In this document: positions 1 to 64,000 of the stretch, in pieces
Layout: each line of letters begins with the position of its first letter
How positions within the stretch are numbered: the stretch's first letter is position 1
Assembly: GCA_005223075.1 (NCBI GenBank)
Contig: NJBO01000002.1
Location: 199,588-263,587, forward strand
Length of the DNA: 64,000 bases
From: a candidate division TA06 bacterium B3_TA06
Lineage (GTDB): Bacteria > Hydrothermota > Tepidihabitantia > B3-TA06
Direction of reading: 5' to 3'
Position numbers and translations under genes: made by a program
The notes under the pieces: model-generated
The model's database searches: none
What the model was told of the DNA's origin: nothing
Seen by the model: the letters and a program-made list of their open reading frames with translations, nothing else

Positions 1-54
1 AACCGTGTTGTCGCGATGTCCAATTATTGCAATGACACGGTCATTGCACTCCAA
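1..54. repeat. Palindromic repeat family C, copy 1 (cut by window edge)
   Basis: This stretch matches positions 131-184 and is cut off by the window start. It holds the GTTGTCGC arm, the AATGACACGGTCATT hairpin and the closing GCACTCC arm of family C. Confidence 0.8.
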
Positions 55-120
55 ACTTTTCGTTATTTGTCATTGCGAGCCCGCTTGTCTTTTCGGGCCG
101 ACTTACGCGAAGTTTCTTTA

Positions 121-184
121 TGGAGTGCGACAACCGTGTTGTCGCGATGTCCAATTATTGCAATGACACGGTCATTGCACTCCA
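121..184. repeat. Palindromic repeat family C, copy 2 (three-way junction)
   Basis: An outer stem GGAGTGC/GCACTCC encloses two inner hairpins: GCGACAAC-CGT-GTTGTCGC, and AATGACAC-GGTCATT. A third copy at 32553-32603 keeps the fold but changes both arms of the first hairpin in a compensating way. Confidence 0.8.
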
Positions 185-200
185 AACGAGTCATTAAACG

Positions 201-253
201 TAGGGGCTGACGTTCGTAGCGCTTGGCTGCGTGCTTTGCGTCAGGTCCGCCCG
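201..253. repeat. TAGGGGC palindrome (family B), large-loop copy
   Basis: TAGGGGCTGACG begins the element and CGTCAGGTCCGCCC closes it. It shares the TAGGGGC opening with other intergenic palindromes near 8945, 25621, 28076, 28134 and 40833. The rest of 1-306 holds only repeat copies and no supportable gene. Confidence 0.55.
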
Positions 254-306
254 ATTCTTTTTACTAGTGGACTTTATTTAGAAGCTAGGCCAAGAATATT
301 TCTTAT

Positions 307-651
307 CTAGCCGTAGATTTTCTTCATCAAAGGACGGGGAGCTTTCCCCAGCCTGTCTACTATTCTTTCTAACGACAAAGTGGTGATGAGGTTCGGTCTC
401 GCAACAGATTCCTTGATAAGTCCACATTTAACGCTTTCTTGTGTGCTTATGTGGACATCATAATTATCCATTCGGTCTATACGCGAACTGATAGGAACCA
501 CTACAAAAGCAGATTCTCTGGTATTGAATTCTACGGTCGAAATGACTAATACCGGTCTTTCTTTGACAGGAACAGTTTTGATATATCCCTCATGGATGTC
601 CCTGGTATAAGGCACCTTCGCTATAAGGACATCTCCAGGGGATACGTTCAT
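307..651 (-). CDS. PemK/MazF-like toxin endoribonuclease
   Basis: The 114-residue protein has the layout of the PemK/MazF fold: an N-terminal GDVLIAKVPY strand, the KERPVLVIS strand, a central VVPISS segment and a C-terminal RIVDRLGKA helix. Family members cleave mRNA and are held inactive by a co-encoded antitoxin. The start ATG overlaps the stop of the upstream gene (ATGA), so the two are translationally coupled. The usual RP-V-L and PIS motifs are present; activity is inferred. It is the last gene of a three-gene operon. Confidence 0.75.
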   Translation of the reverse strand: MNVSPGDVLIAKVPYTRDIHEGYIKTVPVKERPVLVISTVEFNTRESAFVVVPISSRIDRMDNYDVHISTQESVKCGLIKESVARPNLITTLSLERIVDRLGKAPRPLMKKIYG

Positions 652-905
652 AGGGGTCTGCGTTTTTTGTGGTCAATAATGTCTTCTTCTTCTAGCCAAG
701 ACTCATAAGCTTTGCTGCTGATTGAGGCGATAAAAAATTCCTCGTCGGTGGCTTCTTCATAGATAACATCCTGCGAGAGTGTGATGTTGAATTCGCAATA
801 CGTTTCTGCTGCTATGTATTGAAGTTCTGACGTTTCTAACCCAGATTCTGGGATCGTTTTGCTGTTCACTAATTGAGTTACAGTCGTTCCCGAAGGAGGC
901 ATCAC
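648..905 (-). CDS. Small acidic protein, putative antitoxin
   Basis: This 85-residue acidic protein lies directly upstream of, and overlaps, the PemK-like gene, which is the usual place for an antitoxin. I do not recognise a known antitoxin DNA-binding domain. The sequence is rich in Glu and Thr with a short basic tail (HKKRRPL). The start is GTG at 905 or ATG at 902, and the GTG overlaps the stop of the upstream gene. The antitoxin role rests on position only. Confidence 0.5.
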   Translation of the reverse strand: MMPPSGTTVTQLVNSKTIPESGLETSELQYIAAETYCEFNITLSQDVIYEEATDEEFFIASISSKAYESWLEEEDIIDHKKRRPL

Positions 906-1306
906 TTTTCCTTTCTTGTGATCTCAATTTTACGTGAACCTACTAATTGATGGGAAACTAAGAACTCGATTGTATACACACCGGGTTTTGGGAAAACCAT
1001 GCCATTTATAACAAAATTGAGTTCAATTGTGGCGAATTTATCTTGAAAAACAACCGGTTCTTGAATTTGAGCAAGCACGTTTCCCTCTGGATCCAAAAAC
1101 TTAAGCATCCCTTTTGTCTCTCCTATGTAGTTCGTTAATGAGACATAAACGTGCATACGGGCGTGGCGAGTGGGGAAAGCAGACACTTTAATCGAGTTAA
1201 ATAGCCCCATCAGAGATAGCTTGCGAGTGTTTTCCTCTCTAATAATATTATCACAAATCACAATCGCCTGGCAAATTGGCGCCATACTGGACTTCTTTTT
1301 AGGCAT
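902..1306 (-). CDS. DUF6941-like conserved protein
   Basis: The 134-residue product starts at MPKKKSSMAP. It carries the pattern I associate with the DUF6941 family: an ICDNIIREE segment, then SLMGLFNSI, then beta-rich sequence (HVYVSLTN, GVYTIEFLV). Its function is unknown. I chose ATG 1306 because a TTGACA-N16-TATACT promoter ends 8 nt before it, and an upstream start would lie inside that promoter. It is the first gene of an operon with the putative antitoxin and the PemK-like toxin. Confidence 0.65.
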   Translation of the reverse strand: MPKKKSSMAPICQAIVICDNIIREENTRKLSLMGLFNSIKVSAFPTRHARMHVYVSLTNYIGETKGMLKFLDPEGNVLAQIQEPVVFQDKFATIELNFVINGMVFPKPGVYTIEFLVSHQLVGSRKIEITRKEK

Positions 1307-1314
1307 CGTGAAAA

Positions 1315-1342
1315 AGTATAGTGGCTTCGAGTTCACTGTCAA
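1315..1342 (-). promoter_or_regulatory. Promoter of the 902-1306 operon, leaderless
   Basis: TTGACA (1337-1342), 16-bp spacer, TATACT (1315-1320). The ATG follows after 8 nt, and no Shine-Dalgarno sequence fits in the gap. Confidence 0.8.
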
Positions 1343-1440
1343 GCCCCACTTTCATGGCTCAAGAAGCATTCTTTCATGCATGGTTAAAATCTAGTCAAAA
1401 CCGTGAAGAGTGCAATATAAACCTGACGATTTGTTTCCTA

Positions 1441-1468
1441 TTGACTACAGCCGTTTGCTCCGTAAACT
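1441..1468 (+). promoter_or_regulatory. Promoter of the amidotransferase gene, leaderless
   Basis: TTGACT (1441-1446), 16-bp spacer, TAAACT (1463-1468). The GTG start at 1475 follows after 6 nt. Confidence 0.7.
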
Positions 1469-1474
1469 GCGTAA

Positions 1475-2071
1475 GTGAAGCCTTCGGTTCTTTTAATCAA
1501 CACCTACAAAGCGGCGGACGATAAACGGATGCCCAACTATGTTACCTGGTTGGAACCTCACTTTGGGGTTACGACCGTTTACGTTGATGAACTTAAATCC
1601 CCGGATGTCTCCGAAGACGCCATCGTTGTCACCGGCTCGGAGTGGCAGATTGCGAGCGATCCTATCCCTGAGATAATCACCAAGCTCTATCTTGAGACGC
1701 AGAAACCACTCCTCGGCATCTGCTGGGGGCACCAGACCCTTGCTTATGCCTGGGGTGCCAAGGTCATCCGCAAGAACCGCTTCATCGAGCGCGATGAGGT
1801 CATCCGGGTCATGAAGACCGAGGAGCTGCTTGAAAACATGGGGCTTTTCTTCACCGCCAACGAGTCGCACTACGAGCACGTGGTGAAGGATAAGAACCTT
1901 GCAAAACACTTCGAGGTTTTAGCCTACTCAGACAGCTGCAAGGTTGAGGTCATAAGGCATAAGGAGAGACCTCTTTGGGGGGTGCAGTTTCACCCGGAGC
2001 GCTCAGGTGCTACAGGCCGTCGGCTTGCCGCCAACTTTGCGCGGATCGTGGCGAATCCCCTCGGTCTCTAA
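1475..2071 (+). CDS. Class I glutamine amidotransferase (GMP-synthase-like)
   Basis: The 198-residue protein is a stand-alone class I glutamine amidotransferase domain, which hydrolyses glutamine to supply ammonia. The nucleophile motif GICWGHQ places Cys83, and FHPE supplies His173 and Glu175, completing the catalytic triad. No synthetase domain is fused and no partner is adjacent, so the acceptor substrate is unknown. The GTG start lies 6 nt after a -10 box and has no Shine-Dalgarno sequence, so the mRNA is probably leaderless. Confidence 0.8.
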   Translation: MKPSVLLINTYKAADDKRMPNYVTWLEPHFGVTTVYVDELKSPDVSEDAIVVTGSEWQIASDPIPEIITKLYLETQKPLLGICWGHQTLAYAWGAKVIRKNRFIERDEVIRVMKTEELLENMGLFFTANESHYEHVVKDKNLAKHFEVLAYSDSCKVEVIRHKERPLWGVQFHPERSGATGRRLAANFARIVANPLGL

Positions 2072-2081
2072 GGGACAAAGA

Positions 2082-2227
2082 AACCGCAGATTGAAACTCG
2101 TTTCACTCGTTTCCCTTCGGGACGCCGATTACACGGATTGAATTGAATCCTTTTAGTCCTGGATTAATCTGTGTCATCTGTGTACTCCTACGGAGAGAAC
2201 GACTCCCAGGAGTTCTCATCTGCGGTT
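2082..2227. repeat. 146-bp element with inverted terminal repeats
   Basis: The ends are AACCGCAGAT (2082-2091) and its exact reverse complement ATCTGCGGTT (2218-2227). The interior contains partly inverted pieces (ACACGGATT, AATCTGTGT). Half copies occur at 15602-15627 and 18959-18985. It encodes nothing recognisable and resembles a small non-autonomous mobile element. Confidence 0.6.
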
Positions 2228-2249
2228 AAGAATCAATCTGTGGTTTGCC

Positions 2250-2277
2250 TTGACACGTCCCAAGGCGCTCATATACT
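2250..2277 (+). promoter_or_regulatory. Promoter of the transglutaminase-lptD operon, leaderless
   Basis: TTGACA (2250-2255), 16-bp spacer, TATACT (2272-2277); ATG 2283 follows after 5 nt. Confidence 0.8.
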
Positions 2278-2282
2278 CCCTC

Positions 2283-3716
2283 ATGCGTAAGAAATCAATT
2301 CCGTTCGTACTTTTCGTACTTGCCCTCGGTTCACTTGCCTGCGGGGGTAAGCTGGGGATTAAGGATGCACGGATTGCGCCGTCCGAGGACTGGATGGGCA
2401 TATATATAAATAATGCCAAGATCGGCTACGTCTACTCCAGGCAGGAGATCAAGGGGAATAGCTACCGGTTTACCCAGAAATCCACGATGAGGTTTGAGCT
2501 TTTAGGCTCGGACGAGACGTTCGCCACCACACTGGAAGCCGTGACCGATAAGGATCTGAACCTTGAGGAGTTTACCTTTGACATCTCTTCGCGGCAGCAC
2601 ACGTTCTACGCGGAGGGTAAACGCGAAGGCGAGGTGATAAAGGTGAAGATCGAGACCGCTGGACGTGTAGAGACCAAAGAGATTCAGGCAAAATACGCCC
2701 TTATCTCGCCTGCGCTTGCCCCCTGGGTGACGACACGCTCGCCAAAGCCCGGGGACAAGCTGACCGTTACCGTATTCGAGCCTACCTTGCTTAAGACCCT
2801 GCCTGTCTCGATCAAGGTGATTGCACCAGAGACCCTTCTGCTCGATGGTGTCCGGGTTCCCACCTTGAAGATGGAGATGCGTATGATGGGGCTTTGCTCA
2901 GAGGTGTGGCTGGATTCTACAGGTGCGAGTGTGAAGGAGATCCAGCAGCCCGGGATCGTTATGGTGCGCGAGCCTCGCGAGAAGGCGCTTGAAGCTGTCT
3001 CCGGCGCTGCAAAGCTTGATCTCTTAAGCTTCTTCGCGGTAAGGTCTGATTCGGCTATCGCGGGCCCGCGTGGTCTGAAGGAGCTTAAGCTGCGAGTCGA
3101 GGGTCTAACCCGGCGCGAAGACCTTATAGTCTCTTCAACTACACAGAAGGCAAAATGGATTGAGGAGGGTGTGGAGCTTACCATAACCCGGCCTGATACT
3201 GTCAAGATTGGACGATCCAGCATACCCCAGAAGTCGCCTCGTGAGTTCCTTGGCTCCAGCTTCTACATACAAGCAGAGGATCCTCAGATCAAACGAACAG
3301 CCAGCCGGATCGTGGGAGATGAAACTGACGCGATGAGTGCTGCTGCAAAGCTAGTGAACTGGGTCTATGCGAATCTCAGAAAGCGCGCCACTGCATCGGT
3401 CCCCTCAGCAGTCGAAGTATTAGAAACTCGTGAAGGCGACTGCAACGAGCACGCCATACTTCTGGCCGCCCTAGGAAGAGCCGCAGGAATCCCGACAAAG
3501 ATCAATGTAGGACTTGTCTATCTTGACGGAGCCTTCTACTACCACGCCTGGAACTCCTTCTGGATCGGCGAGACCTGGGTTCCGGCAGACGCCACCTACG
3601 GTCAGTTGCCTGCAGACCCCACCCATGTTCAACTGCACGAGGGCGAGCTGGGCGAGCAGGCACGGGTGCTCTCGGTGGTTGGCGAGATTGAAATAGACGT
3701 TATCTCTTACAGGTAG
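2283..3716 (+). CDS. Transglutaminase-like lipoprotein
   Basis: The 477-residue protein begins with a lipoprotein-type signal (MRKKSIPFVLFVLALGSLAC). After about 330 residues of beta-rich sequence comes a transglutaminase-like core: GDCNEHAILLAALGRAAGIP (catalytic Cys), YYHAWNSFWI (His) and WVPADATYG (Asp). Family members act as cysteine proteases or transferases; the substrate here is unknown. I chose ATG 2283 because the signal peptide starts there and the promoter ends 5 nt before it. Two bases separate its stop from the lptD-like gene, so a role at the cell envelope is plausible. Confidence 0.75.
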   Translation: MRKKSIPFVLFVLALGSLACGGKLGIKDARIAPSEDWMGIYINNAKIGYVYSRQEIKGNSYRFTQKSTMRFELLGSDETFATTLEAVTDKDLNLEEFTFDISSRQHTFYAEGKREGEVIKVKIETAGRVETKEIQAKYALISPALAPWVTTRSPKPGDKLTVTVFEPTLLKTLPVSIKVIAPETLLLDGVRVPTLKMEMRMMGLCSEVWLDSTGASVKEIQQPGIVMVREPREKALEAVSGAAKLDLLSFFAVRSDSAIAGPRGLKELKLRVEGLTRREDLIVSSTTQKAKWIEEGVELTITRPDTVKIGRSSIPQKSPREFLGSSFYIQAEDPQIKRTASRIVGDETDAMSAAAKLVNWVYANLRKRATASVPSAVEVLETREGDCNEHAILLAALGRAAGIPTKINVGLVYLDGAFYYHAWNSFWIGETWVPADATYGQLPADPTHVQLHEGELGEQARVLSVVGEIEIDVISYR

Positions 3717-3718
3717 CC

Positions 3719-6121
3719 TTGGTTCTCATATTCCTTCTCTTTGCTCAGCCTCTGCAAAAACCCGCGAGGCAGGAGGTTGTGAGGGAGGCGGTGGGACGGG
3801 ACTCGGTTGATCAGGACACGGCTTATCAGGATACGATCAGAGGTGGGGTGTCTCAGGTCAGGTTCAAAGCCGATACGATCATCTTCTACACCGATACAAA
3901 GAACGTGCTTCTATTGCATAACGGTGAGGTAACCTATGGCGATTTGACTGTTTACTCCGACTCCATACGGTTTTCAACCCAGAAGAGACTCCTTTCCGCA
4001 TTCAAGGGAGCAAAGCTTAGATCTTCAAGCGACAGCCTGATAGGCGAGCAGCTGGACTACGCGGTCGAGACCCAGAAAGGGGTAATGACTGAGGGACGCA
4101 CGCAGATAGAGAAGGGCTACTTCGCAGGTCAAGGCGTCTGGCTTGTCGAGGAGAACACCATCCACATCACCCGCGGCTATTACACGACCTGTGAGCGCTA
4201 CCCGCCGCACTATGATTTCTATGGCAGCGAGCTTAAGGTGATTTTGAATGATATGGTCATCTCCCGACCTATCATTCTGCGTGTCCGGCGTATCCCGGTG
4301 CTGGCCGCACCATTCTGGTATCTACCCATCGGCAATAAGCGTAAATCAGGACTTATGCCCTTCAAGTTCGGTCACAGCGATGAGGAAGGCTGGTTTACCA
4401 AGATGATCCGCTACTACTGGGTAACGAACGACTACTCGGATGCCTTGTTTTCGCTTGATATCTTTACTCGCAAGGGATTCAGGCCCGGCGTACTCTTTCA
4501 ATGGCGCTACGGTCCCAGGGGCGCGGAGTACGCGGCTGGAAGGTTTAGCGCCAATTACATCAACGAAACAGACACCCGGAAGCAGCGCTGGACGCTTGCC
4601 TTAAACAACACAAGCTACATCCCCGACGGGACCAAGATTACTGCCGTCATAAACTTCCGCAGCGATCAGAGTTACATCATCGAATATATAGAAGACGAGG
4701 ACAGCCTGACTATGCTTTTGGATCAAAGGACCCGCTCGGATGTATCAATCTCACGAAAGCTCCTTGGCAGACCTACGACCATTTCTGCGTCCCGCGAGGA
4801 TGACTTAAGAACAGGCTCCTACACAATGACCTTGCCTATCTTCAACTTCTCATGGCCAACTGCAACGCTCTGGGATTTCTTTACCGTAAATTTTGGAAGC
4901 TTCGGCGTCAATAACCAGTACCGTCATGACGTAACCCAGATTATAGACACCCTTGGAGATACGTTGGAGACCATCGAGGATTTTCGAACAACCAGGTTCT
5001 CACAACCGCTTACCCTGTCATGGAGCTATAATCTCCTTGGTGCCTACACCTTTGGCCAAACCTGGAACGCAGGGCAGAGCCTTACATGGACTCAGGACAG
5101 CCTTATCCGAGAAGCTGACTACTCGCTCTCCAACTCCATGGGGACGGAGCTTTCGCGTATCTTCGGGATATACATCCTTGGGATGAACGGGATGCTGCAC
5201 TCGATAAGACCCACAATCACACACACGATCACCCCGGCAAAGGGGACGATCCATCCCTGGCTGGTGTACCCGCGTTTTGATACCACCCTTGCCTCTCACA
5301 GGGTCAATCTGAATATCGCCCAGTCCTTGCAGGCAAAGTTCCGTGCTCGTGGGGATACAACGAGATTCAGGAAACAGGATCTCCTGACTCTCTCAACAGG
5401 CATCGGTTACAATCTTCTTACCGACAGCCTGACACCGGCCACGGCCACTATCTATTTGCCTTCAGGTTTACCTGTTCAGGCCAATGTTAACATGAGTTAT
5501 AACCTCTATACCGACAGCTTCGCCCTTAAAACCTCAGCCAGCGCCAGTGTTGACAAGCTGCTGTTCCCCTTATTCGGGTTGCGGGAAAGGGGAGTAGTAG
5601 AAGAAGATACCATAGCCTGGGACAGTCTGGGGATTGAACGTGGGGATACGGCAGCATTTGACAGCATAATGAGGCTGCAGCCCCCGGATAGTATGGTCAT
5701 AAGTGAGGATTCCCTTTATCGCCCTTACGAGAAGAAGGAGACGTTCCTGGAACGATTCTCAAAAAGCAAGCTTTCACTTGAGAATAGTTGGGGTATTCGT
5801 AGCGACTCCCTGGGAGGGGTGGGCAAGTCCGACCACATGGTATCTGCCAGGACCCAGCTGTTCTTACCGTTTGAGATTGAGTTGAATCTGAGCGTGGCTA
5901 CGAATCTTACCGAGCCAAAGGCCCGCTGGCAGGACTACATAGCGAGCTACAACCTTTCTCTGGTCAAGGGGTTGCACTGCTGGGAGGCGGTGTTCGAGGT
6001 TACGCCAAGGGACGGCTTAAGTATGGCACCGGATAACCTCGAGTGGAATTTTTACGTGCGCGTCAAGGAGCTGCCCGACATCCAGTTCGGCAAAGGCATG
6101 CTCAGGCAGCTGGGTGAGTAG
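3719..6121 (+). CDS. lptD: LPS-assembly protein LptD-like (OstA)
   Basis: The 800-residue protein resembles LptD, the outer-membrane channel that inserts lipopolysaccharide. A short hydrophobic N-terminus is followed by an OstA-type jelly-roll (about residues 45-170, with repeated short strands such as DTIIFYTDTKNVLLLHNGEV). The LptD transition region IPVLAAPFWYLPIGNKRKSG comes next, and then a long alternating beta-barrel part rich in Asp-Ser turns. The start is TTG, two bases after the upstream stop, which implies coupled translation. The assignment comes from the jelly-roll and the P-F-W-Y-P motif; the barrel is divergent. It is strong evidence for a diderm envelope. Confidence 0.8.
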   Translation: MVLIFLLFAQPLQKPARQEVVREAVGRDSVDQDTAYQDTIRGGVSQVRFKADTIIFYTDTKNVLLLHNGEVTYGDLTVYSDSIRFSTQKRLLSAFKGAKLRSSSDSLIGEQLDYAVETQKGVMTEGRTQIEKGYFAGQGVWLVEENTIHITRGYYTTCERYPPHYDFYGSELKVILNDMVISRPIILRVRRIPVLAAPFWYLPIGNKRKSGLMPFKFGHSDEEGWFTKMIRYYWVTNDYSDALFSLDIFTRKGFRPGVLFQWRYGPRGAEYAAGRFSANYINETDTRKQRWTLALNNTSYIPDGTKITAVINFRSDQSYIIEYIEDEDSLTMLLDQRTRSDVSISRKLLGRPTTISASREDDLRTGSYTMTLPIFNFSWPTATLWDFFTVNFGSFGVNNQYRHDVTQIIDTLGDTLETIEDFRTTRFSQPLTLSWSYNLLGAYTFGQTWNAGQSLTWTQDSLIREADYSLSNSMGTELSRIFGIYILGMNGMLHSIRPTITHTITPAKGTIHPWLVYPRFDTTLASHRVNLNIAQSLQAKFRARGDTTRFRKQDLLTLSTGIGYNLLTDSLTPATATIYLPSGLPVQANVNMSYNLYTDSFALKTSASASVDKLLFPLFGLRERGVVEEDTIAWDSLGIERGDTAAFDSIMRLQPPDSMVISEDSLYRPYEKKETFLERFSKSKLSLENSWGIRSDSLGGVGKSDHMVSARTQLFLPFEIELNLSVATNLTEPKARWQDYIASYNLSLVKGLHCWEAVFEVTPRDGLSMAPDNLEWNFYVRVKELPDIQFGKGMLRQLGE

Positions 6122-6268
6122 ATAGCGTTGCCAAGCAACGCCGCGGGAACCCCGAATTCAACACCTCTTTGCCACTGAGTAAAAAATCGCAAAGAAGAAA
6201 TCTCAAGGCACCGTTGCCAACCAAGAGCGGCCTTGCCTCGTCGGTGCAAACTTTAAACCTTGTAAGAT

Positions 6269-6385
6269 TTACTTCTCGAATAGCGAGGCGAAGGCGCCGG
6301 GCAACTCCACTATGAACCCCAGATGCCCCTTGCCATTGGTCTCAAAACCTGCTGAGACTATGCCTTTTAACTGCACGTGACTCAT
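6269..6385 (-). pseudogene. Truncated copy of the HicB-like N-terminus
   Basis: ATG 6385 opens 38 codons that match the first 31 residues of the 6506-7258 gene with one change (H-Q to H-L in GKGHQGF), then run into unrelated sequence and TAA. It lies in the upstream member of the 212-bp duplication and keeps its leaderless promoter (TTGACA, TATATT). It is most likely the stump left after the rest of a duplicated gene was deleted. Confidence 0.75.
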
Positions 6386-6500
6386 GTGAAAATATAAACC
6401 CAGCGCGGCTTTTGTCAAGGACACTGATCACCAGCCTTTTCTTAACACCACCAATCTGGCACCTATAATCAAACCCTATGAGCATAAAGACTTACGGAGA
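6289..6500. repeat. 212-bp direct repeat, copy A
   Basis: This copy aligns without gaps to 7162-7373 at an offset of 873 bp, with only scattered mismatches. It holds the 5' end of the HicB-like gene, the divergent promoter region and the first codons of def (ATG 6478). The def fragment reads MSIKTYGEG and then runs into the 3' end of the HicB/DinB gene, stopping at 6528. Positions 6122-6268 hold a GCGTTGC-CAA-GCAACGC hairpin just after lptD and nothing else I can support. Confidence 0.9.
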
Positions 6501-6505
6501 AGGTT

Positions 6506-7258
6506 TTATCCGTTGGTCGTCTTCATAAAATGGAACGGATCATCGTAGGCATCAATTATTCCCAATTGTCTTTGGCGCTCCAGGATTCTTGTTATCGCCT
6601 TGGCGTGTATCCTGTCGTGCCAGATGAATCTCCTAAGCACCTTCTTAAGGGTCCAGAGTTCACCATTCTCCTCAAACATCGCTAGATTGTTGTTTTCCAT
6701 GTAGAAGGCACCCAGCTTTTCCAGACAGCGCTCTCTCGTATCTGCAAAATCTCCATCCATCTCTTCCGTTATTCCTATCCGGGACAAGTAATAGAATTGA
6801 CAGTTCCTTACATGGTCAAATATTCGTTGTATGGTCGCAGGGTTGTCTCCGTAGAAGGTCTTTCTGATTCTTGATTCATCTATCCAATCCTTGTGCTGAG
6901 TGCTGGTGTAAAGTTTGACGAACGTCTCTTTTGAATATCGAGCCAGATCAGCCAGTCTTTTAAACTCCTCCACTCTAATTTCACCCCTATCCGCCTCCAG
7001 CAGGATCGCGGTATCCGCGTCCTCGACCACTGCGTTGCTTTTATGTCTCTGGACGATTCGAATCTCATAATCATGTTTTGGTTCCATTCCCAGCCATTTC
7101 AAATACAGATCCACTTCCTTCTTAACCTTGTCGAGGGCTTGCCTTTCGGTCTTCCCTCGCACGAAGGCGCCTGGCAACTCCACTATGAACCCCTGATGCC
7201 CCTTGCCATTGGTCTCAAAACCTGCTGAGACTATGCCTTTTAACTGCACGTGACTCAT
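6506..7258 (-). CDS. HicB-like / DinB-like fusion protein
   Basis: The 250-residue protein joins two domains. Residues 1-70 resemble a HicB-type antitoxin fold (HQGFIVELPGAFVRGKT, then QALDKVKKEVDLYL). Residues 90-250 resemble a four-helix DinB domain with conserved histidines in IFDHVRN and WHDRIHAKAI. No HicA toxin is next to it. ATG 7258 lies 5 nt after a TATATT box and matches the truncated copy upstream. Its function is unknown; the HicB part may bind a partner, and the DinB part may bind metal. Confidence 0.6.
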   Translation of the reverse strand: MSHVQLKGIVSAGFETNGKGHQGFIVELPGAFVRGKTERQALDKVKKEVDLYLKWLGMEPKHDYEIRIVQRHKSNAVVEDADTAILLEADRGEIRVEEFKRLADLARYSKETFVKLYTSTQHKDWIDESRIRKTFYGDNPATIQRIFDHVRNCQFYYLSRIGITEEMDGDFADTRERCLEKLGAFYMENNNLAMFEENGELWTLKKVLRRFIWHDRIHAKAITRILERQRQLGIIDAYDDPFHFMKTTNG

Positions 7259-7263
7259 GCGAA

Positions 7264-7291
7264 AATATAAACCCTGCGCGGCTTTTGTCAA
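7264..7291 (-). promoter_or_regulatory. Promoter of the HicB/DinB gene, leaderless
   Basis: TTGACA (7286-7291), 16-bp spacer, TATATT (7264-7269); ATG 7258 follows after 5 nt. It is divergent from the def promoter 24 bp away. Confidence 0.8.
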
Positions 7292-7314
7292 GGACACTGA
7301 TCGCCAGCCTTTTC

Positions 7315-7342
7315 TTGACACCACCAATCTGGCACCTATAAT
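7315..7342 (+). promoter_or_regulatory. Promoter of def-fabD, leaderless
   Basis: Perfect consensus: TTGACA (7315-7320), 16-bp spacer, TATAAT (7337-7342). ATG 7351 follows after 8 nt. Confidence 0.9.
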
Positions 7343-7350
7343 CAAACCTC

Positions 7351-7839
7351 ATGAGCATCAAGACTTACGGAGAGGCAATACTTCGCAAGAAGGTCGAGCC
7401 GGTGACCTCTTTCGATGGAGAGCTTGCCCACATCGCAGCGCAGATGAAGAAGACGATGCAAGAGGTCAACGGTGTCGGTCTGTCGGCAAACCAGGTTGGT
7501 TTCGATAAGGCTCTGTTTATTGTGAAGTTGAGTGATGAGACGTACGCATTCGTAAACCCTGAGCTTACCCCCCTATCAAACGAGACCAATAAGACAGAGG
7601 AGGGATGTCTCTCCATCCCCGGGGTGTGGGTTGATGTCGAGCGCTACCTTAAGGTGCGTCTTAGCGCCAAGAACCTTGAGGGCGAAACCATAGAGCTGGA
7701 GCTTGAAGGACACCTAGCACGGGTGATACAGCACGAGGTGGATCACCTTGCAGGGGTGTTGATCATTGATCGGATCGGGCCGGACGAGCGGCGTCGCATC
7801 GCCGATCAGTTGGAAGAGATCAAGAACAAAGCGTCATAA
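7351..7839 (+). CDS. def: Peptide deformylase
   Basis: The enzyme removes the formyl group from the N-terminal methionine of new proteins. All three family motifs are present in the 162 residues: GVGLSANQVG, EEGCLSIP with the metal-binding Cys, and QHEVDH with two metal ligands and the catalytic Glu. The usual first motif is GxGLAAxQ; here Ser replaces the first Ala. The gene is expressed from a consensus promoter without a leader, and is followed 15 bp later by fabD. Confidence 0.97.
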   Translation: MSIKTYGEAILRKKVEPVTSFDGELAHIAAQMKKTMQEVNGVGLSANQVGFDKALFIVKLSDETYAFVNPELTPLSNETNKTEEGCLSIPGVWVDVERYLKVRLSAKNLEGETIELELEGHLARVIQHEVDHLAGVLIIDRIGPDERRRIADQLEEIKNKAS

Positions 7840-7854
7840 GATCTTGGAGGGTTG

Positions 7855-8760
7855 ATGGCCAAAGCGTTTCTTTTCCCGGGACAGGGCTCACAATACGTGG
7901 GGATGGGTGCCGATCTATACGAGACTAACGAATCACTGAGATCGATATATCACTCAGCAGACCAAGTAAGCGGTCTGGAGATCACAAAAACCATGTTCGA
8001 GGGTCCTGAGGAGGCGCTCAGAAAGACCCAGATCACCCAGCCTGCGCTTTATGTGCATTCGCTTGCAGTTTATCGGCTGGTTACAGATAAGGGATTAATC
8101 GCGGACGTCTTTGCAGGCCACAGCCTTGGCGAGTTTTCAGCACTTGCTGCGGCAGGGGTGTTTTCGGTGGAAGACGGGATGAAGTTTGTTGCAAAGCGCG
8201 GTGCGCTTATGGCCCAAGCCAAAGAGGGCAGTATGGCTGCGATCATAGGGCTATCCGACGATGCAGTTATCTCCATCTGCAGTGAGATAGAGAACATCTG
8301 GCCCGCCAACTTCAACTCCCCTGGTCAGGTGGTGATCTCCGGTGCGCCCGAGGGTATCAAGAAAGCGATCGAGAAGGCCAAGGAGGCGAGTGCCAAGCGT
8401 GCATTGCCCTTGGCAGTATCCGGTGCGTTCCACACCCCGTTCATGCAGCGAGCGGCCTCCGAGTTCCGCGCCTTTCTTGATCAGTTCGAATTCAAGAAGC
8501 CCAAGGGTAAGGTTATACCCAACGTGACAGGCGAGGTAACCAACGATCCTGGCCAGATCAAGGAATTCTTGGCGAAACAGCTTACCTCGCCCGTGCTCTG
8601 GGCCAAGACCATGCAGACTTTGACCGCTTTGGGTGTTAGAGAACTCTACGAGCTTGGCTCTGGCAAGGTGCTCTGCGGTCTGGCCAAGAGGGGTATGAGT
8701 GATGTAACATGCATCTGGGTCGGCACGGTTGAGGAGATCAACGGGCTATTTAACTCCTAA
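7855..8760 (+). CDS. fabD: Malonyl-CoA:ACP transacylase
   Basis: The 301-residue protein loads malonate onto acyl carrier protein for fatty-acid synthesis. It has the LFPGQGSQYVGMG opening, the active-site Ser in GHSLGEFSALAAAG, and the Asn and His segments NFNSPGQVVISG and SGAFHTPFM. The start is ATG 7855 (a TTG lies one codon upstream) behind TTGGAGG at 7844-7850. It sits in one operon with def. No other fab genes are in the window. Confidence 0.96.
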   Translation: MAKAFLFPGQGSQYVGMGADLYETNESLRSIYHSADQVSGLEITKTMFEGPEEALRKTQITQPALYVHSLAVYRLVTDKGLIADVFAGHSLGEFSALAAAGVFSVEDGMKFVAKRGALMAQAKEGSMAAIIGLSDDAVISICSEIENIWPANFNSPGQVVISGAPEGIKKAIEKAKEASAKRALPLAVSGAFHTPFMQRAASEFRAFLDQFEFKKPKGKVIPNVTGEVTNDPGQIKEFLAKQLTSPVLWAKTMQTLTALGVRELYELGSGKVLCGLAKRGMSDVTCIWVGTVEEINGLFNS

Positions 8761-8788
8761 ACAGAGTTTTGATCCCATAGGATTTTTA

Positions 8789-8947
8789 ATGCTCTGTCCG
8801 AGATGCAAGATCGGTATGAAAGAAGAGAAGCGCTCCTTCCATAAGAGGCGCAAGTGGATATGCCCACGCTGCGGCAGGGTTAAGATGCAGAGGGTGTGGG
8901 CAAGAGGTGAGAGAAAATCCAGACGTAAGGATAAGTCAATAGAGTAG
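8789..8947 (+). CDS. Small zinc-ribbon protein
   Basis: The 52-residue protein has two knuckles, CPRCKIGM and CPRCGRVK, 26 residues apart, and a very basic C-terminus. This is the shape of a treble-clef or zinc-ribbon nucleic-acid-binding protein. It starts 28 bp after fabD and is followed by a GC-rich hairpin. I do not recognise a named family. Confidence 0.6.
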   Translation: MLCPRCKIGMKEEKRSFHKRRKWICPRCGRVKMQRVWARGERKSRRKDKSIE

Positions 8948-8967
8948 GGGCGACGCATGCGTCGCCC
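8945..8967. terminator. TAGGGGC palindrome (family B), likely bidirectional terminator
   Basis: GGGCGACGCATGCGTCGCCC is a perfect palindrome followed by TTTCC on the + strand. It lies between the convergent zinc-ribbon and MglA-like genes and shares the TAGGGGC edge with other copies. Confidence 0.6.
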
Positions 8968-8997
8968 TTTCCATTTGGATCAATATATTCCGGGTGT

Positions 8998-9573
8998 TTA
9001 AAACGCACGGATTATCATCCTGGCGATCTCCTTAAGGGTCTCGAATACGCCGATTCCCTGGTCGGCAACCGCCTCGAAGTACGGCACCTTATCCGGGTTC
9101 AGGAGTTCTTCCATCTCAGCTACGGTCATGATATTCGGCAGGTCGCGCTTGTTGTACTGCATCACGTATGGGACATCGGGAAGCCTGAGGTTGAAGGTAG
9201 CAAGGTTCTCCTTCAGGTTCTCGAGACTGTCCAGGTTGTCCTCACGCCGCTCACGTTGTGAGTCAGCAACGAATATGATGCCGTCCGCACCTTCCAGGAT
9301 GATTCTCCGAGAAGCGGTGAGGGCAACATGGGTGGGAACCGTGTAGAGATGGAAGCGCATCTGGAAGCCCCGCACTCGACCCAGATCTACAGGCAGGAAG
9401 TCGAAGAACAAGGTTTTGTCCATCTCAGTATCTAAAGTGATCGTCTTTCCTTTTGCATCCGCGTCCAGCCTATCGTAGATCCAACGAAGATTGTCGGTCT
9501 TCCCGCCGAGTCCCGGCCCGTAGTATACGATCTTTAGATTGATCTCTTTTGTAGCGTAGTTTATGAGAGCCAT
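8998..9573 (-). CDS. MglA-like small GTPase, paralogue 1, catalytic residues lost
   Basis: This 191-residue protein is a Ras-like GTPase of the MglA family, which sets cell polarity and drives motility complexes in Myxococcus. The P-loop GPGLGGKT (residues 19-26) and the NKRD base-recognition motif are intact. Three active-site positions have changed: Lys53 replaces the catalytic Arg of DRTLFFDFLP, the PGQ of switch 2 has become PTH (residues 80-82, so Gln82 is lost), and Asp27 follows GKT. It should bind nucleotide but not hydrolyse GTP normally. It lies 6 nt after a 25-residue microprotein gene. Confidence 0.9.
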   Translation of the reverse strand: MALINYATKEINLKIVYYGPGLGGKTDNLRWIYDRLDADAKGKTITLDTEMDKTLFFDFLPVDLGRVRGFQMRFHLYTVPTHVALTASRRIILEGADGIIFVADSQRERREDNLDSLENLKENLATFNLRLPDVPYVMQYNKRDLPNIMTVAEMEELLNPDKVPYFEAVADQGIGVFETLKEIARMIIRAF

Positions 9574-9579
9574 GGAGTA

Positions 9580-9657
9580 CTAACCAAACAGCTGATCAAG
9601 TTCATCTTCTACATTAAACTCATCTGGGGGACTCTCTAACTTCTTGTCTGCAGGCAT
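9580..9657 (-). CDS. 25-residue microprotein 1, copy of the MglB-like C-terminus
   Basis: ATG 9657 has AAGGAGG 4 nt upstream. The peptide starts MPADKKLESPPDEF and ends VEDELDQLFG. The roadblock protein encoded at 11961-12455 ends EDELDRLFG. In the shared part, five of six changed codons are synonymous. The 6-nt gap to the GTPase start is the same as between the full roadblock gene and its mglA. This is probably a real peptide that binds the adjacent GTPase; binding is inferred from the known contact of the MglB C-terminal helix with MglA. Confidence 0.75.
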   Translation of the reverse strand: MPADKKLESPPDEFNVEDELDQLFG

Positions 9658-9684
9658 TAGTCCTCCTTGGTCTAATCTTATTGT

Positions 9685-9713
9685 AGTATAACTAATTATA
9701 GTCATTATGTCAA
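9685..9713 (-). promoter_or_regulatory. Promoter of microprotein 1 / GTPase 1
   Basis: TTGACA (9708-9713), 17-bp spacer, TATACT (9685-9690). The spacer holds the inverted repeat ACTA-N4-TAGT, shared with unit 2 and a possible operator. Confidence 0.85.
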
Positions 9714-9807
9714 GGCTTTATCATGCCCGCACATATGAAGGCTACCTTCTGGGGGCCTGAATCTCTAAATCTCGGAACGTTTCTAGGGGTTTTTAAAACT
9801 GAAGTTC

Positions 9808-10383
9808 TCATAACTTACGGATTACCATCTTGGCGATCTCCTTCAGGGTGTCGAATACACCGATTCCCTGGGTGGCAACCGCCTCGAAGTAGGGCACCCT
9901 ATCCGGGTTCAGAAGTTCCTCCATCTCGGCGACTGTCATAAGATTGGGGAGGTCGCGCTTGTTGTACTGCATGACGTATGGGACGTCTGAAAGCTTCAGG
10001 TTGGGGGTTGCAAGGTCCTCCTTGAGGTTTTTCACACTCTCCACGTTATCCTCACGCCGCTCCCTTTGTGAATCGGCCACGAAGATTAGGCCGTCGGCAC
10101 CCCTAAGGATGATTCTCCGAGAAGCGGTGAGGGAAACATGGATGGGAACCGTGTAGAGATGGAAGCGCATCTGGAAGCCCCGCACTCGACCCAGATCTAC
10201 AGGCAGGAAGTCGAAGAACAAGGTTTTGTCCATCTCAGTATCTAAGGTGATCATCTTTCCTTTTGCATCTGCGTCCAGCCTATTGTAGATCCAACGAAGA
10301 TTGTCAGTCTTGCCACCGAGTGCCGGCCCGTCGTATACGATCTTTAGGTTGATCTCTTTTGTAGCGTAGTTTATGAGAGCCAT
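9808..10383 (-). CDS. MglA-like small GTPase, paralogue 2, catalytic residues lost
   Basis: This 191-residue paralogue is very close to paralogue 1 even at the DNA level, so the two arose by recent duplication. It shares Lys53 and Asp27, and has PIH in place of PGQ (residues 80-82). Its P-loop is further altered to GPALGGKT. The NKRD motif is intact. Loss of both hydrolytic residues in an otherwise conserved frame points to a selected non-hydrolysing form rather than decay. It has its own promoter and microprotein. Confidence 0.9.
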   Translation of the reverse strand: MALINYATKEINLKIVYDGPALGGKTDNLRWIYNRLDADAKGKMITLDTEMDKTLFFDFLPVDLGRVRGFQMRFHLYTVPIHVSLTASRRIILRGADGLIFVADSQRERREDNVESVKNLKEDLATPNLKLSDVPYVMQYNKRDLPNLMTVAEMEELLNPDRVPYFEAVATQGIGVFDTLKEIAKMVIRKL

Positions 10384-10389
10384 GGAGTA

Positions 10390-10467
10390 CTAACCAAACA
10401 GCTGATCAAGTGCATCTTCTACATGAAGTTCATCTGGAGGCCTCTCTAACTTCTTGGTTACATGCAT
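10390..10467 (-). CDS. 25-residue microprotein 2
   Basis: ATG 10467 lies behind AAGGAGG (10472-10478). The peptide begins MHVTKKLERPPDEL and ends VEDALDQLFG. It has the same length, the same 6-nt gap to the GTPase and the same ending as microprotein 1, while its first half differs. Confidence 0.75.
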   Translation of the reverse strand: MHVTKKLERPPDELHVEDALDQLFG

Positions 10468-10494
10468 TAATCCTCCTTGTCTTAAACTCATTGC

Positions 10495-10523
10495 ACTATA
10501 ACTAATTGTAGTTATCATGTCAA
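10495..10523 (-). promoter_or_regulatory. Promoter of microprotein 2 / GTPase 2
   Basis: TTGACA (10518-10523), 17-bp spacer, TATAGT (10495-10500), with the ACTA-N4-TAGT inverted repeat between the boxes. Confidence 0.85.
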
Positions 10524-10551
10524 GGCTTTATCATGCCCGCAAATATGAAGG

Positions 10552-11169
10552 CTACCTTCTGGGGGCTTGAATCTCTATCCCTCGAGGCGTTTTGAAAACT
10601 TGCAGGATGACCCTCTTGGCGATCTCCTTCAGGGTCTCGGATATGCCGCTCCCCTGGGTGGCGACCGACTCGAAGTAGGGCACCCTATCCGGATTCAGGA
10701 GTTCTTCCATCTCAGCAACGGTCATCAGGTTGGGCAGGTCGCGCTTGTTGTACTGCATGACATATGGGATGTTGGAGAGTTTGAGGTTAAGGGTTGCAAG
10801 GTTGTTCTTAAGATTCTGTAGGCTGTTGGTATTGTCCTCACGCCGCTCCCTTTGTGAATCGGCCACGAAGATCAGGCCGTCGACACCACTAAGGATGATC
10901 CGCCTCGAGGCGTTATAGAAAACCTGGCCTGGAACCGTGTAGAGATGGAGGCGTACCTGAAAGCCCCGCACTCGATCCAGATTTACAGGCAGGAAGTCGA
11001 AGAACAGGGTTCTGTCCATCTCTGTATCGATACTAATCATCTTCCCCTTGGTATTCTCATCGAGTTTTCCGCAGATCCCTCTGAGGGTGGTGGTCTTACC
11101 ACCTAATCCAGGACCGTAGTATACGATCTTTACGCTGATCTCTTTTGTAGCCAAGTTTATGAAAGCCAC
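10552..11169 (-). CDS. MglA-like small GTPase, paralogue 3, active site intact
   Basis: The 205-residue protein keeps the catalytic set: P-loop GPGLGGKTT, Arg53 in DRTLFFDFLP, and PGQ in TVPGQVFYNASRR. It also has NKRD. It has a 15-residue basic C-terminal extension (KTPRGIEIQAPRR) that the other paralogues lack. The start is GTG 11169, 6 nt after microprotein 3. It should be a functional GTPase and is less similar to paralogues 1 and 2 than those are to each other. Confidence 0.9.
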   Translation of the reverse strand: MAFINLATKEISVKIVYYGPGLGGKTTTLRGICGKLDENTKGKMISIDTEMDRTLFFDFLPVNLDRVRGFQVRLHLYTVPGQVFYNASRRIILSGVDGLIFVADSQRERREDNTNSLQNLKNNLATLNLKLSNIPYVMQYNKRDLPNLMTVAEMEELLNPDRVPYFESVATQGSGISETLKEIAKRVILQVFKTPRGIEIQAPRR

Positions 11170-11175
11170 GGGGTA

Positions 11176-11253
11176 CTAACCAAACAGCTGATCAAGTGCG
11201 CCTTCTACATTAAACTCATCTGGGGGAGTCTCTGGCTTCTTTTCTCCAAGCAT
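11176..11253 (-). CDS. 25-residue microprotein 3
   Basis: ATG 11253 lies behind AAGGAAG. The peptide begins MLGEKKPETPPDEF and ends VEGALDQLFG. Exact conservation of length (25), of the PPDE and LDQLFG motifs and of the 6-nt spacing in three units supports translation. Confidence 0.72.
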   Translation of the reverse strand: MLGEKKPETPPDEFNVEGALDQLFG

Positions 11254-11281
11254 TAGTCTTCCTTAATCTTAAATTGATGTT

Positions 11282-11310
11282 AGTATAGCTAAGTATGATT
11301 ATTGTGTCAA
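11282..11310 (-). promoter_or_regulatory. Promoter of microprotein 3 / GTPase 3
   Basis: TTGACA (11305-11310), 17-bp spacer, TATACT (11282-11287). The spacer differs from units 1 and 2. Confidence 0.85.
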
Positions 11311-11335
11311 GTGTTTGCTTGCTCGTTTCAATACA

Positions 11336-11355
11336 AAGGCCCCCTACGGGGCCTT
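11336..11355 (-). terminator. Terminator of the porGDAB-roadblock-mglA operon
   Basis: An 8-bp stem AAGGCCCC/GGGGCCTT with a 4-nt loop, followed on the minus strand by TTTGTATTG. It lies just after the fourth mglA and before the promoter of unit 3. Confidence 0.8.
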
Positions 11356-11378
11356 AACTTTCTAAATCTCGAGGTGTT

Positions 11379-11954
11379 CTAGAACTTGCGGATGACCGTC
11401 TTGGCGATCTCCTTCAGGGTCTCGAATATGCCGATGCCCTGGGTGGCAACCGACTCGAAGTAAGGCACCCTCTGAGGATTTATGAGCATCTCCATCTCGG
11501 CAACGGTCATTATGTTCGGCAGATCACGTTTGTTGTACTGCATCACGTATGGTGTGTCGGAGAGCCTGAGGTTGAAGGTAGCAAGGTTATCCTTCAGATT
11601 CCGCAGGCTGTCGAGGTTATCCTCACGCCGCTCCCGCTGCGAGTCGGCCACGAAGATCAGGCCGTCGGCACCCCTAAGGATGATCCTCCGCGTGGCGTTG
11701 TAGAAGACCTGACCTGGAACCGTGTAGAGACGAAGTCGCGTCTGGAAGCCGCGCACTCGACCCAGATCTACCGGCAGGAAGTCGAAGAACAGGGTTCTGT
11801 CCATCTCTGTAGCAAGGGTGATCATCTTCCCCTTGGTATTCTGATCGAGTTCTCCGTAGATCCATCTTAGGTTGGTGGTCTTACCGCCCAGGCCCGGCCC
11901 GTAGTATACGATCTTGAAGTTGATCTCTCTGGTTGCATAGTTTATCAGAGTCAT
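11379..11954 (-). CDS. MglA-like small GTPase, paralogue 4 (operon copy, intact)
   Basis: The 191-residue protein is the canonical member of the set: P-loop GPGLGGKTTN, DRTLFFDFLP with Arg53, TVPGQVFYNATRR with Gln82, and NKRD. It is encoded 6 nt after the roadblock protein, so the pair matches the classic MglB-MglA arrangement in which the roadblock dimer acts on the GTPase. It is the last gene of the por operon. The link to pyruvate oxidation is by position only and its meaning is unclear. Confidence 0.93.
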   Translation of the reverse strand: MTLINYATREINFKIVYYGPGLGGKTTNLRWIYGELDQNTKGKMITLATEMDRTLFFDFLPVDLGRVRGFQTRLRLYTVPGQVFYNATRRIILRGADGLIFVADSQRERREDNLDSLRNLKDNLATFNLRLSDTPYVMQYNKRDLPNIMTVAEMEMLINPQRVPYFESVATQGIGIFETLKEIAKTVIRKF

Positions 11955-11960
11955 CTGGTG

Positions 11961-12455
11961 CTAGCCAAACAAACGGTCGAGTTCGTCTTCGATATCCTTT
12001 GAGATATCCTCGATCCTTGCCTCCTCCTCCGGCGCGAGCTGTTCTTGGCCGCCGAAGATATCCTCAAGTATCTTTGAAAGGGTCTGTGCGGCGTGCTTGA
12101 CCCGCACGCGGACAAGCCCCAGGGTGGTGCGTTGATCGAAGATTACAGCGATGATGATGTTCTGTGCAAGGGCCTGGAAGTAGAGGTGATCGCGTTCGCC
12201 CTGGTGGTAGAGGGTGAGGAACTGCTGCTCGCCGATGAGCTCTGCGAGTTGGGACGTGGCAGCAAAGTCAGCCGCAGCCAGGGTCGCAAACGACTCGAGA
12301 TCTATCTTCTCGGTCTCGCCAGCGTTCGTAATCAGGTTCCCGTCGCGATCCACCAGAAGAACCGCCTTGGCGTCAGACTGCTGCAGGAGCTTCTCGATGT
12401 TCTCCTTGATCGCCTGGAAACCTGACTCGAACAGCTTGATGCGATCTATAAGCAT
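11961..12455 (-). CDS. Roadblock/LC7 protein, MglB-like
   Basis: The 164-residue protein has a roadblock/LC7 fold over about residues 1-125 (LLQQSDAKAVLLVDRDGNLI, then AQNIIIAVIFDQRTTLGLVRV). A long acidic C-terminal tail ends in DIEDELDRLFG. Roadblock proteins of this type are partners and regulators of MglA GTPases. The C-terminal segment is the part reproduced in the three microproteins. It starts one base after porB and ends 6 nt before the GTPase, so all are co-transcribed. Confidence 0.9.
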   Translation of the reverse strand: MLIDRIKLFESGFQAIKENIEKLLQQSDAKAVLLVDRDGNLITNAGETEKIDLESFATLAAADFAATSQLAELIGEQQFLTLYHQGERDHLYFQALAQNIIIAVIFDQRTTLGLVRVRVKHAAQTLSKILEDIFGGQEQLAPEEEARIEDISKDIEDELDRLFG

Positions 12456-12456
12456 G

Positions 12457-13389
12457 TTATCCGTTCGTTGCCTGCTCTTTGCGCAACAGGACTTCCCACC
12501 GACGATTGACCTCGGCCTGAAGTTCCTCCAAAAGATGCTCGTTACCCGGCTTGAGTAGATGCCGGAAGCGTGCCTGTAGCTTTAGGAAATCAACCAAGGG
12601 CTTAGGCTCACGCGGCTTCATGTTGATCTTGTATTTTCCGTCCTGCCACTCGTAGATCGGCCAGAACAGGGTTTCTACAGCAAGCTTGGAGATGTTCATG
12701 GTTTGGTTTAGGGGGTAGCCCCAGCCGGGAACGCAGGGCGAGAGGACGTTGATGAACGAGGGGCCGTCAGCGGCAAGTGCCTTCTCCACCTTGCGGATGA
12801 GATCCATGTAGTAGCCGGGTGTTGCCTGTGCAGCGTAGGCAGGATCGTGAGCGATGATGATCTCGGTCAGGTCCTTTCGCTTCTGTGGCTTGCCCGGTAT
12901 CTTGGTTCCGGCAGGAGAGGTGGTGGTGTGCGCGCAGTAGGGGGTAGCTGACGAACGCTGGTAACCGGTGTTCATGTAGGCTTCGTTGTCGTAGCATACG
13001 TAAAGCATCTTGTGGCGACGTTCAATCGCTCCTGAGAGAGACTGCAGACCGATGTCGTATGTGCCGCCATCACCGCCGAAGGCGATGAATTGGATCTCGG
13101 CATCTATCTTGCCCTTGCGCTTCAGGGCTCGATAGGCCGCTTCCATACCCGATACGGTCGCAGCCGAGTTCTCGAAAGCGTTGTGCACCAGGTTGACGTT
13201 CCACGCGGTGTAGGGAAAGATGGTGGTAACCACCTCCATGCATCCGGTACAGATGCCTGTCACCGTTGGTTTGTCGCCTGCGGCCAAGAGTATCTGACGT
13301 ATGGCGGTTGAAGCCGCGCAGCCTGCACAGGCGCGATGCCCGCCTACCAGACCTTCCGTGCGCTTAGAGAGTTCTTTTAGGCTAGCCAT
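12457..13389 (-). CDS. porB: 2-oxoacid (pyruvate):ferredoxin oxidoreductase, beta subunit
   Basis: The 310-residue subunit binds thiamine pyrophosphate. It has the cysteines of the beta-subunit cluster (HRACAGCAAS and ICTGC) and the TPP segment FGGDGGTYDIGLQSLSGAIER, followed by YDNEAYMNTGYQRS. With the alpha, gamma and delta subunits it converts pyruvate and CoA to acetyl-CoA, CO2 and reduced ferredoxin. It lies one base after porA. Substrate choice (pyruvate rather than another 2-oxoacid) is inferred from overall similarity. Confidence 0.93.
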   Translation of the reverse strand: MASLKELSKRTEGLVGGHRACAGCAASTAIRQILLAAGDKPTVTGICTGCMEVVTTIFPYTAWNVNLVHNAFENSAATVSGMEAAYRALKRKGKIDAEIQFIAFGGDGGTYDIGLQSLSGAIERRHKMLYVCYDNEAYMNTGYQRSSATPYCAHTTTSPAGTKIPGKPQKRKDLTEIIIAHDPAYAAQATPGYYMDLIRKVEKALAADGPSFINVLSPCVPGWGYPLNQTMNISKLAVETLFWPIYEWQDGKYKINMKPREPKPLVDFLKLQARFRHLLKPGNEHLLEELQAEVNRRWEVLLRKEQATNG

Positions 13390-13390
13390 C

Positions 13391-14569
13391 TCATTCCTCC
13401 CCGCGAACGCCGAGGTATGTGATTAACTTATCTATCTTACCTTGCTTTGCTACTTGCTCGATCTCGTCGTAGACCCGTAGGATGTCGGAGATATCTATAT
13501 TGCGTCCACCCAGACCGTATACGTAGTCTGTGAGAAGGGGTTTTTTCTTTGCGTCGTAGAGAATACCGCGGGTCTCAAGGAAGACCGGGCCGCCGAAATC
13601 TGCCATGGTGTCGGAGCGATCCATCACCGCCACCGCCTTGAACTTACCAAGTGCGGCCTTTATCTCCTCAACGGGCAGCGGACGCCACATCCTCATGCGA
13701 ACAAGGCCCACCTTGCGGCCCTGCTCACGCAGCCCATCCACCACCTCCTTGGCGGTATCCGCGGTGGAGCCAGCGGTAAAGATCGCAACGTCGGCATCGT
13801 CGGTCTTGTACTCTTCCAAAGCAGGGTAGTAGCGCCCGGAAAGCTCGGCATACTCCTGGGCTACCTTGTTATAGGTTCCGAGTACCTTGCTGAAGTCATC
13901 GATCTGGGCGCGCTTGTGCTCGAAGAAGTAGTCCTGCAGATCAAGTGGTCCGAAGGTTTTGGGATTCTCAAGGTCCAGTGCGGAGAAGCGAGGTTTGTAT
14001 TCACCGATGAAGCGCTGAACCTCTTCGTCTTCGAGGACCTCCAACCGCTCCATGGCGTGGGAGATGATGAACGCATCGGTGGAGACGATTGCAGGAACAG
14101 CCGTTTGCTCCGCTACTTTCAGAGCGATTATTAACGAATCGTATGCCTCCTGGGAGTTGGCGCAGTAAAGCTGCATCCAGCCAGCCTCTCTGGAACCCAT
14201 GGTGTCCGAGTGGTCGCAGTGGATGTTGATTGGGGCGGAAAGTGAACGGTTCACTAATGCGATAACGATCGGCAGACGGTTGCCTGCAGCGATATAGAGG
14301 ATCTCATGCATTAATGCTAACCCCTGGGAAGAGGTTGATGTCATAACCCTGCCGCCTGCAATAGAGGCGCCCACGCAAGCCGAAAGTGCGGAGTGCTCAC
14401 TTTCCACGGCAACGAACTCGGTATCCACCTCGCCGTCGGCCACGTAGTTGGAAAAGATCTGCACGATCTCGGTCGCCGGTGTGATGGGGTACGCTGCTAC
14501 CACGTCCGGATTGATCTGCTTCATGGCATAGGCCATGGCCTCGTTACCGGTCTTGGCTATTGTCTTCAT
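13391..14569 (-). CDS. porA: 2-oxoacid (pyruvate):ferredoxin oxidoreductase, alpha subunit
   Basis: The 392-residue protein starts MKTIAKTGNEAMAYAMKQIN and shows AAYPITPATEI and the TSSQGLALMHE segment typical of the alpha subunit. A transketolase C-terminal-type domain follows (FTAGSTADTAKEVVDGLREQ). I chose ATG 14569 because GGGAGGAGAA precedes it and it overlaps the porD stop (ATGA); a longer reading would run back through porD. Confidence 0.93.
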   Translation of the reverse strand: MKTIAKTGNEAMAYAMKQINPDVVAAYPITPATEIVQIFSNYVADGEVDTEFVAVESEHSALSACVGASIAGGRVMTSTSSQGLALMHEILYIAAGNRLPIVIALVNRSLSAPINIHCDHSDTMGSREAGWMQLYCANSQEAYDSLIIALKVAEQTAVPAIVSTDAFIISHAMERLEVLEDEEVQRFIGEYKPRFSALDLENPKTFGPLDLQDYFFEHKRAQIDDFSKVLGTYNKVAQEYAELSGRYYPALEEYKTDDADVAIFTAGSTADTAKEVVDGLREQGRKVGLVRMRMWRPLPVEEIKAALGKFKAVAVMDRSDTMADFGGPVFLETRGILYDAKKKPLLTDYVYGLGGRNIDISDILRVYDEIEQVAKQGKIDKLITYLGVRGEE

Positions 14570-14868
14570 TTCTCCTCCCGCACCATATCGATAGCCGATG
14601 CCTTGGGCGGGCATATCACAGCGCAGATACCGCAGCCCTTGCAGTAGTCGTAGTCTATCCCTGTCATCTTGCCGTCTTGAACTGTGATTGCCGTATCTGG
14701 GCAGGTGATCCAGCAGAAAAGACAATGTATACACTTTTCCGCATCCCATAAAGGACGCATACTGCGCCAATCACCGGTCTTGAAGTGAAGGGAGGTTGCC
14801 CGTTCGTCTATGAGGCAGCCCGCGGGCAGCTCCTGCCAGGTCATCGGTTTATCAAACTTCATGCTCAT
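14566..14868 (-). CDS. porD: 2-oxoacid:ferredoxin oxidoreductase, delta subunit (two 4Fe-4S)
   Basis: The 100-residue ferredoxin-like subunit has two cluster motifs, CIHCLFCWITCP and CKGCGICAVICP, which wire electrons out of the complex. ATG 14868 overlaps the porG stop (ATGA) and has GGAGG upstream; a second ATG lies at 14862. The gene order G-D-A-B is normal for archaeal-type four-subunit enzymes. Confidence 0.93.
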   Translation of the reverse strand: MSMKFDKPMTWQELPAGCLIDERATSLHFKTGDWRSMRPLWDAEKCIHCLFCWITCPDTAITVQDGKMTGIDYDYCKGCGICAVICPPKASAIDMVREEK

Positions 14869-15443
14869 GCGACCTCCACCTCGTCGTAGGCGCGTTTGAT
14901 AGCTTCGACGTTTCCTTCGATGATCTCGGTGCGGCCTCGGAACTTTACTTCGAGCTTTTCCTTGATAGAGGCAAGCGCGGAGTCCCACTCCAAGGCCCCG
15001 GTTATCTTTACCATTGCACCCAGCATAACCGTGTTGGGAACGTTTTTCTTTAGGATCTCGACCGCAATCTTGGTGGCATCCACTACGGCAACCTTGGCGT
15101 TTGTTACGCGGAGTTTTTCCTTTATGGCTGCCGCCTTCTCCTGGGTATTAACTATGAGCGCACCATTGTCTTTAAGACCTTCGGTCACGTTAATCGACTC
15201 CAAAAGGCTTGCGTCAAGCACCACCACAACGTCTGGATTAATTACCTGGGTGTGGATGCGGATCGGCCCGTCTGAGAGACGGTTGAACGCCTTTACCGGC
15301 GCACCAGTGCGCTCAGGGCCGTATTCTGGGAATGCCTGAATGTATTTGCCGGTTTCCATGGCCGCTTCGCCGAACAAAAGTGCGGCGGTCTTAGCTCCCT
15401 GCCCGCCGCGGCCGTGCCAGCGGACTTCGAAGTATTGTTGCAT
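14865..15443 (-). CDS. porG: 2-oxoacid:ferredoxin oxidoreductase, gamma subunit
   Basis: The 192-residue subunit opens with FEVRWHGRGGQGAKTAA, the family signature, and contains FPEYGPERTGAPVKAFNR. The start is ATG 15443 behind GGAGGTCAC. It is the first gene of the operon porG-porD-porA-porB-roadblock-mglA. Confidence 0.93.
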   Translation of the reverse strand: MQQYFEVRWHGRGGQGAKTAALLFGEAAMETGKYIQAFPEYGPERTGAPVKAFNRLSDGPIRIHTQVINPDVVVVLDASLLESINVTEGLKDNGALIVNTQEKAAAIKEKLRVTNAKVAVVDATKIAVEILKKNVPNTVMLGAMVKITGALEWDSALASIKEKLEVKFRGRTEIIEGNVEAIKRAYDEVEVA

Positions 15444-15470
15444 GTGACCTCCGAACAAAATTGTAACAAA

Positions 15471-15498
15471 ATTCTACGCTAACCGCTGCCATTGTCAA
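15471..15498 (-). promoter_or_regulatory. Promoter of the por operon
   Basis: TTGACA (15493-15498), 16-bp spacer, TAGAAT (15471-15476), then about 20 nt of leader and GGAGG before porG. Confidence 0.8.
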
Positions 15499-15542
15499 GC
15501 GAATAAGGTCTGTACGCGGGGAGATGGGGAGGCCGAATTAAA

Positions 15543-15593
15543 TGCTCCTTTTTATCTTTGAGCACTCAGTGCATTGAGATAAAAAGATCGCAG
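15543..15593. repeat. TGCTCCTTTT palindrome (family A), copy 1
   Basis: Constant ends TGCTCCTTTT and AAAAGATCGCAG enclose a self-complementary middle (TTTTTATCT ... GAGATAAAAA). Positions 15459-15822 hold this copy, two more family A copies and a half copy of the 2082-2227 element, and no gene. Confidence 0.75.
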
Positions 15594-15633
15594 GGGGAAC
15601 TAACCGCAGATTGAAACTCGTTTCACTAAAAGA

Positions 15634-15666
15634 TGCTCCTTTTGTGCGTAGCACAAAAGATCGCAG
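15634..15666. repeat. Family A palindrome, copy 2
   Basis: TGCTCCTTTTGTGC-GTA-GCACAAAAGATCGCAG. The stem GTGC/GCAC differs from the other copies but is still paired. Confidence 0.8.
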
Positions 15667-15750
15667 TACCCTCTCCCTTTGGGAGAGGGTTAGGGTGAGG
15701 GGTGTCATTGCGAGGACTGAAGACCAAAGGGATGAAGGACGAAGCAATCT

Positions 15751-15783
15751 CTCCGATCTTTTTGCCGCAGGCAAAAAGGAGGA
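15751..15783. repeat. Family A palindrome, copy 3 (inverted)
   Basis: On the minus strand this reads CTCCTTTTTGCC-TGC-GGCAAAAAGATCGGAG, with the stem TTGCC/GGCAA and slightly altered ends. Confidence 0.7.
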
Positions 15784-15822
15784 TTAAAGCAGTTCGAAGG
15801 TGGGTACGTCCGCAACCGGATG

Positions 15823-16914
15823 CTAGGGTGCGTTAAATAGTCTTCCGAGAAGGTGTTGGATCAAAGCTATTACGAGTGGAAAGATTAAAGTACCTAATAA
15901 AAGGAACAACACGTTCGGTTTCCACGGCAGTATTCTCATCTTTTCGACTTCTCTGTAGTGTTCTCGTAATTGAGTTGTACGGGCATTAATAAGAAGAATT
16001 TGATTCGTATCTGTGGTTTTACGGAATTCAGTAAAGGACTTTTCGTATTCTTTGATCCATCCCGATAGATGGAACTCCCGAGTGCGTTTGAGAGTGTGAG
16101 CTAAAAATGCTGTTGGAATCGAAAAAGCTGATATTATGATTATTAAATAAATAGCTAAAGGCACAAAGAAAAAAGGTAGATTTGGAGCAATAGATCTAGG
16201 TATAATCTGTGCAAAAAAGGGAATAGCCAAGCTCATAGGAATAAGAAACGCAGCTGTAGTTACGCTAAGTCTATTGAAAAACCCGGTGCCTCCCAAACGA
16301 TCGAAGTGTGTTGGGTTGATATTTGACGGTTCCAGCGATCTAATAATCAAACATTGCCTTGCAGTAGAAGTGGAAACAAGAGCTAAACCTAACCCAGCTA
16401 AGTATACTAAGAAGGCACCGACAGCTACCACTATTAGGTAACTTGGTGACCACATATTTGGCACACGGAATATTTGTTGAGCAGCGTCAAACAGTTTGAA
16501 CGCATAATATAGCTGAAGAAAAGCACCAAGTGATTGGATTGATATTTTCAATATTTTAGTTAGCTTGTTGAACTTAGATATTAAATCCTCGGGAGCTTCT
16601 TCACTTTGCCCAAGAAAAGCTGAGAGGTCCGAAAAGAACCTTGGCAAGACTTTCGTTTCATATCTCCATGTTAAATACGGTAGTATAGCTGGCATAAAGA
16701 ACCCCAAGAAACCAGGGAATAATATGTTAAAGCCGCGAGAGAAGAAAGTGCCCCAATAACCTGTAAGAGAGAAAACTAAAAGGACAAGTCCGCTTGGTAG
16801 AAGGTGAAAGAATATAAGCGATGTGAATACTGGTGGGAGCTTTCTCTTTTTCCAGAAATTTATGAATCTAGTAACCCACGAGTAACGGTAGGACGTAGGG
16901 ATTTTCTTCTTCAT
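15823..16914 (-). CDS. Multi-pass membrane protein of unknown function
   Basis: The 363-residue protein has about seven hydrophobic segments, for example FTSLIFFHLLPSGLVLLVF, SYLIVVAVGAFLVYLAGLGL, FFFVPLAIYLIIIISAF and NVLFLLLGTLIFPLVIALI. Between the sixth and seventh is a charged soluble stretch (HLSGWIKEYEKSFTEFRK). The basic N-terminus suggests it faces the cytoplasm. I recognise no family. ATG 16914 lies 8 nt after a -10 box. The gene is AT-rich compared with its neighbours, so it may be recently acquired. Confidence 0.7.
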   Translation of the reverse strand: MKKKIPTSYRYSWVTRFINFWKKRKLPPVFTSLIFFHLLPSGLVLLVFSLTGYWGTFFSRGFNILFPGFLGFFMPAILPYLTWRYETKVLPRFFSDLSAFLGQSEEAPEDLISKFNKLTKILKISIQSLGAFLQLYYAFKLFDAAQQIFRVPNMWSPSYLIVVAVGAFLVYLAGLGLALVSTSTARQCLIIRSLEPSNINPTHFDRLGGTGFFNRLSVTTAAFLIPMSLAIPFFAQIIPRSIAPNLPFFFVPLAIYLIIIISAFSIPTAFLAHTLKRTREFHLSGWIKEYEKSFTEFRKTTDTNQILLINARTTQLREHYREVEKMRILPWKPNVLFLLLGTLIFPLVIALIQHLLGRLFNAP

Positions 16915-16922
16915 GGCCGTAA

Positions 16923-16950
16923 AGTATATTTATAAGACGTGTTATGTCAA
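16923..16950 (-). promoter_or_regulatory. Promoter of the membrane protein, leaderless
   Basis: TTGACA (16945-16950), 16-bp spacer, TATACT (16923-16928); ATG 16914 follows after 8 nt. Confidence 0.8.
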
Positions 16951-16958
16951 GAACAGGT

Positions 16959-16977
16959 AGGGCGGCTGACGCCGCCC
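16959..16977 (-). terminator. GC-rich palindrome after hutU
   Basis: GGGCGGC-TGAC-GCCGCCC lies just downstream of the hutU stop. It resembles family B (GTAGGGC edge) and probably ends hutU transcription, although there is no clear U-tract. Confidence 0.45.
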
Positions 16978-16991
16978 TTTCATCGTTTTAA

Positions 16992-18653
16992 TTACTTCAT
17001 CGGTATCTTAACACCCTTCTCTTTAGCCACCTTCTTGGCGATGTCATACCCGGCATCCGCATGCCTGGCAACACCTATGCCAGGGTCGTTCGTCAGCACG
17101 CGCTCTATTCTTTTGGCCATTTGCGCGGTGCCGTCGGCCACGGTTACCTGTCCGGCATGAATCGAAAGCCCCATGCCAACGCCGCCGCCGTGGTGCACGC
17201 TTACCCACGAAGCGCCCGACGCGGTGTTCAGCAGAGCGTTAAGGATCGGCCAGTCGGCAATGGCGTCCGAGCCGTCCAACATAGCCTCGGTCTCCCGGTT
17301 GGGCGATGCCACCGAACCGGTGTCAAGGTGGTCGCGGCCCATCACAATGGGGGCAGTCAACTTGCCGCTCTTGACCATCTTGTTGATCTCAAGGCCAAAG
17401 CGGTCGCGCTCGCCGTAGCCCAGCCAGCAGATGCGGCAGGGCAGACCCTGGAACGGCACCTTCTTCTGCGCCATGCGAATCCAGCGGTGCAGAGCCTCAT
17501 CCTCGGGGAACAGCTTCAGCACCTTCTCGTCGGTGGCGTAGATGTCAGACTTCTTTCCCGAAAGCGCGGCCCAGCGGAACGGTCCCTTGCCCCGGCAGAA
17601 CAGCGGTCGGATATACAGGGGTACGAACCCCTTGATGTCGAACGCGTTGGCGACGCCTGCTTTCTTGGCCTGACCCCGGATGTTGTTGCCGTAGTCGAAC
17701 GCCACCGCGCCCGAGCGCTGCATGGCAAGCATCGCCTCCATCTGACGCGCCATGGACTCGAAGCTCTTTTTAATATACGTATCCGGGTCCTTCTTGCGCA
17801 GCCGCAGCGCCTCCTTGAACGTCATCCTGCCGGGCACGTAGCCCGAAAGCTCGTCGTGGGCCGAGGTCTGGTCAGTAAGAACGTCGGGGATGATGCCGCG
17901 CTTCACCAGTAATGGGTGGATGTCCGACGCGTTACCCACCAGTCCTACGGACAAGGCTTGGCCTTGCTCTCTCGCCTCATCAACCCATTTCAGGGCTTCG
18001 TCAAGCTTCGTGGTCATGCGATCGCAGAAGCCCTGATCAACACGCCGCTTGATGCGCGCCGGGTCAACCTCAACGTCCAGGCAGCAGCCGTCGTTCATGG
18101 TCACGGCCAGGGGCTGGGCGCCGCTCATACCGCCCATGCCCGCGGTCAGGACCAGCTTCCCCTTAAGGCTTACGCCGAAGTGCTGGCGGGCCAGTTCTGC
18201 CAGGGTCTCATAGGTGCCCTGGATGATGCCCTGGGTGCCGATGTAAATCCACGAGCCCGCGGTCATCTGGCCGTACATGATAAGCCCCAGCGCCTCCAGG
18301 CGGCGGAACTCGTCCCAGTTGGCCCAGTTGGGCACGAGAAGCGAGTTGGCGATTAAGACGCGCGGCGCGTAGGGATGGGTGCGGAACACCCCCACCGGCT
18401 TGCCCGACTGAACTAGTAGGGTTTCATCGTTTTCCATCGATTTCAGCGATTTCACGATCGCCGCAAACGCAGGCCAGTTGCGGGCGGCCTTGCCGGTGCC
18501 GCCGTAGACAATTAAATTTTTCGGGTCCTCGGCCACGTCCGGGTCGAGGTTGTTACAAAGCATGCGCAGTGCGGCCTCCTGGTGCCATCCCTTGCAGCGT
18601 AACTTACTGCCCCTTGGGGACTTAAGCGGCTTGTACTTAAACTCTTTTGCCAT
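16992..18653 (-). CDS. hutU: Urocanate hydratase
   Basis: The 553-residue enzyme converts urocanate to imidazolonepropionate in histidine breakdown, using tightly bound NAD. Family features include [18 protein letters not shown], the [13 protein letters not shown] segment, [19 protein letters not shown] and, near the C-terminus, [18 protein letters not shown]-like sequence ([19 protein letters not shown]). The length is normal for the family. GGAGGAAATT precedes ATG. The next pathway enzyme, hutI, is about 41 kb away in this window; hutH was not found. Confidence 0.96.
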
Positions 18654-18685
18654 AATTTCCTCCGTAATTTCAGGCGTTTTGACGT

Positions 18686-18714
18686 ATACTACTCAAATCT
18701 GACGCGCAGGTCAA
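18686..18714 (-). promoter_or_regulatory. Promoter of hutU
   Basis: TTGACC (18709-18714), 17-bp spacer, TAGTAT (18686-18691), with a short leader and Shine-Dalgarno sequence. A similar but diverged arrangement is at 19489-19516. Confidence 0.7.
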
Positions 18715-18719
18715 GGCAA

Positions 18720-19060
18720 ATAAAGCTGGTCAAAAGATGGACAGAAGCTACCCAAAAGATGGACAAGAACGCGACTTCGTCGCAATTTACTCCGCAAGCG
18801 TCGTCCTTCGGTCAAATATCAAATATCAAAATGCAAAGTCAAGGGGCTGACAGCTATCAGCCGTGAGCTGTAAGCTGTTTGCCGTGAGCTCCTAGGGGGG
18901 TTAACAGCTGACGGCGAATCGTATGGGTCCCCGGACGGCCGCGCAGTCTTTTTTCTATCCGCAGATTACGCAGATGACACAGATGGCTGAGGGGCGACTT
19001 CGTAGCAAACGGTGTGGGGTCTCCGGACGGATGCGAAGCAGATTTGTGGGGTGAAAAAAA
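18720..19060. other. Gene-free repeat-rich stretch
   Basis: It contains a tandem AAAAGATGGACA pair (18731-18762), the imperfect inverted pieces GCTGACAGCTATCAGC near 18844 and AGCTGTAAGCTGTTTGC near 18866, and a half copy of the 2082-2227 element near 18959. No gene is supported. Confidence 0.5.
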
Positions 19061-19064
19061 GGGG

Positions 19065-19093
19065 TTGACAAGGGGTAGCTTTAAGCCTATTAT
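19065..19093 (+). promoter_or_regulatory. Promoter of the 87-residue gene
   Basis: TTGACA (19065-19070), 17-bp spacer, TATTAT (19088-19093), then GAGGAGGAAAG before ATG 19127. Confidence 0.8.
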
Positions 19094-19126
19094 TGTGCGA
19101 AATTATGACGTTTACGAGGAGGAAAG

Positions 19127-19390
19127 ATGGCAACCGTTGTAGTTTTTGGGATTGAGGTTGACGAAAGATGCGCTGAGTACTTACAACTAGTGGTGAAATA
19201 TGCGCGATCAGGAGACTCTGACGCGAGACAAGTCCGTCGTCGTGCACTTAAGAATCTTGGCCGTAATCACTGTCGACGAGCATTAATCTATCTTATTGAC
19301 CGTTATGCTAAATCTGGTGATTCTGATGAACGAGAAGTTAGAAGCATGGCTTTCGAGTACTTGGAGATGATTGATGAGGGTGAACTTTAA
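19127..19390 (+). CDS. Small two-repeat helical protein
   Basis: The 87-residue protein has two similar units, VVKYARSGDSDARQVRRRAL and LIDRYAKSGDSDEREVRSMA, each followed by a short helix. This is reminiscent of HEAT-like repeats. It has a strong promoter and Shine-Dalgarno sequence, so it is probably expressed. I do not recognise a named family. It sits between hutU and a fragment resembling the hutU 5' end. Confidence 0.6.
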   Translation: MATVVVFGIEVDERCAEYLQLVVKYARSGDSDARQVRRRALKNLGRNHCRRALIYLIDRYAKSGDSDEREVRSMAFEYLEMIDEGEL

Positions 19391-19397
19391 CTAGAAA

Positions 19398-19451
19398 GGC
19401 TGTCCCGCGCGGAGCCTTTACCGGCTTGTATTGAAACTTCTTTTGAGCCAT
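19398..19451 (-). pseudogene. Remnant of a second urocanase 5' end
   Basis: From ATG 19451 (GGAGGCAATT upstream) the minus strand reads MAQKKFQYKPVKAPRGTA, which aligns with the hutU start [17 protein letters not shown]. After 18 codons the similarity ends. Its promoter also survives: TTGACC (19511-19516), 16 bp, TATCAT (19489-19494). The similarity is at protein level rather than identical DNA, so the copy is old or came from a paralogue. Confidence 0.65.
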
Positions 19452-19543
19452 AATTGCCTCCAAATCTTTGCGTTTTCAATTTTGAAGGATGATATTCAGA
19501 TGTGAAGACAGGTCAAGTTTGTGCTATGAGATGGTAGAAGGGG

Positions 19544-19571
19544 TTGACAGGAGGAAGAGATTTATTAAAGT
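19544..19571 (+). promoter_or_regulatory. Probable promoter of the HEPN gene
   Basis: TTGACA (19544-19549), 16-bp spacer, TAAAGT (19566-19571). The -10 box is weak; TTGGAGG follows. Confidence 0.55.
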
Positions 19572-19592
19572 TAATTTATATTGGAGGTTACA

Positions 19593-20654
19593 TTGGGTGA
19601 TGACGATAGGTTGTACTTCATAAGGAATATGGAGGTATTCGAAGAGAAGGGAGAAGATCTAGAATATTGGGTAACGGAATACGAAGTTGAAGTGGATTCC
19701 TTTTTTGGGAGTTTATGTGAATACGGACCCTATCAGTTAGTTCAGTGGGATACCAGCATAGATGCAAAGGGGAGAAAGAGAAGTCTGTGTCTTATCGTAA
19801 AAGAAGCGGTTTTTCCTGATGGAAGCAAGGGTTTCAAGACAGCGCACAAAAAAGGGTTCTATCACGGCGGTGGCATAACTCAGGAATTGATTGCACTTGC
19901 TTCTCTTTATTTTAGAAAAAGACTCAAACTATTGGGTATGGTTCGTCAGAATGATAAGCCACTTCGCATCAAACTACCGAAACAAAGAATTGATGAAGCG
20001 TTGATTTCAGGAGAGAGTCATTTGTTTAAGTTGCGGGAGTGGTTGGAGAAGATCAGAAAATTAGAACCTACTTATCATCAGAGTTATATGTTTGCTGTCA
20101 ATTTATATTGCCAAGCTCTAAATATTATTGAAGATCGCCCCGATGTAGCTTATCTCAATTTGATATCAACTATTGAGACATTGTGTCAGGATACTGATGT
20201 AGGGGAAGTTAAGCTCTCCGATGTGGATTCGGAACTAGCCAAGATGGTTGGTGAAATAAAGGATGAGGATTTAAGGAATCGGCTTGAGAAAGCTATTTGT
20301 GAAAAGGAAGGTCTTATTCGAAGAAAATTCGTCAAATTCATTTTAGATCATGTAGAAGGTAACTTCTGGGGGGTATCCAATAGTTATAAAGATGGGGACG
20401 TAAGACCTGACGAACTTGAGGATTTACTTAACAAGATCTACAAACAGCGTTCAAGAACCTTACACAACGGGGAACCGTTTCCACCGTACATATTCTCATC
20501 GCCTCAGTTTGGAGCCGATATCCCTATGGGGGAGTGGACAGTTGTGGGCGAGAGAAAATGGTTTAAGGAAGATTACATCCCTAATCCTCATTTCTTTGAG
20601 CGTCTTGTAAATCATGTTCTTAAAGTTTTTGTTGAAAGACACCAAGTAAAATAA
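19593..20654 (+). CDS. HEPN-domain protein (putative RNase, accessory)
   Basis: The 353-residue protein has a C-terminal helical domain with IYKQRSRTLHNGEPF, which fits the HEPN active-site motif R-x4-H (RSRTLH). Upstream helices (NLISTIETLCQD, ELAKMVGEI) fit the large HEPN domains found in ApeA-like and related proteins. HEPN proteins often cut RNA in toxin-antitoxin and phage-defence systems. TTG 19593 is the likely start, 5 nt after GGAGG at 19583-19587. The gene is AT-rich and followed by a small membrane protein gene. A defence role is inferred. Confidence 0.6.
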   Translation: MGDDDRLYFIRNMEVFEEKGEDLEYWVTEYEVEVDSFFGSLCEYGPYQLVQWDTSIDAKGRKRSLCLIVKEAVFPDGSKGFKTAHKKGFYHGGGITQELIALASLYFRKRLKLLGMVRQNDKPLRIKLPKQRIDEALISGESHLFKLREWLEKIRKLEPTYHQSYMFAVNLYCQALNIIEDRPDVAYLNLISTIETLCQDTDVGEVKLSDVDSELAKMVGEIKDEDLRNRLEKAICEKEGLIRRKFVKFILDHVEGNFWGVSNSYKDGDVRPDELEDLLNKIYKQRSRTLHNGEPFPPYIFSSPQFGADIPMGEWTVVGERKWFKEDYIPNPHFFERLVNHVLKVFVERHQVK

Positions 20655-20678
20655 TTAGCCATACCGAAAGGAGGAAAC

Positions 20679-21134
20679 ATGAATCTGACTCCATTGGCGG
20701 TTATACTTTCTTTAGCTGTTATCGCTTCGAGTGTCGTCTCAGTGTTGACTTTCCTTTTTGGAGTATTGCCCCAACGCAGAGTCTCTAAACTAGATGCTGT
20801 CATTAAGTATTTCCAACAAGGGGAGACCGTAGAAGCAAAGGGGTACAGGAAAAGGATATACCATTCAGAGCCAGACAGAGTAGACGTCGAGGCAGCTTCA
20901 ATGGTAATAGGGTTTTTTCATTTCTGGGGATTAATGGTTAAGAGGAAACTTTTACCTATCTGGGTTTTCGATTCGATTTCTGGATACCGAGTGGTTCAAC
21001 TTTACGGAAAACTTGAGAAACACATCTCGAACGAACGGAAAAAAGCAGCAGAGTATGCGGAGCACTTTGTGTGGCTTGCTGAGGAGATCAAGAGGAGATT
21101 TAATATCGAAGTTCAACGTCCCCAATCTCCTTGA
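20679..21134 (+). CDS. Small membrane-anchored protein of unknown function
   Basis: The 151-residue protein has one N-terminal membrane helix (LAVILSLAVIASSVVSVLTFLFG) and a helical cytoplasmic part (KYFQQGETVEAKGYRKRIY, EHFVWLAEEIKRRFNI). It vaguely resembles DUF4760-type proteins. AAAGGAGGAAAC precedes ATG and the gene follows the HEPN gene by 24 bp, so they probably form an operon. The last codons run into a repeat-rich tract (21131-21226) with CCCCCTCCACCAGGGGAGGGGG-type palindromes. Confidence 0.5.
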   Translation: MNLTPLAVILSLAVIASSVVSVLTFLFGVLPQRRVSKLDAVIKYFQQGETVEAKGYRKRIYHSEPDRVDVEAASMVIGFFHFWGLMVKRKLLPIWVFDSISGYRVVQLYGKLEKHISNERKKAAEYAEHFVWLAEEIKRRFNIEVQRPQSP

Positions 21135-21247
21135 CTCCCTTCCCCTTAATCCCCCTTTAGTTCCCCCTTACAGAAGGGGGACAATCCCCGCCCCCTTACC
21201 CCCTCCACCAGGGGAGGGGGATGTATTGTAATGAAACTTCTCCCATC

Positions 21248-21505
21248 TTATTCCTCTTCATCCTTCAATTTATAGAGGTTCGAGTATCCTCGTCCCAGTT
21301 TCTCGGCTGGCAGGCGCTCCACGAGTCCCAAGGCGCAAAGTTTTGCCAGGGCGCGGCGGATGGTCTTGACCGAGACCTTCTCTTTTGTTTCCTTGCGTAT
21401 GTCTTTTATCGTTAAAACGTCCCAGCTGTACTCAAATGAATCCAGCACGAGCCTTTGCGAGGATGTTAGTGCCTGGGGAAACTGGTCAGGTGATAGAGAT
21501 GTCAT
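21248..21505 (-). CDS. Winged-helix transcription regulator-like protein
   Basis: The 85-residue product has a helix-turn-helix layout: SSQRLVLDSFEYSWDVLTIK, then KEKVSVKTIRRALAKLCALG, then a wing with RLPAEKLGRGYSNLYKL. It probably binds DNA; its target is unknown. The reading frame extends to ATG 21613, but that extension would be made of a family A palindrome (21561-21594), so I prefer ATG 21505. Neither start has a clear ribosome-binding site. Confidence 0.55.
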   Translation of the reverse strand: MTSLSPDQFPQALTSSQRLVLDSFEYSWDVLTIKDIRKETKEKVSVKTIRRALAKLCALGLVERLPAEKLGRGYSNLYKLKDEEE

Positions 21506-21560
21506 AGCTAAGTTTAGCGGTGTTCGTGACGAACGCCATTGAAACCTGAGGAATGCTAAA

Positions 21561-21594
21561 TGCTCCTTTTTGCCCTTCGGCCAAAAAGATCGCA
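21561..21594. repeat. Family A palindrome, copy 4
   Basis: TGCTCCTTTTTGCCC-TTC-GGCCAAAAAGATCGCA. The stem TTTTTGCC/GGCCAAAAA is nearly perfect. Confidence 0.75.
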
Positions 21595-21606
21595 CCCAGG
21601 GCTGGC

Positions 21607-21634
21607 TTGACATATTCGATCACCTCGCCATAAT
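21607..21634 (+). promoter_or_regulatory. Probable promoter upstream of the methyltransferase
   Basis: TTGACA (21607-21612), 16-bp spacer, CATAAT (21629-21634). ATG 21641, 6 nt later, opens a 51-codon reading frame whose TGA overlaps the methyltransferase ATG (ATGA). The frame contains intergenic repeat sequence, so it may only be leader RNA. Confidence 0.5.
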
Positions 21635-21792
21635 CACACCATGCGTTACGATCCTTTCACCCCACGGATTCACTTCGTGACTCCGCGGGGACCCCGACCC
21701 GTAACACACCTTTCTATGTGGTCTCTTGATCTTTGTTCGAACCGGGTAAATCGTTTTAAAATGACAAGGATTTGTATTGAGGTAGTAGGTTT

Positions 21793-22572
21793 ATGAAATA
21801 CGACCCCACGAAAGCCGAGATATGGGACAAGTTCTGGGCACAGAGAATGGACCTTGACGTCTATCCGCCGGTTACCGACATCGCGTCCGAGATCGCGGAA
21901 GTTGTGCCCGACGTGCGCGGCTGGCGGATAATTGAGATCGGCGCTGGCACTGGCCGAACCTCGATCGAGCTTGCCCGGCGCGGCGCAGATGTAACCATTC
22001 TCGACATCTCCCCACAGAGCCTTGAGCTGGCTAAACGCTTCGCGCAAAAAGCCGATCCTGCCACACGCAAGCGCCTGCACTACGTACTGGCCGACGGGCT
22101 TGATCCGCCGTTCGAGCCGGAAAGCTTCGACCTTCTGTTTCACCAGGGACTTCTGGAGCACTTCCGCAACCCGTTCCTTCTTTTGGAAGCCAACCGTCGG
22201 ATTATCAAGAAAGGGGGACTGATTGTTGTTGACGTGCCCCAGACCTTCCATGTCTATACCATCCTCAAACACATCCAGATGCTATTCGGAGGCTGGTTTG
22301 CGGGCTGGGAGCGGCAGTTCACGCCTGCGTCCTTAACCAGGATTCTCAAACGAACAGGATTCGAATCCATCCACGCCTACGGCGACTGGGCCAGGCCCTC
22401 GCTGGTTTACAGAGTCCTCCGCGGCATCCTGAAAAGAATGGGTATCAGGCTCCCAATGTATCCTCGCATCTCAACCGATTCGGCTTTTTCAAGTCTTGCC
22501 GAGCGACTGCGCCGCAAAAGGCTCTTTCTTTGGACGGTGCTTTCCTTTGGGGTGATAGGGCGCAAGGTGTGA
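21793..22572 (+). CDS. Class I SAM-dependent methyltransferase
   Basis: The 259-residue protein has the Rossmann methyltransferase motifs: motif I IIEIGAGTGRTSIELA, an acidic motif II end (VTILDIS), and FDLLFHQGLLEHFRNP in the motif IV region. It transfers a methyl group from S-adenosylmethionine; the acceptor is unknown. The basic C-terminal half (RVLRGILKRMGIRLP) may contact a membrane or nucleic acid. No adjacent gene suggests a pathway. Confidence 0.85.
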   Translation: MKYDPTKAEIWDKFWAQRMDLDVYPPVTDIASEIAEVVPDVRGWRIIEIGAGTGRTSIELARRGADVTILDISPQSLELAKRFAQKADPATRKRLHYVLADGLDPPFEPESFDLLFHQGLLEHFRNPFLLLEANRRIIKKGGLIVVDVPQTFHVYTILKHIQMLFGGWFAGWERQFTPASLTRILKRTGFESIHAYGDWARPSLVYRVLRGILKRMGIRLPMYPRISTDSAFSSLAERLRRKRLFLWTVLSFGVIGRKV

Positions 22573-22650
22573 GTTTAACCACAATCCTATCTGTGCACTT
22601 GAGTTAATTCCGTGATCCCGGCGCGGGCGTGAACCGGATGCGTGGGGTGT

Positions 22651-24066
22651 CTAGTATACTTCCAGATCGATTATTGTAACCTCACCCAGCTCGGAGAGCG
22701 AGCCGTCGAACGCGGTGGAATCGCCAAGGATAACTATGATCAGATCATCAGGCTTGATGAACCCGGCTGCAAAGCTGTTTACATCCTCGCGGGTAAGGGG
22801 TTCGATCCGCTCGGGCATGTGGTCCCAGAAATCAATCGGATACTGGTGCGCGGCATAGTTCATGCGATCACGGAGCACCTGCTCGGGCTCGGCGTAGTGC
22901 GCAGGGAACGAAGCAAGCCAGCTTTGCTTAGCAAGTTCAAGTTCCCTTTGAGTAATTCCTTCGGTGCGCAAATCTTCCATAACCCCAAGCATCAACCGTG
23001 TGGCCTGGAGTGTGCTCTCCGACTTGGTCAAACAGACCGTACCAAAAATCCCCGGCTCTTCAAAGTCGCTGGATACGTGACCTGAGACCACATAGGCAAG
23101 CCCGTGCTCCACGCGTATTGCTTTGCGCAGCCGCGCGTACCAGCTGCCGCCGTAGACCTCGGAGAACAAACGCGACGCAGCGTAGTTCGGATCGTCCCGC
23201 AGCAGGCCCTTATGTGACATATATATCCCACTCTGCACCGAACCAGGCCACGGAACAAGGTAGACCCCAGGGGAGGCGGGATCTGTGTATAAGGGAGCCT
23301 CCTCCGGTAGTTCCACCTCAGGCTCATGCCAGTCGCCCAGACAGCGCTCAAGCTCATCAAGCATAACCTTTGGATCGAAATCACCTGACACGCCTATCAT
23401 GGTTAAGGAGGGACGGTAGCAGGTCTGATGGAATTTCGTAAGGCTCTCAAGGTCTATACGATCAAGCGTGGCAGGCGTTGTCTCACGAGCCGAAGGACTG
23501 TCCTTGCCGTAGCAGAGTTTATAGGCTACCCTTGCAGTGACGGCTATAGGCTCCAGGTTTCGGGCTTGGTAAGAGGTAAGTCGCTGATTTTTGTTGATCT
23601 CAAGCTGCTGGCTTGGAAGCATCGGCTCGCGGATCGCACCCACCACAAGCGGAAGCAGATATGGGATATGTTCGGAGAGAAGATGCAGGGTGAATGAGGC
23701 CTGCTTGGGGCCGGCGGATCCCCTGAAGGAGGCGCCGAAACGCTCCAGGCTGTCCTGAAACACTCGCTTGGGAACCGCCTTACTTCCGCCCTCCGCCACG
23801 AGATCGGCAAGTATATCGGCCAATCCTGCCTGCTCTGCATCAACCCGGCGTTCACCCGCATCTATTCTAAACACGACATCTACCAGCGGGAACTCGTGAT
23901 CCTGGATAAAGAAGACCTCTATCCCGTTGGATAGGGTGAAGCGCTCAACCTGGGGAGGTATAAACCCCAGGCGCGCAGGGAACTCCATCGTGCGCGGGTC
24001 TTTAAGTTTTGCGGCCGAAAGCAAGGAGAGGAGAGATAAGATAAGTGGAACGATTTTTCTAGTCAT
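22651..24066 (-). CDS. M16-family peptidase-like protein, catalytic motif absent
   Basis: The 471-residue protein has the M16 fold (LSNGIEVFFIQDHEFPLVDV, FHQTCYRPSLTMIGVSGDFD). At the position of the zinc motif HxxEH it reads LADILADL, so it cannot bind the catalytic zinc. Its start overlaps the stop of the active partner gene by 8 bases. This matches two-subunit M16 proteases, in which one subunit is catalytic and the other structural. A signal peptide (MTRKIVPLILSLLSLLSAAK) places it in the envelope. Confidence 0.88.
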   Translation of the reverse strand: MTRKIVPLILSLLSLLSAAKLKDPRTMEFPARLGFIPPQVERFTLSNGIEVFFIQDHEFPLVDVVFRIDAGERRVDAEQAGLADILADLVAEGGSKAVPKRVFQDSLERFGASFRGSAGPKQASFTLHLLSEHIPYLLPLVVGAIREPMLPSQQLEINKNQRLTSYQARNLEPIAVTARVAYKLCYGKDSPSARETTPATLDRIDLESLTKFHQTCYRPSLTMIGVSGDFDPKVMLDELERCLGDWHEPEVELPEEAPLYTDPASPGVYLVPWPGSVQSGIYMSHKGLLRDDPNYAASRLFSEVYGGSWYARLRKAIRVEHGLAYVVSGHVSSDFEEPGIFGTVCLTKSESTLQATRLMLGVMEDLRTEGITQRELELAKQSWLASFPAHYAEPEQVLRDRMNYAAHQYPIDFWDHMPERIEPLTREDVNSFAAGFIKPDDLIIVILGDSTAFDGSLSELGEVTIIDLEVY

Positions 24067-25543
24067 TTGCCACCTCCATTAGTCCAACCGATCTTTTATC
24101 GGGATCAATATAGCGCTCAGCAGCATCCATCAAATCCTGTGGAGTGATCTTTTCAGCCCTTTCAGGTATCCTGAATATATCCTGCCATCCTGTGTTGCCC
24201 TGATCACCCTGTGCCAGCATATAGCCCATCCCCAGGTTCGAGGAGAGGTAGGTGTAAATCCTGACCTTCCAACGGGCGCGCGCCGCGTCAAGCTCTTCCT
24301 CTGTTATGGGGTTCTCCTTCAACTCAGCCAGTTCCCCAAGCACCGCCTGCTCGAGCTCGGCTGCAGTCACTGTCTCTATGGGAGTACCTGAAAAGCCGAG
24401 TTGTCCAGCATAGAGCATGGTAGTGTGTCCGGCACGAACTGAGGAAGCGAGCTTGCGCTCCTCAACCAACGCGCGGTATAGCCGCGAGGTGCGACCTTGC
24501 CCGAGCACACTTGCCAGTAAATCAAGGGCAAGTTCGTCTTCATGACCTTCGGAAACTGTAGGAAATCCCATATATAGGCGAGGCTGACGACCTATCTGCA
24601 TCTGGACACGTCTCACTCCCGGTTGTTCGGGTTCCTTTGTTATAAGCTCTGGTGGGTTCGGTCTCTTGGGGATCCTGCCGAAGTATTTATCAATCAATGG
24701 GATGATCTCTTCTGCATTTACGTCACCCACGATGGCAGCAGTCATGTGTTGCGGAACGTAATAGGTCTCGTAGAACGCTCGCACGTCTTTGCGGGAAAGG
24801 TTTTCCATATCGCTGAGATGTCCGATGATCGGATGACCGTAGGGATGAGCCTTGTATGAAACGCTGCGGAACTCCTCATAGAAGAGACCTCTGGGGCTGT
24901 TATCGGTGCGCATACGGCGCTCCTCGAGGATAACGTCGCGCTCGGAGTAGAACTCGCGGAACACCGGGTTGGCCATACGGTCGGATTCCATGGCGCACCA
25001 GAGCTCGAAACGGTTGGATGGCAAGGTGATTATGTAGGTGGTGTAATCGTAGCCGGTTGATGCGTTGAAACGTGTGGCACCGTTGCGGTCGTATATCTCC
25101 GAGAGCTCGCCCTGCACGATGTAGGATGACGCCCGCTCCTGCCTTTGCTTGAACTCGGCGTAAAGCGTCTCAAGGACCTCGGAATCAGCGCCTTCCTGCT
25201 CGGCTTTGTGATAGGCCTTGAAGGCGGCATCGAGCTCCTCTAAAGCCTTGCGCTCGGCCTTGTAGTTCGTGGTGCCGATCCTCTGGGTGCCTTTGAATGC
25301 CAGATGTTCAAGGAAGTGGGCAAGGCCGGTCTTGTTGGTGACCTCGTTAACCGCCCCTGCCTTAACCGCAATCACCATACTCACGAGCGGCGCCTCGTGA
25401 CGCTCAAAGATCAAAAACCGCATCCCGTTGGCAAGTTGGTGTTCGACCACGCGCTCCTCAATCTCGGCGTAGGTGCCTGAAACACCTATAATGGGAATCG
25501 ATCCTGCGAAGATCGCAAAAAGAATCTTTGGTAACCTTCTCAT
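24059..25543 (-). CDS. M16-family zinc peptidase, catalytic subunit
   Basis: The 494-residue precursor has a signal peptide and the inverted zinc motif HFLEH (residues 76-80), with the third ligand in the downstream ILEERR segment. M16 enzymes degrade peptides in a closed chamber formed by two halves; the following gene supplies the second half. AAAAAGGAGATATC precedes ATG 25543. Substrates cannot be told from sequence. Confidence 0.92.
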   Translation of the reverse strand: MRRLPKILFAIFAGSIPIIGVSGTYAEIEERVVEHQLANGMRFLIFERHEAPLVSMVIAVKAGAVNEVTNKTGLAHFLEHLAFKGTQRIGTTNYKAERKALEELDAAFKAYHKAEQEGADSEVLETLYAEFKQRQERASSYIVQGELSEIYDRNGATRFNASTGYDYTTYIITLPSNRFELWCAMESDRMANPVFREFYSERDVILEERRMRTDNSPRGLFYEEFRSVSYKAHPYGHPIIGHLSDMENLSRKDVRAFYETYYVPQHMTAAIVGDVNAEEIIPLIDKYFGRIPKRPNPPELITKEPEQPGVRRVQMQIGRQPRLYMGFPTVSEGHEDELALDLLASVLGQGRTSRLYRALVEERKLASSVRAGHTTMLYAGQLGFSGTPIETVTAAELEQAVLGELAELKENPITEEELDAARARWKVRIYTYLSSNLGMGYMLAQGDQGNTGWQDIFRIPERAEKITPQDLMDAAERYIDPDKRSVGLMEVAND

Positions 25544-25620
25544 TGATATCTCCTTTTTACCATAATAATAATCAGGTTTCGGAGATTGTAAAGCCTTTGA
25601 TCTTCCTCAAAAATAATCCG

Positions 25621-25650
25621 GTAGGGTCACGGCATGCCGTGCCCCTACGA
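25621..25650. repeat. Family B palindrome
   Basis: On the minus strand: TCGTAGGGGCACGGC-ATGCCGTGACCC, with a stem CACGGC/GCCGTG. Confidence 0.65.
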
Positions 25651-25686
25651 TACCTCGCAAGGATCCACTGCCGTTTCTTAAGACAA

Positions 25687-25708
25687 AAGGCCCTCACTTG
25701 AGGGCCTT
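25687..25708 (-). terminator. Terminator followed by an initiator-tRNA 3' fragment
   Basis: A 10-bp stem AAGGCCCTCA/TGAGGGCCTT, with TTTTGTCTT on the minus strand. It is followed by TAGCGGGGGCT (25713-25723), the same 11 bases that end the initiator tRNA at 27940, where a similar terminator lies beside them. Positions 25544-25891 contain these signals and no gene. Confidence 0.7.
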
Positions 25709-25891
25709 AAAATAGCGGGGGCTCGCGACTTGTTGTATCAAATACCCCAGAGGGTGAGTCTTAGGGTGAGATTGAGGTAAAAATTAGAGGGTGGAGGCCG
25801 AGATATTTCACTATTATAAGCGGCCGTGATAGTCCTCCTTCTTGATGCCGTTGTTAGCTTTTAATTTTTGTAGAATTCACCTACCTCACCG

Positions 25892-26479
25892 TCAATCAGT
25901 CCTACTTTCATTTGACACCCGTAACACCGTAACACCCCCCAGCCAGAGGTCCACGCCAAGGCCTACACCTATCAGGTGGTAGAGGCTACAGAACCTCCGG
26001 TACTCGCCCTGAACGCCAATGGTCAGCGTAGGGGTCGCTCTCAGGCCAACCCCGATACGCCCGTTCAAAACCAGATTGGATGCCGCCGATGATGGCGCGC
26101 CGTTCAGGAAGGCGTAGAAATAGCCGGCTCCGCCTGAAAGGTACGCTTCAAACCGCCTCCAGAATGTCAGGCGCAGCTCTGCAGTTGGCTCAGCCGAAAT
26201 CACAGAGAGCGACCCAAGATTCCCCAGATCATCATGTTGCAGCCGTCCCAGGTGATAGTTAACTGCCAGACCCGCAGAAAGAGGCGTAAAGAATGGGAAC
26301 GCGTAGCTCCCGCTCACCGCTGCACCTGCGCCAGGCTGGAACAGATTCGGATCAGGTGGCAGAGGAATGTCGGCTTCGGGTTTGATTGAAACTAAAACCG
26401 AGCGGTATTGCTCCTGAGCTGTAGCTAATCCAGGAGCAAAAACACCGAGCAGTAAAGCTACCAAAGCAATTCTTTTCAT
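25892..26479 (-). CDS. Outer-membrane beta-barrel-like protein
   Basis: The 195-residue precursor starts MKRIALVALLLGVFAPGLATA, a signal peptide with an A-x-A-like cleavage site. The mature part alternates hydrophobic and polar residues with Gly- and aromatic-rich strands (AAVSGSYAFPFF, FEAYLSGGAGYFYAFL, LIGVGLGVDLWLGG), as in small outer-membrane barrels. GGTGGAG precedes ATG 26479. It lies 20 bp after the serine hydrolase gene, probably in the same operon. Its function is unknown. Confidence 0.6.
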   Translation of the reverse strand: MKRIALVALLLGVFAPGLATAQEQYRSVLVSIKPEADIPLPPDPNLFQPGAGAAVSGSYAFPFFTPLSAGLAVNYHLGRLQHDDLGNLGSLSVISAEPTAELRLTFWRRFEAYLSGGAGYFYAFLNGAPSSAASNLVLNGRIGVGLRATPTLTIGVQGEYRRFCSLYHLIGVGLGVDLWLGGVTVLRVSNESRTD

Positions 26480-26498
26480 GTTGGACTCCACCTGCCCG

Positions 26499-27728
26499 TC
26501 ACTGGCTAGGCAGGGATTTGATGAACTTGCCCACCACATTGTTGATCGCCCCTTCGTATTTCCATCCTGCCCCAGCTGGCAGATCGTACAACGGATCAGC
26601 GGTAGTAACGATAATCATGTCGAGCTCGTCCAGCAGGATAATATAATTCCCGCCATGACCGGCCGCGTAGTCGAAATGATGATCGCCTGCCCTGGCGGAC
26701 CACCACTGGTAACCGTACCCGATATCGCGAAAGATTCCGTATCTGCTGGTTATCCACCCTCCTATTATGATATCCTCCGAGTACCTTTGCAGTGATTGGC
26801 TGACCCAGTCGGCAGAGACGATCTGGTTCCCCTCGTATTCACCGTCGCCCAGATATAGGAGGCCGAACTTGGCCATATCACGAGCCGTAACGTAGATTTC
26901 CATGCTGCCGAAGTTGTAGTTATCTGCATCGGCGGTCCAATCGCCCACCTCCGCGTTAATCGGCGAGAAAAGATGCTCCTGACCGTATGACATGAGATCC
27001 GTAGTACACGCTCGTGCCACAATGACCCCCAGGAGATGGGACGTCAGATTGCTGTAATTGAACTCGGTTCCCGGATCGCTCGTGAGAGGAAAATCAACGA
27101 TGTGGGGCAGCCAGTGCCAGTTGTCGCTGAAAAAGAGAATATCAAAATAGGGAGGCGTGCGCTCCTCATCGGGATATCCGGCGCGCATCTGCAACAGGTC
27201 CCGGATCGTGATCTGCTCCTTCCTCGGATCAGTTATTTGTTCGGCGAACTCCGGGAAGAAATCCATCATCTTCTGATCCACGCTTTCGAGATAGCCTTGA
27301 TCCAGCGCAATCCCGACCAATGCCGATGTAAAACTCTTCGTCGCCGATTGCCGGCCGGACAACTGATCAACCGACCCTTCATTGAAGTACCCTTCAGCTA
27401 TCAGATAGCCGTTCTTAATAACCAGCAGCCCATAGAGGGTCTCCAATTTGGCCGCATTGAAATACAGCTGGGCCACAAGCATCGAATCCAGCCCCTGCTC
27501 TTCGGGCGTCGACACCTTCCAGTCATCACCGGGCAGCGGCGTGTAATCAACCACATCGAGTTTCCACGTTGTGCATCCACATCCCACCAGACTTGCCAAG
27601 ATTAGGATCACGCTGGTGAATAAGAGGAAAGAATGCTGACGCCTCTTAGAGCGGGACAAGGGGCAGCGCACGATATGTTCCGGCAGGTCCAGCCTCAGCG
27701 TGTCGTTGTCTTTGCGCGTAGCGTACAT
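26499..27728 (-). CDS. Serine hydrolase, beta-lactamase/class C-like, lipoprotein
   Basis: The 409-residue protein has the class C beta-lactamase/esterase fold. The nucleophile motif is SATK (S-x-x-K) in GRQSATKSFTSALVGIAL, the second motif is YSN in EFNYSNLTSH, and a C-terminal HGG occurs in AGHGGNYI. A hydrophobic stretch ends in the lipobox LVGC, so it is a lipoprotein. Family members cleave D-Ala peptides or esters; the true substrate is unknown. GAAAGGAGG precedes ATG 27728. Confidence 0.85.
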   Translation of the reverse strand: MYATRKDNDTLRLDLPEHIVRCPLSRSKRRQHSFLLFTSVILILASLVGCGCTTWKLDVVDYTPLPGDDWKVSTPEEQGLDSMLVAQLYFNAAKLETLYGLLVIKNGYLIAEGYFNEGSVDQLSGRQSATKSFTSALVGIALDQGYLESVDQKMMDFFPEFAEQITDPRKEQITIRDLLQMRAGYPDEERTPPYFDILFFSDNWHWLPHIVDFPLTSDPGTEFNYSNLTSHLLGVIVARACTTDLMSYGQEHLFSPINAEVGDWTADADNYNFGSMEIYVTARDMAKFGLLYLGDGEYEGNQIVSADWVSQSLQRYSEDIIIGGWITSRYGIFRDIGYGYQWWSARAGDHHFDYAAGHGGNYIILLDELDMIIVTTADPLYDLPAGAGWKYEGAINNVVGKFIKSLPSQ

Positions 27729-27829
27729 AATGTCAGTCCTCCTTTCATGCGGGGTCCCACATCGCGAATCGGAGAGGGGGAACCCGATATTTTTCCGGCA
27801 GGCTAACGCCTTGTTGAGCGTAGGCCTTT

Positions 27830-27858
27830 ACTGTAAAGCATTCAGGCTATCTTGTCAA
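27830..27858 (-). promoter_or_regulatory. Promoter of the serine hydrolase operon
   Basis: TTGACA (27853-27858), 17-bp spacer, TACAGT (27830-27835), about 100 nt before the start codon. Confidence 0.75.
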
Positions 27859-27908
27859 CCCTAAAAAATGCGTACGGATTCCACGGGTACTAACCTTATC
27901 CTTATAAC

Positions 27909-27936
27909 AAAAAAAGGCCCCTCGGGGGGCCTTTTT
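27909..27936. terminator. Terminator of the initiator tRNA (bidirectional)
   Basis: AAAAAGGCCCC-TCG-GGGGCCTTTTT has A and U tracts on both sides, so it can end transcription from either direction. Confidence 0.85.
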
Positions 27937-27939
27937 AAG

Positions 27940-28013
27940 TAGCGGGGGCTGGATTTGAACCAGCGACCTTGAGGTTATGAGCCTCACGAGCTACCAGACT
28001 GCTCCACCCCGCA
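27940..28013 (-). tRNA. Initiator tRNA-fMet (anticodon CAU)
   Basis: The 74-nt gene folds into a normal cloverleaf with anticodon loop CTCATAA. Initiator features: position 1 is U and position 72 is U, so the end pair is mismatched, and the D-stem pair 11-24 is A-U (purine-pyrimidine), as in initiators. The anticodon stem reads TGAGG/CCTCA, so only two of the three usual G-C pairs (29-31 with 39-41) are kept. The CCA end is not encoded. It stands alone with its own promoter and terminator. Confidence 0.93.
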
Positions 28014-28023
28014 GTAAGCGGAT

Positions 28024-28051
28024 AGTCTACTCAGAGAATTGATGTTGTCAA
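28024..28051 (-). promoter_or_regulatory. Promoter of the initiator tRNA
   Basis: TTGACA (28046-28051), 16-bp spacer, TAGACT (28024-28029), about 10 nt before the tRNA 5' end. Confidence 0.8.
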
Positions 28052-28075
28052 GTTTTGGGCTAAACAAAGAGAAAG

Positions 28076-28160
28076 TAGGGGCCGGTCTCAGCGTGCCCCC
28101 TTCGGGCATTAGACCGGCCCGGATATTATTAGCGGGCCGACTTAAAAGTCGGCCCCTACG
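28076..28160. repeat. Two adjacent family B palindromes
   Basis: TAGGGGCCGGTCT (28076) pairs with AGACCGGCCC (28111-28120), and GGGCCGACTT (28134) pairs with AAGTCGGCCC before CTACG (to 28160). The second is the same element as 40831-40859 with one base pair exchanged. Confidence 0.7.
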
Positions 28161-28201
28161 ACTTAATGAATTTCAGATGTCAAGCCACCCCTACGGGAAC
28201 T

Positions 28202-29779
28202 TCACCGTAGCAGCACAACCTTCTGCGCCCGGACCGCTCCCTGAGTTTCAGGCACGATGAAGTAAACGCCGGGTGAGAAACCATCACCCCATTCAACCGT
28301 GCCGCCCGTCAGGGTTGAGTGCAGCTCGTCAACCTTCTGCCCGGCGGCGTTGAAGACGGAAGCGTGAAAGCCCTGAGGGCTGTCAGCATACCTCAGCACA
28401 ATCTGACGTCCGACCGACATTGTGATCTGCCAGTGTGTTACGGGTGTTACGGGTACAGGCGGCTGCTCCGCTACCCCTACCCCCATGTCCCAGTCGGTGA
28501 TCATGGCAAAGGCCTCGAAGATGGTGTCGGTGTTAAGACGCGAATACACCCACACGAGGCGATCATCGCAGCAGGCCACCGCAGGAGGCTGAGTGCGAGG
28601 ATAGTTGTTGATAATGCTATTGATAGTATCCGCTCCCAACGGCGGGGTGTACTCAAACAGGTTAGTCCAGCGTATCGGCTCGTTGTTTTGTATATATCCC
28701 AGTATCCCTCCATCATGCTCCCAGGTACGCAGTTTTTCATCAGGATAGTCATAGTGGGTTCTTATGTGCGTGTAGGCAAAGCTGTCGTTAGGCGAAACAG
28801 CCGTAGAATACCAGCCTTCTGGACCGCCATGGGCAAGCCGCAAGGAATCTATCCATATCAGCCAGCGTATGGGATGGCGCGTCAGGCCACGATCGCTGAA
28901 CACCCGACCCGCAGGATGCGAAGGTTCAGGGTAGCCAGTCCTACAATCTATCCAGAACACCACGAAACGGTCGTTATCAAGCCAATAGACTTCAGGCCTG
29001 TCGCCGTTGTAGAGCTCCCCACCGTCATCCACACGATGCCCCATCGGCTCCCAGGGCAGGATAGGCTCATCCTCGGCATCAAACACCTGGAACCTGGGAT
29101 AACCTTCCCCGCTCTTGTGACCTTCATGCCAGGTTACCACCAGGTCGCCGGCATCGCTCAGCGCCACACAAGGATAGTGGGAGCAGACACGATCAGGGAG
29201 ATCGCCGTGAACCCTGAAGGGGTCACCCTGTGGACCGCCCTCGAAAGAATAACGTCTGGCGCAAAGCAGCCCTCCCGTATCCCAGGTCCAGGCTATGGCA
29301 AACTCGCCCTGGTTGCTAAGACTCAACCCAACCGCTCTGTTGGAGGTGCTGATATATCCCTGATGGTCTGTCTGAGGGGAACCCAGAGGATTGCCGCTGC
29401 TTTCAAAAAGTTGTAAACGTAAAAGCACCTCATTAGTAGGAACCAGCTCAGGATTTTCTGTCCAGATCAGGACGGTGTTGCCTGCCGAATCCATGTCAAG
29501 ATGGGAACCGCAGATCCGGTTGGTGTCCACAGCCTTGGTTATCTTGTAGGCTTCGGTTGAGGGGTCGCCGTCCGGGTCAAAGAAACGTATATATAGGTCC
29601 CCCTGCTCATACGAAGTTATCCATGGGTGGTCTATCCATGCTACGGCAAAACGCCCATCAGAGGCCATTGCTGTGCGAAGGCACCCCTGATGATGACCAG
29701 GCTCAGCCTCGGCTATGCGGAAGGGTTCAACAAGCGTCCCAGCGCATAGGGTTAAAGCTAAAAGGCTTATATTAAGCAT
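28202..29779 (-). CDS. Secreted protein with type-IX-like C-terminal sorting domain
   Basis: The 525-residue precursor has a short signal peptide and repeated segments of the type FAVAWIDHPW, FAIAWTWDTGG, LVVTWHEGHK and FVVFWIDCRTG, as in beta-propeller-like proteins. The end resembles a Por/type IX sorting domain: RQIVLRYADSPQGFHASVFN, then AGQKVDELHS, FSPGVYFIVPE and a final QKVVLLR. It is probably exported to the cell surface; its ligand is unknown. AAAGGAGG precedes ATG. Confidence 0.7.
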   Translation of the reverse strand: MLNISLLALTLCAGTLVEPFRIAEAEPGHHQGCLRTAMASDGRFAVAWIDHPWITSYEQGDLYIRFFDPDGDPSTEAYKITKAVDTNRICGSHLDMDSAGNTVLIWTENPELVPTNEVLLRLQLFESSGNPLGSPQTDHQGYISTSNRAVGLSLSNQGEFAIAWTWDTGGLLCARRYSFEGGPQGDPFRVHGDLPDRVCSHYPCVALSDAGDLVVTWHEGHKSGEGYPRFQVFDAEDEPILPWEPMGHRVDDGGELYNGDRPEVYWLDNDRFVVFWIDCRTGYPEPSHPAGRVFSDRGLTRHPIRWLIWIDSLRLAHGGPEGWYSTAVSPNDSFAYTHIRTHYDYPDEKLRTWEHDGGILGYIQNNEPIRWTNLFEYTPPLGADTINSIINNYPRTQPPAVACCDDRLVWVYSRLNTDTIFEAFAMITDWDMGVGVAEQPPVPVTPVTHWQITMSVGRQIVLRYADSPQGFHASVFNAAGQKVDELHSTLTGGTVEWGDGFSPGVYFIVPETQGAVRAQKVVLLR

Positions 29780-29798
29780 TACTGCCTCCTTTTGTCTC

Positions 29799-29826
29799 AG
29801 TATAAGCGGTTCTCCGGCAATGTCAA
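29799..29826 (-). promoter_or_regulatory. Promoter of the 28202-29779 gene
   Basis: TTGACA (29821-29826), 16-bp spacer, TATACT (29799-29804), then a Shine-Dalgarno sequence. Confidence 0.85.
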
Positions 29827-29833
29827 GGCCAGA

Positions 29834-29858
29834 AGAGGAGGGGGCAAGCCCCTCCTCT
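29834..29858 (-). terminator. Hairpin after the 29874-30446 gene
   Basis: AGAGGAGGGG-GCAAG-CCCCTCCTCT is a strong GC-rich stem with little U-tract. Confidence 0.5.
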
Positions 29859-29873
29859 AATCGTTCAGGTTAC

Positions 29874-30446
29874 TTACTCTTCGTAGTATATCCGGTCGCC
29901 TGCACTGCCGCCTTTTCCTCCTGTAATGCCCCAGGGGACACTGTAGCTTACAATCCAGTGTGCGCTATAGGTAGGCGTAGCAGGCGGACATGGACACATA
30001 GTGTAGTCGAAGTAGTCGTTAGGGGCACGTGTATTCCAGGTGCCTACGACGGTGAAGGTATCAATCTTTGGGGGGTTTGGGGGCGGCTGGGGGATTATGC
30101 GAATCGCATTACCTGACCATTCAGCTTCATCGACTTGCTTTTGGCCTTCTTGACCTGTGTCTTTCGAGCCGCTGGGCGTAGTCACCCAAAGCTTGATGGT
30201 GTAGCCAGTCCTGGTGCAGGTGAAAATGCCAGGGGTTACAGTGTTGATGTAAAACGAATCGACGGAACCAAAGGTGCGGTCCTCAAGTATGCCTTCACCT
30301 GACACATAGTCATAGGTGTCGCCAAGGTAGATGAGGTATCCTGAGTTAAACCAACCGTCCCAGGCTTCCCAATAGCCGTAAGCGCTGGTGGCGGCCACGA
30401 GCATCACCGCAACCGCGGCGATGAGGAGTAGTTTTTTGTTGCGCAT
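29874..30446 (-). CDS. Small secreted protein of unknown function
   Basis: The 190-residue precursor has a clear signal peptide (KKLLLIAAVAVMLVAATSAYG). The mature part is rich in Trp, Tyr, Pro and Thr, with short beta-type stretches (TYDYVSGEGILEDRTF, TRTGYTIKLWVTTPSG) and a CPCPP motif. It ends without a sorting domain. AAAGGAGGTACGAG precedes ATG. I recognise no family. Confidence 0.6.
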   Translation of the reverse strand: MRNKKLLLIAAVAVMLVAATSAYGYWEAWDGWFNSGYLIYLGDTYDYVSGEGILEDRTFGSVDSFYINTVTPGIFTCTRTGYTIKLWVTTPSGSKDTGQEGQKQVDEAEWSGNAIRIIPQPPPNPPKIDTFTVVGTWNTRAPNDYFDYTMCPCPPATPTYSAHWIVSYSVPWGITGGKGGSAGDRIYYEE

Positions 30447-30501
30447 CTCGTACCTCCTTTAGATTTGCGGGGGGGCTTTATTGTCCTCCCTGTATGAATT
30501 T

Positions 30502-30529
30502 ATTATAGGTGCTAGGGGGGGTATGTCAA
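30502..30529 (-). promoter_or_regulatory. Promoter of the 29874-30446 gene
   Basis: TTGACA (30524-30529), 16-bp spacer, TATAAT (30502-30507). Confidence 0.85.
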
Positions 30530-30609
30530 GGTGGTTTTGATTAATTAGGCTAAATAGTATCACTAAGTAAGGTTAACCAGCGGCAGTATCGCTGTAAGCG
30601 AAAAGGAGC

Positions 30610-30641
30610 AAAAAAAGACCCCCTCCACGCGGGAGGGGGTC
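30610..30641 (-). terminator. Terminator of the 16S rRNA gene
   Basis: GACCCCCTCC/GGAGGGGGTC stem with a seven-U tract on the minus strand, about 57 bp past the 16S 3' end. No tRNA, 23S or 5S sequence lies between, or before the next gene. Confidence 0.85.
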
Positions 30642-30697
30642 AAGGAATTCCATCCAGTTGCCCTGGTGAGCCTGTCGCATTGTTCTACAATCCGTAG

Positions 30698-32266
<1,569 letters not shown>

Positions 32267-32344
32267 AAATTCTTGAAGGTTGATGCGCCAAAACTCATTA
32301 GGGGCTGGAGGAGTTCCAAATTTCCCAAAGAGCTAAGAGAGGAA

Positions 32345-32372
32345 AGTATAACCTCCCTCTCTCTCTTGTCAA
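32345..32372 (-). promoter_or_regulatory. 16S promoter P2
   Basis: TTGACA (32367-32372), 16-bp spacer, TATACT (32345-32350), about 75 nt before the mature 5' end. Confidence 0.88.
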
Positions 32373-32427
32373 GTCCTTTGTTGTTTAAAGAACAATCCTA
32401 AACCTGTAATTATCCTCTTTCAGTTTG

Positions 32428-32455
32428 ATTATAGGGATATGGATAGGTTTGTCAA
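32428..32455 (-). promoter_or_regulatory. 16S promoter P1
   Basis: Perfect TTGACA (32450-32455), 16-bp spacer, TATAAT (32428-32433). P1 and P2 are tandem, as in many rRNA operons. Confidence 0.9.
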
Positions 32456-32508
32456 GTGGATATACCCCAACCAAACACTTTGTGTTTGGCTTGGGACCCC
32501 GAATTAAA

Positions 32509-32542
32509 TGCTCCTTTTGACCAAGGGTCAAAAGATCGCAGG
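32509..32542. repeat. Family A palindrome, copy 5
   Basis: TGCTCCTTTTGACC-AAG-GGTCAAAAGATCGCAGG, preceded by CCCCGAATTAAA, close to the flank of the 15543 copy (CCGAATTAAA). Confidence 0.8.
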
Positions 32543-32552
32543 AAGTTTTATC

Positions 32553-32603
32553 TGGAGTGCATCAACCGTGTTGATGCGGCAATGACACGGTCATTGCACT
32601 CCA
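32553..32603. repeat. Family C palindrome, copy 3
   Basis: Outer TGGAGTGC/GCACTCCA, inner GCATCAAC-CGT-GTTGATGC and AATGACACGGTCATT. Compared with copy 2, two base pairs of the inner stem are exchanged with pairing kept. Confidence 0.8.
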
Positions 32604-32620
32604 TAGGTTTTCCTCCCCCT

Positions 32621-32767
32621 CCCTGGTGGACTCAGCGTGCCCCTGTCGGGTGCTCTAGTCCGTTCAATAATATCGGCACAGGCTGGAGAGCCTGTGCTAC
32701 ATACCTTCAATATCTCCCCTTGATGGGGCAGTGTGCCCCTTGGGATACTGCGTATCCCATAGGGTAG
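32621..32767. repeat. Composite intergenic repeat family D, copy 1
   Basis: It contains GCACAGGCTGGAGAGCCTGTGC, then ATACCTTCAATATCTCCCC, a GGGGCA-GTG-TGCCCC hairpin and GGGATACTGCGTATCCC. A near copy is at 33593-33690, parts are at 35051-35106 and 35239-35296, and an inverted part is at 40425-40500. Confidence 0.7.
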
Positions 32768-32787
32768 AGGATAGAGGTGAGGGTGCC

Positions 32788-33504
32788 TCAGCCCTTGGGC
32801 CTGTAAACCACGCTAACGCCCAGGGTGGTTGTGTGGAAACGGGTTGGCTCGCTGTAAAGATTGGAATAACTCGCGGCTTTGTAGGGGATTATTTCGGGCC
32901 TTATGCGCCAGTCTCCGGCCCCGACATCAAGCGTCAAACCCAGACCTCCATATAGATTTAAAAATTGCATCTCCTGCGCGCCTTCCCATTGTATCTGTCG
33001 GATGTAGTAGGAAATAATCCCTTTACACGAGACAACTGCTCGCAGCCACGGGGCGATCTTGTATCCCAAAGCTAAGGTAGGATAACCGTCCAGTATATAA
33101 AAGCAGGTTAGCGAGCTATCCGGCGGTAGGGGCTTAGTGTAGTGCAGATAACCGAAGCCCAATGAGCCGGTGAGCTCGACACGTCCGGCTTCAAAACCGC
33201 CGCACGCATCCAACACCATCGCATGGGGTGAAGAGTATTTGATACCGAGTTCCATATGGGGTAGAACTCCTATGCGAAACAGGAGATCAAATGTGCGTAC
33301 GTCGTAGCCTCCGGCGTTTGGGCACCACATAAAGAAGTTTGAGGTTCCGAAGCCGATCTCGCCCTTGCCTGGTGCGAGCAGTTCTGTTGAGGAGTAGTTG
33401 GTGTAGGTAGGGACAGTGTACCACCCGAAGTCAATGAGCCTTGGCTCGGCCCCAAGAGACAGGGTGAAAGAAATCATGAGCAAGACAAAAGACGTTCGGT
33501 TCAC
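32788..33504 (-). CDS. Outer-membrane beta-barrel-like protein
   Basis: The 238-residue precursor starts at GTG 33504 and has a signal peptide (NRTSFVLLMISFTLSLGAEP). The rest is made of short amphipathic strands with aromatic ends (GEIGFGTSNFFMW, RVELTGSLGFGYLHY, TTLGVSVVYRP). I chose 33504 because the promoter -10 box (TAAACT, 33510-33515) overlaps any upstream start, leaving GTG 5 nt after it. Its function is unknown. Confidence 0.6.
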   Translation of the reverse strand: MNRTSFVLLMISFTLSLGAEPRLIDFGWYTVPTYTNYSSTELLAPGKGEIGFGTSNFFMWCPNAGGYDVRTFDLLFRIGVLPHMELGIKYSSPHAMVLDACGGFEAGRVELTGSLGFGYLHYTKPLPPDSSLTCFYILDGYPTLALGYKIAPWLRAVVSCKGIISYYIRQIQWEGAQEMQFLNLYGGLGLTLDVGAGDWRIRPEIIPYKAASYSNLYSEPTRFHTTTLGVSVVYRPKG

Positions 33505-33509
33505 AAGCG

Positions 33510-33538
33510 AGTTTATCACAAATATAGGGGGAAGTCAA
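33510..33538 (-). promoter_or_regulatory. Promoter of the 32788-33504 gene, leaderless
   Basis: TTGACT (33533-33538), 17-bp spacer, TAAACT (33510-33515); GTG follows after 5 nt. Confidence 0.75.
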
Positions 33539-33592
33539 GACGTCGAAAAGTTGACGTTGCGATCGGGGGGCACCCTCTTCAGGTGTTTTTAA

Positions 33593-33855
33593 TATGTAGC
33601 ACAGGGTGGAGAGCCTGTGCTACATACCTTCAATATCTCCCCCTTGACGGGGCAGTGTGCCCCTTGGGATACGCAGTATCCCATAGGGTAGAGGATAAAG
33701 GTGGAAGTGATTCACCCTCCCCTTAATCCCCTCCCGTCGAGGGAGGGGTAACTCGGGGTGCACCTCCAGAATCTCCCCCTTGATGGGGGAGGTTTACCTA
33801 TATTCCCCCTCCCTGGTGGAGGGGGACGACGCTTGCGTCGGGGGGAGGGGAATTA
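33593..33855. repeat. Repeat-rich stretch: family D copy 2 and purine-rich palindromes
   Basis: Family D copy 2 occupies 33593-33690. CCCTCCCGTCGAGGGAGGGG and CCCCCTCCCTGGTGGAGGGGG palindromes follow to about 33853. No gene is supported. Confidence 0.6.
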
Positions 33856-35004
33856 TTATTCCGGCTTGATGATTATTGTCTGGACGGTATCAACGCGCGA
33901 CTGGTATATTGTATCTACACGTGAAGCGTCAGGCGGTGGTCTGAGTGATTCCGGCGTGATAAACAATAGCGCGATTGTTATCGCAAACCACACAGCAAAA
34001 GCTCCGATAGCCACCCAGAAGCCTCTCTTTAAGTTCTCCCTTCGATCGTCCCTCCCAAAGATCATGGACAAAAGGATGATGATACCTGTAGTCACAATCG
34101 CCAGCCCGGCCAGGGCTACGGGTATGCTTGCCCCGCCCATCCGCACCGCCGTTGGAACGATGGTCACAATAAACGCAATTATCGCCGCGAAGATTCCGAT
34201 GATTTGTACGAAATTGCGCGTCATGCGTTGCTCGTTGTCTTTGGCAATTTCGACTTTTTTGTCAAGCTCTTCAGTTTCTTTTTTTACTTTCTCAAAACGG
34301 CTTTCAAGTGGTTTAATTACTTCTTTCTCGAGTTGCGCTTGCGCTAACTTGTTTTGGGCTTGCGCTTTATAATTTAAGCCTTTTGAAGTCAGATCCCAGT
34401 TTAACGCACCCAATTTTTCAAGAACACTCCCGATCAGATATAATTTTCCGACATCTTTCTCACCCCAACCTAAACCATCAAGCCACATAAAACATTGTTT
34501 ATATCTATCATCGGCTTCATAAGTGGCCCTGATTTGCTCCGAGCCTATACCATTAAGTATTTTAAGTAGCAATAAATCGGCGGCTTCAGGTTCGTCTGCT
34601 TTTTCCTTAGACAAATACCAAGCATTAAATAGGATTAGTAATTTTTTATGGGTTGTATCTGCATAATCAAAGTAATGAGAGAGTGAACGTGTGCAAATTT
34701 CCACGAGCCTTGAACAAGTTACTCTCTCAAGTGAGCGAAACGAAACGGTTTTCATTTTTACATTGTGGATATCTTGTTCCTTCAAATAATCGTCACAGGC
34801 TTTTGCTTTTGCGTCTTCGCAATTCAGGTTTTCAAAAGTTATTCTTTCGAATAGATTTTTTAGGGTTTCAAGTATTGCTTTCTCGTTTTTACTTTCATGC
34901 AAAATCTCTGCGGATTGATCCAACGCAGAAACTAACCAAGGTTGGAGACGATCAGGTATTACAAACAAATCTTCTTCAACCTTTTTGCTCTTACCGGTCT
35001 TCAT
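33856..35004 (-). CDS. Membrane protein with large soluble N-terminal part
   Basis: The 382-residue protein has a helical, Lys/Glu-rich N-terminal region (about 1-230), a coiled coil (EKEVIKPLESRFEKVKKETE, ELDKKVEIAKDNE) and three membrane helices (FVQIIGIFAAIIAFIVTIV, VALAGLAIVTTGIIILLSMI, GFWVAIGAFAVWFAITIALL). I recognise no family. Two ATGs (35007, 35004) follow AGGAGG; the second has better spacing. It is AT-rich and lies among repeats, so it is probably accessory; an abortive-infection-type role is possible but unsupported. Confidence 0.55.
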   Translation of the reverse strand: MKTGKSKKVEEDLFVIPDRLQPWLVSALDQSAEILHESKNEKAILETLKNLFERITFENLNCEDAKAKACDDYLKEQDIHNVKMKTVSFRSLERVTCSRLVEICTRSLSHYFDYADTTHKKLLILFNAWYLSKEKADEPEAADLLLLKILNGIGSEQIRATYEADDRYKQCFMWLDGLGWGEKDVGKLYLIGSVLEKLGALNWDLTSKGLNYKAQAQNKLAQAQLEKEVIKPLESRFEKVKKETEELDKKVEIAKDNEQRMTRNFVQIIGIFAAIIAFIVTIVPTAVRMGGASIPVALAGLAIVTTGIIILLSMIFGRDDRRENLKRGFWVAIGAFAVWFAITIALLFITPESLRPPPDASRVDTIYQSRVDTVQTIIIKPE

Positions 35005-35021
35005 CATTCCTCCTACGGCAC

Positions 35022-35050
35022 ATATTACGCCGGGGGTGCGGGAAAGTCAA
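35022..35050 (-). promoter_or_regulatory. Promoter of the 33856-35004 gene
   Basis: TTGACT (35045-35050), 17-bp spacer, TAATAT (35022-35027), then TAGGAGGAATGATGA. A second set of the same signals (TTGACT 35154-35159, AAGGAGGAATGATGA near 35112) lies upstream with no gene behind it. Confidence 0.7.
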
Positions 35051-35296
35051 TAGATGGAGGACACCCTCTCCAGGGTGTCCGGACAGGCTGGAGAGCCTGT
35101 CCTACACGCTCATCATTCCTCCTTGCGGACATGTTATATGTTAGAACAAAAAAAGTCAAGGGCTTATCCCCTCCCCCTTCATCCCCCTCCACCAGGGAGG
35201 GGGACATTACGAACAACGTGATAACAACATATTACCTCCCCCTCGACGGGGCAGTGTGCCCCTTGGGATACTGCGTATCCCATAGGGTAGAGGATA
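35051..35296. repeat. Family D fragments and palindromes
   Basis: It contains GGACACCCTCTCCAGGGTGTCC, GGACAGGCTGGAGAGCCTGTCC, CCCCTCCACCAGGGAGGGGG-type sequence and GGGGCAGTGTGCCCC. The second hairpin pairs GGACAGGCT/AGCCTGTCC where copy 1 has GCACAGGCT/AGCCTGTGC. Positions 35008-35361 have no gene. Confidence 0.6.
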
Positions 35297-35361
35297 AAGG
35301 TGGGGGTGAAATATCCACCCCACAAAATCGCTCCGCGCTTTCGCTGGGACCCCGGAAAACC

Positions 35362-37320
35362 TTACTTTCCAGCAAGCACCAGTCGGTTTCTTCCGCCGGT
35401 TTTGGCCGCATACAGAGCTGAGTCGGCGGCGCGGATTAAATCCTCGCGCGTGCGTGCGTCTTTGGAGTAGATGGCTCCACCTACGCTTGCCGTAACCTGG
35501 ATGGTTCCCTCAGGGATGCGAACCATGGCACGGCGGATAGCGGCCAGTATCTCCTCTCCCCTGCCGATCATCTGCCGGGAGGGGATGTTGGGAATAATGA
35601 GCGCGAACTCCTCGCCCCCATAACGGGCAGCAATGCCTTTATCCTTGATAACCTCGGCTATTTTGGCAAGCACCATATCACCCACCGGATGACCGTAGGT
35701 ATCGTTGATGCGCTTGAAGTGGTCTATGTCTATTATGAACACCGCCACCGTGCCTGATTTCTTGAGACACTCGATAAGTTCTTCTTGGAACGCACGGTGA
35801 TTGAGAAGTCCGGTGAGACCGTCCAGGCGAGCAAGGCGAGCAAGCTCCTCGTGGTAGCGCACGCGCAGGAACGCGGCGGAAAGCAATGCGGCGGTAAACC
35901 CCAGTATCTTACCCTCACGTCCGCTGTAGGCGTCAGCCTCTTGTTTCTCCAGCCAGAGCACCCCGTGGGTCTTTTCGTCCTCTTCAAAACCGATGCCCAG
36001 GAAGGTTTTGTTAACGGCAGGCTTCTCACCAGGCCCAAGCCGGTAGAGGCCGGGCTTTGTCATGTCGCGCTGCTTTAAGAAACCTTTGTGCTTGGCGGTC
36101 ATGGCCACCAGGCTGCGTTCCGGATCGAACCGAAACCCTTTATCAAATCCGTTCGTTCCTTCGTATCGCAGAACCTTTGCACCCTCCTTCTCACGCAGGC
36201 GTGCAAAACCTATGGCGTCCGGCGCAAAAAGGTCACGCACCAGTTCAAAGCTTCGGTCTATGAGTCCTTCCTCAGATAGACCGGTTAAGAGGTTACCTGC
36301 AAGTTCGTAGAGGCCGGAGAATCTAAGTGCCTCGCGGTGGCGCTCCTCGTAGGCGCGAGCAATCTGGATATCCCTTGCCAGAAGCGAACCCAGCCGAACA
36401 AGAAACGTCTGATCATACTCCGTAAACATTCGCCTAGCGTCGGCCACAAGGATGCCGTAGTTTGTCTCCCCGCTTTTGATGGGTACGGTGAGAAGCGAGT
36501 TAACCTCAACCTTGCCAGTGTAGTAGCCGAGCCTGTCCATATCAGCACCCAGATCGCTAAGCAACGAGGGCTTTTGCTCACGCGCAAGGTAGCCGATCAA
36601 TCCCTCACCTAGCTCAAAGGAGACGTCATCCTTGATGCGATCGCTGTGCGAGCGTGCCGCGACAAGGTGCAACCGATTCCCACTGATCAGGAAAAGGGCC
36701 GCGGTGTGAACGTTCAGGGTCTCGAACCCCAGATTGACGAATCCCTTGTAGAGGATGTCGGCGTCAACGGAGTAGGTCTTCTCTTTGAGTGCTGCAAGAC
36801 GCTGGGAGCGAGGGCTTACCAAAGGATCAAGCCAATGGTACTTGGCGCGCTCCCGATCAAGGCTCAGCTCAAGAGCCTGTCTGTGTCTCTCTTCACGACG
36901 CAGGAAGAGATAGGCTAAAGCGGCAAAGCCGACAAAAGCAGCCAGAGGGCCGAAGGGGAACGATGTATCCTCGAGGTGGAAGAGCGCTGAGCCCGCCTCG
37001 AGTGTAACTATTGCTCCAACCGCAAAGAAGTAACGCCAGGAGCTGGTGCGAAGGCCTTCTACGAAAAGCAAAAGGAAGTAGAAGAAAAAGAGCTGGGAGC
37101 CGCTACCTCCGGTAAGCTGAACAGCCGCGTTTGTTGCGGCGAGAGAGGCAATAAAGAGCCATAGGTTACGGGATAGGAGAAGCACGAGTGCAGCAGCTAC
37201 AGGTAATGCTATAAGATAGAGGGGGTTTACTTGTAGCAGGAGTTGACCCGTAAAGCTGAAGTAGGCGTATGCAAGGAACGGCAGAAATGTAAGCAGTTTA
37301 AGGATATTGCGTCCGCCCAT
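35362..37320 (-). CDS. Membrane-bound GAF-GGDEF diguanylate cyclase
   Basis: The 652-residue protein has about six N-terminal membrane helices (to residue 140), two GAF-like sensor regions (about 190-320 and 340-470) and a C-terminal GGDEF domain. The catalytic signature is RYGGEEFALIIP, with IDIDHFKRINDTYGH upstream, so synthesis of cyclic di-GMP from GTP is likely. The inhibitory I-site (RxxD before GGEEF) is absent: the sequence there is KDKGIAA. The GAF part suggests control by a small ligand. No c-di-GMP effector is visible nearby. Confidence 0.9.
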   Translation of the reverse strand: MGGRNILKLLTFLPFLAYAYFSFTGQLLLQVNPLYLIALPVAAALVLLLSRNLWLFIASLAATNAAVQLTGGSGSQLFFFYFLLLFVEGLRTSSWRYFFAVGAIVTLEAGSALFHLEDTSFPFGPLAAFVGFAALAYLFLRREERHRQALELSLDRERAKYHWLDPLVSPRSQRLAALKEKTYSVDADILYKGFVNLGFETLNVHTAALFLISGNRLHLVAARSHSDRIKDDVSFELGEGLIGYLAREQKPSLLSDLGADMDRLGYYTGKVEVNSLLTVPIKSGETNYGILVADARRMFTEYDQTFLVRLGSLLARDIQIARAYEERHREALRFSGLYELAGNLLTGLSEEGLIDRSFELVRDLFAPDAIGFARLREKEGAKVLRYEGTNGFDKGFRFDPERSLVAMTAKHKGFLKQRDMTKPGLYRLGPGEKPAVNKTFLGIGFEEDEKTHGVLWLEKQEADAYSGREGKILGFTAALLSAAFLRVRYHEELARLARLDGLTGLLNHRAFQEELIECLKKSGTVAVFIIDIDHFKRINDTYGHPVGDMVLAKIAEVIKDKGIAARYGGEEFALIIPNIPSRQMIGRGEEILAAIRRAMVRIPEGTIQVTASVGGAIYSKDARTREDLIRAADSALYAAKTGGRNRLVLAGK

Positions 37321-37417
37321 CGCCCTAGCACTCCTCAGACACTCTTGATAACATTTTTAGCGTGTGCAGATGTCTGAAGGTGTGATAGATAGTCGAAGCC
37401 CACGCGTTGCAAGCCTC

Positions 37418-38911
37418 CTACCAGTGTGCGAAGTGGCGCACTCCGGTAAAGACCATAACCAGGTTCTCGGCGTCTGCTGCTGCGATAACCTCCTGGTCGC
37501 GCATGGCCCCGCCCGGCTGGATGACCGCGGTGACGCCGGAGCCTTTGAGTTCCTGGATGGAGTCAGCAAAGGGAAAGAGCCCGTCCGAGGCGCAGACCCG
37601 GACACCTTCATACTTCTGCTCTGCGGCCAGTCGCAGGGCTCGGCGCGCAGAATCCACCCGGTTGGGCAGACCGCCACCTATACCAAGACTCACATCCTTG
37701 CCCGTGATCACCACCGAGTTGGACCGGGTGTGCTTTGTCACCTTCCAGGCGAAGAGGAGTGCGGCCTTCTCCTCATCTGTGGGTGTACGTTTCGTGACCA
37801 CCTTCCACTGCTCTGAGGTTTCAATCCGGGTATCACGATCCTGAACAAGAACCCCGCCGAGGGTGGAGCGGATTGTTACCTCAGGCATCTTACCGGAGTA
37901 TTGAACGAGACGAAGTTTGCGCTTCTTGGCAAAGAGCGGCATAAGTTCTTCGGGGACGTGGGAAGCGGCCATCACCTCGACGAACTTGCCCGAAAGGAAC
38001 TTTACGACCCCCTCAGTCAAAGGTCGGTTAAGGGCGATTACCCCGCCCCAGGCCGAAAGCGAATCGGCGTTGTAGGCTCTGGCGAACGTCTCGGCATAAT
38101 CCTCTCCCTGGCGTTGCTCAGCCACCCCGCATGGGTTGGCGTGCTTGGTTATCACTGCCGCCGGACGCTCGAACTCCTGAACGGTAAGGATCGCCGCTTC
38201 AAGATCCATAAGGTTGTTGTAGGAGATGGGATGCCCAAGAAGTTCTTTGAACTTGAGATCTGCAAGGGGGTAGCGGTAGTAGATACCTTTCTGATGAGGG
38301 TTCTCTCCGTATTTGAGCTCCATCGGATCATTGGCATATAGCCCTACCGCCCAGTGGGTAGAGGCGATCCCTACGGATGAGGATTCGGAAAGATAGGATG
38401 TCACTGCGGCATCGTAGATAGCGGTGCGCTGGAAAGCTGCCCGTGCAAAGCGAGCGCGCAGTTCAGCTGAGGTCTCAGTATTGGTCTTTATCTCTGAAAT
38501 CAACTCATCGTACTGGTCAGGTGAGGAGACGACGGTGACGTAGGCAAAGTTCTTGGCAGCGCCGCGAAGCAGGGTTACCCCGCCGATGTCTATAAACTCA
38601 ATCATCTCCTCGAGGCTTAAGCTCTCCTTCATCTTCTGCTCGAATGGATAGAGGTTGACCACCACGATCTGGATACCCGCGGGCCTGCCGAGGATATCGG
38701 TGTAAAGTTTTGTGTGCAGGGTCTTGACGCGGCCGTCCTGGGTCTGGGTAAAGCCTGTGTAATCCGAGATCTCTATCACCCCGATCCCGGCACGCTCAAG
38801 GAAGGCGGCCGTGCCTGAGGTGGAAAGTATCTCGTAGCCGGAATCAACCAGCACCCGTGCCAGCTTATCAATACCGGTCTTGTCCGACACTGATATCAAG
38901 GCTTTCTTCAT
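37418..38911 (-). CDS. purH: Bifunctional AICAR transformylase / IMP cyclohydrolase
   Basis: The 497-residue enzyme carries out the last two steps of IMP synthesis. The N-terminal MGS-like domain (KKALISVSDKTGIDKLARVL, LSTSGTAAFLERAGI) is the cyclohydrolase. The larger part (LKYGENPHQKGIYY, ITKHANPCGVA, GVRHFAHW at the end) is the formyltransferase. It is somewhat shorter than E. coli PurH because the loop after KTLHTKLY is reduced. ATG 38911 follows GGAG and lies one base after the apgM stop. Confidence 0.95.
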   Translation of the reverse strand: MKKALISVSDKTGIDKLARVLVDSGYEILSTSGTAAFLERAGIGVIEISDYTGFTQTQDGRVKTLHTKLYTDILGRPAGIQIVVVNLYPFEQKMKESLSLEEMIEFIDIGGVTLLRGAAKNFAYVTVVSSPDQYDELISEIKTNTETSAELRARFARAAFQRTAIYDAAVTSYLSESSSVGIASTHWAVGLYANDPMELKYGENPHQKGIYYRYPLADLKFKELLGHPISYNNLMDLEAAILTVQEFERPAAVITKHANPCGVAEQRQGEDYAETFARAYNADSLSAWGGVIALNRPLTEGVVKFLSGKFVEVMAASHVPEELMPLFAKKRKLRLVQYSGKMPEVTIRSTLGGVLVQDRDTRIETSEQWKVVTKRTPTDEEKAALLFAWKVTKHTRSNSVVITGKDVSLGIGGGLPNRVDSARRALRLAAEQKYEGVRVCASDGLFPFADSIQELKGSGVTAVIQPGGAMRDQEVIAAADAENLVMVFTGVRHFAHW

Positions 38912-38912
38912 G

Positions 38913-40109
38913 TTAAGCTCCAAACTTTTTCAAACGCCTGGCATGGGCCAAGAGAATGGGCATCACGTCCAGGCTGTTAAAGTGTCCTAGAACCCCACGC
39001 GCACAGCACCGTTCAGAAAATCCCGACTCTCCTTCTGTGCGGGCAGTCTGGGGGGCATAAAGCAGGAAAGGGTTGGGGTGCCAGGAGTGACTCTCAAGCA
39101 TCGCCGGGGTGGAGTGGTCAGAGGTGATGGCAACCACGTCGAAGTTCAGCTTCAAGAGCCTCGGCAAGAGCCCATCGAAACGCTCTATAAGCTGGACCTT
39201 CTTTTCGAAGTTGCCGTCTTCACCGGCGGCGTCTATCTCCTTGAAGTGCACGAAGAAGTAGTCGAACCCCTTCCGATTCTTGCTGAGTGTGGAGAGTTCC
39301 TCCTCCCATGTTGATCCTGTCTCAAGGACTTGCATGCCGACAAGCCGGGCAAGCCCCCGATACATGGGATAGGTCGCAATTGCCCCGGCCGCAAGACCGA
39401 ACCGCTCAGGGAAGGGTATAAGATCAGGAAGCGACGCAAAGCCACGCAAAAGTAGGCTGTTAGCGCGTTCCTCGGTCTGCAGCATCTCCTGAGCCTGGAT
39501 AATGAAACGGTTGACTATCCGTGCGGTTTTACCCGCGTCACTGGCCAGTGGTTTTATAACCGCCGGAGGGCTGCCTTCCTTTTGAGGATCGGACTCTGAG
39601 AGCTCGTGGCTTAGGCCTTCGCCGTCGAGGACAAGCACAAACCGGTGTCCCTTGCCCGGCCGGATATGGATCTTTACGTCCTCTATCTCGCTGATCTCAG
39701 CACTCAACCGCTTGCAGATGCGTTTATTCTCCTGGGTGGAGATGCGCCCTGCCCTGCGGTCAATGATAACCCCGTCCTTTATGGCGGCAAAGTTGCCGCG
39801 AGCTGCCACGTCGCCGCGCTTTAAGGGGTAGTCTATCCCCAGCGCCTCAAGCACCCCGCGACCGATCTCGTACTCCAACGGATCGTAGCCGAAAAGCGCC
39901 AGGTGCGCCGGACCTGAACCCGGTGTGATACCGGCATCAACCGGGGTGGTGAGACCCAGTGAGCTTTTGGCAGCCAAGGCGTCGAGATTCGGCGTCTTAG
40001 CGATCTCAAGCTCGGTCTTGCCGTTACGCTGTAGTCCTCCAAGCCCGTCCGCAACCAAAAGAAGGATCTTTGTTTCTCCAGGAACAACTAAATCACTCAA
40101 GAATTCCAT
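38913..40109 (-). CDS. apgM: Cofactor-independent phosphoglycerate mutase, archaeal type
   Basis: The 398-residue protein interconverts 2- and 3-phosphoglycerate. It belongs to the alkaline-phosphatase superfamily: metal-binding VADGLGG at the N-terminus, TPGSGPAHLALFGYDP with the catalytic Ser, KEIDAAGEDGNFEKKV, and AITSDHSTPAMLESHSWHP. The GxGPAHLALFGYDP form marks the ApgM branch. ATG 40109 has GGAGGCCCG upstream; earlier codons lie in the promoter. Confidence 0.94.
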   Translation of the reverse strand: MEFLSDLVVPGETKILLLVADGLGGLQRNGKTELEIAKTPNLDALAAKSSLGLTTPVDAGITPGSGPAHLALFGYDPLEYEIGRGVLEALGIDYPLKRGDVAARGNFAAIKDGVIIDRRAGRISTQENKRICKRLSAEISEIEDVKIHIRPGKGHRFVLVLDGEGLSHELSESDPQKEGSPPAVIKPLASDAGKTARIVNRFIIQAQEMLQTEERANSLLLRGFASLPDLIPFPERFGLAAGAIATYPMYRGLARLVGMQVLETGSTWEEELSTLSKNRKGFDYFFVHFKEIDAAGEDGNFEKKVQLIERFDGLLPRLLKLNFDVVAITSDHSTPAMLESHSWHPNPFLLYAPQTARTEGESGFSERCCARGVLGHFNSLDVMPILLAHARRLKKFGA

Positions 40110-40131
40110 CGGGCCTCCATTTGGAAGCCAT

Positions 40132-40159
40132 ATTATAAAGGAAATCGGACGAACGTCAA
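40132..40159 (-). promoter_or_regulatory. Promoter of apgM-purH
   Basis: TTGACG (40154-40159), 16-bp spacer, TATAAT (40132-40137). Confidence 0.85.
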
Positions 40160-40171
40160 CGCCTCGAGCAC

Positions 40172-40200
40172 TTGACTTTCTCATCTCTTCCTAATAGGCT
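40172..40200 (+). promoter_or_regulatory. Possible promoter of the 40206 stump, leaderless
   Basis: TTGACT (40172-40177), 17-bp spacer, TAGGCT (40195-40200); ATG 40206 follows after 5 nt. The -10 box is weak, but the spacing fits the leaderless pattern. Confidence 0.45.
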
Positions 40201-40205
40201 CGGTT

Positions 40206-40361
40206 ATGAAACCAACCTTCTTTATCTCCTCACTGCTCTTTGTGACCGCCTCGCTTTGGGCACAGCCGCACTTTACGCGGCCAAAACCGGCGGAAGAAAC
40301 AGGTTGGTGCTCGCTAGTAAGTAAGAATTATTCCAATACCTATTGTCTGGACAGCATGTAG
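40206..40361 (+). pseudogene. Stump of a secreted-protein gene
   Basis: The 51-codon frame begins MKPTFFISSLLFVTASLWAQ, a complete signal peptide, followed by about 15 residues (PHFTRPKPAEETGW) and then low-quality sequence to TAG. It looks like the start of an exported protein whose body has been lost beside a family D repeat (40425-40500). Confidence 0.45.
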
Positions 40362-40424
40362 TGCGAACCTTTAGGTTCGCTTGATGTTGAACTGAGTGGG
40401 GCTTTGGTCAAAAGGAGGTATGTA

Positions 40425-40500
40425 GCACAGGCTCTCCAGCCTGTGCCGATATTATTGAACGGACTAGAGCACCCGACAGGGGCACGCTGTCCACCAGGGA
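40425..40500. repeat. Family D repeat, inverted part
   Basis: The minus strand repeats the CTGTCGGGTGCTCTAGTCCG, GGCACAGGCTGGAGAGCCTG and GCTACATA order seen at 32640-32705. Positions 40501-40637 contain only intergenic repeat-type sequence. Confidence 0.7.
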
Positions 40501-40637
40501 AGGGGATTAAGGGGAAGGTGAAGTTTTGTCTATGAGATTGCTTCGCTCCCTTCGGTCGCTCGCAATGACGGAGTGTTCTTCAATCCGTCCTTCGGGGCCC
40601 CCGCGGAGTCACGCAGTGAATCCGTGGGGTGAAACTA

Positions 40638-40665
40638 TTGACATAATCCCGCTTCAAGGTATAGT
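40638..40665 (+). promoter_or_regulatory. Promoter of the 62-residue gene, leaderless
   Basis: TTGACA (40638-40643), 16-bp spacer, TATAGT (40660-40665); ATG 40672 follows after 6 nt. Confidence 0.8.
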
Positions 40666-40671
40666 TTTGGG

Positions 40672-40860
40672 ATGGGTTTCATCGATTGGTTATACGACTG
40701 GGCTCGGCTAATCGGAGCGGTTGGTGGCCTTATTGGAGGGATTGGTGCGCTGATAGCTGTCTTTTTCCTTTGGCGTAATTTGGTTCAGATGAAAAAACAA
40801 CTCAGGGAGATGCGGGAGCAGAAAGTATCTCGTAGGGGCGGACTTTTAAGTCCGCCCTAA
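40672..40860 (+). CDS. Small membrane protein, end formed by a palindromic repeat
   Basis: The 62-residue protein has one long hydrophobic helix (LIGAVGGLIGGIGALIAVFF) and a short charged helix (RNLVQMKKQLREMREQK). Its last eight or so codons (SRRGGLLSPP) are supplied by the family B palindrome at 40831-40859, so the original gene was probably longer and has been cut by the repeat. It has a good leaderless promoter. Confidence 0.5.
   Translation: MGFIDWLYDWARLIGAVGGLIGGIGALIAVFFLWRNLVQMKKQLREMREQKVSRRGGLLSPP
40831..40859. repeat. Family B palindrome next to the transposase
   Basis: CGTAGGGGCGGACTT-TTAAGTCCGCCCTA. Its stem differs from 28134-28160 by one exchanged base pair (C-G against G-C). 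It ends 9 bp before the REP-associated transposase remnant. Confidence 0.8.
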
Positions 40861-40867
40861 AGAAAGA

Positions 40868-41334
40868 ATGACCAATAGATTGCCGAATAGAAAACTTTCA
40901 ACCCTCTGAAATTCTTCAGCTACAAAGGTCCCTATGCTTACTCGGTTACTATTTGTACCTGTGAAAAATCGCCGATTTTCAAAATACCGAAGGCTGTTAA
41001 AACAATTTTAGATTTACTTAAGGAAATATCAACCAGATACGGTTTTCGACTGGTTGCTTATTGCTTTATGCCGGATCACCTTCATTTGCTTGTGGCTGGA
41101 GATAAAGACAGTAATCTGCTTAAGTTTATTCAAACCTTTAAACAGGTTTCATCGTGTCGATTTCGGAAAAACTTTGGCGAAAGACTCTGGCAGCGGGGGT
41201 ACTACGAGCATGTGCTCCGGGCTGAAGAGAATCCGGAGAAGGTGGCGCGATACATCTGGGGCAACCCGGTGAGGAAGGGTTTGGTTGAGCATGAGGAGGA
41301 GTATCCATTTTCCGGGCCGGAAGTTATATTATGA
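40868..41334 (+). pseudogene. REP-associated tyrosine transposase (RAYT/IS200-like), frameshifted
   Basis: From ATG 40868 the frame reads MTNRLPNRKLSTL and stops; one base out, KFFSYKGPYAYSVTICTCEK continues without interruption to 41334. Together they form a full RAYT of about 155 residues: the catalytic HxH in MPDHLHLLV, RLWQRGYYEHVLR with the probable catalytic Tyr, and the typical end YIWGNPVRKGLV. A single indel near 40903-40908 breaks it. It is flanked by a family B palindrome upstream and a family A palindrome downstream. Confidence 0.85.
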
Positions 41335-41361
41335 AGGGCGCACCTGAAGCTAAGCCCTTAA

Positions 41362-41394
41362 TGCTCCTTTTCTCCTTCGGAGAAAAGATCGCAG
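41362..41394. repeat. Family A palindrome, copy 6
   Basis: TGCTCCTTTTCTCC-TTC-GGAGAAAAGATCGCAG. It lies 28 bp after the transposase remnant. The rest of 41395-41541 is repeat-type sequence. Confidence 0.8.
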
Positions 41395-41541
41395 GGAATA
41401 GATTGCTTCGCTCCCTATGGTCGCTCGCAATGACGTTTTTCTCGGGGTCCCCGCGACATGAAATGACGACGCTTGCGGAGTAAATTGCGAAGCAAGTTCG
41501 TGGGGTGCTAATTCCCCTTCCCTGGTGGAAGGGGACTTTGG

Positions 41542-41569
41542 TTGACAATCCACGTACCCCGCCTATCAT
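41542..41569 (+). promoter_or_regulatory. Promoter of the fumarate-reductase-like pair, leaderless
   Basis: TTGACA (41542-41547), 16-bp spacer, TATCAT (41564-41569); ATG 41577 follows after 7 nt. Confidence 0.8.
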
Positions 41570-41576
41570 TATGGCT

Positions 41577-42332
41577 ATGGAAGAAAAGGAAGTAGAAGTT
41601 AAAGCGCCTGAGGCGGACGCAGAGCCTTCCTGTCCAGACGAGAGCCCGAAAGAAAATCTAATCCCGGTCTTCATCATGGGTAAGCGGTTCTTTGTGCCCG
41701 AAAGCTTCACCATCATCACCGCGATGGAGTATGTGGGTTTTCAGTTCAAGAATGCAGTTGGCTGCCGCGAGGGTTTCTGCGGGGCGTGCGCAACCATCTA
41801 TAGATTGGAAGGCGACTACAAGCTACGCACCGGTCTTGCCTGCCAGACCGTTGTTGAACCCAACATGCACCTTGTGCAGATCCCCTTTACCCCGGCGGTC
41901 AAGGCCGTCTACGACATCTCAAAGCTTAAGCCGGAACTCGTATCCATACAGCGCTACTACCCGGAGGTGTTCCGGTGCGTTGCCTGCAACTCCTGCACCA
42001 AGGCGTGTCCGCAGGAGATCGAGGTCATGGACTACATCCAGGCGGTCAAGCGAGGCGACCTTGAGACCGCGGCCGACCTCTCGTTCGACTGCATCATGTG
42101 CGGTCTGTGTGCGGTGCGTTGCCCTGCGGAGATGGTTCAGCATAACATCGCACTTTTAGCGCGCCGCCTTACTGGCCGCTACCTCTTACCTCGTTCGCAT
42201 CACCTTGAAGAGCGGCTGGCCGAACAGAGGGAAGGTTCCTACGAGAAGGATATTGAGGAACTTATGGGACTTTCGCGCAAAGGGCTAACCAAGCGCTATA
42301 CCGAGCGCGACCTTGACTTCGAGGTCTTCTAG
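41577..42332 (+). CDS. Succinate dehydrogenase/fumarate reductase-type iron-sulfur subunit
   Basis: The 251-residue protein transfers electrons between a quinone or other carrier and the flavoprotein encoded next. It has a plant-type [2Fe-2S] site (CREGFCGACATIY with a later LACQ) and two cysteine groups for further clusters (CVACNSCTKACP, CIMCGLCAVRCP). An acidic 30-residue N-terminal extension (EVEVKAPEADAEPS) is unusual. ATG 41577 is preferred over 41571 because of the promoter. No membrane-anchor genes follow the pair. Confidence 0.85.
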   Translation: MEEKEVEVKAPEADAEPSCPDESPKENLIPVFIMGKRFFVPESFTIITAMEYVGFQFKNAVGCREGFCGACATIYRLEGDYKLRTGLACQTVVEPNMHLVQIPFTPAVKAVYDISKLKPELVSIQRYYPEVFRCVACNSCTKACPQEIEVMDYIQAVKRGDLETAADLSFDCIMCGLCAVRCPAEMVQHNIALLARRLTGRYLLPRSHHLEERLAEQREGSYEKDIEELMGLSRKGLTKRYTERDLDFEVF

Positions 42333-42340
42333 GAGCCCAG

Positions 42341-44029
42341 ATGAGCGGTTATCCTGAATACATGCAAGCCTCCCTGAAGAAAGTCGCCGCGACCCGGCCA
42401 GCACGTCTTGAGAAGGCGAGAGAGGGCCGTGAGGTGGTCAAGGCGATGACATTAGCCGAGCGTGAGGAGGTCCTTAACAAATTTCACCCCGACTACCTGC
42501 CTGACGCGCGCAAACCCGTTCGTGTCGGTCCCAACAATGGCGAGGAGATGACCTCGCGCGTTGTTGATCTTCTTGAGAGCTACCCCCGCATCAACACTGA
42601 TGATTTCGATCTTAGTGAGCCTGATTACGATACTGACGTATTGATCATCGGCGGAGGCGGCGGCGGATGCATGGCTGCAATCCAGGTGGCAAACGCAGGC
42701 ATGAACGCCGTTCTTGCCACCAAGCTGCGCGTTGGTGACTCAAACTCCATGATGTCGCAGGGCGGGATGCAGGCCGCGGTGAACCCGCACGACTCGCCTA
42801 CCATCCACTACCTTGACGCGATAGGCGGCGGCCATTTCGACAACAACCCGGAGCTGGTCCAGGCTATGACCATGGATGCGCCCAGGATCGCGGCTTACCT
42901 TGAGGAACTCGGTGTGATGTGGGACAAGGACTCAGAAGGACGCCTTATGACCGAGTCGGGCGGCGGAACGTCTCGACGCAGGATGCTCTCCTGCCGCGAC
43001 TACACCGGTGCCGAGATACAGCGGGTCCTGCGCGACGAGGTCAAGAACCATCCTGATAAGATTACCATCGTTGAGTACTCGCCGGCAGTCGAGTTGCTTT
43101 TGGACGAGGCAGGAGAGGCTGCTGGTGCGCTCCTCTACAACATGGAGACCGGGGAGTATAACGTTGTGCGTGCCCGCTCGGTGATCATGTCCACCGGAGG
43201 ATACGGCCGTCTGCACATCAAGGGTTTTGCCACAACCAATCACTACGGCGCGACAGCCGACGGTCTGGTGATGGCCTATCACGCCGGGGCCAAGCTTTTA
43301 TACATGGACTCGGTGCAGTTCCATCCCACCGGTGCCGCATACCCTGAGCAGATCGTGGGCTTTTTGATTACCGAGAAGGTGCGAGGACTTGGTGGTCAGC
43401 CGGTCAACAAGGAAGGTGAGCTGTTCGTTTTTCCCCTGGAGCCACGCGACGTTGAGGCTGCGTCATTTATACGCGAGTCAACCGAGCGCTCTCTTGGGAT
43501 CGAGACCCCTACCGGTCGGGTCGGGGTGTGGCTCGATTCGCCCATCGTTAATCTCTTGAACGGTCCTGGCACAATCCAGGCCGCGCTTCCTGCCATGGTG
43601 CGGCAGCTCAAGCGCTTCGGGATAGATATGACTTCCGAACCCATGCTTGTCTATCCTACCCTGCACTACCAGAACGGCGGCATCGAGATCAACGCTGATA
43701 CCCAGACCACCCTTGCCGGTCTTTACGCGGCAGGCGAGATCTCGGGCGGGGTGCACGGCCGCAACCGTTTGATGGGTAACTCGGTTCTGGACTACAACGT
43801 GTTCGGACGCAGGGCAGGTCATGCGGCGGTCGAACGGACCAAAGCTCTGGCCGATCGTCCACCCGCACGTCTTAATCTCGATCACGTGCACGCCTACCGC
43901 GCCGAGCTTGAGGAGGCAGGAATCCCCGAGACTTCTCACGCACCGATCCTTCTCCCCGAATACCGCAACCCCGAGGTCTTAAAGAAACACCGCAAGGACT
44001 ACGATCCGTTCCTGGGCGAGTTCATCTAG
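42341..44029 (+). CDS. Succinate dehydrogenase/fumarate reductase-type flavoprotein
   Basis: The 562-residue protein has an N-terminal extension of about 95 residues, the FAD-binding fold DVLIIGGGGGGCMAAIQ, the SMMSQGGMQAAVN segment, HPTGAAYPEQIVGFLITEKVRG with catalytic-region residues, and YAAGEISGGVHGRNRLMGNS. It interconverts succinate and fumarate or a related pair. AGGAG at the upstream stop serves as its ribosome-binding site. Physiological direction is unknown; with the anaerobic gene set, fumarate reduction is plausible. Confidence 0.87.
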   Translation: MSGYPEYMQASLKKVAATRPARLEKAREGREVVKAMTLAEREEVLNKFHPDYLPDARKPVRVGPNNGEEMTSRVVDLLESYPRINTDDFDLSEPDYDTDVLIIGGGGGGCMAAIQVANAGMNAVLATKLRVGDSNSMMSQGGMQAAVNPHDSPTIHYLDAIGGGHFDNNPELVQAMTMDAPRIAAYLEELGVMWDKDSEGRLMTESGGGTSRRRMLSCRDYTGAEIQRVLRDEVKNHPDKITIVEYSPAVELLLDEAGEAAGALLYNMETGEYNVVRARSVIMSTGGYGRLHIKGFATTNHYGATADGLVMAYHAGAKLLYMDSVQFHPTGAAYPEQIVGFLITEKVRGLGGQPVNKEGELFVFPLEPRDVEAASFIRESTERSLGIETPTGRVGVWLDSPIVNLLNGPGTIQAALPAMVRQLKRFGIDMTSEPMLVYPTLHYQNGGIEINADTQTTLAGLYAAGEISGGVHGRNRLMGNSVLDYNVFGRRAGHAAVERTKALADRPPARLNLDHVHAYRAELEEAGIPETSHAPILLPEYRNPEVLKKHRKDYDPFLGEFI

Positions 44030-44201
44030 AGCCGCTTCTACTCGATCGAGGTGTTCAGGGTGCGGGGCTTAAGTAGGTACCTATTTTACCTCTAAAAGTC
44101 AAAACATACTTAACAGGAAACTATTTATATATTACAAGAGATGTAGAGTTAGGGCGGTCAACACTGTCCGTCCGGTTATCTCCTTTTGGGCTCTACAAGG
44201 C

Positions 44202-44229
44202 TTGACGAGCTAATCTTTTTCACTAAAAT
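44202..44229 (+). promoter_or_regulatory. Promoter of the DUF4389 gene
   Basis: TTGACG (44202-44207), 16-bp spacer, TAAAAT (44224-44229), then GAGAGGAGGTTGCA before GTG 44265. Positions 44030-44201 hold no feature I can support. Confidence 0.75.
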
Positions 44230-44264
44230 AGGGCAACCAAAACCAACCTTGAGAGGAGGTTGCA

Positions 44265-44873
44265 GTGAGTCCTATAGAGTATCCCGTTCATTATAAAGTG
44301 GACCATCCTGAGAAGCTCTCGCGTGGTCTTCTTTTCCTGCGTTTGTTTCTAGCGTGGATCTACGTTGGGATCCCGCACGGCTTCCTGCTTTTCTTCATCG
44401 GTATCGCGGCTTTTGTGGTTATGATCATCGCGTGGTTCGCGGTTCTTTTTACCGCCAAGTACCCGAAGTGGGCGTTCAACTTCGTGCTCTTCTATTGGCG
44501 CTGGCAACTGCGTGTCCTAGCTTACCTTTATTATATGACCGATGTGTATCCTCCCTTCACAGGCAAGGAGATCGAGGGTCACCCGGTTCACTTCTCCATT
44601 GACTACCCTGAGAGGCTCTCGCGTGGTCTTTTGTTCCTCAGGCTTTTCCTCGGCTGGGCCTACATCTGGATCCCTCACTATCTTATACTCTGGCCGCTTT
44701 TAATGGCGGTGAGCTTCATCGTAAGTGCTTCCTGGTGGGTAATCCTCTTTACGGGTCGCTATCCGCGGAATATGTTCAACCTCATTGTGGGCGTCTATCG
44801 TTGGTATCTGCGAGTGATGGCCTACTCTGGCTTCATGACCGACAGGTACCCGCCCTTCACCGACGAGGAATAA
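44265..44873 (+). CDS. Membrane protein with two DUF4389 repeats
   Basis: The 202-residue protein is an internal duplication. Each half begins with a short strand region (YPVHYKVDHPEKLSRGLLFL and HPVHFSIDYPERLSRGLLFL), has two membrane helices and ends YMTDVYPPF or FMTDRYPPF. This matches DUF4389, whose function is unknown. The start is GTG behind a strong Shine-Dalgarno sequence. It is a single-gene unit with its own promoter and terminator. Confidence 0.85.
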   Translation: MSPIEYPVHYKVDHPEKLSRGLLFLRLFLAWIYVGIPHGFLLFFIGIAAFVVMIIAWFAVLFTAKYPKWAFNFVLFYWRWQLRVLAYLYYMTDVYPPFTGKEIEGHPVHFSIDYPERLSRGLLFLRLFLGWAYIWIPHYLILWPLLMAVSFIVSASWWVILFTGRYPRNMFNLIVGVYRWYLRVMAYSGFMTDRYPPFTDEE

Positions 44874-44901
44874 GATCTAAATAGAGAGCCAAAAGATTAA
44901 T

Positions 44902-44921
44902 GAGGCCGGACGACCGGCCTC
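44902..44921 (+). terminator. Terminator of the DUF4389 gene
   Basis: GAGGCCGG-ACGA-CCGGCCTC followed by TATTCTTTATT. Confidence 0.8.
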
Positions 44922-44951
44922 TATTCTTTATTGAGGGGTTACATCAATCAC

Positions 44952-44979
44952 TTGACTTCCTTTGTGAAATGTGTATAGT
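44952..44979 (+). promoter_or_regulatory. Promoter of the endonuclease/phosphatase gene
   Basis: TTGACT (44952-44957), 16-bp spacer, TATAGT (44974-44979). Confidence 0.8.
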
Positions 44980-45024
44980 CTGCCCGTACGGTAGAACGTA
45001 GAGGATAAGCCAAAAGGAGGAGAT

Positions 45025-46050
45025 ATGCATAAACTCAAGCTCTGCAGCTACAACATAAAGTGGATGGCGCACCTTTTTAAAAAGAAGGGTGTTGAGCCAT
45101 TAACCGGCTCCTCGGAGGAGGCCGAGCGTAGCAAAGCCATTGCTTATGTGATTAAGGCCGTAGATCCGGATATCTTGGGTATATGCGAAGCACCAAATTC
45201 ACCCCAGCATCTTGAGAACTGGGTTCGAGAGTTCTTGTCAGACGCAGGTTACAACGTGGTAATGGCGGAGGAGGGGTTTCTTTCCCGTGGACAACAGGAG
45301 CTTGCCGTCCTTTACAAATCTGAGAAGGTGCACGTTGGGGTGGCACATGAACGCAACGCGAAACGCGACCCATTCAACGGCAGATTTGAGTTCGACACAG
45401 ACGACGACAGGATAGAGGAGATACATAGGTTTTATAGGCCACCTCTGGAGGCCTTGATAACTACCCCTGACGGTAATCGGGAGCTGGCGATGCTTATGGT
45501 TACCCACACGAAATCCAAGGGGATCTTCAACGCCGTTGATCTGTTGACCTACGAACGTTCCTCCAGACGTAACAGGTTAAAGCTTTTGGCGCAGTGCTCC
45601 TGGATTCGCAAGAGGGTCGATCAGTGGATGAATGAGGACGGCTGCCAGGTTATTGTTATGGGTGACTTCAACGACGGACCTGAGATGGATTACGATGAGC
45701 GTCGCCTTTGCAAGAGTGCGGTTGAGATCGTTATGGGCTCGATCTGGGAACCTTCTGGGGTTCTGCAAAACGCGGTCGAAAAGCCTGGATGGAGATGGAG
45801 CAGAAACAGGAAGAAAGCCGGTTGGATGCCAGCCTCGGCGTGCTTCAAGGATCGCTTCACCGAAGATTACGTAAATGTACTTATCGATCACGTACTCTTC
45901 TCGCAAGGAATCAAGATCTCAGAGCCCGGATGCGGTCGTGTATGGAACCCCTACCAGAACGAGAAGGAGATCGGTGATAAAAAACTGAGAGAAGCACTTG
46001 ATAAGGCATCCGACCACTATCCCGTCTCGGTGGAGGTGGAGATAGAATAG
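45025..46050 (+). CDS. Endonuclease/exonuclease/phosphatase family protein
   Basis: The 341-residue protein has the fold shared by DNase I, exonuclease III and inositol phosphatases: SYNIKWM at the start, DILGICEAPN with a metal-binding Glu, VMGDFNDGP, and a C-terminal ASDHYPVSVEV. It should cleave phosphodiester or phosphomonoester bonds using Mg. No signal peptide is seen, so it is cytoplasmic. AAAAGGAGGAGAT precedes ATG. The substrate is unknown. Confidence 0.85.
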   Translation: MHKLKLCSYNIKWMAHLFKKKGVEPLTGSSEEAERSKAIAYVIKAVDPDILGICEAPNSPQHLENWVREFLSDAGYNVVMAEEGFLSRGQQELAVLYKSEKVHVGVAHERNAKRDPFNGRFEFDTDDDRIEEIHRFYRPPLEALITTPDGNRELAMLMVTHTKSKGIFNAVDLLTYERSSRRNRLKLLAQCSWIRKRVDQWMNEDGCQVIVMGDFNDGPEMDYDERRLCKSAVEIVMGSIWEPSGVLQNAVEKPGWRWSRNRKKAGWMPASACFKDRFTEDYVNVLIDHVLFSQGIKISEPGCGRVWNPYQNEKEIGDKKLREALDKASDHYPVSVEVEIE

Positions 46051-46090
46051 TAGTTACAGCGTTTTTCAGGGATTCGTGAGGAGGGCAACA

Positions 46091-46118
46091 AAAGCCCCGG
46101 ACTGGGGGCCGGGGCTTT
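46091..46118. terminator. Terminator between convergent genes
   Basis: AAAGCCCCGG/CCGGGGCTTT with an 8-nt loop, followed by ATCTCTTC. Confidence 0.75.
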
Positions 46119-46174
46119 ATCTCTTCTCGTGTGAGACACTCCATGTGGGTTACGGGATCAAAATTCCATCGTGA

Positions 46175-47059
46175 TCAGTTTTTTGCCTTATCCCGCTTAC
46201 GTTTCCGGATGATGCAGACAACCACTCGTTCGATCCCCCAACCTATCAGGGCCAGAGGGACGACAAGAATCACAAGCACGAGTAAAATCCCCACCAGTAT
46301 CTTTACAAGCACGCGCGTGGTATTTACTACTCCCCTCCAGACATTACTCCAATAACGCGAAGGCACGCGTCTGGGAGTGACCTTGCTGCACAGGGTTAGG
46401 TTGATGGTGGATTCAGCAGCCATCGTCTCAAGATATTTTATGCGGCCCTTGATCCGGTTGACGTTGCCATCCACACGCTGAAGCTCGTGTTCGACCTTGA
46501 TGATCTCTTCTACATTACGCGCCCTATTCAGGTGTCCGAAAAGGCGTTTGCGCAGTTCAAGCTGGGTCTGGAGCTGAGCCTCGAGATCGTAGTACTCCTC
46601 GGTTACGTCCTGGCCCGAGATCTGCTTTCGTTGTACCACACCCAGTTCTTCGAAAGCGCTGATAAGATGGATGAACCCTCCAGGCGCTACCTTGACGGTA
46701 AGTTCTGCTCGTGCGCCTTCGGTTTCAGAGATGGTGCTGCTTTGAACATATCCGCCACTCTCCTCGGTCAGCTGGACAGCGCGGGTATAGGCGGCATCCA
46801 CGTCCTTTACCCTGATGGAGAGCGACGCTCGCTTGATGATCATACGGGTTGAGGGGAGGCTGAGGATATCGGCTTTGCCTCCTGCCATTTCTGCCATTTG
46901 AGCACCGGACGCAGCTTTACTCTGGAACGACACATCCCCTCTGGATAAGGTCATGGGTGCTCCCTCATCATACTTTGGCTCCGCCGACCCCTTGCCGCGG
47001 CAACCGAGCAATCCCCCAAGAGCTAAAAGGACTACTAAAAAAGAAATCCAGCGCTTCAT
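46175..47059 (-). CDS. DUF4349 lipoprotein
   Basis: The 294-residue protein has a lipoprotein signal (LLALGGLLGC), a DUF4349-type core (SIRVKDVDAAYTRAVQLTEE, GGYVQSSTIS, LTVKVAPGGF) with a coiled coil (NVEEIIKVEHELQRVDGNVN), and a C-terminal membrane helix (ILVGILLVLVILVVPLALIG) followed by basic residues. Double anchoring by lipid and helix is normal for this family; its role is unknown. AAGGAGGTTCCT precedes ATG. Confidence 0.85.
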   Translation of the reverse strand: MKRWISFLVVLLALGGLLGCRGKGSAEPKYDEGAPMTLSRGDVSFQSKAASGAQMAEMAGGKADILSLPSTRMIIKRASLSIRVKDVDAAYTRAVQLTEESGGYVQSSTISETEGARAELTVKVAPGGFIHLISAFEELGVVQRKQISGQDVTEEYYDLEAQLQTQLELRKRLFGHLNRARNVEEIIKVEHELQRVDGNVNRIKGRIKYLETMAAESTINLTLCSKVTPRRVPSRYWSNVWRGVVNTTRVLVKILVGILLVLVILVVPLALIGWGIERVVVCIIRKRKRDKAKN

Positions 47060-47145
47060 AGGAACCTCCTTGGTAACCGATTCAATAGGTAATACACGCT
47101 CCCCCTTGCTTTATTCCATCCGATTTGATGGCTAATGTTACTGGA

Positions 47146-47355
47146 TCAGTCTATGTCGCACTCTACCTTGATGGGAATCAAGGGGATCTTGGTTGACTCG
47201 ATATCCTCGATCTCGCCTTTGTCGTAGAGCTCCACTTTAATCTCGTTCGTGTCAAGGGTTATCTTCTGGACCCAGGCTTCTACATGATCACCCTTCGGAT
47301 CCACTTCAATCAGGTATTCTTCAGGGGCGAAACCTTGGATATCCGAGGTATCCAC
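47146..47355 (-). CDS. Small acidic protein of unknown function, start uncertain
   Basis: The 69-residue frame from GTG 47355 has alternating charged and hydrophobic residues typical of a small beta protein (YLIEVDPKGDHVEAWVQKIT, NEIKVELYDKGEIE). The same frame reads sensibly further upstream (AHCLDFLAESGAFGVTVDIA) as far as the ogt stop, but has no ATG, GTG or TTG. The ATG that overlaps the ogt stop (ATGA, 47437) is in a different frame and stops after 17 codons, so a frameshift near 47385-47435 may have separated the start from the body. Confidence 0.45.
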   Translation of the reverse strand: MDTSDIQGFAPEEYLIEVDPKGDHVEAWVQKITLDTNEIKVELYDKGEIEDIESTKIPLIPIKVECDID

Positions 47356-47434
47356 AATGCTGCTTGAGTAGGCGATGTCAACTGTTACCCCAAAAGCCCC
47401 CGACTCTGCAAGGAAGTCGAGGCAATGCGCAACG

Positions 47435-47908
47435 TCATCGGCTGGAAATCATCCCTTTTTCCAACTCAAGCAGGCGGGCCTTGAGACCCAATCCGCCGCC
47501 GAAACCGGTGAGCGAGCCGTTCGAGCCGATCACCCGGTGGCACGGTATCACTAGAGGGAAGGGGTTGCGAGCCATCACCCTGCCTACCGCTCTGGCTGCC
47601 TTCGGGTTGCCTGCACGCCTGGCAAGCTCTGCGTAGGAGAGCATCTGGCCGCAGCGCGTCCTTGCCAATGCCTTCGATACCTTTCTTGCAAAGGGCGTCA
47701 ACCTTTCCCAGTTAATCGGTAGACTAAAACTCACCTCCTTGCCAGCCAGATAATCGCCGAGCTGTGCAAAGAATCTTTCGACTTCTGGTGGCGGGTTTTC
47801 GTTCGATATGCCTGGCCGGGCAGGGTTTATGAGTATCTCGTGCGCCTTGCCGTCTTTCCATCGTACCGCAACCCGGAGCGTACCTGAGGTAAAGAGGAAC
47901 GTCTGCAT
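47435..47908 (-). CDS. ogt: Methylated-DNA-protein cysteine methyltransferase
   Basis: The 157-residue repair protein removes alkyl groups from O6-alkylguanine by transfer to its own cysteine. It has the active-site motif IPCHRVIG, the RALARTRCGQMLSYAELARR helix-turn-helix region with the intercalating Arg, and the FGGGLGLKARLLELE end. ATG 47908 lies 6 nt after TATACT, so the mRNA is leaderless. It is divergent from pdxA. Confidence 0.93.
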   Translation of the reverse strand: MQTFLFTSGTLRVAVRWKDGKAHEILINPARPGISNENPPPEVERFFAQLGDYLAGKEVSFSLPINWERLTPFARKVSKALARTRCGQMLSYAELARRAGNPKAARAVGRVMARNPFPLVIPCHRVIGSNGSLTGFGGGLGLKARLLELEKGMISSR

Positions 47909-47914
47909 CAGATT

Positions 47915-47942
47915 AGTATAGGTAGCGATCCGTTAACGTCAA
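47915..47942 (-). promoter_or_regulatory. Promoter of ogt, leaderless
   Basis: TTGACG (47937-47942), 16-bp spacer, TATACT (47915-47920); ATG follows after 6 nt. Confidence 0.8.
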
Positions 47943-47948
47943 TTAGTC

Positions 47949-47976
47949 TTGCCCTCGGCTCGAAAATGATTACAAT
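47949..47976 (+). promoter_or_regulatory. Promoter of the pdxA operon, leaderless
   Basis: TTGCCC (47949-47954), 16-bp spacer, TACAAT (47971-47976); GTG 47983 follows after 6 nt. Confidence 0.65.
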
Positions 47977-47982
47977 ACCGGT

Positions 47983-48894
47983 GTGGCGAGAATCGGGATA
48001 ACCCTCGGTGATCCAGCAGGTATAGGCCCGGAGATTGTGGTCAAAGCCTTAGCCAAACTGCGCAAGGAACCGATTCACTTGACAATCATAGGTTCCGTAA
48101 GTATCCTTACCGCGGCTCAGATGATGCTTAAGACGAACTTCCCCTTGCCCCGAGTAGCCGATACCGGCGAGGTGGATTTTGAGTTCTCTCGTGTGCAGCC
48201 CTCGGCGGGTAAAGCAGCGCTCGAAGCAATAAAGAAAGCCGTCAAACTCCTCAAGGAGGGCGAGATAGACGCATTGGTTACCGCTCCTGTGAGTAAAGAA
48301 GCCATCGGGCTTTCCGAGCCTGGCTTCACCGGCCACACCGAGTTCCTTGCCTCCGAGTTTGGAACCGGTGAGGTGCTTATGGTCGCTCACTCGCCCTACG
48401 CATCCTTTGCGTTTGTGACAACCCACCACCCGCTTCAAGACGTGCCAGGACTCATCACGACCGACCGCGTTTTACACAAGCTTGAGCTCTACAACGATTT
48501 TCTCGTGACCCTTCATGGCCGCGAGGTCAGCATAGCAGTTCTCGCACTTAACCCACACTCTGAAGAGTTTTCGTATGGAGAGGAGAAAAAGATAGCAGAC
48601 GCCGTCTCCGCAGCCAACAAGGAGGGACTTGATGTTCAAGGTCCCTATCCCGCAGACACGTTTCATCGTCATATACAAGAGGTGGACGGCTTTCTTACCC
48701 AGTATCATGATCAGGGGATGATACCTGCCAAGCTGCTGTCACGCGGCGAAGGCGTCAACGTCACCTGGGGACTGGGGTTCGTGCGCACCTCACCGTTGCA
48801 CGGCACGGCCTTCGATATTGCAGGCAAGGGTGAGGCCGATCCATCAAGTATGATAGCGGCCATCCGCATGGCAGATTACCTGACAAGGAGCTAG
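47983..48894 (+). CDS. pdxA: 4-hydroxythreonine-4-phosphate dehydrogenase
   Basis: The 303-residue enzyme oxidises 4-phosphohydroxy-threonine in DXP-independent-start vitamin B6 synthesis. Signature segments are ITLGDPAGIGPEIVVKAL, LVTAPVSKEAI, GFTGHTEFLA with a metal-binding His, HPHSEEFSYGEEK-like sequence (LNPHSEEF), YHDQGMIPAKLL and VRTSPLHGTAFDIAGKG. The start is GTG 47983. It leads a seven-gene run in which most stops touch or overlap the next start. Confidence 0.95.
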   Translation: MARIGITLGDPAGIGPEIVVKALAKLRKEPIHLTIIGSVSILTAAQMMLKTNFPLPRVADTGEVDFEFSRVQPSAGKAALEAIKKAVKLLKEGEIDALVTAPVSKEAIGLSEPGFTGHTEFLASEFGTGEVLMVAHSPYASFAFVTTHHPLQDVPGLITTDRVLHKLELYNDFLVTLHGREVSIAVLALNPHSEEFSYGEEKKIADAVSAANKEGLDVQGPYPADTFHRHIQEVDGFLTQYHDQGMIPAKLLSRGEGVNVTWGLGFVRTSPLHGTAFDIAGKGEADPSSMIAAIRMADYLTRS

Positions 48895-49749
48895 ATGGAA
48901 AAAGAAGGTTTTGATTTCAAACCTATCCAGCCGCCTGAGGAGTTAATCGGCAAGTTGACTGCCAAAGCGCGTCGGTTGCGTAAAGATGTGCTCGTGATGC
49001 TTGCGAAGGCTGGCTCAGGACACACCGGCGGCTCGCTTTCGGCCGTAGACATACTCACCACCCTTTACTATCACGTTCTGCGCCACAGACCTCACGAGCC
49101 TGGCTGGCCGGACCGAGACCGCTTCGTGCTCTCCAAGGGACACGCCGCACCCTCGCTTTACGCCGTGCTTGCTGACTGCGGATACTTCCCGGCCAAGCAC
49201 CTTAAGACCCTGCGAAGGTTGGGTTCGCCCCTGCAAGGCCATCCCTGTCTGTGCACCCCGGGTGTGGAGATATGCACCGGTTCTCTTGGGCACGGTCTCT
49301 CGCTTGCCAACGGGATGGCGTTAGGTCTTCGTATTGACCGTAAAGATTCACGCGTCTACGCGCTTCTTGGCGACGGCGAGTGCGAGGAGGGCGAGGTTTG
49401 GGAGGCGGCTATGAGCTCTGCACACTTCAAGCTTTCAAACCTTACGGCGATTGTAGACAAGAACAGGCTGCAGATCGACGGCCCAACCTCGGAGGTGATG
49501 AACATAGATCCCCTGGATGAGAAGTTCCGTTCATTCGGCTGGCAGGCGCTTGTGGTCGACGGGCACGACTTCAAGCAGTTACTTTCCGCGTTTCGTTTCG
49601 CCGCACAGGAACGACGCTGCCCCACCGTTATCATTGCAAACACCGTCAAGGGCAAAGGGGTATCCTTCATGGAAAACAACCTTGAGTTCCACGGTCGTGC
49701 GCCAACCGAAGAGGAGTTGAAATGGGCTCTGGCAGAACTGGGCGAGTAG
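48895..49749 (+). CDS. Transketolase, N-terminal (TPP-binding) subunit
   Basis: The 284-residue subunit has the pyrophosphate part of transketolase: AKAGSGHTGGSLSAVDILTT, RFVLSKGHAAPSLYAVL, GSLGHGLSLANGMALG and the TPP motif GDGECEEGEVWEAAM. With the next gene it forms a split transketolase, as in many archaea and anaerobic bacteria. It acts in the non-oxidative pentose phosphate pathway. Its ATG follows the pdxA stop directly. Confidence 0.93.
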   Translation: MEKEGFDFKPIQPPEELIGKLTAKARRLRKDVLVMLAKAGSGHTGGSLSAVDILTTLYYHVLRHRPHEPGWPDRDRFVLSKGHAAPSLYAVLADCGYFPAKHLKTLRRLGSPLQGHPCLCTPGVEICTGSLGHGLSLANGMALGLRIDRKDSRVYALLGDGECEEGEVWEAAMSSAHFKLSNLTAIVDKNRLQIDGPTSEVMNIDPLDEKFRSFGWQALVVDGHDFKQLLSAFRFAAQERRCPTVIIANTVKGKGVSFMENNLEFHGRAPTEEELKWALAELGE

Positions 49750-50672
49750 AGCGCTTCTCCCTGCGCAATGCGTACGGAGAGGCGCTTTTGGAGTTGGGCC
49801 GCAGGCGCAAGAACGTGGTGGTGCTGGATGCCGATCTAGCTTTATCTACGCAAACCGCTCGTTTCCGCAAGGCCTTCCCAGACCGCTTCTTCGACATGGG
49901 GATAGCCGAGGCCGATATGATAGATACCGCTGTAGGACTGGCAACCACAGGCAAGCTTGTCTTCGTCTCGACCTTCGCCATGTTCGCGGTGGGCAAGCCC
50001 TGGGAGCAGATACGCAACTCGGCCGCCTACTCCGGGGTAACGCTTAACATCGTTGCGACCCATTCCGGAATCTCTGTAGGCGAAGACGGCTCCTCCCATC
50101 AATGCATAGAGGATATGGCGCTCATGCGGATCATCCCAGGGACAACAATCATAGCACCTGCAGACGACATCGCTACCTACGCACTGGTAATGAAACTTGC
50201 TGATCACGAGGGCCTTTCCTACATGAGATTGTCCCGTCCTGATCTGCCCCGGATATACGCCGAGGGCGAGTCCTTCGAGATAGGTAAGGCCAAGGTGCTC
50301 AAAAAGGGAACTCAAGGCACTATAATTGCCACAGGCTCACTTGTTTGGCCTTCGCTCGAAGCCGCGGACATTCTGGCCTCGGAAGGGATCTCCCTGGGTG
50401 TAATTGACATGCACACGGTAAAACCACTTGATGAGCAGCCTGTTCTTGAAGCGGCAAAGCGAACCGGCTTCATCATTACCGCCGAGGAGCACACCGTTAT
50501 CGGAGGGTTGGGCGAGGCTGTTTCATCGCTTCTTTCAGAGTGCTGTCCTACCCGAGTCAAGCGGATCGGTATCCAGGACCGCTTCGGCGAGTCAGGCTCC
50601 TGCGACGAGCTGATGGATTTCTTCGGATTTACCCCTGAAGCTATAGCTAAGGAAATCAAGGAAGCGCTATGA
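49722..50672 (+). CDS. Transketolase, C-terminal subunit
   Basis: The 316-residue subunit carries the pyrimidine-binding part (VVLDADLALSTQ, FFDMGIAEADMIDTAVGLA, STFAMFAVGKPWEQIRNS) and the C-terminal domain (GSLVWPSLEAADILASEGIS, ITAEEHTVIGGLGEAVSSLL). ATG 49722 overlaps the upstream gene by 28 bases and has GAGGAG upstream. The two halves make one active enzyme. Confidence 0.93.
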   Translation: MGSGRTGRVERFSLRNAYGEALLELGRRRKNVVVLDADLALSTQTARFRKAFPDRFFDMGIAEADMIDTAVGLATTGKLVFVSTFAMFAVGKPWEQIRNSAAYSGVTLNIVATHSGISVGEDGSSHQCIEDMALMRIIPGTTIIAPADDIATYALVMKLADHEGLSYMRLSRPDLPRIYAEGESFEIGKAKVLKKGTQGTIIATGSLVWPSLEAADILASEGISLGVIDMHTVKPLDEQPVLEAAKRTGFIITAEEHTVIGGLGEAVSSLLSECCPTRVKRIGIQDRFGESGSCDELMDFFGFTPEAIAKEIKEAL

Positions 50673-51319
50673 TCCGACTGGAGGGTGTGTCCAAGAGCTT
50701 TGCTCCGGATAGGGAGGTCTTTAAGGAGATCAATCTTCACGTAAAGAAGGGTGAGTGGGTGTGGTTCCTGGGAGCCACCGGGGTAGGCAAAAGCGTTCTT
50801 ATGAAGATAGTCTATGGTGCCTTGCCTCCCAGCCAGGGCAAGATTTTTGTTCTTAACGAGGATGTCAGCTCGCTCAACGAGACAGCACTATCCAGGCTGC
50901 GTCGGAGGATGGGGATTGTTTTTCAGGATATACGCCTGCTTGACGACCGGCCGGTTATGGAGAATATCGTTCTTATCCTAGAGGCTTTGGGCAGATCAGG
51001 GCGCGAGGCTCACGAGCGCGCCGAGCATTGGCTCTCAATGGTAGGGATGAGCGATCACTCCTCCCGCTGCCCCTATGAACTCTCAATAGGCCAACAACAG
51101 AAGGTGGCCCTGGCAAGGGCACTTGCCAAGGAACCCGAGCTCCTTCTGTTGGACGAACCCTTCTCATCCCTTGACGAGAAGGAAGAGAGGGAGGTGCTCA
51201 AGCTATTGGGCAAGATAAATCATGAAGGAACCACGATACTTGCGGCAAGCCACGTGCACGAGGTACTGCATTTCCTTCCAGGAAGGGTACTTCAGTTGAC
51301 CGCGGGTGGCATAGAGTGA
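50669..51319 (+). CDS. ftsE: Cell-division ABC transporter ATPase FtsE
   Basis: The 216-residue ATPase has Walker A GATGVGKS, the signature LSIGQQQK, Walker B LLLLDEPFSSLDEKE and a switch His in AASHVHEVL. With FtsX it transmits ATP-driven changes at the septum to a periplasmic activator of peptidoglycan hydrolases. ATG overlaps the transketolase stop (ATGA). FtsE and FtsX are followed by the EnvC-like gene, the normal partner. Confidence 0.93.
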   Translation: MIRLEGVSKSFAPDREVFKEINLHVKKGEWVWFLGATGVGKSVLMKIVYGALPPSQGKIFVLNEDVSSLNETALSRLRRRMGIVFQDIRLLDDRPVMENIVLILEALGRSGREAHERAEHWLSMVGMSDHSSRCPYELSIGQQQKVALARALAKEPELLLLDEPFSSLDEKEEREVLKLLGKINHEGTTILAASHVHEVLHFLPGRVLQLTAGGIE

Positions 51320-52173
51320 GCACCGGTTTTGTTTTGAAGGAAGGTTCCAAGCTCTTCTTCAGAGGCAGGCGTATCTCGTTTGCAGCGGCTGCGATCTTCG
51401 CCGTTGTCCTTTCGATCGTAGGGGTTTTTGCACTCGGGACGTTCTATCTTCTTTCGTTCAAGAACGAGATCGAGAGCCGGCTTGAGGTCGTTGCCTTCCT
51501 TTCCCCTGATGCAGACTCAGAGGAACTCATCGGTGAGTTTTCAACCCTTGAGGGGATCGTTTCCGGTTCTGCGGTGTCAAGCCAGGAGGCGCTTGAGGAG
51601 TTTCGCCGCGACCTGGGAGAGGACGCAGAGCTTCTGGATATACTGGATGAGAACCCGCTCCCTCCATCAATCAGATTAAAGCTCACGCCGGAATACCGAT
51701 CACGCGCCCAGCTGGATGCCCTTGAGGAGAAGCTACTTTTATTCGAGGGGGTCGATGAGGTATGGGTAGACCGAAATCTTTTGGACAGGCTGAACAAGTT
51801 CCTCTACATCCTCCTGGGTGCGGACGCGTTCGTGCTTCTTCTGGTTGGATTATCCGCAGTTCTCGTGACCATGCTGGCCACACGCTTTGCAATCCTTGAC
51901 CGCAGGCGAATCATAGACCTTTACTGGTTGATGGGTGTGCATCCGCGCACACTCAGAGCGCCTTACGTGATCGAGGGGCTTTTTGAGGGCCTGTTCGGCA
52001 GCATCGTGGCATACGGAATCGTCTTTGCCCTTCACCTCATACTTTACTCGCTCGTAGGTTCGATGGGCTTTCCTGCTTGGAAGCTTGCCGCAGTCCTTCT
52101 GGGTTTAGGTCTTCTCTTCGGCTGGCTCGGTTCAGGCCTTGCAATAGACGCATTCAAGCTTAAGAGAACGTGA
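51316..52173 (+). CDS. ftsX: Cell-division membrane protein FtsX
   Basis: The 285-residue protein has the FtsX layout: one N-terminal helix (FAAAAIFAVVLSIVGVFALG), a periplasmic domain of about 120 residues, and three C-terminal helices (AFVLLLVGLSAVLVTMLA, EGLFGSIVAYGIVFALHLI, LAAVLLGLGLLFGWLGSGL). The RIIDLYWLMGVHPRTLRAPY loop is the cytoplasmic coupling region. GTG overlaps the ftsE stop (GTGA). Confidence 0.92.
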   Translation: MSTGFVLKEGSKLFFRGRRISFAAAAIFAVVLSIVGVFALGTFYLLSFKNEIESRLEVVAFLSPDADSEELIGEFSTLEGIVSGSAVSSQEALEEFRRDLGEDAELLDILDENPLPPSIRLKLTPEYRSRAQLDALEEKLLLFEGVDEVWVDRNLLDRLNKFLYILLGADAFVLLLVGLSAVLVTMLATRFAILDRRRIIDLYWLMGVHPRTLRAPYVIEGLFEGLFGSIVAYGIVFALHLILYSLVGSMGFPAWKLAAVLLGLGLLFGWLGSGLAIDAFKLKRT

Positions 52174-53282
52174 AGCGAATCCTGCCCTGGCTTCTGGTTA
52201 TTCTCGTTCCGTTTATTATGCTTCCACAGCCCAAGGCCGAGCGTCAAAGGGAGCTTACAAAGATTCGCTCCCGCCTCTCAGCGGTCAAGAAAGAGATCAG
52301 CGCATTCAAAAAACAGGAGAAGGGCATAGCCAGGGAGATTGATCTTCTCCAGGAGCAGGTCTCTCTGACCAAACGGCTTATCTCCGAGCTCAGGCGTTCG
52401 CAGCTCTCAACCCAGGCAGGGATAGACTCGCTTCAGGAAGCGATCGATTCGCTGGGGACCCAGCTTGAGGGAAGCAAGGAGAATCTGCGCAAAAGGCTTG
52501 TTTCACTTTACAAGCGGGGGCAGTTCTACGATCTGGAGCTAGTATTCGGCGCCAGCTCGGTTGCAGAGATATACGACCGCATCTACTTTACACGCTACGC
52601 GGCGCGCGCCGAGGAGCGGCTATTTGAAAATCTGCTTGACGCAAAAGCCAAGGTGGAGCAAAAGAAGGACAGCCTACAGCTCTTCAACAATGAACTTTCA
52701 GCGCTTCTTGGAGAACAAAAAGCGGCCAAGGATTCGCTTACTTCCGCAAAACGAAGCAAACAGAAGAGGTTGAACAAGATCCAGACCTCAAAGAAGTCGA
52801 AGGAGAAACTCAGGAAAGAGCTGGAGGCGCGCAGGCACGAGCTGGAGAGACTGATCGCTTCCATGGATCAAAGACCCCAGCCCAAACCCACCGGAACGGT
52901 TATAGAGAAGGGACGAGGCAATCTCCCATGGCCTGTGGCAACGAGGAAGGTCCTGGCAAGCTTCGGAACCATCGTTCACCCGCGCTACAAGACCAGGACC
53001 TTTAACGACGGCATTGATATAGACTGTTCGGGCACCAAGACGGTCAAGGCGATTCATAAAGGGGAGGTTTCTTACGCTGCACATCTTACAGGTTATGGTC
53101 TGTTGGTAATTATAGATCATCAGGACGGCTACTACACAATCTACAGCAATCTGGATAAGATAAGCGTAAAGACAGGCCAAACCGTATCGCAGGGGCAGAC
53201 CTTGGGGACGGCCTCAGATTACCTCCATTTTGGGGTCAATAAAGGTGGAAAGTTCCTCAACCCCATAAACTACCTGAAGTAG
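52170..53282 (+). CDS. envC: EnvC-like murein hydrolase activator
   Basis: The 370-residue precursor has a signal peptide, two long coiled coils (about residues 30-110 and 165-235) and a C-terminal LytM (M23) domain. The zinc ligands are lost: the active HxGxD is NDGIDID, and YxHL is YSNL. Such degenerate LytM domains activate amidases instead of cutting peptidoglycan. GTG overlaps the ftsX stop (GTGA), which matches the FtsEX-EnvC complex. Confidence 0.9.
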   Translation: MKRILPWLLVILVPFIMLPQPKAERQRELTKIRSRLSAVKKEISAFKKQEKGIAREIDLLQEQVSLTKRLISELRRSQLSTQAGIDSLQEAIDSLGTQLEGSKENLRKRLVSLYKRGQFYDLELVFGASSVAEIYDRIYFTRYAARAEERLFENLLDAKAKVEQKKDSLQLFNNELSALLGEQKAAKDSLTSAKRSKQKRLNKIQTSKKSKEKLRKELEARRHELERLIASMDQRPQPKPTGTVIEKGRGNLPWPVATRKVLASFGTIVHPRYKTRTFNDGIDIDCSGTKTVKAIHKGEVSYAAHLTGYGLLVIIDHQDGYYTIYSNLDKISVKTGQTVSQGQTLGTASDYLHFGVNKGGKFLNPINYLK

Positions 53283-54323
53283 ATGACATCGCTAAACCAG
53301 GATGTACTTGATATACTCAAGGGACAACCGCACGCGGTTGAGTTTTTAGAGAAGGCCGCAGAGAACCCTCAGGGCGGTTACATCTTCTTCGGGCCAGACG
53401 GGGTAGGCAAGCGCACCGCAGCCATCCTTTTTGCCGCAGCAATCAACCCGCCTTCGTTCAGCGAGACGATATTCTCACTTTCGCACCCCGACATAGCGCC
53501 GCTTTTCCCGTTCAAGGCCGAGCCTGCAACCGGACGGGAGAAGTGGCTCGAGGAGTGGGGCAAGGAACGTGAAAACTACATGCTTGATAAGCTCTCACCG
53601 GACCCTAACCCTTCCTGGGTCATCTCGATCGACAGGATACGCGATCTACGCAGGGAGATGAAGTACCCGCCGCGCATCCTGCACCACAGGGCAGCACTTC
53701 TATTTGACTTCGACCGGATCAGGGAGGAGGGCGCCAACGCGTTCCTTAAAACACTTGAGGAGCCGCAGGCACAGACCGTGCTTGTGCTTACCACCTCCCG
53801 CCCCTTTGCCCTGCCTGCAACGATCCGCTCGCGCTGCAAGCTCGTTAGATTCAAAGCCCTTGAAGATGAGGTGATCAAGGATAAGCTTTTAAATGACGGT
53901 TACCCTGAAGAAGAGGTAGACGTCGCTGTGGACGTCGCCTTTGGCAGCCTCAAGCAGGCATACCTTTATCTTGATGATAAGGAGAGTCTTATCTCCGAGG
54001 AGGTGTTTTCGTATCTCCAACATCCTGTCTCCTCAGATCTGGATCTGGTGCGGCTGATAGAGCGGCTCAGCTACCAGGTAGGTCTTGATAAGGTCCTTTC
54101 ATCCTTTAGCCTTGTTTTTCGGTGGGTGATGCGTGCCCGTTCAGGCAGACGCCCAAGCTGGAAACGCTTGGCAAAACTCGTGGACGCCCTTTCTGCACGG
54201 ATCTCACGAACTGCCCTTGTTCATAACATCCTTGCAACCGAGCGGATGTCGGGCAGGGTGTCGCTCAACCCCACGCCATCACTCTTTCTCTATCAGTTTC
54301 TTTCTTCCCTAAGGTTTGATTGA
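53283..54323 (+). CDS. holB: DNA polymerase III, delta-prime-like clamp-loader subunit
   Basis: The 346-residue AAA+ protein has the clamp-loader form: GGYIFFGPDGVGKRTAAILFA (Walker A-like), SIDRIRDLRREMKYPP, AALLFDFDRIREEGANAFLKTLEEP and SRPFALPATIRSRCKLVRF. It helps open the sliding clamp during replication. There is no space between the envC stop and its ATG. It ends the operon; the convergent M6 protease gene begins 113 bp away, and nothing else is seen there. Confidence 0.9.
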   Translation: MTSLNQDVLDILKGQPHAVEFLEKAAENPQGGYIFFGPDGVGKRTAAILFAAAINPPSFSETIFSLSHPDIAPLFPFKAEPATGREKWLEEWGKERENYMLDKLSPDPNPSWVISIDRIRDLRREMKYPPRILHHRAALLFDFDRIREEGANAFLKTLEEPQAQTVLVLTTSRPFALPATIRSRCKLVRFKALEDEVIKDKLLNDGYPEEEVDVAVDVAFGSLKQAYLYLDDKESLISEEVFSYLQHPVSSDLDLVRLIERLSYQVGLDKVLSSFSLVFRWVMRARSGRRPSWKRLAKLVDALSARISRTALVHNILATERMSGRVSLNPTPSLFLYQFLSSLRFD

Positions 54324-54436
54324 GACTTCACGTCGATATTAGATGTTGTTTACGCCGTCGTAGGCGTGTTACGGGTTCGGCTCAGTCTGGGACACCCAAC
54401 GGCGGCACACTGAGTCAGTGCTACACTGAATGGTTT

Positions 54437-57136
54437 TTAATCCACAACCACCAGGCGCGCGGTGTGAGAGCCGCGGCTGGTCTTTAAGGCTACGAAGTAG
54501 ACACCTGAGGACAGTGCGCTGGTTGGTATCTCGATCGCATGATTACCTCGATTAAGGGTTCCAAGCGATTTTCCGCTCACCCTGCACCCCAGAGCATCGT
54601 AGAGGACAAGTTCTACCTTCTGGGACTCGGCAAGTGATATGTACATAACGGCTGCATCCCCGGCGCGAACAACCGGAGACAGTATCTCGATCCCCCAGAC
54701 AGAAGGTCTGGAAGGCTGCTCCGCGATACCCAGATCGTAGCCGAACCAGCGAAGAACTCGTCCCATGAACGCCTCCTTGGAGAGCACCATGTAAGGATTC
54801 CCTGTAAGCCCCTCGAAAGGAAAGGCAAGATATGCAAGCTGGTATGTGTCGTTCTCAAAAGCTATAGCAGCGGCGTTGCCGTCGGAGTAGAGAAGGATGG
54901 GAAACGCATCGCCGGTGGCAGAGATACCGTCCTTTGACGTGCCATATGCGGCCGAGACCGCCACCAGCTCATCCTCCCCTACAATGGGATTATTCCCGGC
55001 GCCATTGATTACGATCTCGCTTTGATTCGGGGTTTCAAACTGTGCGTGCAGGAAGTCGCGGTAGAAACTTGAGCCTGTCCTGTCCTCGCCCAGGTTCTGG
55101 CTGGAAATGACGAGTTTACCGCCACTTGCAAGAAAGTTCTGCAGGAGTCCTTCTTCTGATTCACTCAAGGTAGCGCTTTCCTGGCCGGTAAACCAGACAA
55201 GGACCGAATCGTGCGTTCCTTGGGCGAGCAGCATATCCTCAAGCGATGTCAGGTCCTCTGCGGTGGCCTGCTCATGGGGGACTTCCAGGTTGTCCAGAAC
55301 CTCGTCATAGATCAGGCTCAGTCCCTCATCTGCAACGTCGTTAACCACAAGCAGCCCTGGCCAGCCCAGCATCAGAGCAAAGCTGAAGGTCTGTTCGAAA
55401 CCGGTCGTTGTTTCTCGCAGGGTAAGCCTTGCTTCAGTCTCAAGACAACCCGGGACTTCGGGAGAGAGAGCCAGGGTAAACGGATCGGATGCGTTGGAAG
55501 CAACCCCCTCCTCGGCGACCGCACCAAACGAAACCTCAGGTTTTGTGACGGTTACCGCTTTGCTGTTGACAAACAGCTCACCCTCTACGTTGTCAGCAGC
55601 CCCCCAGAGATTTTCAATGGTTACCACGAGTGTTCCCTTCTCGCCCGGTTCGATCCTGGCGTTGCCCCCGCCTGACTGCCTGATTGAAACCAAGCGGAAG
55701 TATGGAAGATGCTTGCCCACATCAAGATGGGCATATATCACGCTGTCAGAGTCGGTTATGTCAAGCACACCGACTCTCGTATCTTCCTCAAAGTAGTCTC
55801 TGCTTGTGGGATATGGCAGGTGGGTGTAGAACTCCCTGCGCCTCCATGTGCCGGGGAAGGGATCGCCCGGATCCCCAGAGCTCAAGTTGCGTTCAAGATC
55901 AAACTTCCCGTCCGCCTGCTCGACTGCCACGCGGTAGTGATGATACGCTGAGTGCTCCCCGGGTATATACTGGTTGTTGTTGTTGTGTTTTGCCTCGTCC
56001 ACGTGATATACGAGGAGTCCTTCGCCGGGAAGTTTAGCGTCAAATAGACCCAACTTCCGGCGGTTCTCAACGAGGAAGTACTGCCTGCCCACTGTATCTC
56101 CATCTGTCCAGAGACGGTAGACTACAGGGGTAAACTCTACCGCCGCAAGTTCCGCGTTGATCTTGTAATCGGTTACGCGAACAGGCTGCACCCATCCCAG
56201 CCTGGATTTGCACCAGGCGTCAAAATGGGCAGGCGAGGCACCGCCGCCGTTCCATGAACCACCGGCCATCAGGCTCCAGCGGCCTACACCTCGAGAATCG
56301 TAGTCGTAGTCGTAAAGATCGGGCAATCCCAGGATATGACCGTACTCGTGAGCAAAAACCCCAATGTTGATGAGCGAGCCGGCACAGTGTTCCTCGGGCT
56401 GAACCGAGTAGCGCTCAAGTCGAATCTTCCCGCCGTTTGCAGACGCATCGTTGGTTTCGTAGTACGTTACCGACATGTGAGACCAAATCCTGCCGCAGTG
56501 GTTCTCCTCGTATCCCGGTCCGGCGTGAACAACGTACACCGCATCTATCGCACCGTCGTCGTCCCCTGAGTTCGGGATACCATCAGGGCCGTCGTTATCG
56601 AAGCGAGCGAAATCAACGTAAGGGTCGGCCGCCTTGACCGCCTCCTCGGCCAGTTCAGCGGAGTGTTCAAAACCGTAGTATTCTGACCAATAGTCGTAGC
56701 TGCCAGCAAGACGGTGCCAGGCGCGTCTGCTCGAAGGATAAGGGGAGACCTCGCCTGAGAACTCAAACTGGCCGTAGGAGTTCTCGATGTAAAAATCCTT
56801 CATGCTGCCGGTCTTCTTGAGGCCTACGCTGAAGAGCAGGGTGTCGTAGGCAGCAGGTGGGTGATGGAAGGTGTCCGCCTTGTTATCATAGAAATCCACA
56901 AGTATGGCTATACCTGAACCTGAGGTCACAGGTTCTGCAGGCATGGGGATTGAGTGGAGGGCTGCTTGTGCATTGAAAGCCTTCCAGGCCTGGGCCACCT
57001 TTTTAAGTTCACCTGTGGCGCGTAACTCTTCTACCATGTCGGGATGCAACGGCATGGGGATAATCGGCCCTTGAGCGAGACGCTCGCTTGCTGAAAGCCC
57101 AGCAGCGAACAAAATTGATAGCAAGATTGTATTCAT
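54437..57136 (-). CDS. Secreted M6-family metalloprotease with sorting domain
   Basis: The 899-residue precursor has a signal peptide and an M6 (immune-inhibitor-A-like) catalytic domain. The zinc motif is FAHEYGHILGLPDLYDYD (H-E-x-x-H), followed by GRWSLMAGGSWNG. Later regions look like beta-sandwich domains. The C-terminus (VELVLYDALGCRVSGKSLG, LSSGVYFVALKTS, ARLVVVD) resembles a type IX sorting domain. ATG 57136 is chosen because a TTGACA/TAGACT promoter ends 7 nt before it. It is probably a surface-exported protease. Confidence 0.87.
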   Translation of the reverse strand: MNTILLSILFAAGLSASERLAQGPIIPMPLHPDMVEELRATGELKKVAQAWKAFNAQAALHSIPMPAEPVTSGSGIAILVDFYDNKADTFHHPPAAYDTLLFSVGLKKTGSMKDFYIENSYGQFEFSGEVSPYPSSRRAWHRLAGSYDYWSEYYGFEHSAELAEEAVKAADPYVDFARFDNDGPDGIPNSGDDDGAIDAVYVVHAGPGYEENHCGRIWSHMSVTYYETNDASANGGKIRLERYSVQPEEHCAGSLINIGVFAHEYGHILGLPDLYDYDYDSRGVGRWSLMAGGSWNGGGASPAHFDAWCKSRLGWVQPVRVTDYKINAELAAVEFTPVVYRLWTDGDTVGRQYFLVENRRKLGLFDAKLPGEGLLVYHVDEAKHNNNNQYIPGEHSAYHHYRVAVEQADGKFDLERNLSSGDPGDPFPGTWRRREFYTHLPYPTSRDYFEEDTRVGVLDITDSDSVIYAHLDVGKHLPYFRLVSIRQSGGGNARIEPGEKGTLVVTIENLWGAADNVEGELFVNSKAVTVTKPEVSFGAVAEEGVASNASDPFTLALSPEVPGCLETEARLTLRETTTGFEQTFSFALMLGWPGLLVVNDVADEGLSLIYDEVLDNLEVPHEQATAEDLTSLEDMLLAQGTHDSVLVWFTGQESATLSESEEGLLQNFLASGGKLVISSQNLGEDRTGSSFYRDFLHAQFETPNQSEIVINGAGNNPIVGEDELVAVSAAYGTSKDGISATGDAFPILLYSDGNAAAIAFENDTYQLAYLAFPFEGLTGNPYMVLSKEAFMGRVLRWFGYDLGIAEQPSRPSVWGIEILSPVVRAGDAAVMYISLAESQKVELVLYDALGCRVSGKSLGTLNRGNHAIEIPTSALSSGVYFVALKTSRGSHTARLVVVD

Positions 57137-57143
57137 AGATGTA

Positions 57144-57171
57144 AGTCTAGCCTGCGGAGACGCTATGTCAA
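57144..57171 (-). promoter_or_regulatory. Promoter of the M6 protease, leaderless
   Basis: TTGACA (57166-57171), 16-bp spacer, TAGACT (57144-57149); ATG follows after 7 nt. Confidence 0.8.
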
Positions 57172-57245
57172 GGTGTGGACGATGAGGATCTGGCGTGTTG
57201 AGAAGGTGAGGACGGGTGAAATCTTTTGAGAAATTAATTAGATAC

Positions 57246-57273
57246 TTGACAAGCCCAGAGTTGGGACTATATT
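57246..57273 (+). promoter_or_regulatory. Promoter of the GH17-like gene
   Basis: TTGACA (57246-57251), 16-bp spacer, TATATT (57268-57273), then AAAGGAGGAAAATAAA before ATG 57295. Confidence 0.88.
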
Positions 57274-57294
57274 TTATAAAAGGAGGAAAATAAA

Positions 57295-58989
57295 ATGAAG
57301 TTTTTAACTCTGTTCGCGCTAATGCTTCTTGCATGGAGCAATGGGGTAGAGGGTGCATTGAAGTTTACCGGTGTCTGCTACGGACCCTACAGGGACAACG
57401 AAGCCCCGGCGTTTTATCCCACTGTTGAGGAGATAAGAGAGGACATCCACTTTATTAAGAACCTCACAAATTCGATTCGCATCTACAATATAGACTGCAG
57501 TTTGGGCGAAATACCACGCATCTGTGAAGCAGAGACCCTCGATTGTTACCCAGGGGTTTGGATCTCAGGACAGAGAAAGCTAGATAGTATGAGAATTCAA
57601 GAATTGATCATGCTAGCGAAGGAGAATCTGAGTTGTGTAAAGGGCCTTATAGTGGGTAACGAGGTTTTGCTGCGGGGAGATTTGAAAAAGGAGGAGCTGA
57701 TCGAATATATCAAGGAGGTCAGGGATAGTACGGGTCTAGAGGTAACGACGGCAGAGATATGGGGCCTTTGGGATGATAGCCTTGCGGAAAATGTGGATTT
57801 CGTTCTCGCTCATGTCCATCCTTACTGGGAAAACATCGCAGTTGATGATGCGGCAGCTTATGTTAAGGAGAAATGGGAGTATTTGAATGTTCAGTTCCCT
57901 GGTAAGGAGGTGATAATCGGAGAGACGGGATGGCCCTCTGAGGGCGATCCTCGTGGAGATGCTGTGCCTAGCGAGGAGAACCAAAGGATATTTCTGGATA
58001 GCTTAAAACGAATTGCCGAAGAGGAAAACATGCCATATTTCTACTTCGAGGCGTTCGACGAGAAGTATAAGGTGACATCTGAGGGAGAGGTGGGTGCTCA
58101 TTGGGGCATCTACTACTCTGACGACTCGATAAAGCCCTTGCTGAAAGACCTTGTGCCTGAGGATGCTCAAGAGGGCATTGATAGACCGGCACGCGACAGG
58201 AAAGTCACCATGCCCTGGTACGTGTATAAGGACGCTTTGTCTTGCGAGAATCACTTCATACCCTCGGGCTGGATGGGATACCGACAGGGGATAAAGACTT
58301 TCGATGAGGTTTGGTTAGAGAATCCTTGTTCTGGCAAAACTTGCATAAAAATCACATATATCCCTCAATCCTCCTCAGAATGGGCCGGAGTTTATTGGCA
58401 ATACCCTGAGAACAACTGGGGTGACCTCCCTGGATACGACCTTTCTGCAGCGGATACCTTTCTTTTCTGCGCACGAGGCGAAGAGGGAGGAGAGAAGGCA
58501 GAATTTAAGGTTGGAGGTATTGGATCTCTAGAGCTGAATTCGACAGGCGTTATAACCCTGACAAAGGAATGGAAGGAATATGGTATCCATATACGGGGAA
58601 AGGATCTGAGCAACGTCATCGGGGGGTTTTGCTGGGTTAGCAATTACAGCCAGAATCCAGAGGGATGCACCATCTATCTTGATAAAATCCGGTACGACCA
58701 ATTTAACAGTATACATGAATCAGAGACATCCACTACATCACCCTTGCCACATGTGGATATGCTCTCCCCCATCGGTCAGCGGATTGTGATGAGGTATGCG
58801 AATTACCCACATGGCTTCTCAGCCGCCGTCTTCGACGCCTCAGGCCAGAAGGTGGACGAAATACACGCCTCCGCTGGCGCGTCGTCCGGCACCATCACCT
58901 GGGGCGAGGATTATTCGCCTGGGGTGTATTTCATCCGGGAGATGTCCGATAGCTTATCAGCAACGCAGAAGGTTATCCTGATACGATAG
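57295..58989 (+). CDS. Secreted GH17-like beta-glucanase with sorting domain
   Basis: The 564-residue precursor has a signal peptide and a glycoside hydrolase 17-like barrel (about 20-290). The proton donor Glu is in LIVGNEVLLRG, the nucleophile Glu in IIGETGWPSEGD, and YFYFEAFDE follows. Residues 300-480 look like a carbohydrate-binding beta-sandwich (GVYWQYPENNWGDLPGYDLS). The C-terminus (RIVMRYANYPHGFSAAVFDA, SPGVYFIREMSD) resembles the one at 28202. It probably hydrolyses beta-1,3-glucan outside the cell. Confidence 0.85.
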   Translation: MKFLTLFALMLLAWSNGVEGALKFTGVCYGPYRDNEAPAFYPTVEEIREDIHFIKNLTNSIRIYNIDCSLGEIPRICEAETLDCYPGVWISGQRKLDSMRIQELIMLAKENLSCVKGLIVGNEVLLRGDLKKEELIEYIKEVRDSTGLEVTTAEIWGLWDDSLAENVDFVLAHVHPYWENIAVDDAAAYVKEKWEYLNVQFPGKEVIIGETGWPSEGDPRGDAVPSEENQRIFLDSLKRIAEEENMPYFYFEAFDEKYKVTSEGEVGAHWGIYYSDDSIKPLLKDLVPEDAQEGIDRPARDRKVTMPWYVYKDALSCENHFIPSGWMGYRQGIKTFDEVWLENPCSGKTCIKITYIPQSSSEWAGVYWQYPENNWGDLPGYDLSAADTFLFCARGEEGGEKAEFKVGGIGSLELNSTGVITLTKEWKEYGIHIRGKDLSNVIGGFCWVSNYSQNPEGCTIYLDKIRYDQFNSIHESETSTTSPLPHVDMLSPIGQRIVMRYANYPHGFSAAVFDASGQKVDEIHASAGASSGTITWGEDYSPGVYFIREMSDSLSATQKVILIR

Positions 58990-59007
58990 GTTCCACCTCT
59001 TTCGTCT

Positions 59008-59056
59008 GCGATCTTTTACCCCTGCGGGGCACACGTGCCCGGAGGGCAAAAGGAGC
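59008..59056. repeat. Family A palindrome, copy 7 (inverted, enlarged)
   Basis: On the minus strand it runs TGCTCCTTTTGCCC ... GGGTAAAAGATCGCAG, with an additional inner GGGCACGTGTGCCC hairpin. It follows the GH17-like gene. Confidence 0.7.
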
Positions 59057-59067
59057 ACGTGTAAGTC

Positions 59068-59095
59068 TTGATTTTTGAAGCTATTCCTTTATAAT
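59068..59095 (+). promoter_or_regulatory. Promoter of the epimerase-hutI operon, leaderless
   Basis: TTGATT (59068-59073), 16-bp spacer, TATAAT (59090-59095); ATG 59102 follows after 6 nt. Confidence 0.8.
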
Positions 59096-59101
59096 CTTCC
59101 C

Positions 59102-60022
59102 ATGAGTAGGATTCTAGTAACAGGAGGGGCGGGATTTATTGGAAGCCACGTGGCAGAGGCGCTTATTGAAGCCTCTCATACCGTGGCAGTCCTCGACAAT
59201 CTCTCGTCAGGTAGACGTGAGAATCTCCCTGAGGGGTCCCGCTTCTTTGAGGTTGATATCACGGATAAGGAAGGGTTAGAGAAGGCCTTTTCAGAGTTCA
59301 AGCCTGAGATTGTAAATCACCACGCGGCCCAGATCTCGGTAAATCGTTCGGTGCGCGAGCCTTGCTTCGACGCGGAGCAGAATATTTTGGGGACCATCAA
59401 TCTGCTTGAGGCATCGGCCAGACACGGGGTGAAAAGATTTATCTTCGCCTCGACCGGCGGCGCGCTCTACGGCGATGCCGAGATTATCCCATCCAACGAA
59501 GACACGCCGGTTATCCCACTTGCCCCCTACGGCATCGCCAAAGCGTCGGCTGAGCACTACGTCCGCTTCTTCTCGGCAGAGCGGATAGAGCCTGTGATTC
59601 TGCGTTACGCCAACGTCTACGGTCCGCGTCAGGACCCTCACGGCGAGGCAGGCGTGGTGGGTATCTTTTCACTTAAGGTACTTTCGGGTGAGGGGTGTGT
59701 GATCTACGGAACAGGCGAGCAGACCCGGGACTTTGTCTACGTTAAGGACGTAGCGCAAGCAAACCTGGCGGCTGTGGATGGCGAACCCGGCACATACAAC
59801 ATAGGCACAGGGATTGAGACCAGCATCAACAAGCTGTTTTCAGAGTTCAAGAGGCTTGAAGGTTCCCTTAAGGTTTCCCACGATGCCGCCCGTGCGGGCG
59901 AGGTGTTTCGTTCCGTGCTGGATGCAAACCGGGCCAGAAGCGCTCTGGGCTGGCAGCCTCAGGTGAGCCTATCCCACGGTATCCGCGAAACATACACCTG
60001 GTTCAAGCAGAGGCTCGGGTGA
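59102..60022 (+). CDS. NAD-dependent sugar-nucleotide epimerase/dehydratase
   Basis: The 306-residue protein is an extended short-chain dehydrogenase: ILVTGGAGFIGSHVAEAL binds NAD, VAVLDNLSSGRREN follows, and the active site is YGIAKASAEHYV (Y-x3-K) with FASTGGALYG upstream. It resembles UDP-glucose 4-epimerases; the exact sugar is not decidable. I chose ATG 59102 because MSRILVTGG is the natural start and the promoter lies directly before it. Confidence 0.88.
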   Translation: MSRILVTGGAGFIGSHVAEALIEASHTVAVLDNLSSGRRENLPEGSRFFEVDITDKEGLEKAFSEFKPEIVNHHAAQISVNRSVREPCFDAEQNILGTINLLEASARHGVKRFIFASTGGALYGDAEIIPSNEDTPVIPLAPYGIAKASAEHYVRFFSAERIEPVILRYANVYGPRQDPHGEAGVVGIFSLKVLSGEGCVIYGTGEQTRDFVYVKDVAQANLAAVDGEPGTYNIGTGIETSINKLFSEFKRLEGSLKVSHDAARAGEVFRSVLDANRARSALGWQPQVSLSHGIRETYTWFKQRLG

Positions 60023-61233
60023 TCTTCGACCTCATCATACGCAACGCATCTCAGATAGTAACGATGGAGGGTGAGAATCTGGGAGTAATAGAGAAGGGAA
60101 GCGTTCTTTTGCATGAAGGCCGTATCTCAAAGGTTTGCACGGTACAGGAAGGTGAGAGGTGCGACGCCGAGAAGGTACTTGATGCGGAAGGCATGGTGGT
60201 GATGCCCGGCTTTGTGGACTGCCACACGCACCTTGTGTTTGCAGGATCAAGAGCGCAGGAGTTCCGCAGACGCATGGGGGGTGCAAGCTACGAGAAGATT
60301 GCAAGGAAAGGCGGTGGGATACTCTCGACAGTAAAGGCGACCCGGCACGCGAGCTTTGAGGAGCTTTATGAAGGGGGACTCAAATGGCTTCGCGAGATGC
60401 TTGCCTGGGGTACTACGACAGTTGAGATAAAGTCGGGCTACGGGCTTAGCCTGGCCGATGAGCTCAAGCAGCTTACCGTGATCCGCAGCCTGGCCCAGGA
60501 GGTGACCCAGACGCTGGTTCCCACGTTCCTTGGCGCTCATGCCTTTCCTCCGAATGTGCCGCGCGAGGAGTATGTTGAGGAAGTAATTGATTTGATGCTT
60601 CCCGAGGTTGCGGAGAAGGGGCTTGCCAGGTTCGTGGATGTGTTCTGCGACTCGATAGCGTTCACAAACGAGGAAACTCGCAAAATACTTGAGAAAGCAG
60701 CCGAACTTGGCTTAGGTATCAAACTTCACGTGGATGAGATAGAAGATACAGGCGGTGCCAGGCTTGCCGCGGAGCTTGGTGCGATCTCTGCAGAGCATCT
60801 TATCAAGGCGAACGAGGAGGGAGTTCGAGCGATGGCCGAGGCAGGTGTGATACCTGTGCTTCTTCCAGCTACCACATTCTTCTTGAGGGAGGAAGCCAGA
60901 CCCAATGTGGAGTTAATGAGAGAACTAGGGATGCCGATGGCTGTGGCGACGGACTTCAACCCGGGTTCATCTACCATCTTTACCCTTCCCCTTGCTGCGG
61001 CGTGCGGGTCACTCGTGGATGGATTAACCCTTGAGGAATCACTTAAAGGCATCACCATAAACGCTGCCCGCGCCCTGGGGCTTGCCGATGAGATAGGTTC
61101 AATAGCGCCCGGAAAGTATGCCGATCTTCTGCTGCTTGAAATGGATACCTGGGAGGAGCTTTTGTACCTCTTCAACCGCAACTCGATACACACCGTTATA
61201 AAAAGAGGCGAGGTGGTTTGTGCTCACGAGTGA
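60019..61233 (+). CDS. hutI: Imidazolonepropionase
   Basis: The 404-residue amidohydrolase opens the imidazolone ring in histidine breakdown. It has the metal-binding FVDCHTHLVFAGSRAQEF, the family segment RMGGASYEKIARKGGGILST, KSGYGL, FLGAHAFP, KLHVDEIEDTGGARLAAELG and ATDFNPGSST. GTG overlaps the epimerase stop. It follows on from the hutU product, although the two genes are far apart. Confidence 0.95.
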   Translation: MIFDLIIRNASQIVTMEGENLGVIEKGSVLLHEGRISKVCTVQEGERCDAEKVLDAEGMVVMPGFVDCHTHLVFAGSRAQEFRRRMGGASYEKIARKGGGILSTVKATRHASFEELYEGGLKWLREMLAWGTTTVEIKSGYGLSLADELKQLTVIRSLAQEVTQTLVPTFLGAHAFPPNVPREEYVEEVIDLMLPEVAEKGLARFVDVFCDSIAFTNEETRKILEKAAELGLGIKLHVDEIEDTGGARLAAELGAISAEHLIKANEEGVRAMAEAGVIPVLLPATTFFLREEARPNVELMRELGMPMAVATDFNPGSSTIFTLPLAAACGSLVDGLTLEESLKGITINAARALGLADEIGSIAPGKYADLLLLEMDTWEELLYLFNRNSIHTVIKRGEVVCAHE

Positions 61234-61816
61234 GGTGCGTAAGGCGCTGAGTGATGCCCTGCGCGAGGGCCGCCTGAACGAAGCCAGGATGATGCTTGAG
61301 CGGGAAGGAGCCTATGCCCCGGACGCGGAGGAGTTAAGCTACTTTCAAGGGGTGCTTTTTTTGGCCAAGGGGCAAACCCAGGAGGGTGCATCCAAGCTCA
61401 AAGACGCGTTGAGTATGGCCCGGGAGCGTTCAAACTTTGTTTTTGCGATCGCGGCCGCGGCGCGTCTGGCCCAGAAAGACCCCGAGGACATAAATATCCG
61501 TCTGCAACGGGCCGATCTCTATCTAACCATGGGACTGGTGCATGCAGCCTACGACTACCTTCTGCGTGAGTTCGACTTCTACCGCAGGCGCAACGACCCT
61601 CGTTCCCTCTCCTTCATCGTAAAGAAGATGATAACGATAGATGAGGAGAATCTTGAGTTGGCACTTAAAGTGGCTAAGATACTCGATCATCTGGGACAGA
61701 AAGACGAGGTGCGTCGAGTAGTGGAAAACGTTATCTTTACCCTTCAGGGTCAGGGGAGATACGACGAGGCGGCACAGATACAGAAGGAGTACACCAAACT
61801 TTATGAGGAGTCATGA
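61220..61816 (+). CDS. TPR-like helical protein
   Basis: The 198-residue protein is all helical with TPR-like pairs (ALREGRLNEARMMLEREGAY, ELSYFQGVLFLAKGQTQEGA, ALKVAKILDHLGQKDEVRRV). TPR proteins scaffold other proteins. GTG 61220 lies inside the last codons of hutI, and its stop overlaps the next start. It is encoded with a second TPR-type protein and an ExeA-like ATPase, which suggests an envelope-assembly or secretion role. Confidence 0.7.
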   Translation: MLTSEVRKALSDALREGRLNEARMMLEREGAYAPDAEELSYFQGVLFLAKGQTQEGASKLKDALSMARERSNFVFAIAAAARLAQKDPEDINIRLQRADLYLTMGLVHAAYDYLLREFDFYRRRNDPRSLSFIVKKMITIDEENLELALKVAKILDHLGQKDEVRRVVENVIFTLQGQGRYDEAAQIQKEYTKLYEES

Positions 61817-62799
61817 GACAGGAAGGTCTGGATCCTGAAGGCAAGGTAGAACTCGCAGGGCTACTCTTGCAGATAGGCTTCAAGTCCGAGGCAGTAACCG
61901 AGTATCTTATGGCGGCCCAGATGTACGAGGAACGTGGGAATAAGGAAGAAGCCGTAAAGCTTTATGAGAAGATACTCGAACTGGACAATGACAACCAGGC
62001 CGCTAAACGAGGGCTCGAAAAGCTTAAGCCACGCTCTCGTGAGAACATAGACGAGATGGTTGCCAGGATGGGATTCGGAGCCGCTCCTGGTGAAGAACCC
62101 GCCCCCGAAGAACCTTCTACACAAGGGATAACTACCCCCGAAGAAACCGAGACACCTCCCCCATCGGCTCCCGAAGGTGAGCAAAAAGTGCAGAGCACAT
62201 CAGAGCCCCCTGAACGTACACCAACCACTGAGGTAAGCGAGGTCCAGGTTGAACCCCAACCACCTGCTGAGGAAGCAGAACCCAAGGTGGAAGAAGGGGG
62301 GATTGATCTGGCCAGCATAGGTATCGAGGAGTTTCTGGCTTCGCTTATGCCTCTGTTAAAACACACCCCGGCCGAACTTAAAAAGAGGCGCGAACTGGCC
62401 TCCTTCTTCCGCGAGGAGGGATTGTGGTCTGAGGCCTTCTTTGAGGAACGATCCGACTACCTGCAGAAACCTTCCGTCAAGAAGCTGCATGACCTCCTAT
62501 CACTGCTTGCACATTCGGGTGATAAAGAAACATTGATTACCTTCCTTTTGACTGAAAGCTTCACCGAGCGGGAGGTGGAGTTGAAGAAAGAGGTGCTCAA
62601 AGCGCTTGCTGGGGCATACGAGGAGCAGGGGCGTCTGCAGGATGCGAAAAAGATAAGAGAGAAACTTGCTACCCTTGCGTCACAGACGCAGAAAAAGAAA
62701 AAACCAGGGGTGAAGATAATTGAGGATGTACCAAGGCTCTCCGAGGAAGATACCCCTAAAGGCAAGAAGAAACCCGCAGACCCGATCCAGTTTGTTTAA
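61813..62799 (+). CDS. TPR protein with disordered acidic linker
   Basis: The 328-residue protein has an N-terminal TPR pair (AVTEYLMAAQMYEERGNKEE, AVKLYEKILELDNDNQAAKR), then a linker of about 90 residues rich in Pro, Glu and Thr (residues 90-175), and a helical C-terminal domain with a Lys-rich tail. It overlaps its upstream neighbour (ATGA). The linker suggests that it spans or gathers partners. Its function is unknown. Confidence 0.7.
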   Translation: MRQEGLDPEGKVELAGLLLQIGFKSEAVTEYLMAAQMYEERGNKEEAVKLYEKILELDNDNQAAKRGLEKLKPRSRENIDEMVARMGFGAAPGEEPAPEEPSTQGITTPEETETPPPSAPEGEQKVQSTSEPPERTPTTEVSEVQVEPQPPAEEAEPKVEEGGIDLASIGIEEFLASLMPLLKHTPAELKKRRELASFFREEGLWSEAFFEERSDYLQKPSVKKLHDLLSLLAHSGDKETLITFLLTESFTEREVELKKEVLKALAGAYEEQGRLQDAKKIREKLATLASQTQKKKKPGVKIIEDVPRLSEEDTPKGKKKPADPIQFV

Positions 62800-62801
62800 A
62801 G

Positions 62802-63635
62802 ATGGCTTACGAGACCTTTTACAGACTCAAGTATGAGCCCTTTGCGGTTCAGCCCGATCCCCGTTTCTACTTCAACAGTCCCCAGCATGCAGTGGCGCGT
62901 GAGTATCTCCTGCACGCGGCTGAACGCGGAAGAGGCCTTGCTCTTCTCTTGGGTGAGATCGGAACCGGCAAGACGACCCTTTCGCGTCGCATACTCGCCG
63001 AACTCTCGGAAGACGAACGCTACAACATCGGCATGGTGGTCCTCACCCACTCGATCAGACCACGCGGGCTCTTAGAAAAGATCGCAACCCTCTTCGACAT
63101 CGAATACCTGCCCGATGAGGCCTCTGAGTTGTTTTCCCTGATAGTGAATCGACTATTCGAGATATATAATGCCGGTAACAAGGCGGTGGTATTCATAGAC
63201 GAGGCGAATAAGATTGACGATCCCGAGACCTTAGAAGAGATCAGAGGGTTCATCAATCTTGAGACCGCGGAGGGTGATAAGCTGGTTACCTTTATCCTTT
63301 TGGGTCTACCTGACCTTGAGGTTAACCTGGCGCAGAACGCGGCCCTATACCAGCGCGTTGCCGTACGGGTAACCCTCAATCCCCTGACCGCAGATGCCGT
63401 GAAGGCCTACATCCGGCACCGCTTACAGATCGCCGGACATATGGATTCTATCTTCACCGATAAGGCACTGGATGCCGTAGCCTCGTTCTCCGGTGGACGC
63501 CCAAGGCTCGTCAACATCATCTGCGATAACGCATTAATCGAGGGCTACATCCAGCGCAAGCCAAATATAGACGAGTTTATCATAGAGCGGGTGGCAAAAA
63601 ACCTTAACCTTATCCCTAAAGAACTCGGCTCGTGA
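62802..63635 (+). CDS. ExeA/GspA-like AAA ATPase
   Basis: The 277-residue ATPase begins with the ExeA-type MAYETFYRLKYEPFAVQPDP, which lies before Walker A GEIGTGKTTLSRR. Walker B is AVVFIDEANKI, and the arginine region GRPRLVNIICDNALIEGYIQ follows. ExeA proteins help build secretion or pilus machines through the cell wall, and others bind transposons. No membrane helix is seen. It follows the TPR gene by 2 bases, so the TPR proteins are its likely partners. Confidence 0.85.
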   Translation: MAYETFYRLKYEPFAVQPDPRFYFNSPQHAVAREYLLHAAERGRGLALLLGEIGTGKTTLSRRILAELSEDERYNIGMVVLTHSIRPRGLLEKIATLFDIEYLPDEASELFSLIVNRLFEIYNAGNKAVVFIDEANKIDDPETLEEIRGFINLETAEGDKLVTFILLGLPDLEVNLAQNAALYQRVAVRVTLNPLTADAVKAYIRHRLQIAGHMDSIFTDKALDAVASFSGGRPRLVNIICDNALIEGYIQRKPNIDEFIIERVAKNLNLIPKELGS

Positions 63636-64000
63636 CAGGCTTATCCGCTGACCTACACATACATACAAGCTACTCAGACGGTTTGCATTCTCCGGCCGAG
63701 GTGGTAAGAATGGCAAGCAAAGCTAACCTCAAAGCAATGGCTATCACCGATCATGACACCGTGGCCGGGCTTCGAGAGGGAAAGCTTACAGGCAGAAAGC
63801 TTGGTATTGAGGTAATCTCAGGGGTGGAGCTTTCATGCGATCTTGAGGGCAAAGAGATTCACATGCTTGCCTACTTTGCTCCAGGCAACGAAACCGTGCT
63901 CGAGGAAAGGCTCGAGTGGTATCAGGCCAAGCGTGAGGAACGGGTCTTTGAAATCATCGATCGCCTCAACCAGGCGGGTATAAGTCTTGACATTGCAGAT
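63632..64000 (+). CDS. PHP-domain phosphoesterase, cut by window end
   Basis: GTG 63632 overlaps the stop of the ATPase gene (GTGA) and opens a frame of 123 codons that runs off the window. It begins with ADLHIHTSYSDGLHSPAEVV, and AMAITDHDTVAG and SGVELSCDLEGKEIHMLAYF follow: these are PHP metal-binding motifs. This matches the YciV/TrpH type (RNase AM, 5'-3' trimming or nucleotide bisphosphate phosphatase). The C-terminal part is missing from the window. Confidence 0.88.
   Translation, partial: MTGLSADLHIHTSYSDGLHSPAEVVRMASKANLKAMAITDHDTVAGLREGKLTGRKLGIEVISGVELSCDLEGKEIHMLAYFAPGNETVLEERLEWYQAKREERVFEIIDRLNQAGISLDIAD

Follow-up and report, generated by a model that had tools for sequence, protein, structure and literature searches.

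In the genome of an uncultured bacterium placed with Candidatus Stahlbacteria (WOR-3), an mglB-mglA pair is followed by three tandem accessory units, each with a TTGACA-17-TATAnT promoter, a Shine-Dalgarno (SD) sequence, a 25-codon frame ending in LDQLFG, a 6-nt gap, and an mglA paralogue. The last ~9 codons of this short frame (microframe) are homologous to the C-terminal (Ct) helix of MglB. On balance, we lean toward the interpretation that the microframe acts chiefly as a bicistronic leader left from mglB, driving translation of the SD-less mglA copies. Coordinates refer to the window, the 64,000-nt stretch of DNA that was analyzed, and all features described lie on its reverse strand.

The mglB gene (11961..12455) encodes a full roadblock protein of 164 aa (Pfam Robl_LC7, 5.9e-12) that ends in EDELDRLFG, and the solved structures nearest to its product are those of Myxococcus MglB (6h5b/6izw). 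The ancestral (main) mglA (11379..11954; 191 aa) starts 6 nt past mglB without an SD, and its product has R53, G81, and Q82. An orthologue with the identical gap is present in 7/7 other genomes of the family, so that the gap is constant in 8/8. Unit 3 comes next, with a promoter (TTGACA-17-TATACT, 11282..11310, 11/12 matches), an SD identified by sequence (AAGGAAG, 11258..11264), the microframe MLGEKKPETPPDEFNVEGALDQLFG (11176..11253; tail homologous to MglB 154-164), and an mglA paralogue (10552..11169) that has a GTG start, encodes 205 aa with a C-terminal run-on, and keeps the catalytic residues. In unit 2, the promoter (TTGACA-17-TATAGT, 10495..10523, 11/12 matches, 17-nt spacer) and SD (AGGAGG, 10472..10477) precede the microframe MHVTKKLERPPDELHVEDALDQLFG (10390..10467), which has MglB-tail homology, and an mglA paralogue (9808..10383) whose catalytic residues are lost (T27D, R53K, G81I, and Q82H). 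Unit 1 has a promoter (TTGACA-17-TATACT, 9685..9713, 11/12 matches, 17-nt spacer), an SD (AGGAGG, 9662..9667), the microframe MPADKKLESPPDEFNVEDELDQLFG (9580..9657), again with MglB-tail homology, and an mglA paralogue (8998..9573) with a similar loss (T27D, R53K, G81T, and Q82H). We recovered every promoter, SD, 25-codon frame, 6-nt gap, and mglA paralogue that the first-pass annotation had reported, each at the same coordinates. In units 1 and 2, no stop interrupts the reading frame back to ATGs lying 16-17 codons ahead of the start; we rejected the resulting 41-42 aa frame because its ATG sits inside the promoter, between -35 and -10. The three units are mutually paralogous and show signs of gene conversion, and so do not count as independent cases.

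A tblastn search with MglB detected the tail in each of the three stretches between mglA genes (E 0.002, 0.013, and 0.07), and a scan of the whole 2.4-Mb genome for LDxLFG followed by a stop gave four matches only, mglB and the three microframes, with none in any other protein. The likeness of the tails is therefore not due to chance. All three peptides contain LDQLF, an instance of the [LI]-D-x-L-F motif present in 57/58 coupled MglBs from the host phylum and Myxococcota. The earlier proposal that the tails copy the MglB C-terminus thus stands, as a true Ct-helix motif conserved across both groups. Pfam detected neither Roadblock/LC7 nor any other domain in the microframes, and no remnant of a roadblock pseudogene is present upstream of them, so they are not MglBs. 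The promoter and N-terminal half were searched for elsewhere in the genome and in relatives, and the sole matches were the three units. The best explanation is that nothing but the 3' end of mglB survived in each accessory copy, where it now has a promoter, an SD, and a start codon to itself.

An SD is absent from every mglA in the window and present ahead of the ATG of all three microframes. The first-pass annotation had suggested that the peptides could tune, compete for, or stabilize each GTPase, a reading borne out in part, as regards the motif and the retained pocket residues; it overlooked that no mglA copy has an SD, and this gives the microframe a conventional function in leading translation. 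Intergenic distances between -8 and +10 nt are taken to predict termination-reinitiation, and for coupling no more than the final 15 nt of the preceding gene are needed (PMC10666635). Here, an SD-bearing upstream frame stops +6 nt from a downstream start that has none, as in the described bicistronic pairs, an arrangement consistent with reinitiation. Unlike those pairs, the leader is a recognizable piece of the neighboring protein's own regulator. SD-less genes are not few in the window (22/53 large genes in a crude scan), so the absence of an SD is not by itself proof of coupling. In the proposed mechanism, ribosomes would load at the microframe SD, terminate 6 nt ahead of the SD-less mglA start, and presumably reinitiate there, and the mglA behind full mglB in this family is probably translated by the same route. 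The peptide keeps a likeness to the MglB Ct-helix, and weak binding to the GTPase is possible, although nothing shown requires it, and any role of the peptide would be secondary to that of the leader. Against a pure leader, the frozen LDQLFG block corresponds to the MglA-contacting residues of the Myxococcus protein, a match for which a leader would have no evident need. An RNA attenuator or conserved RNA structure was rejected, as the leaders fold no better than shuffled sequences (z 0.14, -0.01, and 1.00) and their predicted structures differ.

Six of the last nine codons differ between mglB and microframe 1, and five of these changes are synonymous, reproducing the earlier count; since the reference is mglB, and the tail may then still have belonged to the full protein, this comparison cannot date the constraint to after truncation. 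The case for selection on the free peptide that had been built on it is weak and is not supported. Among the units, microframe dN/dS values were 0.155/0.149, 0.145/0.106, and 0.216/0.353, with changes at codon positions 1/2/3 of 3/4/3, 1/6/2, and 4/6/5 and hence no third-position bias, while mglA is constrained (about 0.2). The MglB tail EDELDRLFG is invariant in 8 family genomes, whereas the microframe tails have drifted (EDELDQLFG, EDALDQLFG, and EGALDQLFG). Acidic residues stand at -3 and -1 before L/I in peptide 1 (E17 and E19). The residue just before L-D is D/E in 57/57 MglBs and Ala (A19) in peptides 2 and 3, and peptide 3 also lacks the -2 acidic residue. The 18 nt of LDQLFG carry no change across the three units, whereas codons 2-19 carry 18 changes in 54 nt (p=0.0036), but the difference from the 36 nt immediately downstream is not significant (p=0.16), and gene conversion could account for the freeze. 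Third-position identity between units is mosaic, a sequence pattern that suggests gene conversion, and units 1 and 3 differ at 9/78 positions in the microframe versus 41/100 upstream (p=1e-5).

We hold only tentatively the possibility that the peptide functions as a free Ct-helix whose synthesis keeps pace with that of its cognate MglA. Such a peptide would occupy the allosteric pocket at the beta2-beta3 loop and alpha5, either activating the GTPase in the manner of a GEF or competing with MglB or another Ct-helix, and so uncoupling exchange from GAP action. In Myxococcus, the MglB Ct-helix contacts MglA (PMC6785124, PMC11016934), as the first-pass annotation had stated, and is an allosteric GEF element. 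MglB residues D150-152, D154, and F157 contact MglA, whose pocket comprises L64, I67, K181, and K185; the Ct-helix drives nucleotide exchange, and the RomR helix can replace it (PMC6785124). The near-universal motif in coupled MglBs, the unchanged LDQLFG block, and the AlphaFold helix at residues 16-24 are consistent with such a function. The accessory GTPases all keep the pocket residues (L64, V67, K181, and K/R185), and between the family mglB and the microframe ancestor there were about five synonymous codon changes versus one residue change (R to Q). However, dN about equals dS after the units split, acidic residues were lost in peptides 2 and 3, and the phylum holds no second instance. 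The Myxococcus helix also needs the MglB N-terminal strand for productive interaction (PMC11016934), which a free peptide lacks. When read-through constructs were modeled with AlphaFold as an in-silico tether, the GTPase folded, with the first construct giving the better fold of the two, and the tail was helical at a pLDDT of about 38-44, which speaks neither for nor against docking.

A reading that we consider unlikely takes the microframes to be inert leftovers of the mglB 3' end that spread with the tandem duplications, with mglA translated independently and the frame open only through youth of the array or homogenization by conversion. Occurrence in a single genome, the mosaic identity, and the near-neutral changes agree with this, but every one of the three units retains its promoter, SD, start codon, reading frame, length, and stop, even though the DNA upstream of unit 3 is >40% diverged from that of units 1 and 2. 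Moreover, dS between mglA copies is 0.33-0.86, and the array is therefore not very young. Stop read-through, yielding an N-terminally extended MglA with the Ct-helix in cis, is highly improbable. The stop plus 6 nt does keep tail and mglA in frame in all units and throughout the family, but the stop varies (TAA/TAG/TGA) among relatives sharing the gap, many gaps in other parts of the phylum have lengths not divisible by 3, and mglA retains its own ATG or GTG.

The array was found in 1/147 genomes of the phylum, and relatives have an empty site. The conservation of frame and length in relatives that had been proposed as a check cannot be obtained, as the host genome is the sole carrier of a microframe among these 147. 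A further 60 upstream regions in the phylum contained only full MglBs or unrelated genes and no independent tail frame. A class-wide second mglA family was rejected as an independent case, because it mostly follows a recJ-like gene. The array is best explained as a lineage-specific tandem set of mglA paralogues.

All four MglA copies have GGKT (P-loop GxxxxGKT) and NKRD (NKxD). R53 and TVPGQ (G3) are kept in the main copy and unit 3, whereas units 1 and 2 have K53 with TVPTH and TVPIH, respectively, and are the only two without GQ among 50 MglAs compared. By sequence, these two are MglA paralogues by homology and not by catalytic signature. They remain under purifying selection despite R53K, G81T/I, and Q82H. 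No PilB/PilT-type ATPase was found in the host genome.

The locus shares the MglA fold and mglB-mglA order with the MglAB polarity module of Myxococcus xanthus and Thermus thermophilus (MglA GTPase plus MglB roadblock GAP/GEF), as well as the Ct-helix motif [DE]x[DE][LI]DxLF and, in the main copy and unit 3, TVPGQ and R53. Unlike that module, it has three extra MglAs whose own units offer no roadblock partner, only a 25-aa tail frame, and two of them lack R53, G81, and Q82. Orphan members of the MglA family (SofG and Bdellovibrio MglA; Wuichet and Sogaard-Andersen 2014, PMC4316618) are likewise paralogues without a full MglB of their own, although by the rule given there (within four genes of mglB) some accessory MglAs here would class as coupled. 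In the parts of that article available to us, we found no description of a tail frame before each orphan MglA. The Glu-rich C-terminal helix of RomR is also an acidic helix outside a roadblock domain that acts on the MglA allosteric pocket (PMC6785124), but it belongs to a large response regulator, whereas the microframe product would be a free peptide.

In Myxococcus MglB, the GAP and GEF parts are hard to separate. Evolution here seems to have split them, leaving only the exchange helix ahead of GTPases in which hydrolysis would be partly lost. Speculatively, the GAP/GEF may have been dismantled during duplication, with the roadblock (GAP) discarded and the exchange helix retained as a stand-alone 25-aa peptide coupled in translation to mglA, an allosteric ligand that would tune or compete at the MglA pocket; for the two partner MglAs whose catalytic residues are gone, a GAP would have become dispensable. 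An active peptide would be a minimal ligand, provided by nature, for the allosteric pocket of MglA. With an inactive one, the case would illustrate that a mini-ORF resembling a regulator may be a leader for translation derived from the 3' end of a gene, which calls for caution in microprotein annotation.

On the minus strand, genes that by their sequence resemble 2-oxoacid:ferredoxin oxidoreductase subunits (12457-15458) are followed by mglB (11961-12455), the main mglA copy (11379-11954), tandem units 3, 2 and 1, and a convergent small gene. The host genome (2.4 Mb, completeness 95.8%) belongs to Candidatus Stahlbacteria / WOR-3 by its nearest named relatives. MglB is a Roadblock protein, and its closest solved structures by sequence are Myxococcus MglBs. 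Accessory GTPase 1 aligns with Myxococcus MglA from end to end, and identity to the main copy among the four window GTPases is 79-80%. Every unit has a promoter-like TTGACA-17-TATAnT (11/12 matches), followed by a Shine-Dalgarno (SD) sequence, a 25-codon microframe and, after a gap of 6 nt, an mglA paralogue; all of these features, listed in the first-pass annotation, are present. The third paralogue (10552-11169) has a GTG start and overruns the usual C-terminus by 14 residues, reaching the region upstream of the next unit.

Searching with MglB (tblastn) recovered the C-terminal 10-11 residues in each of the three stretches between mglA genes, with no roadblock remnant there, and LDxLFG-stop occurs in four places genome-wide, every one within the array. 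On this sequence evidence, the microframe tail and the MglB C-terminus are homologous. No source was recognised for the promoter or the first 14-15 codons. Among 58 distinct coupled MglBs from this phylum and Myxococcota, 57 end in [LI]-D-x-L-F; positions -3 and -1 are acidic in all 57, and a fast-evolving linker precedes the motif. In M. xanthus, MglB residues D150-D152, D154 and F157 of this C-terminal helix contact an MglA pocket formed by K181, K185, L64 and I67 (PMC6785124), and the helix acts allosterically to drive nucleotide exchange (PMC6785124; PMC11016934). The accessory MglAs keep L64, V67, K181 and K/R185, as well as the roadblock-facing Phe residues of beta2.

The catalytic residues of Thermus and Myxococcus MglA are R53 and Q82 (PMC6785124; PMC4316618). 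MglAs of units 1 (8998-9573) and 2 (9808-10383) share T27D and R53K and have lost G81-Q82 (TH or IH); they alone lack GQ among 50 MglAs compared. These changes are older than the split of the two units, and dN/dS since then is about 0.21, so the paralogues look maintained and hydrolysis-defective, and are likely catalysis-dead. Unit 3 MglA keeps all catalytic residues. Four more roadblock proteins in this genome above the Pfam cut-off (C1:183210, C3:146818, C22:24206, C25:10765) could be partners of the accessory MglAs; near the C3 protein lies a small-GTPase-like reading frame, MKLAKVVIVGKDEAGKSTL. MglA in this genome may not serve type IV pili, because no PF00437 (PilB/PilT/GspE-type) ATPase was found in the whole genome (14/14 control genomes were positive). 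A second, class-wide MglA family (L064-L082; about 57% identity to the window's MglA) lies mostly downstream of a gene that, judged from its sequence, has a recJ-like C-terminus, not mglB, and in several members residue 53 is Q.

Across 147 genomes of the phylum, the array was found in this genome alone. Each of the other four species in the genus has a single mglA leading directly to the same convergent neighbour, an empty site. Surveys by pattern and upstream of other mglAs found full MglBs or unrelated genes only, and searches of open-licence papers on MglA with roadblock, microprotein or small ORF, or on WOR-3 MglA, turned up no account of such units. By dS (main copy to nearest relative 0.22; copies to main copy 0.58-0.86), the copies date back at least to the divergence of the nearest relative, so an explanation has to call on losses in relatives, transfer from a relative outside the sample or fast evolution; trees did not decide among these. 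The array is real, unusual and so far a single case.

The first-pass annotation proposed selection on free peptides because five of six changed codons are synonymous relative to mglB. The count is right, but the test is weak, since it spans the constrained mglB branch and one where the tail was maybe still in a full MglB. After the units split, microframe dN/dS pairs are 0.155/0.149, 0.145/0.106 and 0.216/0.353 (dN about equal to dS), with no third-position excess, against a ratio of about 0.2 for mglA among units. MglB ends in EDELDRLFG without exception across eight genomes of the family. The peptides end EDELDQLFG, EDALDQLFG and EGALDQLFG, so an acidic residue invariant in MglBs is gone from two of three. 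LDQLFG has 0 changes in 18 nt versus 18/54 in codons 2-19 (p=0.0036), although not significantly fewer than the next 36 nt (p=0.16). Gene conversion, which can also freeze short stretches, is suggested by mosaic divergence between units (8998-11169) and by almost nil third-position change (0/34) at mglA nt 150-252 of units 1 and 2. Together, the evidence suggests peptide selection in the LDQLFG core and is negative elsewhere in the frame.

Coupled gene pairs often encode partners, and a minority reading is that the peptide is a free ligand, alongside or instead of a leader role. A peptide acting only as a GEF helix would fit the two of three partners that need no GAP, but not unit 3 with its intact catalytic residues. 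Read-through constructs (stop as a residue, a tether only) were modelled as a GTPase fold plus tail helix at low confidence (pLDDT about 38-44), and the predicted helix speaks neither for nor against docking. No RNA attenuator was found by folding the leaders. More economical than the free-peptide account is a leader role. None of the four mglA copies has its own SD, and the 6-nt mglB-mglA gap is constant throughout the family. Termination-reinitiation typically operates at distances of -8 to +10 nt; for coupling, the final 15 nt of the preceding gene are enough (PMC10666635). An mglA copy without mglB would need a frame ending just upstream, and the microframe would supply it together with a strong promoter and SD. 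Most likely, the microframes are leader frames inherited from mglB, carrying a partly eroded C-terminal helix motif.
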